IMG/VR virus record: IMGVR_UViG_3300031673_000380
Location: 1-27,612 of that record
Strand: one strand, 5' to 3'
From: a virus
Length of the DNA stretch: 27,612 bases
A program made the position numbers and the translations under genes. This document shows positions 1-27,612 of the stretch, piece after piece (position 1 is the first letter of the stretch; each line of letters begins with the position of its first letter). Under the pieces are notes generated by a model, which worked only from the letters and a program-made list of their open reading frames with translations, made no database searches and had not been told where the DNA came from.

Positions 1-402
1 AAGAAAGAAGAGAAAAAAGAAGAGAAAGAAGACGAAGACAAGAAAAAAATGAAAAAAGAACTTGACGAAGCTTATTCTGTGATTAAATCTCTTAAGTCTG
101 AATTAAACGAGATTAACTTGTTAAATGCTAAACTTCTTTACACTAACAAAATCTTCAAAGCTAAAAATTTGAACGAAAGTCAAAAAGTAAAAGTGTTAAG
201 TTCGTTTGACAAAGCTACTACAGTAGGTGAAGTAAAATTAGTATTTGAAACTTTAAACGAGGGTATTAAAGTAAAATCAAATTTAATTAAAGAAAACTTA
301 GGTAGTGCTTCAAAATCGACAATTACACCAAGTGTTAAAAAACCAATCGTTGAGTCAAACGATGCATTCTTACGTATGCAAAAATTGGCTGGAATAATTT
401 AA
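1..402 (+). CDS. Prohead core/scaffold protein, C-terminal part (gp22-like)
   Basis: The reading frame is open from base 1, so the gene starts left of the window and the ATG at 49 is probably internal. The visible 133 residues begin with a run of alternating Lys and Glu, then a long helical coiled-coil stretch, and end with SNDAFLRMQKLAGII. The charged low-complexity segment, the helical content and the position immediately before the major capsid gene fit the internal core (scaffold) protein of T4-like proheads, which nucleates capsid assembly and is then degraded by the prohead protease. The part reading FDKATTVGEVKLVFETLNEG recalls scaffold proteins of marine T4-like phages (from memory). 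No promoter motif lies between this gene and the capsid gene 28 bases downstream, so the two are probably co-transcribed. Another charged head-assembly protein is possible. Confidence 0.68.
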   Translation, partial: KKEEKKEEKEDEDKKKMKKELDEAYSVIKSLKSELNEINLLNAKLLYTNKIFKAKNLNESQKVKVLSSFDKATTVGEVKLVFETLNEGIKVKSNLIKENLGSASKSTITPSVKKPIVESNDAFLRMQKLAGII

Positions 403-430
403 TTAACAATTTAAAACAAAAACAAACAAA

Positions 431-2113
431 ATGTCAAGTATTAATTCTTTATTAGAAAGCTCGGCTTCTGGATGGAAAAACATGCAGAACGATGCTGCTC
501 GTATGGCCTCTAAATGGGGTAAAACGGGATTATTAGAAGGATTAAATAGCGAAGTTGATAAAAACAACATGGCTATGATCCTCGAAAACCAAGCAAAACA
601 ACTTGTTGTTGAGCAATCATCTACAAACATTAATGGTGGTTCATTTACAGTAGGACAAGGTGAGCAATGGGCTGGAGTAGCTCTTCCATTGGTACGTAAA
701 GTATTCGGTTCTTTATCATCTAAAGAATTCGTTTCTGTACAACCAATGAATTTGCCTTCTGGTCTTGTATTCTTCTTAGACTTCCAATATGGACAAGACA
801 AAAATGCTCCTGCTGGAAACTTTGGTCCTGCTGGAGATACTTATGCAGCTAGCTCATCTATGTATGGTAACACTAACCCAGGTGCTGGTGTAGATCCTTC
901 ACAAGGTCTTTATGGTGCTGGTAGATTTGCTTATTCAATCAACCAATTTTCAGCTTCTGTAGGTACTACTGTAGCAACCTCTTCTTGGGCTGATGTAAAT
1001 TATGATTCGCAATATCAAACAACTACTCAGTCTTTAACATCTGTAACTATCAACACTAATGCTTTAACTCGCCCAGATCTTAAAGGTGTTCGTGCATTTG
1101 TATTAGCTTCAGGTTCAACTTATACTGCTGCAACTGCAAATTTATTATTACCTGAATACACTAGAGTAAATGCTGCGGGTACTACTATTACCTTTGTTTA
1201 CAATGCTGCAGTAGCAAGTGCTGATGTACCAACTAATGCTACTACATCTTCAATTTTCTACAACTATCAACCGGCTGACAACTTCCGTGGTGATTTCGAA
1301 GATAACAGCGGTGCTGGTTATCCAAACGCTGAATCTACAGCTGCTGATCAATTAGCTATTCCTCAAATCAACATCCAAATGAAATCTGAGGCTATTGTTG
1401 CTAAAACACGTAAGTTAAAAGCACAATGGACACCAGAATTCGCTCAAGATTTGAACGCATATCAATCTTTGGATGCTGAAGCTGAATTGACTTCAATCAT
1501 GAGTGAATACATTGCATTAGAAATTGATCTTGAAGTAATTGACATGTTGATCCAAGATGCATCTGCTGCAGATGAATACTGGTCAGCTCAATCAAATAAC
1601 ATATTAGATGCTAATAAAACTGCTTGGGGTCAAAATGCTGGTTACTTTAACACACAAGGTCAGTGGTTCCAAACTTTAGGAACGAAAATGCAAAAAGTTA
1701 GTAACAAAATTCACCAAAAGACATTACGTGGTGGTGCAAACTTCGTTGTATGTTCTCCAACAGTTGCTACAATCCTTGAATCAATCCCAGGATTTGCTGC
1801 ATCTTCTGATGGTGATGTAACAAAAGCTAACTATGCATTTGGTATCCAAAAAGCTGGTCAAATGAACAACCGTTACACAATTTACAAAAACCCTTACATG
1901 ACTGAAAACTTAATGTTAATGGGTTATAGAGGATCTCAATTCCTTGAAACTGGTGCGGTATTTGCTCCATATGTACCTCTAATCATGACTCCATTAGTAT
2001 ACGATCCAGACACTTTCACACCAAGAAAAGGTCTATTAACTCGTTATGCTAAGAAAATGATCCGTCCTGAATTCTTCGGTCGTATCTTTATTAATGATTT
2101 GAACGTACTTTAA
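431..2113 (+). CDS. gp23: Major capsid protein (gp23-like)
   Basis: The 560-residue product forms the hexameric capsid lattice. It matches T4 gp23 in landmark segments: VSVQPMNLPSGLVFFL (T4 has GVQPMNSPTGQVFAL), then VAKTRKLKAQWTPEFAQDL and LDAEAELTSIM, the most conserved part of the family. The C-terminus (LLTRYAKKMIRPEFFGRIFI) also fits. T4 gp23 is 521 residues; the extra length here lies mostly in a Thr/Ala-rich central segment around residues 170-300. The N-terminal ~61 residues look like the removable assembly peptide. LVVE at 58-61, followed by QSS, is a candidate prohead-protease cut site. The start ATG follows an A-rich leader without Shine-Dalgarno, a pattern usual for highly expressed Bacteroidetes genes. 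A strong terminator follows the gene. Confidence 0.95.
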   Translation: MSSINSLLESSASGWKNMQNDAARMASKWGKTGLLEGLNSEVDKNNMAMILENQAKQLVVEQSSTNINGGSFTVGQGEQWAGVALPLVRKVFGSLSSKEFVSVQPMNLPSGLVFFLDFQYGQDKNAPAGNFGPAGDTYAASSSMYGNTNPGAGVDPSQGLYGAGRFAYSINQFSASVGTTVATSSWADVNYDSQYQTTTQSLTSVTINTNALTRPDLKGVRAFVLASGSTYTAATANLLLPEYTRVNAAGTTITFVYNAAVASADVPTNATTSSIFYNYQPADNFRGDFEDNSGAGYPNAESTAADQLAIPQINIQMKSEAIVAKTRKLKAQWTPEFAQDLNAYQSLDAEAELTSIMSEYIALEIDLEVIDMLIQDASAADEYWSAQSNNILDANKTAWGQNAGYFNTQGQWFQTLGTKMQKVSNKIHQKTLRGGANFVVCSPTVATILESIPGFAASSDGDVTKANYAFGIQKAGQMNNRYTIYKNPYMTENLMLMGYRGSQFLETGAVFAPYVPLIMTPLVYDPDTFTPRKGLLTRYAKKMIRPEFFGRIFINDLNVL

Positions 2114-2140
2114 TAAGTAGCAAATAGATCGAATATGAAG

Positions 2141-2168
2141 AGCCTGGCGAAAGCCAGGCTTTTTTTTA
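2141..2168 (+). terminator. Rho-independent terminator after the capsid gene
   Basis: A perfect 8-bp stem (AGCCTGGC/GCCAGGCT) with a GAAA tetraloop is followed by a run of eight T. It lies 27 bases after the capsid stop codon and just before a late-promoter-like motif, so it separates the capsid operon from phoH. Confidence 0.92.
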
Positions 2169-2177
2169 TTTTTTCCA

Positions 2178-2194
2178 ATATTTATCAACAAATA
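2178..2194 (+). promoter_or_regulatory. Candidate late promoter upstream of phoH (variant)
   Basis: ATATTTATCAACAAATA is the most divergent of the twelve ATATTTATAAnAAAATA motifs in the window (C replaces A at position 9). It sits directly after the capsid terminator and ends 7 bases before the phoH start. Confidence 0.55.
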
Positions 2195-2201
2195 TAGTTA
2201 T

Positions 2202-2900
2202 ATGAATGATTTTAATAGAACTGCCGAAGCGCAGGAAGTTTTCAAAGCAAAACGCAAACCAAAAGGACCTATAAAATTTAACATTCAACTGAATGAAGAA
2301 CAAAAATCGGCTAAATCTAAAATTTTAACCAATACTGTAACTATATTACGTGGCAAAGCAGGATCTGGTAAATCTTTACTTGCAGCAAACATTGCTCTTG
2401 ATTTACTATTTAATAAGGAAATAGAAAAGATTATCATTACCCGACCAACTGTAGTAGCAGGACAAGATATTGGATTCCTACCAGGTGACGTTAATGAAAA
2501 ATTAGCTCCATTTACAGCTCCTGTGTATGAAAACATGCATCGTTTATACAATAAAGAAAAAATTGAAAAATGTATAGCGGAGGGTGAAATAGAAATTGTA
2601 CCTGTATCATTTATGCGAGGTAGAAACTTTACAAATTGTTTAGTTGTAGTAGATGAAGCACAAAACTTAACAGACAATCAAACTGAACTACTTTTAACCC
2701 GTATTTGTTCCGGTAGTAAAATGATATTTTGTGGTGATGCTGCTCAAGTTGACTTACGAGATAAAAAAACATCTGGGTTTGATGTTGTATGTAAACATAT
2801 GAAAGAAGTGCCTGGATTTAACGTAATTACATTAGAAAAAAACCATAGACATCCAATAGTAGACGATATTTTAGAAGTATACAAATCTTTCAGAGGCTAG
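2202..2900 (+). CDS. phoH: PhoH-like P-loop ATPase
   Basis: The 232-residue protein is a PhoH-family NTPase. The Walker A motif GKAGSGKS is at residues 51-58. The Walker B motif LVVVDEAQN has D151-E152, and the following segment MIFCGDAAQVD is the helicase-type sensor region typical of PhoH. There is no N-terminal PIN domain, so this is the short PhoH form rather than PhoH2. PhoH genes are common in marine and freshwater T4-like phages; the name comes from the E. coli phosphate-starvation gene, and the role in infection is unsettled (RNA metabolism or helicase activity has been proposed). The gene has its own leader motif and lies among structural genes, which suggests late expression. Confidence 0.92.
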   Translation: MNDFNRTAEAQEVFKAKRKPKGPIKFNIQLNEEQKSAKSKILTNTVTILRGKAGSGKSLLAANIALDLLFNKEIEKIIITRPTVVAGQDIGFLPGDVNEKLAPFTAPVYENMHRLYNKEKIEKCIAEGEIEIVPVSFMRGRNFTNCLVVVDEAQNLTDNQTELLLTRICSGSKMIFCGDAAQVDLRDKKTSGFDVVCKHMKEVPGFNVITLEKNHRHPIVDDILEVYKSFRG

Positions 2901-2902
2901 CC

Positions 2903-2920
2903 ATATTTATAAATAAAATA
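2903..2920 (+). promoter_or_regulatory. Candidate late promoter
   Basis: ATATTTATAAATAAAATA lies directly after the phoH stop and ends 3 bases before the ATG of the next gene. It is one of twelve near-identical copies. Confidence 0.65.
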
Positions 2921-2923
2921 TAA

Positions 2924-3412
2924 ATGGCCAATTTGTATGTAACCATTACTGAGGAAATTACTCTTCCAAATAATACTACTGAAAAAACGTATGTCTTTAA
3001 AAATATACAGGGAATTAATCAAATAGTTCGCCGTGTAGATACCATTGCTACAACTTTTAGTGGCTCAGGCATTGAAATTATTCGCTTTTGTAATAGTGAA
3101 GAAGAACAAACTGGTGGAGCATTTGTAAAACAAGATGTACAGTATATTCGAATTACTAACCTATCAACCCAATATAATACCTCAGTATATCTAGTTGCAA
3201 ACGATAATACCGAAAGTGCTATATTTGATTTAGGCCCTGGAAAATCTATAATGTTAGGGGATACTGAAATAAATACTCCATCAATTAACGATTATGTAGT
3301 AGATGGATATGTTGATGAAGCTTATTATAGTGAGTTTATATATTTAAGTTCTATAAAAGCAAAAGCAATCGGAGGAACTACACAATTAGAATATTTTGTA
3401 GCATCCACTTAA
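2924..3412 (+). CDS. Unrecognised small virion-type protein, beta-rich
   Basis: I do not recognise the family of this 162-residue protein. It has no signal peptide or membrane segment. The sequence alternates short hydrophobic strands with polar turns (for example ANLYVTITEEITL, VYLVANDNTES, LEYFVAST), which suggests an all-beta fold such as a head decoration, collar or fibre-associated protein. It opens the run of fibre-like genes between phoH and the neck genes and has its own late-type motif, so a structural role is likely. A decoration protein of the capsid is an alternative. Confidence 0.6.
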   Translation: MANLYVTITEEITLPNNTTEKTYVFKNIQGINQIVRRVDTIATTFSGSGIEIIRFCNSEEEQTGGAFVKQDVQYIRITNLSTQYNTSVYLVANDNTESAIFDLGPGKSIMLGDTEINTPSINDYVVDGYVDEAYYSEFIYLSSIKAKAIGGTTQLEYFVAST

Positions 3413-3429
3413 TATTTATAAATAAAAAA
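3412..3429 (+). promoter_or_regulatory. Candidate late promoter
   Basis: ATATTTATAAATAAAAAA begins at the stop codon of the previous gene and ends 2 bases before the next ATG. This is the tightest arrangement of the series. Confidence 0.62.
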
Positions 3430-3431
3430 AA

Positions 3432-3776
3432 ATGGCAAATTTAACTTTAAGACAAGTAAAAGGTTCTCCTCTTACCATCTCTGAAATGGATGGTAATTTT
3501 GAGTATTTTACTGGCTCATTTACCAATACAGGAATTATCACCGCTCAAGGATTTAGTGGATCTTTTACAGGAAGTATTGCTACAGCATCTTATGTAAATC
3601 CTTTAGAACAAGATGTTCAACTTACTGGATCTTTAACTATTAATGGTGGAGCATTCATGAACTTTACTACTCAATCAGTACCATTAACTATACCTACAGG
3701 ATACAATGCATTATTAGTTGGTCCATTATACAATTCTAGTTCAATAATTGTTTCTGGAACATTAGTAATTATATAA
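3432..3776 (+). CDS. Short tail-fibre-type virion protein
   Basis: The 114-residue protein begins MANLTLRQVKGSPLTISEMDGNF. The LTxxEMDxNF pattern is frequent at the start of phage tail-fibre and receptor-binding proteins. It is followed by Gly/Ser/Thr-rich repeats (GSFTGS, ATASYVNPLEQDV) and a short beta-rich C-terminus. The ASYVNPL(E/N)Q(D/N)V segment, from about residue 52, recurs at about residue 114 of the 522-residue fibre gene further on, so the two share a module. It is too short to be a full fibre and could be a fibre-tip adaptor or connector. Its partner genes lie directly downstream with little spacing. Confidence 0.65.
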   Translation: MANLTLRQVKGSPLTISEMDGNFEYFTGSFTNTGIITAQGFSGSFTGSIATASYVNPLEQDVQLTGSLTINGGAFMNFTTQSVPLTIPTGYNALLVGPLYNSSSIIVSGTLVII

Positions 3777-3796
3777 TAAGATAAAATCATAAAAAA

Positions 3797-5239
3797 ATGA
3801 GTACTTTAAAAGTTAATAATATTGAACCTACCTCAGGAAATTCTTTAATAATTTCAAGTAGTACAGTCACAATCCCAGGAGATTTAACAGTAACTGGAAA
3901 TATTAATGGAAATATTAGCGGATCCATAGAAATTGGTGGCTTTATAAGTATTGCTGGAGGCGCTAATCAAACAATGACAGTTTCAGGATCTTTAATTGTA
4001 TCCGGAGGAAATACATTCCACAATATTGGGGCAATGACAACTGGTTTTAGCAATGTTGTTGCTTCTGGAAGTGATGCAATGGCTCAAGGTTGGTATACTA
4101 CTGCAAATGGAACTGGTTCACATGCTGAAGGTGGAGCATCTATTGCTAATGGGATGATTTCACATGCCGAAGGAGGATACTTTTATTATAATCCTAATGT
4201 TGGATTATGGTACAATGCTACTATAGGTGGAAATGCTATTGGTATGGGTTCTCATGCTGAAGGAGTTTATACACATGCTTATGGAATAGGCTCACATGCT
4301 GAAGGTGGAGGTACTACTGCAAATGGAGACAACTCTCATGCTGAAGGTGGGTATGTTACTGCATCTTTTGATGCAAACACCAACACACTTACAGTTCTTA
4401 TAGCTAACGGTGGTAGAACAGATGCTAATGGTTCTCATGCTGAAGGCGCTGACACAAGAACACTTTCAACAGGTTGGTATTCACATGCTGAAGGTATTAA
4501 CTCAAGAACAGCTGGATATGGTTCACATGCTGAAGGCACTAATACAAGAACTGATGGGTCAGGCTCACATGCTGAAGGATATTACACTTCTGCTTCAGGT
4601 AACTATTCACATGCTGAAGGAAAAGAAACATTCGCTATAGGAACTTATTCACATGCTGAAGGAGAAAGTACTTCTGCTCAAGGAACAGGTTCACATGCTG
4701 AAGGAAAAACTACATTTTCTATTGGTAATTATTCACATGCTGAAGGTGATGGAACTCAAGCAAGTGGATATGTTTCACATGCTGAAGGAACTCAAACAGA
4801 ATCTCAAGGAACAGGTTCACACGCTGAAGGGAATGAAACAGTTGCTCAAGGTGATTATTCACACGCTGAAGGAAATCAAACATCAGCAATAGGAGTTAAT
4901 TCCCACGCTGAAGGTAATCAAACAACCGCTTTAGGACAATCTTCCCATGCTGAAGGTTGGGGAACAATTGCTTCTGGTTCATATCAACACGTAATAGGTA
5001 CTTTTAATACTCAAGGAGATGATAGTTCACGATTTATCGTTGGTAATGGATCTGGAAATAGCACCCGTTTAGATGCTTTTAAAGTAAGCAACAACAACTC
5101 AATAGTCATCCCACAAACCCAATCAGCTGCTCCATTTTGGACAGGAACTGATGGAGAAATTGTTCCCGCAACAGTAGGAGGTCAATATTTTCTTTACATG
5201 TGGATGAACGGAGCTTGGAGATCAGGTTCATTTGCTTAA
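3797..5239 (+). CDS. Tail fibre/adhesin with SHAEG repeats (YadA-head-like)
   Basis: The 480-residue protein starts MSTLKVNNIEPTSGNSL, a start shared with the fibre at 5322, probably the virion-attachment end. Residues 108 to about 396 hold 18 copies of a 14-residue unit SHAEGxxTxAxGxx. This type of repeat forms left-handed beta-rolls in trimeric adhesin heads (YadA type) and occurs in several phage fibres. Two units, the second and the fifth, carry longer insertions rich in Tyr/Asn and Asp/Asn/Thr that would protrude from the roll. The C-terminal segment (YQHVIGTFNT, RFIVGNGSGN) resembles the usual boundary after SHAEG repeats, but no long intramolecular chaperone follows. The likely role is host attachment. 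There is no late-type motif before it, so it is probably co-transcribed with the gene upstream. A hairpin terminator follows. Confidence 0.85.
   Translation: MSTLKVNNIEPTSGNSLIISSSTVTIPGDLTVTGNINGNISGSIEIGGFISIAGGANQTMTVSGSLIVSGGNTFHNIGAMTTGFSNVVASGSDAMAQGWYTTANGTGSHAEGGASIANGMISHAEGGYFYYNPNVGLWYNATIGGNAIGMGSHAEGVYTHAYGIGSHAEGGGTTANGDNSHAEGGYVTASFDANTNTLTVLIANGGRTDANGSHAEGADTRTLSTGWYSHAEGINSRTAGYGSHAEGTNTRTDGSGSHAEGYYTSASGNYSHAEGKETFAIGTYSHAEGESTSAQGTGSHAEGKTTFSIGNYSHAEGDGTQASGYVSHAEGTQTESQGTGSHAEGNETVAQGDYSHAEGNQTSAIGVNSHAEGNQTTALGQSSHAEGWGTIASGSYQHVIGTFNTQGDDSSRFIVGNGSGNSTRLDAFKVSNNNSIVIPQTQSAAPFWTGTDGEIVPATVGGQYFLYMWMNGAWRSGSFA
4118..4984 (+). repeat. Array of 18 SHAEG-coding 42-nt repeats
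   Basis: The motif TCACATGCTGAAGG and close variants recur with a mostly 42-base period inside the fibre gene. Variation is largely at third codon positions, so selection acts on the protein. The spacing is broken by longer inserts in the second and fifth units. The array gives spurious open frames in another register (4410-4892). Confidence 0.93.
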
Positions 5240-5264
5240 AAAAATAAAAAAATATTTAAAATTT

Positions 5265-5293
5265 AAGGCACCATTTAGGTGCCTTTTATTTTT
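5265..5293 (+). terminator. Rho-independent terminator after the SHAEG fibre gene
   Basis: The stem AAGGCACC/GGTGCCTT (8 bp) with loop ATTTA is followed by a T-rich tract. A late-promoter motif starts at 5300, so the next fibre gene is a separate unit. Confidence 0.88.
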
Positions 5294-5299
5294 CTTCTA

Positions 5300-5317
5300 A
5301 TATTTATAAACAAAATA
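5300..5317 (+). promoter_or_regulatory. Candidate late promoter
   Basis: ATATTTATAAACAAAATA lies just after a terminator and 4 bases before the ATG of the 522-residue fibre gene. Confidence 0.65.
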
Positions 5318-5321
5318 ATCA

Positions 5322-6890
5322 ATGAGTACATTAAGAGTAAACGAACTTCTCCCTACCTCTGGAGATATTATCACTTTAAAGGGTGAAGTATTAATTGAAG
5401 GTAAAGACGGAAATATAATAATAGGAGGAACTGGATCTTCTGACCTTTCAGCTTCATATGCTGCCACAGCAGGATGCGCTAGCAATATTAACATTTCTAC
5501 CATTGTTCCTGGTGACACAACAACTTCCGTAGTTTTAGTAAACGATCAAGCTGTAGGTTGCCAATCACCATTTATTGACTCTGGTTTAACATACAATGCT
5601 GCTACAAATATATTAAACGCAACTGTTACAACTGCTACAATTGCTACAAGTTCTTTAACTGCTTCATACGTTAATCCATTAAATCAAAACGTAACAATAA
5701 ACGGAAATGTAACAGCAAGTGGAGACATTAGACTTACCACCTCAGGAAGTGCTGTTGTTCGTCCTATAATTAATTTAGTACCTACTGGAACTGCTTCATT
5801 TGACCCAAATTCAACAAATACTACTACATATTCAAATTACGGAATTAACGTAATTTCCACAGCATCTTCTCAATCATATTGTTTAAGATTACCTCAAACA
5901 CCTACTCAAGGTAAAACAGTTACACTTATTAATAAAAGTGGTATAAATGTTCTTGTTTTTCCAAGCGTAATAGGTGGAGATATTAATGGAGTAATTGATG
6001 GATATTTAGTTATACCATCTGATGGTAAATCATATTCATTTGATTGCTATGAAAATCCACTCCCCGGTGGATGGGCAGTAACAAATGTTAACGCACCATC
6101 AACAACAATTACTTCTGGGGTTATTAATTATAATTATACTTCATCAGCGGGTAATATTGCCTTTGTAAATGATTCAATTAAAGTAAGTGGAAGTAATTTA
6201 AGTGGTACTAATGCATATGATGGACTAAATACCCCACAATATGTTATAGGTAGTTCTATAAATGCTTTTGGGGGAGAAAATATTTTTGGAAGTATTTATC
6301 CTGATACTACTATTGGACAAAACGTATGGAAATCTATTGATAGTATTCAAGTTTTAACAAATCTTTCCGCTAGTAATGTACAAGCATATTTAAGACTTAC
6401 ATTAGGAACTACTATTGAATATTATCAAAATTCAAGCCCAACAGGACCAGTTACTCCATATTACCCTCTTGGACAATATAATGCTTTTAATACAAATGTA
6501 GTAACTCCATGGATTGATAACCATCCGGGAACAACAAATTCATGGATGTCTACAGCAATTCAACTCCCACTACAAACAACCTCTGTTGTTCCTGGAACAT
6601 TTGTTTCTTCTTCTCAAAGCCCATATACCTCAGATAATGTTGGAGACCCAGGAACTTTAATAATTAATATCCCATCTTTACCAACATATACTGCTGCTGG
6701 TGGTGGATTTAAAATGCTAGGAAGAAATTATATAGGATCATTTAATAATTCTAATCAAGGATTACTTGACGCATATTATGTTGCTGAATTTTGTCCTATT
6801 TTTAGTTTAAGTGTTTTTGATAATTTATTTAACAATGTTAATAATGTTCCTAATGCTAAACTTCAAGTATCTTACAACGTATCACTTTAA
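5322..6890 (+). CDS. Tail fibre / receptor-binding-type protein
   Basis: The 522-residue protein begins MSTLRVNELLPTSGDIITLKG, parallel to the start of the SHAEG fibre (MSTLKVNNIEPTSGN), so both probably use the same docking point on the virion. Thr/Ser/Ala/Asn-rich beta repeats follow, including a TASYVNPLNQNV segment near residue 114 that is shared with the 114-residue gene. A middle stretch (GKTVTLINKSGINVLVFPS) resembles end domains of other phage fibres. The C-terminal ~260 residues are unique and aromatic, as expected for a receptor-contact domain. No enzymatic motif was seen. A virion surface fibre is the best call; the exact location (baseplate or collar/whisker) cannot be told. Confidence 0.78.
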   Translation: MSTLRVNELLPTSGDIITLKGEVLIEGKDGNIIIGGTGSSDLSASYAATAGCASNINISTIVPGDTTTSVVLVNDQAVGCQSPFIDSGLTYNAATNILNATVTTATIATSSLTASYVNPLNQNVTINGNVTASGDIRLTTSGSAVVRPIINLVPTGTASFDPNSTNTTTYSNYGINVISTASSQSYCLRLPQTPTQGKTVTLINKSGINVLVFPSVIGGDINGVIDGYLVIPSDGKSYSFDCYENPLPGGWAVTNVNAPSTTITSGVINYNYTSSAGNIAFVNDSIKVSGSNLSGTNAYDGLNTPQYVIGSSINAFGGENIFGSIYPDTTIGQNVWKSIDSIQVLTNLSASNVQAYLRLTLGTTIEYYQNSSPTGPVTPYYPLGQYNAFNTNVVTPWIDNHPGTTNSWMSTAIQLPLQTTSVVPGTFVSSSQSPYTSDNVGDPGTLIINIPSLPTYTAAGGGFKMLGRNYIGSFNNSNQGLLDAYYVAEFCPIFSLSVFDNLFNNVNNVPNAKLQVSYNVSL

Positions 6891-6906
6891 TTAAAAATAA
6901 AACATC

Positions 6907-7272
6907 ATGCCATTTATATCTTTATACAGCGCAATTTTAGAACAAGTCCCAACTAATATTATTCCTAATACTGGATCTGATTCTAGAAATACTATAGACG
7001 GAACATGGGAAAAAGCAGATACTGGATCCTTTTATTTTTTATCATCTGGTTCATTTACAGGACTTTCTGGAAGTTATACAGGAAGTATAGGGGCTTATTT
7101 AACTTATGCTCCTTCTTCTTCAAATGATACAGGAAGCATAATATTCTCTATAGCTAATGATAGTACAGCAAGTTTAAAAACTACTTTTGATCCATCAACC
7201 TTTACCCTATCAGACTCAGTTATTCAAGGGGTATGTACCATTGATATAGGAATTAATTATATAGGAGATTAA
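6907..7272 (+). CDS. Small fibre-associated virion protein
   Basis: The 121-residue protein is Ser/Thr/Gly-rich with SGSFTGLSGSYTGSIGAY in the middle. This composition resembles the neighbouring fibre genes. There is no signal peptide or membrane helix. It follows the 522-residue fibre by 16 bases with no promoter motif and is closed by a strong terminator, so the two form one transcription unit. It could be a fibre tip or a fibre assembly partner. The family is not recognised. Confidence 0.6.
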   Translation: MPFISLYSAILEQVPTNIIPNTGSDSRNTIDGTWEKADTGSFYFLSSGSFTGLSGSYTGSIGAYLTYAPSSSNDTGSIIFSIANDSTASLKTTFDPSTFTLSDSVIQGVCTIDIGINYIGD

Positions 7273-7301
7273 TTTTTTAAAAAACAAATATTTAACAAAG
7301 T

Positions 7302-7329
7302 AGGGCCTCTAAATGAGGCCCTTTTTTTT
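7302..7329 (+). terminator. Rho-independent terminator closing the fibre cassette
   Basis: The stem AGGGCCTC/GAGGCCCT (8 bp) with loop TAAAT is followed by eight T. It ends one base before the late-promoter motif of the neck operon. Confidence 0.92.
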
Positions 7330-7330
7330 C

Positions 7331-7347
7331 ATATTTATAACAAAATA
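7331..7347 (+). promoter_or_regulatory. Candidate late promoter of the neck operon
   Basis: ATATTTATAACAAAATA starts directly after the T tract of the preceding terminator and ends 5 bases before the gp13-like start. Confidence 0.67.
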
Positions 7348-7352
7348 GCAAC

Positions 7353-8504
7353 ATGAACATTCCTATTTGGCCCGGCTCAAGTTCATTCCAACCAGGAGAT
7401 ACACCATTTGGATTTTACGATAATGATTTTCAATTTCAACAAGACGCAGATAAATTTGCAAAATTTGCTTCTCAACGTTTAGGATATCCTTTAGTTGAAG
7501 TTGAATTGCAAGATCTTAACTTTTATACAGCATTCGAGGAAGCTGTAACAACTTATGGAAACGAATTGTATGCTTATCAAGTAGCAGAAAATCTATTATC
7601 TTTTCAAGGTAATCCTCAAGTAATAGGTTCTGCAAATGATAGAATTATTCAAGAAAATATGGCATCTGTTATTCGCTTATCTCAACAATATGGAGAAGAA
7701 GCAGGTGTTGGGGGTACAATAGATTATCATACAGGTTCTCTTGATTTAACAGCAGGGCAACAAAATTATGATATGAACCAATGGGCTTTAGATAATGGAA
7801 TTCAAGGCCGTATTGAAATTAAACGTGTGTTTTATGAAGCACCACCTGCAATTACACGTTATTTTGACCCATATGCTGGAACTGGTACTGGTATGATGCA
7901 AATGCTTGATAGTTTTGGATGGGGTTCATATTCACCTGCAATTAACTTTATGTTAATGCCTATTAACTATGACTTACAGAAAATACAAGCAATAGAACTT
8001 AACGACCAAATTAGAAAATCTCAATTTACATTTGAACTTGTAAACAATAACTTACGTATTTTTCCTATTCCATTAGGAGGAGGTAGACAAAAATTACGAT
8101 TTGAATATATTTTAGAATCTGATAGAAATATACCATATGTTCCTAGTACTGGACAAGACATGATTACTAATGCTTCAAATGTACCATATCAAAACCCTAC
8201 TTATAGACAAATTAATTCAATTGGTCGTCAATGGATATTTGAATATGGATTAGCTATAGTAAAAGAAATTTTAGGATATGTTAGAGGAAAATATTCTACC
8301 CTCCCAATCCCAGGGTCTGAAGTTACCTTAAACCAAGGAGACTTAATTTCCTCAGCTACAACAGATAAAACGGCACTAGTAGAACGTTTAAGAACATATT
8401 TTGATACTACTTCTCGTAAAACATTACTTGCTAATAAAGCAGAAGAAGCAGCTAGCCAAAAAAATATATTAAACGACGTTCCAATGACAATTTTTATAGG
8501 ATAA
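7353..8504 (+). CDS. gp13: Neck protein (gp13-like)
   Basis: The 383-residue protein is assigned as the gp13-type neck protein that closes the head after packaging and joins it to the tail. The N-terminus (TPFGFYDNDFQFQQDADKF, then LGYPLVEVELQDLNFYTAFE) and the C-terminal region (WIFEYGLAIVKEILGYVRGK, IPGSEVTLNQGDLIS) follow the pattern of gp13 homologues in marine T4-like phages, from memory. T4 gp13 is 309 residues. A gp14-like and a gp15-like gene follow with 1-base gaps, giving the 13-14-15 order of T4, which supports the call. The gene has its own promoter motif behind a terminator. Confidence 0.8.
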   Translation: MNIPIWPGSSSFQPGDTPFGFYDNDFQFQQDADKFAKFASQRLGYPLVEVELQDLNFYTAFEEAVTTYGNELYAYQVAENLLSFQGNPQVIGSANDRIIQENMASVIRLSQQYGEEAGVGGTIDYHTGSLDLTAGQQNYDMNQWALDNGIQGRIEIKRVFYEAPPAITRYFDPYAGTGTGMMQMLDSFGWGSYSPAINFMLMPINYDLQKIQAIELNDQIRKSQFTFELVNNNLRIFPIPLGGGRQKLRFEYILESDRNIPYVPSTGQDMITNASNVPYQNPTYRQINSIGRQWIFEYGLAIVKEILGYVRGKYSTLPIPGSEVTLNQGDLISSATTDKTALVERLRTYFDTTSRKTLLANKAEEAASQKNILNDVPMTIFIG

Positions 8505-8505
8505 C

Positions 8506-9078
8506 ATGGCATTATTTGGTACACAACGTGATGTTTCTTTATTTAGACACCTTAATCGTGAGTTGTTATGGGATATTATTACACAACAATGTGTATTTTA
8601 TCAATTAAGAACAGCTGAAACTAAAGTTAACATTTATGGTGAAGCAGCAGGTGCTAGATACTATGAAGAACCTGTGCTTTTAAACGTGTTAATCGATAGA
8701 GGTGACTTCTCCAGCCCAGTTGATGACTTTGGTGTAACTACTGATAGACCAATGACATTTAAATTTTTACGTGACGATTTACGTGGTAAAAATCCTGTCA
8801 ATTCTGGTGGAGGTCCTGATATAGGTAATTATAATGGTACACCTTATGGTGCTGATATTCTTCCTGAAGTAGGAGATATCATAATGTGGAATGATTCATA
8901 TTGGGAAATCGATAATGTAAACGATAATCAATTATTTGTTGGAAAAGACCCAGCATACCCATATAATGAAAACCCATTAAACCCAGGATTAGATAATTTC
9001 GGTACAAATTTATCCGTTATTTGTACAGCACATTACGTACCTGCAGATAAAGTACAAATTACTAGAGAAAGAATATAA
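8506..9078 (+). CDS. gp14: Neck protein (gp14-like)
   Basis: The 190-residue protein is smaller than T4 gp14 (256). The segment PEVGDIIMWNDSYWEIDNV matches T4 gp14 around [20 protein letters not shown] (from memory), the most recognisable part of this family. The N-terminus (HLNRELLWDIITQQCVFYQL) also fits. gp14 acts with gp13 to complete the head so that the tail can attach. The start codon is one base after the previous stop, so translation is probably coupled. Confidence 0.83.
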   Translation: MALFGTQRDVSLFRHLNRELLWDIITQQCVFYQLRTAETKVNIYGEAAGARYYEEPVLLNVLIDRGDFSSPVDDFGVTTDRPMTFKFLRDDLRGKNPVNSGGGPDIGNYNGTPYGADILPEVGDIIMWNDSYWEIDNVNDNQLFVGKDPAYPYNENPLNPGLDNFGTNLSVICTAHYVPADKVQITRERI

Positions 9079-9079
9079 T

Positions 9080-9985
9080 ATGCCATCAGCTAGAAAACCT
9101 AATCCGAAATCTCAATTAGAGATACAAAATAGCCAGATAGAACCATATGTGTTCCCTGAAACGGGTGAGTCTTATGGTAATCCTAACACACCATCTCAAT
9201 TTAATCAATTTACAGATAAAAATCAAAGCGGAGTAGATTTTAATCGTTCCGAACAAATGTCATTTAAAAATGACACAACAAAACCATTTACAGTAGGTCT
9301 TCAAGATATTGACGAATCTATAATGTATTACTTCCAGAATGTTATTCGCCCAACTGTTTATCAAAATGGGAATAGATTAGCAGTACCTGTAATATATGGT
9401 TCACCTGAAAAATGGAAATCAGTTCAAAAAGACGGATACTATAAAGACAAAAATGGTGCTATTATGGCTCCGTTAATTATGTTTAAAAGAGATACAATTG
9501 ATAAAAACCGCTCTTTAACAAATAAATTAGACGCTAATACACCCCATTTATATGCGTCTTGGATGAAAACATATAATCCAAAAAACGCATATTCAAATTT
9601 TAGTGTATTAACTAATCGAATCCCTGTACAACAATATGTAGTTAATGTAGTACCTGATTATGTTACTTTAACATATTCTTGTGCTATTCAAACATACTAC
9701 GTTGAACAAATGAATAAAATCATTGAAGCAATCAACTATGCTTCAGATTCATATTGGGGAGACCCAGAACGTTTTAAATTTAAAGCATCTATTGATTCAT
9801 ATTCTACAGCAATAGAAATATCAGATTCAACAAATCGCATTATTAAAGGAACATTTTCAATTAAATTATTTGGATACATTGTTCCTGACACTATTCAAAA
9901 AGAGATTACAGCTATTAAAAAATATAATAGTAAAGCTCAGGTTATCATTACAGCAGAAGTAGTTAATAATTTAAATAGTAAATAA
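9080..9985 (+). CDS. gp15: Tail completion / sheath terminator protein (gp15-like)
   Basis: The 301-residue protein matches T4 gp15 (272 residues) in organisation. A short N-terminal arm is followed by MYYFQNVIRPTVYQNGNRLAVPVIYGSPEKW (T4: RYATLMGDLF..RVPITYASKEHF). Further on come RIPVQQYVVNVVPDYVTLTYSCAIQTYYVEQMNKIIE and the Ser-rich segment ending in GTFSIKLFGYIVP. In T4, gp15 forms the hexameric ring that caps the tube and sheath and binds the neck. It lies one base after gp14, consistent with the 13-14-15 block. The ~80 residues before the family core are polar and probably flexible. Confidence 0.82.
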   Translation: MPSARKPNPKSQLEIQNSQIEPYVFPETGESYGNPNTPSQFNQFTDKNQSGVDFNRSEQMSFKNDTTKPFTVGLQDIDESIMYYFQNVIRPTVYQNGNRLAVPVIYGSPEKWKSVQKDGYYKDKNGAIMAPLIMFKRDTIDKNRSLTNKLDANTPHLYASWMKTYNPKNAYSNFSVLTNRIPVQQYVVNVVPDYVTLTYSCAIQTYYVEQMNKIIEAINYASDSYWGDPERFKFKASIDSYSTAIEISDSTNRIIKGTFSIKLFGYIVPDTIQKEITAIKKYNSKAQVIITAEVVNNLNSK

Positions 9986-9986
9986 A

Positions 9987-10133
9987 ATGGCAGCAAAAGC
10001 AAAAGGACAAGCAGTAATTTCATTTGTACGTAAACCTAAAAAAAGAAGACCAGGAGTTCATGCAAAATCAAAAGCTAGTAAAAGTAAAACTAGCAAAAAT
10101 TATGTAAAAATGTATATTTCTCAAGGAAAATAA
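9987..10133 (+). CDS. Very small basic protein (48 aa), RPGxHxK-SKxYxK type
   Basis: The ATG lies one base after the gp15-like stop and the frame runs to TAA at 10131-10133. The product is extremely basic: KPKKRRPGVHAKSKASKSKT then SKNYVKMYISQGK. The pattern RPGxHxKxxxSKxxxSKxYxKxYxxQG occurs in short proteins of many unrelated-looking marine and freshwater phages (from memory), so this is likely a real conserved gene. Its function is unknown; the charge suggests binding to nucleic acid or to an acidic partner during assembly. It is probably translated from the neck operon message. Confidence 0.7.
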   Translation: MAAKAKGQAVISFVRKPKKRRPGVHAKSKASKSKTSKNYVKMYISQGK

Positions 10134-10134
10134 C

Positions 10135-10151
10135 ATATTTATAATAAAATA
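10135..10151 (+). promoter_or_regulatory. Candidate late promoter
   Basis: ATATTTATAATAAAATA is an exact match to the consensus, placed between the 48-aa gene and the coiled-coil gene and ending 5 bases before its ATG. Confidence 0.67.
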
Positions 10152-10156
10152 AATTT

Positions 10157-10420
10157 ATGGGAATAGTTTCGGAAAAAAAGTTTTTGACAGACGAAGAAAA
10201 AAATACATTAAAAGAAATTCAACAAAAAACCCAAGTTTTAATACTTGAATTAGGTGAAATTGAATTGATTAAAATTCAAATTGAAAACAGACATCAAACT
10301 GCTAAAGCATTTTTAAATGAATTGTCACTAAAAGAAGAAAATTTTAATCAATTAATTGTTGAAAAATATGGCAAATCTAATATCAACCCAGAAACTGGTG
10401 AAATCACTGTATTAGGGTAA
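10157..10420 (+). CDS. Small coiled-coil protein, unknown function
   Basis: The 87-residue protein is almost entirely helical and charged. A heptad-like pattern runs from about residue 10 to 70 (LTDEEKNTLKEIQQKTQVLI, then LIKIQIENRHQTAKAFLNEL). It ends with KYGKSNINPETGEITVLG, a tail that recurs in short helical proteins of other phages (from memory). No enzymatic motif or membrane segment is present. It lies between the neck genes and the sheath genes with its own promoter motif. A small assembly factor is possible, but no function can be assigned. Confidence 0.65.
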   Translation: MGIVSEKKFLTDEEKNTLKEIQQKTQVLILELGEIELIKIQIENRHQTAKAFLNELSLKEENFNQLIVEKYGKSNINPETGEITVLG

Positions 10421-10438
10421 TTTAATTTGAAATACACC

Positions 10439-10455
10439 ATATTTATAATAAAATA
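10439..10455 (+). promoter_or_regulatory. Candidate late promoter of the first sheath gene
   Basis: ATATTTATAATAAAATA is an exact consensus copy. It ends 10 bases before the sheath ATG, one of the longer spacings. Confidence 0.68.
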
Positions 10456-10465
10456 ATATATTACA

Positions 10466-12223
10466 ATGGCAGAAACAATTGTATCACCTGGTGTATTAGC
10501 AATAGAAAATGACCAATCCTTTATCACACAAGCTCCTGTACAAGCAGGTGCTGCTATTATAGGACCAACAGTTAAAGGTAAAGTAGGTATCCCTACATTA
10601 GTAACCACATTTGGAGAATACCAAAATAAATTTGGAACTACATTTTTAAGTGGAAGCCAAACCTACACATACCTTACATCAATTTCCGCTTTTAATTATT
10701 TTAACAGTGGAGGAACATCACTATTAGTTACTCGCGTTGTAAGTGGTAGTACAGTAACTGCTTGGACTTCTGCAACATCTTCATTCATCTCATCATCTGC
10801 CCATGCTGCAGGTGCTCCTTATAATACAGATGTGTTTGTTTTAGAAACAATATCCGAAGGAGAAATAACGAATAGTACAGGCCCTACAGGGTCTAATGGA
10901 ACTTTATTAAGTGGCTCAGCAAATAACTTTAGATGGCAAGTAGTATCCCCAGATATTAATTCAGGTACATTTACTGTATTGATTAGACAAGGAAATGATA
11001 CTACAAATGCTCCATCTATTTTAGAAACATGGGGTCCTGTATCTTTAGACCCATTTGCTAGCAATTATATTGAAAAAATAATAGGCAACCAGGTTGAAAC
11101 TATTGCAAATGACCCAACAACTGGTGAGTATTATGTCCAATTTTCAGGAAGTTATCCAAATCAATCAGCATATGTTAGAGTTAAACAAGTAAACCAAACT
11201 ACTCCAAATTATTTTGACAATAATGGTAACCCTCAAAACCAATTTACAGGCTCTTTACCTTTAGCGGCTAGTGGATCGTTTGGAGATGGTAAAGGAAGTA
11301 ATATCCCTACAGGTGTTGCTGGGGCATATTATGAAAATATTTCACAAACCAATATTCAAGGATTAACTTCAGCATCTTATGTTGAATCTATTTCTTTATT
11401 AGCAAATAAAGATGCTTATAGTTATAATTTTATAACAGCCCCAGGATTAATAGGAAATTCTTCATACCATTTTAGTACAGTTCAACAATTAATTACTATG
11501 GTTCAAAATAGAGGAGATGCTATGGCGATAGTAGATGTTGTTGGATATAATTCAAATTTAATCCCTGTAACTACTGCAGCAAGTGCTTTTGATACTTCTT
11601 ATGCAGCAACTTATTGGCCTTGGCTTAAAACAATTGATCCTAATTCAGGACAACAAGTATGGGCACCTGCTTCTACAATGGTTCCTGGAGTATATGCTTT
11701 TAACGATAATGTAGCTTATCCTTGGTTTGCACCTGCAGGTATTAATAGAGGTCTTATGCCAACCGTTACTCAAACTGAAAGAGTATTAACTCAAGGAAAC
11801 AGAGATTTACTTTATCAAGGCAATGTAAACCCAATTGCTACATTTCCTGGATCTGGAATAACCGTATTTGGACAAAAAACATTACAAAAGAAAAAAAGTG
11901 CTTTAGATCGTGTGAATGTGAGACGTTTATTAATTGAACTTAAAAACTACATTTCTCAAATAGGTGATACATTTGTATTTGAACAAAATGATGCTGTTAC
12001 TAGAAACAATTTTGTAGCAGCTATTAACCCATATTTAGCTTCTGTTCAACAACAACAAGGTTTAACAGCCTTTAGAGTAGTAATGGATGAATCAAATAAT
12101 CCACCTTCAGTAGTAGACCAAAACCAACTTATAGGTCAAATTTATTTACAACCTACTAGAACTGCTGAATTTATCATATTAGACTTTAACATATTACCTA
12201 CAGGTGCAACATTTCCTGCTTAG
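10466..12223 (+). CDS. gp18: Tail sheath protein, copy 1 (gp18-like)
   Basis: The 585-residue protein is a contractile tail sheath subunit. The N-terminus SPGVLAIENDQSFITQAPVQ followed by GAAIIGPTVKG is the classic sheath start, and the C-terminal third (LDRVNVRRLLIELKNYISQI, FEQND, INPYL, QPTRTAEFIILDFNILPTGATF) is the conserved sheath core that joins neighbouring subunits. T4 gp18 is 659 residues. The middle (about 130-300) is the variable outer domain. A full-length paralogue follows at 12270, most similar at both ends and diverged in the outer domain. Each copy has its own late motif. Nothing indicates that either copy is broken. Confidence 0.95.
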   Translation: MAETIVSPGVLAIENDQSFITQAPVQAGAAIIGPTVKGKVGIPTLVTTFGEYQNKFGTTFLSGSQTYTYLTSISAFNYFNSGGTSLLVTRVVSGSTVTAWTSATSSFISSSAHAAGAPYNTDVFVLETISEGEITNSTGPTGSNGTLLSGSANNFRWQVVSPDINSGTFTVLIRQGNDTTNAPSILETWGPVSLDPFASNYIEKIIGNQVETIANDPTTGEYYVQFSGSYPNQSAYVRVKQVNQTTPNYFDNNGNPQNQFTGSLPLAASGSFGDGKGSNIPTGVAGAYYENISQTNIQGLTSASYVESISLLANKDAYSYNFITAPGLIGNSSYHFSTVQQLITMVQNRGDAMAIVDVVGYNSNLIPVTTAASAFDTSYAATYWPWLKTIDPNSGQQVWAPASTMVPGVYAFNDNVAYPWFAPAGINRGLMPTVTQTERVLTQGNRDLLYQGNVNPIATFPGSGITVFGQKTLQKKKSALDRVNVRRLLIELKNYISQIGDTFVFEQNDAVTRNNFVAAINPYLASVQQQQGLTAFRVVMDESNNPPSVVDQNQLIGQIYLQPTRTAEFIILDFNILPTGATFPA

Positions 12224-12247
12224 TAATATATTTTAGAAAAAAAATTA

Positions 12248-12264
12248 ATATTTATAATAAAAAG
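12248..12264 (+). promoter_or_regulatory. Candidate late promoter of the second sheath gene
   Basis: ATATTTATAATAAAAAG lies between the two sheath genes and ends 5 bases before the second ATG, so the copies can be expressed separately. Confidence 0.65.
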
Positions 12265-12269
12265 ATAAA

Positions 12270-13994
12270 ATGGCAAATTTTACAACTTCTCCTGGAGTAG
12301 CAATTAGCGAAATAGATAATACCTTTTTAACTGGACAACCAGTTCAAGCAGGTGCTGCTATCATAGGACCAACAGTTAAAGGTCCTGTAGAAAAACCAAC
12401 CCTAGTAACCTCTTATTCAGATTTTCAAATGTTATTTGGAGATACTTTTATTAGTGGTGGTAATGCTTATTCATATTTAACTTCAATTGCTGCTTACAAT
12501 TATTTTAATTATGGAGGAACTTCATTATTAGTCGCTCGTGTAACAAGTGGTTCTTTTACTCCTGCAACATCTTCGTTTGTTTCCTCATCGGCTCATGCTG
12601 CTGGTGCTCCTTACAATACAAATGTATTTGAATTAGAAACTATTTCTGAAGGGGTTATTATGAATAACTCAGGCCTAGAAGTTTCTGGATCTTTAGTTTC
12701 AGGAAGTAAAGAAAATATAAGATGGGAAATTACCAATTCTAATACTGGATCAGGTACATTTAATGTATTAGTTAGACGTGGTAATGATATAACTTCTAAT
12801 AAAGTTATATTAGAAGCATGGAATAGTCTAACATTAGATCCAAATTCATCTCGTTTTATTTCTCAAGTAATTGGAGATCAAAAATTAAACTACAACTCAG
12901 TTACAAATCAAATGGAGTTATCTGGAAGTTATCCAAATAATTCAAAATTTGTACGTGTAAAAGCAGTAAATCAAACTACACCAAACTTTTTTGATTCAAA
13001 TGGGGTAGCAATTCCGGCCTTTACTGGATCTATTCCATTAAATGAAAGTGGTTCTTTTGGAGGAGCTACGGGAACAGTATTACAATCTTCTGCTATTAAT
13101 TTTTATGAAAACATAACTACTCAAACACAAGGATTAATAGGGAGTGATTATGATGACATGATTGCACTTCTTGGAAATCCTGAAGCATACCAATTCAACC
13201 TACTATTCACCCCAGGATTAGTAAATGATGTTACTGGTCATACAGGTCAAATTTCTAATATTATTAATAATACGATTGCTAGAGGTGATAATATGTTTGT
13301 AGCAGATTTAGTAACATACGGAAGTACAGTTTCTCAAGCTATTACTCAAGCTCAAACCCGTGATACTTCATATGCTGCTTCATATTGGCCTTGGGTTCGA
13401 ATCATTGACCCAGCAACAGGAAAACATGTTTGGGTACCAGCTTCAACGGTAGTACCAGGTGTATATGCCTTTAACGATAGAGTATCTGCTCCTTGGTTTG
13501 CTCCTGCAGGTATTAATCGTGGTGGTTTAAATACAGTATTACAAGCAGAATTAAAATTAACTCAAGCAAACAGAGATGCTTTATACGCTAATAATGTTAA
13601 TCCAATTGCAACATTACCTAAACAAGGTGTTGTAGTATACGGACAGAAAACATTACAAAAAGCACAATCTGCTTTAGATCGTGTAAATGTGCGTCGTTTG
13701 ATGATTGAATTAAAAGCATACATTCGTCAAATTGCTGATACAATAGTATTTGAACAAAATACAATTCAAACTAGAACTTCATTTATATCAAGAGTTAATC
13801 CATATTTAGAAGCTATCCAACAAAAACAAGGATTATACGCTTTTAAAGTAGTAATGGATGATTCAAATAATGGACCAGCAGTAATTGACCAAAATCAACT
13901 AGTAGGCCAAATTTATGTTCAACCAACACGTACAGCTGAATTTATTTCTTTGGATTTCATCTTGTTACCAACAGGAGCTGAATTCCCAGGATAA
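12270..13994 (+). CDS. gp18: Tail sheath protein, copy 2 (gp18-like)
   Basis: The 574-residue protein is a second, intact tail sheath subunit. It shares the start (TSPGVAISEIDNTFLTGQPV, GAAIIGPTVKGPV) and the C-terminal core (LDRVNVRRLMIELKAYIRQI, QPTRTAEFISLDFILLPTGAEF) with copy 1. Outer-domain loops around residues 140-340 differ clearly. The tail tube gene follows directly. Tandem paralogy probably arose by duplication within a phage lineage. The two could form a mixed sheath, or one could serve a special part of the tail such as the baseplate-proximal or neck-proximal ring. That division is inference. Confidence 0.95.
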   Translation: MANFTTSPGVAISEIDNTFLTGQPVQAGAAIIGPTVKGPVEKPTLVTSYSDFQMLFGDTFISGGNAYSYLTSIAAYNYFNYGGTSLLVARVTSGSFTPATSSFVSSSAHAAGAPYNTNVFELETISEGVIMNNSGLEVSGSLVSGSKENIRWEITNSNTGSGTFNVLVRRGNDITSNKVILEAWNSLTLDPNSSRFISQVIGDQKLNYNSVTNQMELSGSYPNNSKFVRVKAVNQTTPNFFDSNGVAIPAFTGSIPLNESGSFGGATGTVLQSSAINFYENITTQTQGLIGSDYDDMIALLGNPEAYQFNLLFTPGLVNDVTGHTGQISNIINNTIARGDNMFVADLVTYGSTVSQAITQAQTRDTSYAASYWPWVRIIDPATGKHVWVPASTVVPGVYAFNDRVSAPWFAPAGINRGGLNTVLQAELKLTQANRDALYANNVNPIATLPKQGVVVYGQKTLQKAQSALDRVNVRRLMIELKAYIRQIADTIVFEQNTIQTRTSFISRVNPYLEAIQQKQGLYAFKVVMDDSNNGPAVIDQNQLVGQIYVQPTRTAEFISLDFILLPTGAEFPG

Positions 13995-14009
13995 AAATTT
14001 AAAATTTAG

Positions 14010-14026
14010 ATATTTATAATAAAATA
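14010..14026 (+). promoter_or_regulatory. Candidate late promoter of the tail tube gene
   Basis: ATATTTATAATAAAATA is an exact consensus copy, 14 bases before the tube ATG. The intervening leader is purine/A-rich (AAAATAGAAAACAA), like that of the capsid gene. Confidence 0.68.
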
Positions 14027-14040
14027 AAAATAGAAAACAA

Positions 14041-14529
14041 ATGGCAATTTTAAATCCAAACGAAATATTCTACACAGCGTTTGAACCAAAACAAACAAAC
14101 CGTTTTATCCTTTATATGGATGGAGTTCCTTCATACCTAGTAAAAGGAGTAGGAGCTGTTTCTTTAACCCAAACTGCAGTTGCTCTTAACCACATCAACG
14201 TTCAACGTTATGTGAAAGGAAAAACAAAATGGAATACTATCCAGTTTACTATGTATGAATCAATTACTCCTTCTGGTGCTCAAGCAGTAATGGAATGGGT
14301 ACGTTTAGGACACGAATCAGTAACAGGTAGAGATGGATATTCTGACTTCTATAAGAAAGATATTACATTCAACGTTTTAGGTCCTGTTGGTGATATCGTT
14401 TCTGAATGGATTGTTAAAGGAGCTGTTATTACTGAAGTTAACTTTGGAGATTATAACTGGGATGACGATGGAACACCAGTAAACATCCAAGTAACTGTTC
14501 AACCTGACTACTGTATCTTGAACTACTAA
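14041..14529 (+). CDS. gp19: Tail tube protein (gp19-like)
   Basis: The 162-residue protein has the same length as T4 gp19 (163). Segments typical of the tube family are visible: FEPKQTNRFILYMDGVPSYL near the N-terminus, then YESITPSGAQAVMEWVRLGHE and DFYKKDITFNVLGPVGDIVS, with the end VNFGDYNWDDDGTPVNIQVT. It stacks as hexamers to form the inner tail tube. It lies directly after the sheath genes, as in T4, P2 and most contractile systems. A hairpin terminator follows it. Confidence 0.94.
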   Translation: MAILNPNEIFYTAFEPKQTNRFILYMDGVPSYLVKGVGAVSLTQTAVALNHINVQRYVKGKTKWNTIQFTMYESITPSGAQAVMEWVRLGHESVTGRDGYSDFYKKDITFNVLGPVGDIVSEWIVKGAVITEVNFGDYNWDDDGTPVNIQVTVQPDYCILNY

Positions 14530-14553
14530 TATTAGGTTAATAATTTATCAGGT

Positions 14554-14591
14554 AAAGCTCCAAAGAAATTTGGGGCTTTTACTCTCTTTTT
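14554..14591 (+). terminator. Rho-independent terminator after the tail tube gene
   Basis: An 11-bp stem (AAAGCTCCAAA/TTTGGGGCTTT, one T-G wobble) with a GAAA loop is followed by T-rich sequence. It ends the sheath-tube block. Confidence 0.88.
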
Positions 14592-14604
14592 ATATATTAA
14601 AGCT

Positions 14605-14853
14605 ATGAAAACACTTAAAACACTTTTATTTGTACTATTAACTAGCTTTGTTTATAGTCAATATTGCCCATTTTTAGGACCAGATCAATATTTACCTTGT
14701 GGTACAAACTCAACAACTTTAACCGCAGATTTAAGCCAATGTATTGTAGGTAATAACCCTAATCAAACTACAAACTATAGTGTAGCTAACATACCATATG
14801 TGCCCCAAACTAACAATGGATCATTAGTCCAAGGTAATAGTATACGGAGATAA
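14605..14853 (+). CDS. Small secreted protein resembling the N-terminus of flavobacterial surface proteins
   Basis: The 82-residue product starts MKTLKTLLFVLLTSFVYSQ, a typical Sec signal peptide with cleavage expected around residue 18-19. The mature part begins YCPFLGPDQYLPCGTNSTTL and continues to NYSVANIPYVPQT. This resembles the region just after the signal in large flavobacterial surface/gliding-associated proteins (from memory), but the rest of such a protein is absent. It may be a moron-type gene or a fragment of a host gene. After the stop, a different frame (14828-14905) stays open and reads VYGDKNTDKETLIKGNVTLI, so a frameshift may have shortened the protein. It stands between a terminator and the next promoter motif, outside the structural operons. 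Confidence 0.62.
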   Translation: MKTLKTLLFVLLTSFVYSQYCPFLGPDQYLPCGTNSTTLTADLSQCIVGNNPNQTTNYSVANIPYVPQTNNGSLVQGNSIRR

Positions 14854-14909
14854 AAATACAGATAAAGAAACATTAATTAAAGGAAATGTTACCCTTATTA
14901 GATAATGCA

Positions 14910-14922
14910 ATATTTATAATAG
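14910..14922 (+). promoter_or_regulatory. Candidate late promoter, very short spacing
   Basis: The core ATATTTATAATAG matches the first part of the consensus, but the ATG begins only 5 bases after TATTTATA. A transcript from here would be leaderless, or the true start would lie further in. Confidence 0.5.
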
Positions 14923-14923
14923 T

Positions 14924-15295
14924 ATGAAACTGAACCACTTACGTACTTTAGTTAAAGAGGAACTTAATAAAAAGTTAAACGAGGAATACCAAGATAAATA
15001 TAAAATGGTTGGTATGATTATAACTAACATTAAAAAACGCCCTCAAAAAGAAATATTTTCTGATATCCGTTCAATCCCAGGAGTTACAGTAGCATCTTCA
15101 AAAGAACCTATGGAATATAGTGCACAAAACACAGAAAAATTTCAAACTATCTTAACTATCAAAGTTGATGGTCATCCTTGGATTGCAAAAGGTGGTTTTG
15201 ATCGTTCAAAAATGGAAGAAATTCGAAAAGAGATATTAAAAGTAGATGGAGTTTTATCATATAATGTAAATCCTGATAACATTTCTGCTCTTTAA
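14924..15295 (+). CDS. Conserved-type phage protein with probable ferredoxin/ACT-like fold
   Basis: I cannot name the family of this 123-residue protein. The N-terminal helix MKLNHLRTLVKEELNKKLNE resembles the MKLxxLRxLIREEL start seen on many proteins of marine T4-like phages (from memory). The remainder predicts as beta-alpha-beta-beta-alpha-beta: MVGMIIT, KKEIFSDIRSIPGV (as KRPQKEIFSDIRSIPGV), FQTILTIKV, KMEEIRKEILKVDGV, LSYNV. This is the order of a ferredoxin-like or ACT-type domain. It sits before the tail assembly chaperone genes, so a tail or head assembly role is possible but unproven. Confidence 0.58.
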   Translation: MKLNHLRTLVKEELNKKLNEEYQDKYKMVGMIITNIKKRPQKEIFSDIRSIPGVTVASSKEPMEYSAQNTEKFQTILTIKVDGHPWIAKGGFDRSKMEEIRKEILKVDGVLSYNVNPDNISAL

Positions 15296-15336
15296 CATAT
15301 GTATATAAGACAATAAAGTTATATTAAATAAAAATT

Positions 15337-16065
15337 ATGAGTGAATTTAAATTACCAACTGAAACAGTTGAGTTACCATCAAAAGGCTTACTATATCCTG
15401 AAGATTCTGAATTAGCAAAAGGTATTATTGAAATTAAATACATGACCGCTAAAGAAGAAGATATTCTTACAAACCAATCATATATTAAAAATGGTACTGT
15501 ATTAGACAAATTAATAAAATCATTAATTGTATCAAAAATTAATTATGACGATTTGTTAGTTGGTGATAAAAATGCTATTATGATTGCTGCTCGTATTTTA
15601 GGATATGGTGCTGAATATACTTTTAATTATTTAGGCGAATCACACACAGTAGATTTATCTCAAGTTGAAAATAAACCACTTAAAGAAGAATTATTTATAA
15701 GTCATATAAACGAATTTACTTTTACACTCCCTAAATCAGGTAATGTAGTTACATTTAAACTTTTAAGTCATAAAGACGAACAAGATATTACACGTGAACT
15801 AGAAGGTTTGAAAAAAATCAATAAAGATGCTTCTCCTGAACTTTCAACACGTTTAAAATACCTAATTACCTCAGTAGAAGGAAAACGAGACAAAAAAGAT
15901 ATTCGAGAGTTTGTCGACAATTATCTTCTCGCCCAAGATTCCAGGGCATTAAGAGAATATGTTAGAGAGATTCAACCCGATGTTGATCTAACTTTTTTTC
16001 CCGACGGGAGTAATGATAGAATCAATATCCCAATTGGGATTAGCTTTTTTTGGCCTGACTACTGA
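15337..16065 (+). CDS. gp26: Tail/baseplate assembly protein (gp26-like; P2 E-type position)
   Basis: The 242-residue protein fits the T4 gp26 type: an N-terminal VELPSKGLLYPEDSELAKG (a KG-LY-P motif), then IEIKYMTAKEEDIL, and a C-terminus ending PIGISFFWPDY, which matches the PI-x-x-FFWP end of this family. Homologues often carry a Cys-rich knuckle just before this end; here it reads FPDGSNDRI with no cysteine. gp26 was annotated as a hub subunit, but its position before the tape measure and its overlap with the next gene are those of tail assembly chaperones such as P2 E and lambda G. The last 53 bases overlap the next gene in another frame, and two runs of seven T (15993-15999 and 16045-16051) lie near the end. 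Confidence 0.78.
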   Translation: MSEFKLPTETVELPSKGLLYPEDSELAKGIIEIKYMTAKEEDILTNQSYIKNGTVLDKLIKSLIVSKINYDDLLVGDKNAIMIAARILGYGAEYTFNYLGESHTVDLSQVENKPLKEELFISHINEFTFTLPKSGNVVTFKLLSHKDEQDITRELEGLKKINKDASPELSTRLKYLITSVEGKRDKKDIREFVDNYLLAQDSRALREYVREIQPDVDLTFFPDGSNDRINIPIGISFFWPDY

Positions 16066-16354
16066 TACAATATTGCAATCTAGAACTGCAATTTTTAAAC
16101 AAATACATCAAATAGTTTTTCATGGAAACGGAGGATATGATTGGCATACCGTTTACAACATGCCAATTTGGCTTCGTCGTTTTACTTTTAATGAAATTAG
16201 AAAACATTTTGAAGAGGAAAATGAAGCTATACAAAAACAATCTAGAGGAAAAAACTCAAATTCAAAAACTGTAATTGATTCAGATGGTAAAGTTAAACTT
16301 CCAAATTTACTCCAAAAACCTACCAATAACAAACACCCTGTTAAATACGGCTAA
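16013..16354 (+). CDS. gp51: Overlapping tail assembly protein (gp51-like; possible frameshift extension of gp26)
   Basis: This 113-residue frame overlaps the gp26-like gene by 53 bases in the +1 frame. The core IVFHGNGGYDWHTVYNMPIWLRRFTFNEIRKHFEEENE matches the Y-x-MPxxLRRF signature of T4 gp51-type hub assembly proteins. It ends with a polar tail rich in Lys, Asn and Ser. It could be translated from the ATG at 16013, or as a fusion after a +1 (or -2) shift at a T7 run, as found for P2 E+E', lambda G-T and Mu. The frame is open only from 15992, so a shift must occur between there and 16065. The tape measure gene follows, the usual target of such chaperones. Confidence 0.78.
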   Translation: MIESISQLGLAFFGLTTDTILQSRTAIFKQIHQIVFHGNGGYDWHTVYNMPIWLRRFTFNEIRKHFEEENEAIQKQSRGKNSNSKTVIDSDGKVKLPNLLQKPTNNKHPVKYG

Positions 16355-16369
16355 AAATATTAATATTTA

Positions 16370-16386
16370 ATATTTATAACAAAATA
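16370..16386 (+). promoter_or_regulatory. Candidate late promoter of the tape measure gene
   Basis: ATATTTATAACAAAATA is preceded by a partial repeat (TAATATTTA at 16361-16369). It ends 6 bases before the ATG. Confidence 0.66.
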
Positions 16387-16392
16387 TTTTAA

Positions 16393-18981
16393 ATGGGAGC
16401 ATCAGAAGATTTATCAAATATAAATAAAGAAATAAATTCTATTCGAAAAGAATTAGGAAGAAAACCTCTCCAACCTTTTAAATTAGAAGATCTTGAAAAA
16501 GCTAAAGAATCATTAGCAGGATTAAGTGCAGAACTTAGAGAAATGAGTTCTGATTTAGATTATATTTCTAAATCTTTTAAAGATAGTGTTAATGAACTCT
16601 CTAAACAAAATACATACCTTTCAGATGCTAAATCTTCTCTTAGAGGAATATCAAGTATTTCAGAAAAAATATTACAATATAGAAAAGGAGAAACATCCTT
16701 AAGTGAAAAAGAACTTCAAAATCTTCAAAAACAAGCAAAAGCTAAATTTACCTCATTACAAAATTCTATTAGAAGTGGCCAAATAACAGGTAAAAATCTT
16801 AAAGAAGCTCAAGATTCTTTAGATCAACAAGATAAATTTAATAAATCACTTGATAGAACAATAGAACTTAATAAAGAAGTTAATAAAGAAATAGGTTTAC
16901 TTGGAAATGGAATAGGAGGAGTATCAAAATTATTATCTAATATGGGATTTGGGGATTTATCCAAACCCCTTCAAGATGCTGTTGATAAAACTAAAAACGC
17001 TCGTTTACAACAAAAATTAAATAATGATGAAGTAAAAAAATTAAAGAAAGAATATGCTGGATTAGGTGTACATGATTTAGAAAAGAAAAAAGCATTAAGA
17101 GATCAAATGGCTTCTTTAGCATCACAAAATAAAGAACTTGGCTCCCAAACAAGTAAATATAAAAATATAGGTAATGCTTTAAAAGGTCAACTTACTAGTT
17201 ATAATGCTATTGATGCTATAATAGTAGGGTTAATAGATGGTTTTAACCAATCCCAAAAAGGAATTGGGGATATGGCTAAAGGTTTAGGGATGTCTGCTAC
17301 TCGATCCGCAGATATGAGGCATGAATTTGCAAATATAGCTAATCTTTCTATGAATGCTAATCTTACTGTAAAAGATCTTCAAGCTTCACAAGTAGCGGTA
17401 GGTCAAGCTTTAGGTAGCAATGCTATGCTTAATGAAGCAGATTTAGAAACTATGACTGATATAGTTGAAAAAACAGGTCTTCAACATAGTGAGTTAATGG
17501 GAATTGAAAAACTGTCCTTAGCAACTGGTACTAGTTTAGATGATAATGTTAAAAGTGCTTTAGGTGGTGCAACAGCATTTGCAAAGCAAAATAAAATGGT
17601 TATTGATAATAATAAAGTTTTAAAAGAAGTAAATAAAGCATCTGCATCTTTAAAATTATCTTTAGGAGGAAGTGTTAAGGAATTAGGAAAAGCAGTAGTT
17701 CAAGCCCAAAAGTTTGGTTTAAATTTAGAACAAGCCGGAAAAATGTCATCTAGTTTACTTGATTTTGAATCATCTATTGAAAATGAATTAAGTGCGGAAT
17801 TATTAACTGGTAAAGATTTAAATTTAGAACGCGCTAGAGGATTAGCTTTAAATGGAAAAACAGCTGAAGCAGCTGCAGAAATTGCTGCTCAAGTAGGTTC
17901 ATCTGCTGAATTTGGAAAAATGAACGTTATTCAACAAGAAGCTATTGCAAAAGCTATTGGGTTAGGTAGAGAGGAATTAGCAGCTTCATTAATAGAAAAA
18001 GAATCATTAGCTGCACTAAATGCTAAAGAAGGAGAAACCGCACTACAAGCATATGAAAACTTAAAAAAACAAGGATTAACCCAAGATGAAATAATAGATA
18101 AAATAGGAGAAGAAGCAGCATTACAACTCGAACAACAATCAGCTCAAGATAAATTTAATAAATCTGTTGAAAAATTAAAAGAGATATTTACCCAAGTAAT
18201 GGATGCTTTAGCTCCTGTATTTAGTGGTTTATCTAATATAGCTACTGTTATAATGCCTGCTATAAATTTTATGCTACAGCCTATAGTAACAGCTTTTACG
18301 GGTATGGGAAAAATTCTTACAGGAAGTTTTGATACTTTAACTGGGTGGCAAGGAGTATTAGGAGGTATATTAACTATATGGGCAGGTATTTCGGCCTATA
18401 CTAAACTAAATGCTATGAGAGTAGCAGGTATAGCAGCTATAGAAGGTACTATAGCTCTTCATAAAAGAGCCCAAAATATGTTGGATTTAAAGGGATTCGC
18501 ATTAGGTAAAAGTAAATTAGTGCAATTAGCAGCCCAAGCAGCTTTATGGGCTTTAGCAAATCCACTTACCGCTTTAACTATAGGATTAGCAGCAGGAGGT
18601 GCTATATATGCAGCATCTCAGTCTTATATGAAAGATGGTGTAATTGGTCCTGGTGGAGAAACTGTAGTATCTGGACCAAAAGGCTCTATTCAAGTAGATA
18701 AACAAGACTCTATGATAGTAGGTACAAATTTATTTGGAAACGACATTAAATCTGAACCGGGTAAATCTACCCAAATGGGTGGAAAAGGTGAAATTAAATT
18801 GGGAGGTGATTCTTCAGCAGTAGTAAACGCTATTATGGAATTAAGAAAAGACGTAAACGCTTTAGCTAATCGCCCAATAAGTGTAGCTATTGACGGTAAA
18901 AAAGTAATTGAAGCAACAACAGGTGCTCAACCAAACACTCAAGGAGACGAAAATAGAAAAAATAGTTACAAAATGTCTTAA
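16393..18981 (+). CDS. Tail tape measure protein
   Basis: At 862 residues this is the second longest protein in the window. Residues 1 to about 280 are almost entirely helical and charged (coiled coil), as expected for a rod that sets tail length. Hydrophobic segments lie at about 608-640, 655-672 and 712-741 (ALWALANPLTALTIGLAAGG), typical of tape measures that enter the host membrane during DNA ejection. A conserved tail follows at about 748-782: DGVIGPGGETVVSGPKGSIQ and DSMIVGTNL, a signature seen near the end of many phage tape measures. The position after the overlapping chaperone genes agrees. The functional counterpart in T4 is gp29 (590 residues). Confidence 0.9.
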   Translation: MGASEDLSNINKEINSIRKELGRKPLQPFKLEDLEKAKESLAGLSAELREMSSDLDYISKSFKDSVNELSKQNTYLSDAKSSLRGISSISEKILQYRKGETSLSEKELQNLQKQAKAKFTSLQNSIRSGQITGKNLKEAQDSLDQQDKFNKSLDRTIELNKEVNKEIGLLGNGIGGVSKLLSNMGFGDLSKPLQDAVDKTKNARLQQKLNNDEVKKLKKEYAGLGVHDLEKKKALRDQMASLASQNKELGSQTSKYKNIGNALKGQLTSYNAIDAIIVGLIDGFNQSQKGIGDMAKGLGMSATRSADMRHEFANIANLSMNANLTVKDLQASQVAVGQALGSNAMLNEADLETMTDIVEKTGLQHSELMGIEKLSLATGTSLDDNVKSALGGATAFAKQNKMVIDNNKVLKEVNKASASLKLSLGGSVKELGKAVVQAQKFGLNLEQAGKMSSSLLDFESSIENELSAELLTGKDLNLERARGLALNGKTAEAAAEIAAQVGSSAEFGKMNVIQQEAIAKAIGLGREELAASLIEKESLAALNAKEGETALQAYENLKKQGLTQDEIIDKIGEEAALQLEQQSAQDKFNKSVEKLKEIFTQVMDALAPVFSGLSNIATVIMPAINFMLQPIVTAFTGMGKILTGSFDTLTGWQGVLGGILTIWAGISAYTKLNAMRVAGIAAIEGTIALHKRAQNMLDLKGFALGKSKLVQLAAQAALWALANPLTALTIGLAAGGAIYAASQSYMKDGVIGPGGETVVSGPKGSIQVDKQDSMIVGTNLFGNDIKSEPGKSTQMGGKGEIKLGGDSSAVVNAIMELRKDVNALANRPISVAIDGKKVIEATTGAQPNTQGDENRKNSYKMS

Positions 18982-18987
18982 TACACA

Positions 18988-19004
18988 ATATTTATAATAA
19001 AATA
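18988..19004 (+). promoter_or_regulatory. Candidate late promoter of the baseplate operon (last copy)
   Basis: ATATTTATAATAAAATA is an exact consensus copy, 7 bases before the ATG at 19012. No further copy is seen up to the end of the window. Confidence 0.67.
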
Positions 19005-19011
19005 AATAACC

Positions 19012-19308
19012 ATGGGAATCTTAACTAAATTAACAACTCAAGGATCTGCTTTTACAGCATATGATGGTACTACTCCAACTGTAAACCCACTTGCAACACA
19101 GCAATCTAAATTACACACTGATGGAAACCAACCTGGATATTCCTTAAATGGTGCTAATGCTAATCAAGTAACAGCAGACTATAATGCATATCAAGATGGC
19201 ACACCAAACCAAATTCCACTACCATCACTATTAGATATAAATGGAATTATCCCTCCTGTATCACCAGGTGGGCAAGGTTTACCGTATTTAAATAATTTAC
19301 CTGGTTAA
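19012..19308 (+). CDS. Small conserved-type tail/baseplate protein, unknown
   Basis: The 98-residue protein is rich in Gly, Pro, Asn and Thr. It includes SKLHTDGNQPGYSLNGANAN, then DGTPNQIPLPSLLDINGIIP. The pattern LHxxGxQPGYSLNGA...PSxLDxNG is familiar from small proteins next to baseplate genes in marine phages (from memory), without a known function. There is no signal peptide, membrane segment or catalytic motif. It is the first gene of what appears to be one baseplate operon running to 25602, since no terminator or promoter motif was found inside that stretch. Confidence 0.62.
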   Translation: MGILTKLTTQGSAFTAYDGTTPTVNPLATQQSKLHTDGNQPGYSLNGANANQVTADYNAYQDGTPNQIPLPSLLDINGIIPPVSPGGQGLPYLNNLPG

Positions 19309-19318
19309 AACTAATTAA

Positions 19319-21433
19319 ATGGGTCTTTTACTGAAATTAAATAATGGGGATACCCAATTAAAATCACTTAAATTTGGTAAAGACAGGCCAGGAGGGGGAG
19401 ATAGTGGACAACCTTTTATTCCTCAAAACATACAAACAGGTATTCAAAACCCTGCGTTTTATAACGATTTTGTATTACGTGGAGGAATTGAAGCCCCTTT
19501 AAGTGCTGCTGAAGACGTTGCTCGTTTAACCAAATATTTTATAAACATAAAAAACCCTAGCGGGCTTTTATTTACAGCAAAACAAAACCTACTTTCTCGA
19601 GTAGGAACAAAAACTGAAGCATCTAAAGGTTTAGGTTATGCTGGAGGTGCTTTAAACGAAGGAGCATATACTCCATTATCTACATTAGCTGAAGCTGGAA
19701 TAGTATGGGCTGGAGGTCATGTAAACAAACAAGGTTTAGACCCTACTGGTTTATTTTCAGCAGCTTCTATCAACAAATACCAAGATGTTATCTCCCAAAA
19801 TCAACTTACTGGGAGAATTGATCTAGAAAATAATAGATTAGTTAGACTTTCTACTTTAATCCCAATAAATAGGGAAATAAACAATTTTGCAAATGTTGTA
19901 GAATATAGATTAAACCCCCAATCAGAAAATGATGTTTTAATTTCTTATGGAGGTGGAAGTGATTCTGTTTTAGGAATAGGAAAAACTAAAATTAAATTTG
20001 CAACTGGAAACGACGGTGTTCCTTTAAAAACATTATCTCGTACTAGACCAGGCAATTTTTCACCAAAAAATTATTTAGTAGGCAAACAATATGACCCAAC
20101 TAACCAGGATAAATTTCAGTTACCTATTAATGCATCTTTAACTTATAACAGTTTTATAACAGACTTTTCTACCGACTATATAAACTACGATTTAATTAAT
20201 AATGGATTAAATTCATATCAAGAAAATATCATAGTAGATGTTTACGAATCTGGATCACTTAAAAGTAATAGTAATATAGGAAAAGGTTCTTGGACACAAC
20301 AAAATTTTGTTAATCAACCTCGTAATACAGATTCAACTACATTAGAGGATTTTAGAAAAATATTAGATCCAACAGGAAATCCTCAATATACTTTTTTAAG
20401 CCTTTCCCCAAGCTATAAAAGATATATGATAGAAGCTGATGCTGCATCAACTTCAGCAGGAGCTCCTGGATATGGAAGAATAGGTTTACGTAGTCCTGGA
20501 CAAAAAGGAAACATTTCAGATTATGTTCAAGGTAAAAAAGATCCTGCAGGAAATAGATTAGGTCCTGTTGATTTTATTAATGCATTACCTATATACAAAT
20601 CTAATGTTGTAACATCTAAAAATGAATATAAAAATGATTTAATTAAGTTTAGAATAGATATTTTAGATAATGATGCTAATACTAGATTTTTTATGCATTT
20701 TAGAGCATTTTTAGATTCTTTTTCAGATTCATACGGTGCAGATTGGAAATCTTTAGATTATATGGGAAGAGGAGAAAAATTTTATAAATATGGTGGGTTT
20801 TCTAGAGATGTTAATGTTTCATTTACTGTAGCAGCTTTATCAAAGCAAGAACTTATACCAATGTATAAGAAATTAAATTATTTAGCTTCTTCATTAGCCC
20901 CATCATACTCAAGTAAAGGATATTTAAGAGGAAATATTGCATATCTTACAGTAGGAGCATGGTGCTATGAACTCCCAGGAATAATTAATAGCATAGAATA
21001 TTCAGTCCCTGAAGAAGCTCCTTGGGAAATAGCAATTCCTATTAAAGATGAAAATGGTAAAGGGGTTGGAACTCAATTTGATGACGATACTGTAAGAGAA
21101 ATGCCTCATATGATAAAAGTAACTATGAAGTTTACTCCTATTCATACCTTTAGACCTGAAATTATGGATATTAATACTAATAAAAAAGAGATTGATCAAA
21201 CTGATAACCCATTAAATGATTCTAACACATATGGAGATCAAAGATATATTAGTCTAGAAACCCCATACAACCTAATCAAACAATCTCCTGATCAACCTAT
21301 TATGATCCAGTTAAATGATGGAAATATAATCCCAATCCAATCAGCTGTAAATTCAAATACAATACTGTCTACTCCTACACCTCCAAACCCAGATTTAGCT
21401 GTAGGTAATCAAGATGATTTAGTTATATTTTAA
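19319..21433 (+). CDS. Baseplate protein, probable tail-tube initiator (P2 U / T4 gp48-gp54-like position)
   Basis: The 704-residue protein has two parts. The N-terminal half (LKFGKDRPGGGDSGQPFI, FVLRGGIEAPLSAAEDVARL, Pro/Gly-rich) appears specific to this phage group. The C-terminal half, about 440-620, contains LIKFRIDIL, RFFMHFRAFLDSFSDSY, GFSRDVNVSFTVAALSKQEL, YKKLNYLASSLAPSY and AYLTVGAWCYELPGIINSIEY. That order is typical of tube-like proteins at the tail-baseplate junction, where a beta fold copies the tail tube. It lies between the tape measure and a LysM gene, the place of P2 U, and T4 uses gp48/gp54 here. No enzymatic motif was seen. The exact T4 counterpart is uncertain. Confidence 0.6.
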   Translation: MGLLLKLNNGDTQLKSLKFGKDRPGGGDSGQPFIPQNIQTGIQNPAFYNDFVLRGGIEAPLSAAEDVARLTKYFINIKNPSGLLFTAKQNLLSRVGTKTEASKGLGYAGGALNEGAYTPLSTLAEAGIVWAGGHVNKQGLDPTGLFSAASINKYQDVISQNQLTGRIDLENNRLVRLSTLIPINREINNFANVVEYRLNPQSENDVLISYGGGSDSVLGIGKTKIKFATGNDGVPLKTLSRTRPGNFSPKNYLVGKQYDPTNQDKFQLPINASLTYNSFITDFSTDYINYDLINNGLNSYQENIIVDVYESGSLKSNSNIGKGSWTQQNFVNQPRNTDSTTLEDFRKILDPTGNPQYTFLSLSPSYKRYMIEADAASTSAGAPGYGRIGLRSPGQKGNISDYVQGKKDPAGNRLGPVDFINALPIYKSNVVTSKNEYKNDLIKFRIDILDNDANTRFFMHFRAFLDSFSDSYGADWKSLDYMGRGEKFYKYGGFSRDVNVSFTVAALSKQELIPMYKKLNYLASSLAPSYSSKGYLRGNIAYLTVGAWCYELPGIINSIEYSVPEEAPWEIAIPIKDENGKGVGTQFDDDTVREMPHMIKVTMKFTPIHTFRPEIMDINTNKKEIDQTDNPLNDSNTYGDQRYISLETPYNLIKQSPDQPIMIQLNDGNIIPIQSAVNSNTILSTPTPPNPDLAVGNQDDLVIF

Positions 21434-21439
21434 TAGCAT

Positions 21440-21754
21440 ATGAACAGATATCAACCCATACCAATTATAAACACTATTGAGGATCCTAAATTAAGATATG
21501 TTAATTCAAAATATCCTTCAATTTCCCTTGATTCTACAGACATTTATGTGTATACTACTCAAGGAGACAGATATGATGTTTTAGCTCAAACGTATTATGG
21601 TGATTCCTCATATTGGTGGGTAATTAATAGAGCAAATCCTTCTCAAGATGCTGGATCTTTATTTCCTGCAATAGGAGCACAGATAAGAATCCCAGCTTTT
21701 GAAAGATTGTTTAATATAATATCTCAATATGAAGCATTAAATTTAAATATATAA
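21440..21754 (+). CDS. gp53: LysM-like baseplate wedge protein (gp53 / P2 X type)
   Basis: The 104-residue protein contains a LysM-type core: YTTQGDRYDVLAQTYYGDSS, then YWWVINRANP and IGAQIRIPAFERL. The pattern GDRxDxLAxxYYGDxxYWWxIxxAN...PxxGxxxxIP is that of baseplate LysM proteins, which here bind other baseplate proteins rather than peptidoglycan. T4 gp53 (196 residues) has a LysM-like domain and joins the wedges around the hub; P2 X is a short protein of this type. It lies 6 bases after the 704-residue gene and 3 bases before the hub, like the P2 U-X-D order. Confidence 0.82.
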   Translation: MNRYQPIPIINTIEDPKLRYVNSKYPSISLDSTDIYVYTTQGDRYDVLAQTYYGDSSYWWVINRANPSQDAGSLFPAIGAQIRIPAFERLFNIISQYEALNLNI

Positions 21755-21757
21755 GTT

Positions 21758-24700
21758 ATGTCAATAATAGGACAGGAAATAGAAAGTTATACTGTAAGTC
21801 AAATTAATGCAAGACAAAAGTTACATGGAAGTGGAACTTCTACTAGTAGAACACCACAACAAATCAGTGTATTAAATTCAAATACTTCTTGGGTAAAATT
21901 AGCATCTGGTGTTAAAATTGATAAATCGAAATTAACAGAATTAGGATTACCTACTTCTCTTGATGGGATGGAGTTGGCAAAAAATAATGTTTTATTCGGA
22001 GGGACTTCTAAACTAGTAGGAGGAGAAAGACTTCAACAAAAAGAAGGATTTTTACCCTACCAATCCAATAGTTCATATTCACATGGAGATTTTGGATATT
22101 CTCCTATGCCTGGAATTATAAGTGCTGATATAAAAGCATTAAATAGGGGTTCATTAAAAAAAGCTACTGTTAGATTTAAAGTACATAACAAACAACAATT
22201 TGATATAGTTGATGTTTTATACATGAGATTAGGATATACTGTTCTACTTGAATGGGGAAATAGTATGTACACTTCTAACGGTACCGATAGACAATTAGTT
22301 CAACAAACCATTGTAGAAGATTCAGTAAGATTTTTTAGTTCAGGATATGAAAAAGGAAAGTCTTATAGAAACATGCTTCCCGTAATAGAGTTTTATCGAA
22401 ATAAATACCAAGGAAATTATGATGGATTACTAGGTAAAGTATCAAATTTTAATTGGTCTTTTCAATCTGATGGGTCATATGATATAGAAATTACCATAAT
22501 AAGTTTAGGTGATGTAGTTGAGTCTTTAAAAACTAATATTTCATCAAATAAACAATTAAGTGGATTCATTGAAAATACCCTTGCTGCTAATCCTTCAGGA
22601 AGTGGAGAAGAAGGTAATAATCTTGTTGAAGAAAATGCTGACTCTAATGATATAGCAGCAATGCTATATTGTTGGAAATATGTCAATAAAGACAAATTAG
22701 CATATGAATCATATGAAGATAGCATTTATATAAAACGCCCAGATGATGCAGGAGATAGATTTGTAGGAGCATTTCTTGAAACTTCAACTACTCTTACTGC
22801 TACATCTGTTACATATAGATTTGCTTATTTAGCTTATGGATATGATACAGAAATATACCCAGACTTTAGTAGTAATTCTTATTACAAACCTGTTGAAATA
22901 TCTTATGACATTAGTGCTTATCCAAACCACGAAGAAGAAGCTATAAAAGAAGCTAAAGCAAAAAGTGATAAATTAAGAACTGATGGAAAAACTCCATTAA
23001 GTTTTGTTAATCCTGATGGTGATAAGGATTATAAAAGAGTTTTAGCAGGTTATGAAAGTTTAGGGAGTAAAAAAACAACTATTGATAGTCCTTTAACTAA
23101 TTTTAATAAAAAAGATGCATGTTTTATAAATACTGAACCTGATAAGCAATTTTATTTAAGATTTGGAGCTTTATTAACATATTTAAAAAATAACATTATT
23201 CCTAAAGTAAATACATCTAATTCAAATTACAACAATAAACCACCTATTTTTAATATAAATACTGATGTGTATGGAAATGGAAATTTAGGTAACTATATGT
23301 ACTCTTTACCAAATCAAATTTCTTTAGACCCAAGAGTTTGTATAGTAAGAAATGATAAATTTCAAACTACTAGTGGGATAACAGAAGTATACAAACATTT
23401 AAGTCCTTTTAGAGCTGAAGATTATGCAGAAAATCCAAACCTTAATAAGGCATATATTATGAATATATACTTAAATTTTAATTTTATAATAGAGTGTATA
23501 AATAATAATTTAGATGAAAAAGGAGATATTGGAATATTTGGATTTTTAAAAGCAATATGTGATGGTTTAAATAAATCTTTAGGAGGAATAAATAATTTAG
23601 AACCCATAATTAAAGAAGAATCTAATACCCTTTATATCCTTGACACCACCCCCATCCCAGGTTTAGGATCTCAAAATGTCCCATATACATTGCAGCTTTT
23701 TGGATATAATAAAAATATTTCTAACTTTGTAAGAAAAGTTGATTTAAAAACAGCAATCACCCCAGAATTTGCTACTATGGTTACTGTAGGAGCTACAGCA
23801 GGTGGATATGTTAAAGGAACAGAAGCTACAGCGTTTTCAAAATGGAATGATGGGTTAAAAGATAGATTTCAAGAAGAATTTATCCCTGGAAACGAAAATT
23901 CTGCTAAAGAAGGAGATGAAGATGAAGCTGCATCAAACTATACTAATAAATTTATATCAGTTAAAGCAGGTACTGCTTCTCGTTATGGATTTAAAGGAAA
24001 TTTAGTTAGTGATGATGCAAAAAATCTTCAAATAGACCCAGGCGCTATTGAAAAAAATATTTCAGTTGTAACAGAATACTATAAATATTTAATTGCATCT
24101 CAAAAAAATCAACAAGGTGGAACTATTGGATTTATTCCGTTTAAATTGAATTTTTCAATGGATGGGATATCGGGTATAAAAATATACAACAAATTACACG
24201 TTGATACTCGTTTTTTACCTAAAGCATATGGAACTGAACTAGATTTAATTGTAACAGGAGTTAGCCATAAATTATCAAATGATGACTGGGAAACAGATAT
24301 TGAAACTACATTAATTCCTAAAACAAATGAATTAAAAGATTTAGTTATTACAGCAGAAGCTATAATAGAAGATATAAACAATAATCCACCTACTAATACC
24401 TCTAGTAGTGCTGCAAGTAATGCTGCTTCATTAAAAGTAGAAGATTTAACTCAATTTGACAGAAAAATTCCTAAAGTTACTAACGGTACTGGTTGGGAAG
24501 CAGAAGCTGCTAATTTTATAGCTCTTAAAGAAAGTTTTTCCCCAACAGCAGCATGGGATATTAACCATTATAGAGGTGGATATGGATCAGATAAAGTCTA
24601 TAAAAATGGTAAACTCGTTGAAGTAACAAAAAATACTACTTTTACTAAAGAAGAAGCAGCTCAAACTTTAGAAAAACATTCCATAACTACATACAGTACC

Positions 24701-24985
24701 CCAATAATTGGAGCTATTGGAAAATCTAATTGGGAAAAATTAAATAACCATCAAAAAGCAGCCCTAGTGAGTTTAGGATATAATGTTGGAGCATTTTATA
24801 TGACTGCAAGAGGATATGGTAAAAAAATAGCAGCTGCTATTAAAAAAGGAGATTACCAAGAAGCTGCCCAAGGAATTTTAGATGGACCAAAAACCGCTGG
24901 AGGAGAATATCTTGCATCCCTAGCTAGAAGAAGAAAAGAAGAAGCCCAATTATTCTTATACCCAGCAAATAAATCTATATATTAA
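21758..24985 (+). CDS. Baseplate hub protein (gp27/P2 D-like) fused to a C-terminal lysozyme domain
   Basis: At 1075 residues this is the longest protein in the window. The N-terminal and central parts look like a tail hub: VRFKVHNKQQFDIVDVLYMRLGYTVLLEWG near residue 130-165, and a late hub segment FKLNFSMDGISGIKIYNKL with VTGVSHKLSNDDWETDI around 790-850. A Ser/Asn/Pro-rich linker (about 870-905) leads to a lysozyme-like domain at about 905-1070. There FIALKESFSPTAAWDINHYR and GGYGSDK match the lysozyme pattern in which a Glu (E925) is followed nine residues later by Asp (D934), the spacing of E11 and D20 in T4 lysozyme. QKAALVSLGYNVGAF is the second family signature. In T4, hub (gp27) and lysozyme (in gp5) are separate chains; here they appear joined. 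The stop overlaps the next start (TAATG). Confidence 0.82.
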   Translation: MSIIGQEIESYTVSQINARQKLHGSGTSTSRTPQQISVLNSNTSWVKLASGVKIDKSKLTELGLPTSLDGMELAKNNVLFGGTSKLVGGERLQQKEGFLPYQSNSSYSHGDFGYSPMPGIISADIKALNRGSLKKATVRFKVHNKQQFDIVDVLYMRLGYTVLLEWGNSMYTSNGTDRQLVQQTIVEDSVRFFSSGYEKGKSYRNMLPVIEFYRNKYQGNYDGLLGKVSNFNWSFQSDGSYDIEITIISLGDVVESLKTNISSNKQLSGFIENTLAANPSGSGEEGNNLVEENADSNDIAAMLYCWKYVNKDKLAYESYEDSIYIKRPDDAGDRFVGAFLETSTTLTATSVTYRFAYLAYGYDTEIYPDFSSNSYYKPVEISYDISAYPNHEEEAIKEAKAKSDKLRTDGKTPLSFVNPDGDKDYKRVLAGYESLGSKKTTIDSPLTNFNKKDACFINTEPDKQFYLRFGALLTYLKNNIIPKVNTSNSNYNNKPPIFNINTDVYGNGNLGNYMYSLPNQISLDPRVCIVRNDKFQTTSGITEVYKHLSPFRAEDYAENPNLNKAYIMNIYLNFNFIIECINNNLDEKGDIGIFGFLKAICDGLNKSLGGINNLEPIIKEESNTLYILDTTPIPGLGSQNVPYTLQLFGYNKNISNFVRKVDLKTAITPEFATMVTVGATAGGYVKGTEATAFSKWNDGLKDRFQEEFIPGNENSAKEGDEDEAASNYTNKFISVKAGTASRYGFKGNLVSDDAKNLQIDPGAIEKNISVVTEYYKYLIASQKNQQGGTIGFIPFKLNFSMDGISGIKIYNKLHVDTRFLPKAYGTELDLIVTGVSHKLSNDDWETDIETTLIPKTNELKDLVITAEAIIEDINNNPPTNTSSSAASNAASLKVEDLTQFDRKIPKVTNGTGWEAEAANFIALKESFSPTAAWDINHYRGGYGSDKVYKNGKLVEVTKNTTFTKEEAAQTLEKHSITTYSTPIIGAIGKSNWEKLNNHQKAALVSLGYNVGAFYMTARGYGKKIAAAIKKGDYQEAAQGILDGPKTAGGEYLASLARRRKEEAQLFLYPANKSIY

Positions 24986-25602
24986 TGTATTACCCAAAAT
25001 CCCAAATTAAACCTAATTTATACACTAATGGTGGTGAATACATATTATTAACCACTAAACAAGATTATAAAGGATATTATTATGAAGTTTCTACAGGACA
25101 AAGATTTACAGGTAAAACTCCACAAGATGGACCAAATATTATATTGCTTATAGCAAATAAATCTTTATTTAAAAGTCCTTTACCAACAAACCCTGTAGAA
25201 AGTTTTCCTATAGAATTAATAGATGATGAGGGCAATTTAAATTATTTTAAACTTCAACCATCTCCCCTAAATATTAGAGCATTACCTCAACCAAACCCAA
25301 CTCTCCCCACCTCCCAAGATCAACAAAACGGACAATTTACTAGATATTTCTGTAAACGAAACAATGACACCCAATATTTAGAAATCGATAAAGAAACATC
25401 CACCAAACTTCAATCCCATAACCAACAAATAGCCTGGGACTTATACACCCCAGTTTCTTTAACTTGGCAAATTACAGGTAACAAAAATCAAGTATATGCT
25501 TCAAATAGAGCATCCGCTATTGCTATAGAGCAAAACTTAAAATGGTATGGATTTTCTCAATACTTTCAAGACAAATTCTTAAAATATTACGTGGAATCCT
25601 AA
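24985..25602 (+). CDS. Baseplate-operon protein of unknown function
   Basis: The 205-residue protein begins MYYPKSQIKPNLYTNGGEYI and continues KGYYYEVSTGQRFTGKTPQDGPNIILL. This opening is known to me from conserved phage proteins encoded near baseplate genes, without a defined function. The C-terminus (ASAIAIEQNLKWYGFSQYFQDKF) is aromatic and probably helical. No signal peptide, membrane helix or catalytic motif is seen. Its start codon overlaps the hub stop codon (TAATG), which suggests coupled translation and a partner role with the hub. It ends the structural block; the next gene has a different kind of promoter region. Confidence 0.65.
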   Translation: MYYPKSQIKPNLYTNGGEYILLTTKQDYKGYYYEVSTGQRFTGKTPQDGPNIILLIANKSLFKSPLPTNPVESFPIELIDDEGNLNYFKLQPSPLNIRALPQPNPTLPTSQDQQNGQFTRYFCKRNNDTQYLEIDKETSTKLQSHNQQIAWDLYTPVSLTWQITGNKNQVYASNRASAIAIEQNLKWYGFSQYFQDKFLKYYVES

Positions 25603-25613
25603 AAAAAATTTAG

Positions 25614-25621
25614 TATCTTTA
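25614..25621 (+). promoter_or_regulatory. Bacteroidetes-type -7 promoter element (half-site)
   Basis: TATCTTTA within AAAAATTTAGTATCTTTAAAGC resembles the Bacteroidetes housekeeping -7 box TAnnTTTG, with A in place of the last G. I see no convincing TTTG -33 box 19 bases upstream. It is the only site of this kind found before a gene here, and it stands before the polymerase gene. Confidence 0.4.
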
Positions 25622-25625
25622 AAGC

Positions 25626-26873
25626 ATGTATTGGCTTATAGAAGATCCTAAACACATAGACATTTTAGCAAGTATAAAACACGAAGTTGCTTATGTTGAA
25701 GTAATCCCTACTTCACACAACTTACATCCTGTTGAAAACGAAGTATGTGCTATTTACATTCGTCCAAGAGACGATTCTAAAGGATATATTATCCCAATAA
25801 ACCATAGTGAAACAATAAATTCTACAATAGATGATTGTTTAAATGTATTAAACAGTATAAAAAATATTTATGTAAGGGATAGAAAGGAATTTCTACATTA
25901 TTTTTGCCTTAAGCACTGCTACCAATACTCACCCTCCCCCCATACGTATATACCTCAACAAACAACGGCTCACACTTATATTTACAACAAATATTTAAAT
26001 ATACAACATTTAAACACAATAGTACCGATTGTAAAACACTATGAGGTATGTGAACAAAATTATGCTAACTTTAAGGGTGAAATAAACCCATTTTACAATA
26101 AAGCAGCACTTGTGTTTAATCAACTAGAACGAGCGGGTATTAAAGTAGATCCATTATTATTCGAGGAGTACTTCGGCCAACAAGTAGACGAATTTGTATA
26201 CACGCAATACAATTTAAACACATTAACAACAAGACCATCAAATGCATTCAACACTATTAATTTTTCAGCACTAAATAAAGACAACGATGAAAGAAAATGT
26301 TTTATACCCCGTAATGAGAGTTTTATTGAGTTCGATATTTCTGCTTATCACCCTACCCTTTTGGCTAATCTTTGCGGTTACGACTTTGGTATTGACGATA
26401 TCCACCTATCTTTTTCTAAAATGTATGGAGTCGATTATGCAAAAGCAAAAGAAATCACATTTAAACAGCTTTATGGAGGAATATGGAAGGAATACGAGAC
26501 CTTGGACTTTTTTCGACAAGTAAAAGCATATACAGACGATTTGTGGAAAACATTTAACACAAACGGATACATTAAATGCCCTATTTCAGATCATAAATTT
26601 GTGAAAAATGATCTGGAAAACATGAATCCACAAAAGCTTTTAAATTACGTACTACAAAACTTGGAGACCGCAAATAATGTTCTTATATTATATGAGATAT
26701 TTAAGATTTTGCGAGGAAAAAATACTAAACTCGTATTATATGTGTACGATTCGTTTTTATTTGATGTAGATGAAAATGAACCAGAAGTAATACTTAAAGT
26801 ACTAGGAATATTTAACAAATATAAATTACAAGTTAAAACTAAAAAAGGTAAAAACTACAACGATATTAAATAA
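25626..26873 (+). CDS. Compact family A DNA polymerase-like protein
   Basis: The 415-residue protein keeps the polymerase motifs of the Pol I family. E168-RAGIKVD corresponds to the ERNGVKID segment of E. coli Pol I. TTRPSNAFNTINFSAL (R203) matches the RLSSTDPNLQNIP region. Motif A is EFDISAYHPTLLANL with D237; DIH follows. Motif B is AKEITFKQLYGG with K275, F279 and Y283 at the spacing of K758, F762 and Y766. Motif C is LYVYDSFLFDV with D375, where the usual HDE is YDS. Only about 35 residues lie between E168 and R203, against roughly 130 in E. coli Pol I, so most of the thumb is missing. Residues 1-160 may be a diverged exonuclease-like domain without clear catalytic acids. Both metal-binding aspartates remain, so activity is plausible. 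Confidence 0.78.
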   Translation: MYWLIEDPKHIDILASIKHEVAYVEVIPTSHNLHPVENEVCAIYIRPRDDSKGYIIPINHSETINSTIDDCLNVLNSIKNIYVRDRKEFLHYFCLKHCYQYSPSPHTYIPQQTTAHTYIYNKYLNIQHLNTIVPIVKHYEVCEQNYANFKGEINPFYNKAALVFNQLERAGIKVDPLLFEEYFGQQVDEFVYTQYNLNTLTTRPSNAFNTINFSALNKDNDERKCFIPRNESFIEFDISAYHPTLLANLCGYDFGIDDIHLSFSKMYGVDYAKAKEITFKQLYGGIWKEYETLDFFRQVKAYTDDLWKTFNTNGYIKCPISDHKFVKNDLENMNPQKLLNYVLQNLETANNVLILYEIFKILRGKNTKLVLYVYDSFLFDVDENEPEVILKVLGIFNKYKLQVKTKKGKNYNDIK

Positions 26874-26881
26874 AAGTTATT

Positions 26882-27310
26882 ATGATTTTAAAATATTTTA
26901 AACAAATAAAAGATACATTACTGTATTATGATTTCCAACCATTATTATTCTTTTGGATAACAAGTGATGTGTTAAATAATCAGGTCTTATGGACTACATT
27001 AGATTATTGGACTAAAGTCGGTCAACCATATACTTATTGGTTATACTTTGCCTATTTAATAGCTAGTATATCAATGATAATATCAATAAATAATACTAAA
27101 TGGTTATCTAGGTTTGTATCATTATATTTAGTTTTATATTTATTTTCGACAATTAGATATGTTGTAAATATATTTTCAACTTTAGATACAGAACCATTTG
27201 TGATAACGGATTTTAAAAATTTATTAATTACATTCTTCTATGCAAGTATGTGGACTTGGATTTTATTTAAACTAAAACGAGAAGTTTTACATAAATCATT
27301 AAAAAAATGA
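26882..27310 (+). CDS. Integral membrane protein, 3-4 predicted helices (possible holin)
   Basis: The 142-residue protein has hydrophobic segments at about 17-32 (FQPLLFFWITSDVL), 51-69 (YWLYFAYLIASISMIISI), 77-97 (VSLYLVLYLFSTIRYVVNIF) and 112-130 (LLITFFYASMWTWILFKL). It ends in a basic tail (KLKREVLHKSLKK), which suggests a cytoplasmic C-terminus. No family is recognised. It overlaps the next gene by ATGA, and that gene also encodes a membrane protein, so the two may act together. Phage holins are often encoded as small adjacent membrane proteins, so a lysis role is possible. A superinfection-exclusion or other membrane function is equally open. Confidence 0.6.
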   Translation: MILKYFKQIKDTLLYYDFQPLLFFWITSDVLNNQVLWTTLDYWTKVGQPYTYWLYFAYLIASISMIISINNTKWLSRFVSLYLVLYLFSTIRYVVNIFSTLDTEPFVITDFKNLLITFFYASMWTWILFKLKREVLHKSLKK

Positions 27311-27594
27311 GCGAACAATTAACTACAATAATAATTACAACTTTAACTGTAGCTGGTGGTGCTGGAGCTTGGAAGTTTTACGAGTTTTTAATCCGTAATA
27401 GGCGTGAAAAAGAAAAGGAAACTATGACTGAACAAAATATGTATCGTGATGATTTACGTGCTCGAGTTGAAAAATTAGAAGGAGATAAAGAATCTTGTCA
27501 AATTCAATTAACAAGTATTACAGCCGAATTAGCAGCTATAAAAGTTAAGTTAGATTTTATTGAACGTGAAAACGATAGATTATTAAGAAAATAA
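27307..27594 (+). CDS. Single-helix membrane protein with coiled coil
   Basis: The 95-residue protein has one N-terminal membrane helix (about residues 6-28, TTIIITTLTVAGGAGAWKFY), immediately followed by RNRREKEKE, and then a coiled coil to the end (LRARVEKLEGDKESCQIQLT, KVKLDFIERENDRLLRK). By the positive-inside rule the coiled coil would be cytoplasmic. This speaks against a classical inner-membrane spanin, which has the same layout but a periplasmic coil. There is no obvious family. The start codon overlaps the stop of the preceding membrane gene (ATGA), implying coupled translation. It may be a holin partner or a membrane anchor. Confidence 0.62.
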   Translation: MSEQLTTIIITTLTVAGGAGAWKFYEFLIRNRREKEKETMTEQNMYRDDLRARVEKLEGDKESCQIQLTSITAELAAIKVKLDFIERENDRLLRK

Positions 27595-27600
27595 CAAGAT

Positions 27601-27612
27601 ATGAAAAATTAC
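27601..27612 (+). CDS. Start of a further gene at the window edge
   Basis: ATGAAAAATTAC (MKNY) begins 6 bases after the previous stop in the same direction and runs off the window. The spacing and the A-rich context fit the local gene packing, but four codons are too few to be sure. Confidence 0.35.

Follow-up and report, generated by a model that had tools for sequence, protein, structure and literature searches.

A T4 gp26-type tail assembly chaperone whose long form is very probably made by +1 ribosomal frameshifting

The locus at 15337–16354 of the viral DNA analysed here (a stretch of 27,612 nucleotides, hereafter the window) very probably encodes a tail assembly chaperone in two forms, the longer of which would be made by a +1 ribosomal frameshift. 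Comparison with relatives points to one shift site kept across the whole family and, in the window's own subclade, probably to a second one upstream. That tail chaperones are frameshifted, and that T4-like phages have -1 forms, has been published before; what appears to be new is a large clade using +1, a rule describing where it slips, a family in which the direction has changed, and a tandem site. An abstract by Vladimirov, Gautam and Davidson (Virology 566:9, 2022) reportedly describes conserved frameshifting across several T4-like groups. A 2016 review (PMC5009743) describes the G-T frameshift as conserved in long-tailed phages other than T4; shifts of -1, -2 and +1 are all known, and Mu shifts by -2. 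According to passages of PMC10885494 and PMC12846349, a link between T4 gp26/gp51 and tail chaperones has already been published (Vladimirov et al. 2022, as cited there); passages of the former also describe a short gene plus a fused gene in some T4-like phages, and passages of the latter describe known poly-T -1 signals in T4-like phages. The present analysis extends this published frameshift to a very large, little-studied +1 clade of T4-related bacterial viruses.

The chaperone locus and its predicted products

The gene at 15337–16065 (+ strand) is a T4 gp26-type tail assembly chaperone, here called TAC-N. Its short form of 242 amino acids, read in the 0 frame, matches phrog_150 (E 1.5e-8); T4 gp26 and T4 gp51 both match this same model, and T4 gp51 matches the family along its full length. 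The gene sits between the tail tube gene (14041–14529) and the tape measure gene (16393–18981, + strand), as expected of a G/GT-type chaperone, and two sheath genes also lie upstream. The tape measure protein (862 amino acids), the likely client of the chaperone, has a homologue by BLASTP (E 3e-34) in the protein annotated as tape measure in Flavobacterium phage immuto, which bears out the gene position given in an earlier note made from the window's sequence. The sheath genes (10466–12223 and 12270–13994) are tandem paralogues that both match phrog_23 with E about 1e-71; the immuto record has one sheath gene.

A second frame opens at 15992, after a TAA at 15989–15991, and runs to 16354 with its first ATG at 16013; relative to the first frame it is +1 or, equivalently, -2. 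The + strand of the 27.6 kb window holds four runs of seven or more T, two of which fall within the 74-nt overlap of the frames (15993–15999, in frame as ACT TTT TTT CCC, and 16045–16051, as AGC TTT TTT TGG). The earlier note had placed the opening, the gp26 overlap and both runs exactly, and its proposal that a programmed frameshift joins the frames of a tail chaperone is supported by the conserved frame and site in relatives. From 16052 to 16354 (+ strand; 100 codons plus stop) the +1 frame gives TAC-C, a C-terminal extension homologous to the C-terminus of T4 gp51 and to the -1 extensions of T4-like phages. One-step +1 translation of 15337–16354 (+ strand) runs without an internal stop and gives a predicted fusion product of 338 amino acids, TAC-NC, composed of gp26 residues 1–238 plus 100 for a shift at the second T run (site 2), or of 221 plus 117 for a shift at the first (site 1).

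In the mechanism that we propose, most ribosomes would stop at TGA 16063–16065 and yield TAC-N, while a minority would shift +1 at UUU UUU U. Peptidyl-tRNA-Phe (anticodon GAA), wobble-paired on the likely P-site codon UUU 16048–16050 (+ strand), would re-pair one base downstream on UUU, base 16051 would be skipped, and reading would go on through GGC CUG ACU to 16354 to give TAC-NC. By analogy with lambda gpG/gpGT, TAC-N would coat the tape measure protein, whose gene follows directly downstream, and TAC-C would recruit tail-tube subunits. The predicted +1 junction peptides are IPIGISFFGLTTDT for site 2 and DLTFFPTGVM for site 1; a -2 shift at site 2 would give an extra Phe at the junction (SFFFGL). 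Sequence comparison shows the frame, the site and selection on the extension; that ribosomes shift at all, how efficiently they do so, how the tRNA moves and what the proteins bind are inferred.

Both domains were folded separately with AlphaFold2. For the TAC-N model (pLDDT 89), the best three VIA-align matches were 3FGX, 3KLU and the HK97 tail assembly chaperone 2OB9, at modest Z scores of 5.0–5.9, and the Foldseek match was weak (E 0.7). We take 3FGX and 3KLU to be chaperone relatives too. Pfam matches were weak for both parts (PF12322 against TAC-N, below the cut-off, and PF20546/DUF6760 against TAC-C). A structure search with the TAC-C model returned nothing significant, its rank 2 being a 57-aa protein of pf16 (probability 0.92), and a search for solved structures by sequence found none. 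Searching bacterial genome contigs with TAC-C, with a reach of close relatives, yielded only four relatives, all on MAG contigs (including Flavobacteriales, Winogradskyella and Legionellales), and no injection-system (eCIS) locus.

Profile comparison by hhalign matched the alignment of +1 extensions (A3) to an alignment combining ten -1 extensions with the C-terminus of T4 gp51 (A5) at 97.4% (E 9.7e-12); against the three-sequence T4/KVP40/Bellamy set alone, A3 reached only 21%. Together with the shared phrog_150 match, this upholds the earlier suggestion that T4 gp26 and gp51 belong to the same system. The 'gp51-like gene' of that suggestion was misnamed, since the second frame covers only the C-terminal domain and the counterpart of T4 gp51 is the entire long form. 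Its identification as TAC-C, an extension of TAC-N predicted to be read after a +1 shift and not a separate gene, is well supported by the family comparison.

Relative frame and the family-wide shift site

Relatives were sought in viral contigs, with each of the two ORFs and with two deeper alignments as queries, and among annotated phages; several hundred loci resulted. Patterns for the deeper searches came from the protein's N-terminal half, so that they did not select for the shift site; one pattern of an initial viral-contig search (FFPDGSND) covers site 1. The evaluable set comprised 263 distinct loci, 144 of them below 80% identity, all with the extension in +1. By search, this frame was seen in 158/159 loci of the first set of relatives, confirming in homologues the relative frame seen in the window, and in 150/150 evaluable deeper relatives at 25–60% identity; the relatives are phylogenetically linked, and binomial-style figures overstate the significance of such counts. 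The sole exception (L142) carries a contig indel inside gp26 and has an intact shift motif. This indel, around 2130–2194, adjoins an A-run and breaks gp26, and is probably a sequencing error. A sequencing or assembly artefact as the source of the overlapping layout was ruled out by the hundreds of independent contigs.

Annotated phages with the +1 arrangement include immuto, Microcystis phage Mel-JY01, Streptococcus phage GXN1, Bacillus phage SP-15, Listeria phage LIS04 and Rhodothermus phage RM378, in whose records the extension is a short fragment, has its own ORF or is absent. It is annotated as a short fragment or omitted for immuto (L162, 6839–6949), SP-15 (L176, 3321–3440), LIS04 (L169, 4711–4942) and GXN1 (L165, after 4732). 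A huge-phage relative (L167, LR756511) appears to have at 4771 a downstream ORF in a different frame, with its own ATG overlapping the gp26 stop, and may be a separate-gene form.

Comparison of these loci indicates that the second T run (16045–16051), within AGC TTT TTT TGG CCT GAC at 16042–16059 (+ strand), is the family-wide site of the predicted shift. UUU followed by U or C is found at this run or its equivalent in 263/263 loci and in 144/144 of those below 80% identity. The commonest form is TTT TTT TGG CCT, and the variants TTC TTT TGG, TTT CTT TGG, TTT CTT TAC, CTT TTT TGG, TTC TTT CGT, TTT TTT CGT, TTT TTT TAC and TTT CTA TTC each permit re-pairing one base downstream by tRNA-Phe (or by tRNA-Leu on CUU, as in RF2). 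Phage immuto, a cultured relative that grows on Flavobacterium sp. LMO8, reads TTT CTT TGG and has no site 1. The second Phe codon of the site was TTT in 138/138 loci and TTC in 0/138, compared with 21–22% TTC in other conserved Phe columns. A T directly before the run occurs in 2/144 loci, against 68.9 expected from residue and codon usage; this avoidance abolishes T TTT TTT, the heptamer needed for the usual -1 slip. With its extension in +1 and a preceding T avoided, the site does not fit the canonical -1 scheme (X XXY YYZ). P-site +1 re-pairing of the RF2 type is possible in all loci, on CUU U in some. Synonymous sites at the overlap are constrained, and the slippery sequence is conserved as in G/GT-type chaperones.

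The A-site codon is usually TGG or TAC and never a stop. GGG is enriched at codon -3 before the shift in loci without site 1 (26/66 vs 7%), at a spacing that is not RF2-like, and a conserved Shine-Dalgarno-like stimulator at RF2 spacing could not be established among the relatives. GAG is also enriched in these loci, at codons -10 and -9 (25/31 and 35/45 vs 27%), and with GGG at -3 may form a stimulatory purine element. Predictions of stimulatory RNA structure upstream of, downstream of or spanning site 2 gave mean z values of -0.2 to -0.8, about as in gp26 control stretches.

Judged on the window's sequence alone, a -2 shift is as possible as a +1 shift, and the earlier note had named both. 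A Mu-like -2 slip at the T7 run would add one Phe; by a simple test, T7 would let tRNA-Phe re-pair two bases back in 247/263 loci, and Mu uses such a shift at its tail chaperone (PMC5009743). Against this stand about 24 relatives (16 with TTC TTT Y, 7 with TTT CTT T and 1 with TTT CTA TTC), whose versions of the site, among them TTC TTT TGG, TTC TTT CGT and TTT CTT TAC, allow +1 re-pairing and make both cognate re-pairing two bases back and homopolymer slippage impossible, as well as the selection of the bases before the run away from T. The note gave the relation of the frames correctly, and +1 is favoured over -2 on the family-wide evidence because these 24 or so versions of the site block the -2 slip and transcriptional slippage; we regard a Mu-like shift as improbable.

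Two separate overlapping genes, with the gp51-like product starting at ATG 16013–16015 (+ strand) or by re-initiation at a non-ATG codon, are more improbable still. An ATG does occur within the overlap in the window and some relatives, and only a short distance separates the gp26 stop from the extension. This ATG is not conserved, however, and lies only 2 nt from GGGAG in the window. An ATG upstream of the conserved core of the extension is absent in 146/263 loci, and ATG, GTG and TTG are all absent in 20/263, two of which (L241 and L340) lack CTG/ATH codons too. In many loci the +1 frame is moreover blocked immediately ahead of the shift site, with a stop at most 12 nt upstream of site 2 in 22, and constraint on the T run at the nucleotide level would have no role if the genes were separate. 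An overlapping downstream frame that keeps its relative frame and has no conserved start of its own is, in turn, the arrangement of G/GT-type chaperones. Transcriptional slippage to mRNAs one base shorter is the least credible alternative: the run is a homopolymer of seven and such slippage is known in other systems, but the layout is kept in relatives with interrupted runs (TTCTTTTGG, TTTCTTTAC and TTTCTATTC), and eight T are avoided, not favoured.

A candidate second shift site upstream

The first T run, within TTTTTTTCCC at 15993–16002 (+ strand; in frame ACT TTT TTT CCC), is probably a second +1 site, present in the window's subclade only. The earlier note had treated the two runs alike as shift sites, which holds for the second as the conserved site; the two are not equivalent, the first being a subclade-specific extra. 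Upstream runs of this type, recognised by an FFP motif, are confined to 100/263 loci (29 representatives), and for this reason a family-wide role for site 1 was rejected, as it was from the many non-FFP loci with a +1 stop shortly upstream of site 2. Among the representatives, the distance from site 1 to site 2 is 51 nt in 28/29 and site 1 reads TTT TTT CCC in 26/29. T before the run is kept here, unlike at site 2.

Two features argue for a shift at this position. From one site to the other, 29/29 representatives have an open +1 frame, against 12.9 expected when synonymous codons were sampled for the same residues; in control comparisons, the -1 frame was open in 4/29 (4.0 expected), which also excluded site 1 as a -1 site, and an equal-length upstream stretch in 0/29 (2.2 expected). 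All 84 distinct inter-site peptides are open, and a +1-frame stop lies at most 9 nt upstream of site 1 in 25/29 representatives. In addition, the Pro codon of site 1 is CCC in 27/28, against a 7% background, the strongest codon bias in the region; site 1 loci share ancestry, and at 70% identity 17 representatives are left, 15 of them with CCC. The Leu codon two before site 1 (15988–15990 in the window) is unusually CTA or CTG (CTG in 10/28 vs about 0 in the background), so that in most relatives a +1-frame TAA or TGA immediately precedes site 1.

The run could instead be a conserved protein motif (FFP) that together with chance openness mimics a shift site. Its restriction to one subclade and the conservation of the FFP residues themselves would agree with this, and we consider it unlikely, though less so than any of the alternatives at site 2. 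It accounts for neither the CCC bias nor the excess openness of the +1 frame with controls at expectation, and the synonymous choices in the IPIG codons before site 2 (CCA 23/25, ATT 22/25, GGG 20/25) are far more uniform than in relatives without site 1. If site 1 is a shift site, a +1 slip on UUU-C or CCC-N is the simplest reading, though the slip here could instead be -2. Such a slip at UUUUUUUCCC would probably lead to the same product with a different 17-residue linker, and would raise output or make a second isoform.

Shift direction across the family and related systems

The chaperones of T4-like phages belong to the same family as TAC-N (phrog_150), share the homologous C-terminal domain and likewise have short and long forms. 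They differ in how the long form is reached. In RAS14, XacN1, PA5oct, BF, RaK2, Atu_ph07, Bellamy, KVP40, XaC1 and Phosso (T4-like/jumbo phages), the corresponding extension is in -1 and follows T TTT TT[TC], a poly-T signal at an FF position equivalent to the window's site, whereas KVP40, cyanophage Bellamy, RaK2, PA5oct and the others are set apart from the window's clade by its +1 frame and its UUU followed by U or C. T4 itself has no overlap fusion, gp26 and gp51 being two divergently transcribed genes. On a tree of the short forms, direction follows clades, with 4 changes compared with 12.4 for shuffled labels, on deep branches that are long and uncertain.

Taken together, we lean towards a combined reading, less firmly than towards the +1 shift itself, in which two tandem programmed +1 sites 51 nt apart lead into one frame, so that two slips would set the ratio of short to long form and give two linker isoforms, and in which the direction of the shift (+1, -1 or the T4 gene split) changed within a homologous family that kept the fusion. 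The locus would then exemplify recoding that has been conserved, together with its product, through a switch of direction between clades. The family also provides a natural data set of over 260 sequences in which the +1 slip signal is UUU then U or C, with a non-T before it and no obvious RNA structure, and the subclade with the apparent second site adds to this data set.

The arrangement resembles lambda gpG/gpGT and P2 E/E', in which a gene before the tape measure gene undergoes low-level frameshifting near the end of the short form to give short and long products; these systems use a -1 shift and belong to a different sequence family. The tail chaperone of phage Mu reaches the same relative frame by -2 (PMC5009743), whereas the family evidence here favours +1. 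A tail gene of the haloarchaeal myovirus HSTV-2, an archaeal virus, can be likened by its description as a tail-chaperone counterpart with a shift that is very likely +1 (PMC5009743). Escherichia coli RF2 (prfB) and Listeria phage PSA provide precedents for +1 P-site slips, on CUU U in RF2 and CCC in PSA; some relatives of the window offer CUU U, and site 1 contains CCC. They differ in the gene concerned, and the window's family has no A-site stop codon and no established Shine-Dalgarno stimulator.

Elsewhere in the window, the baseplate region encodes a 1075-aa protein (21758–24985) that carries an endolysin domain (phrog_7) at its C-terminus and may be a gp5-like tail lysozyme, and a 480-aa protein encoded at 3797–5239 contains many SHAEG repeats (phrog_25468).
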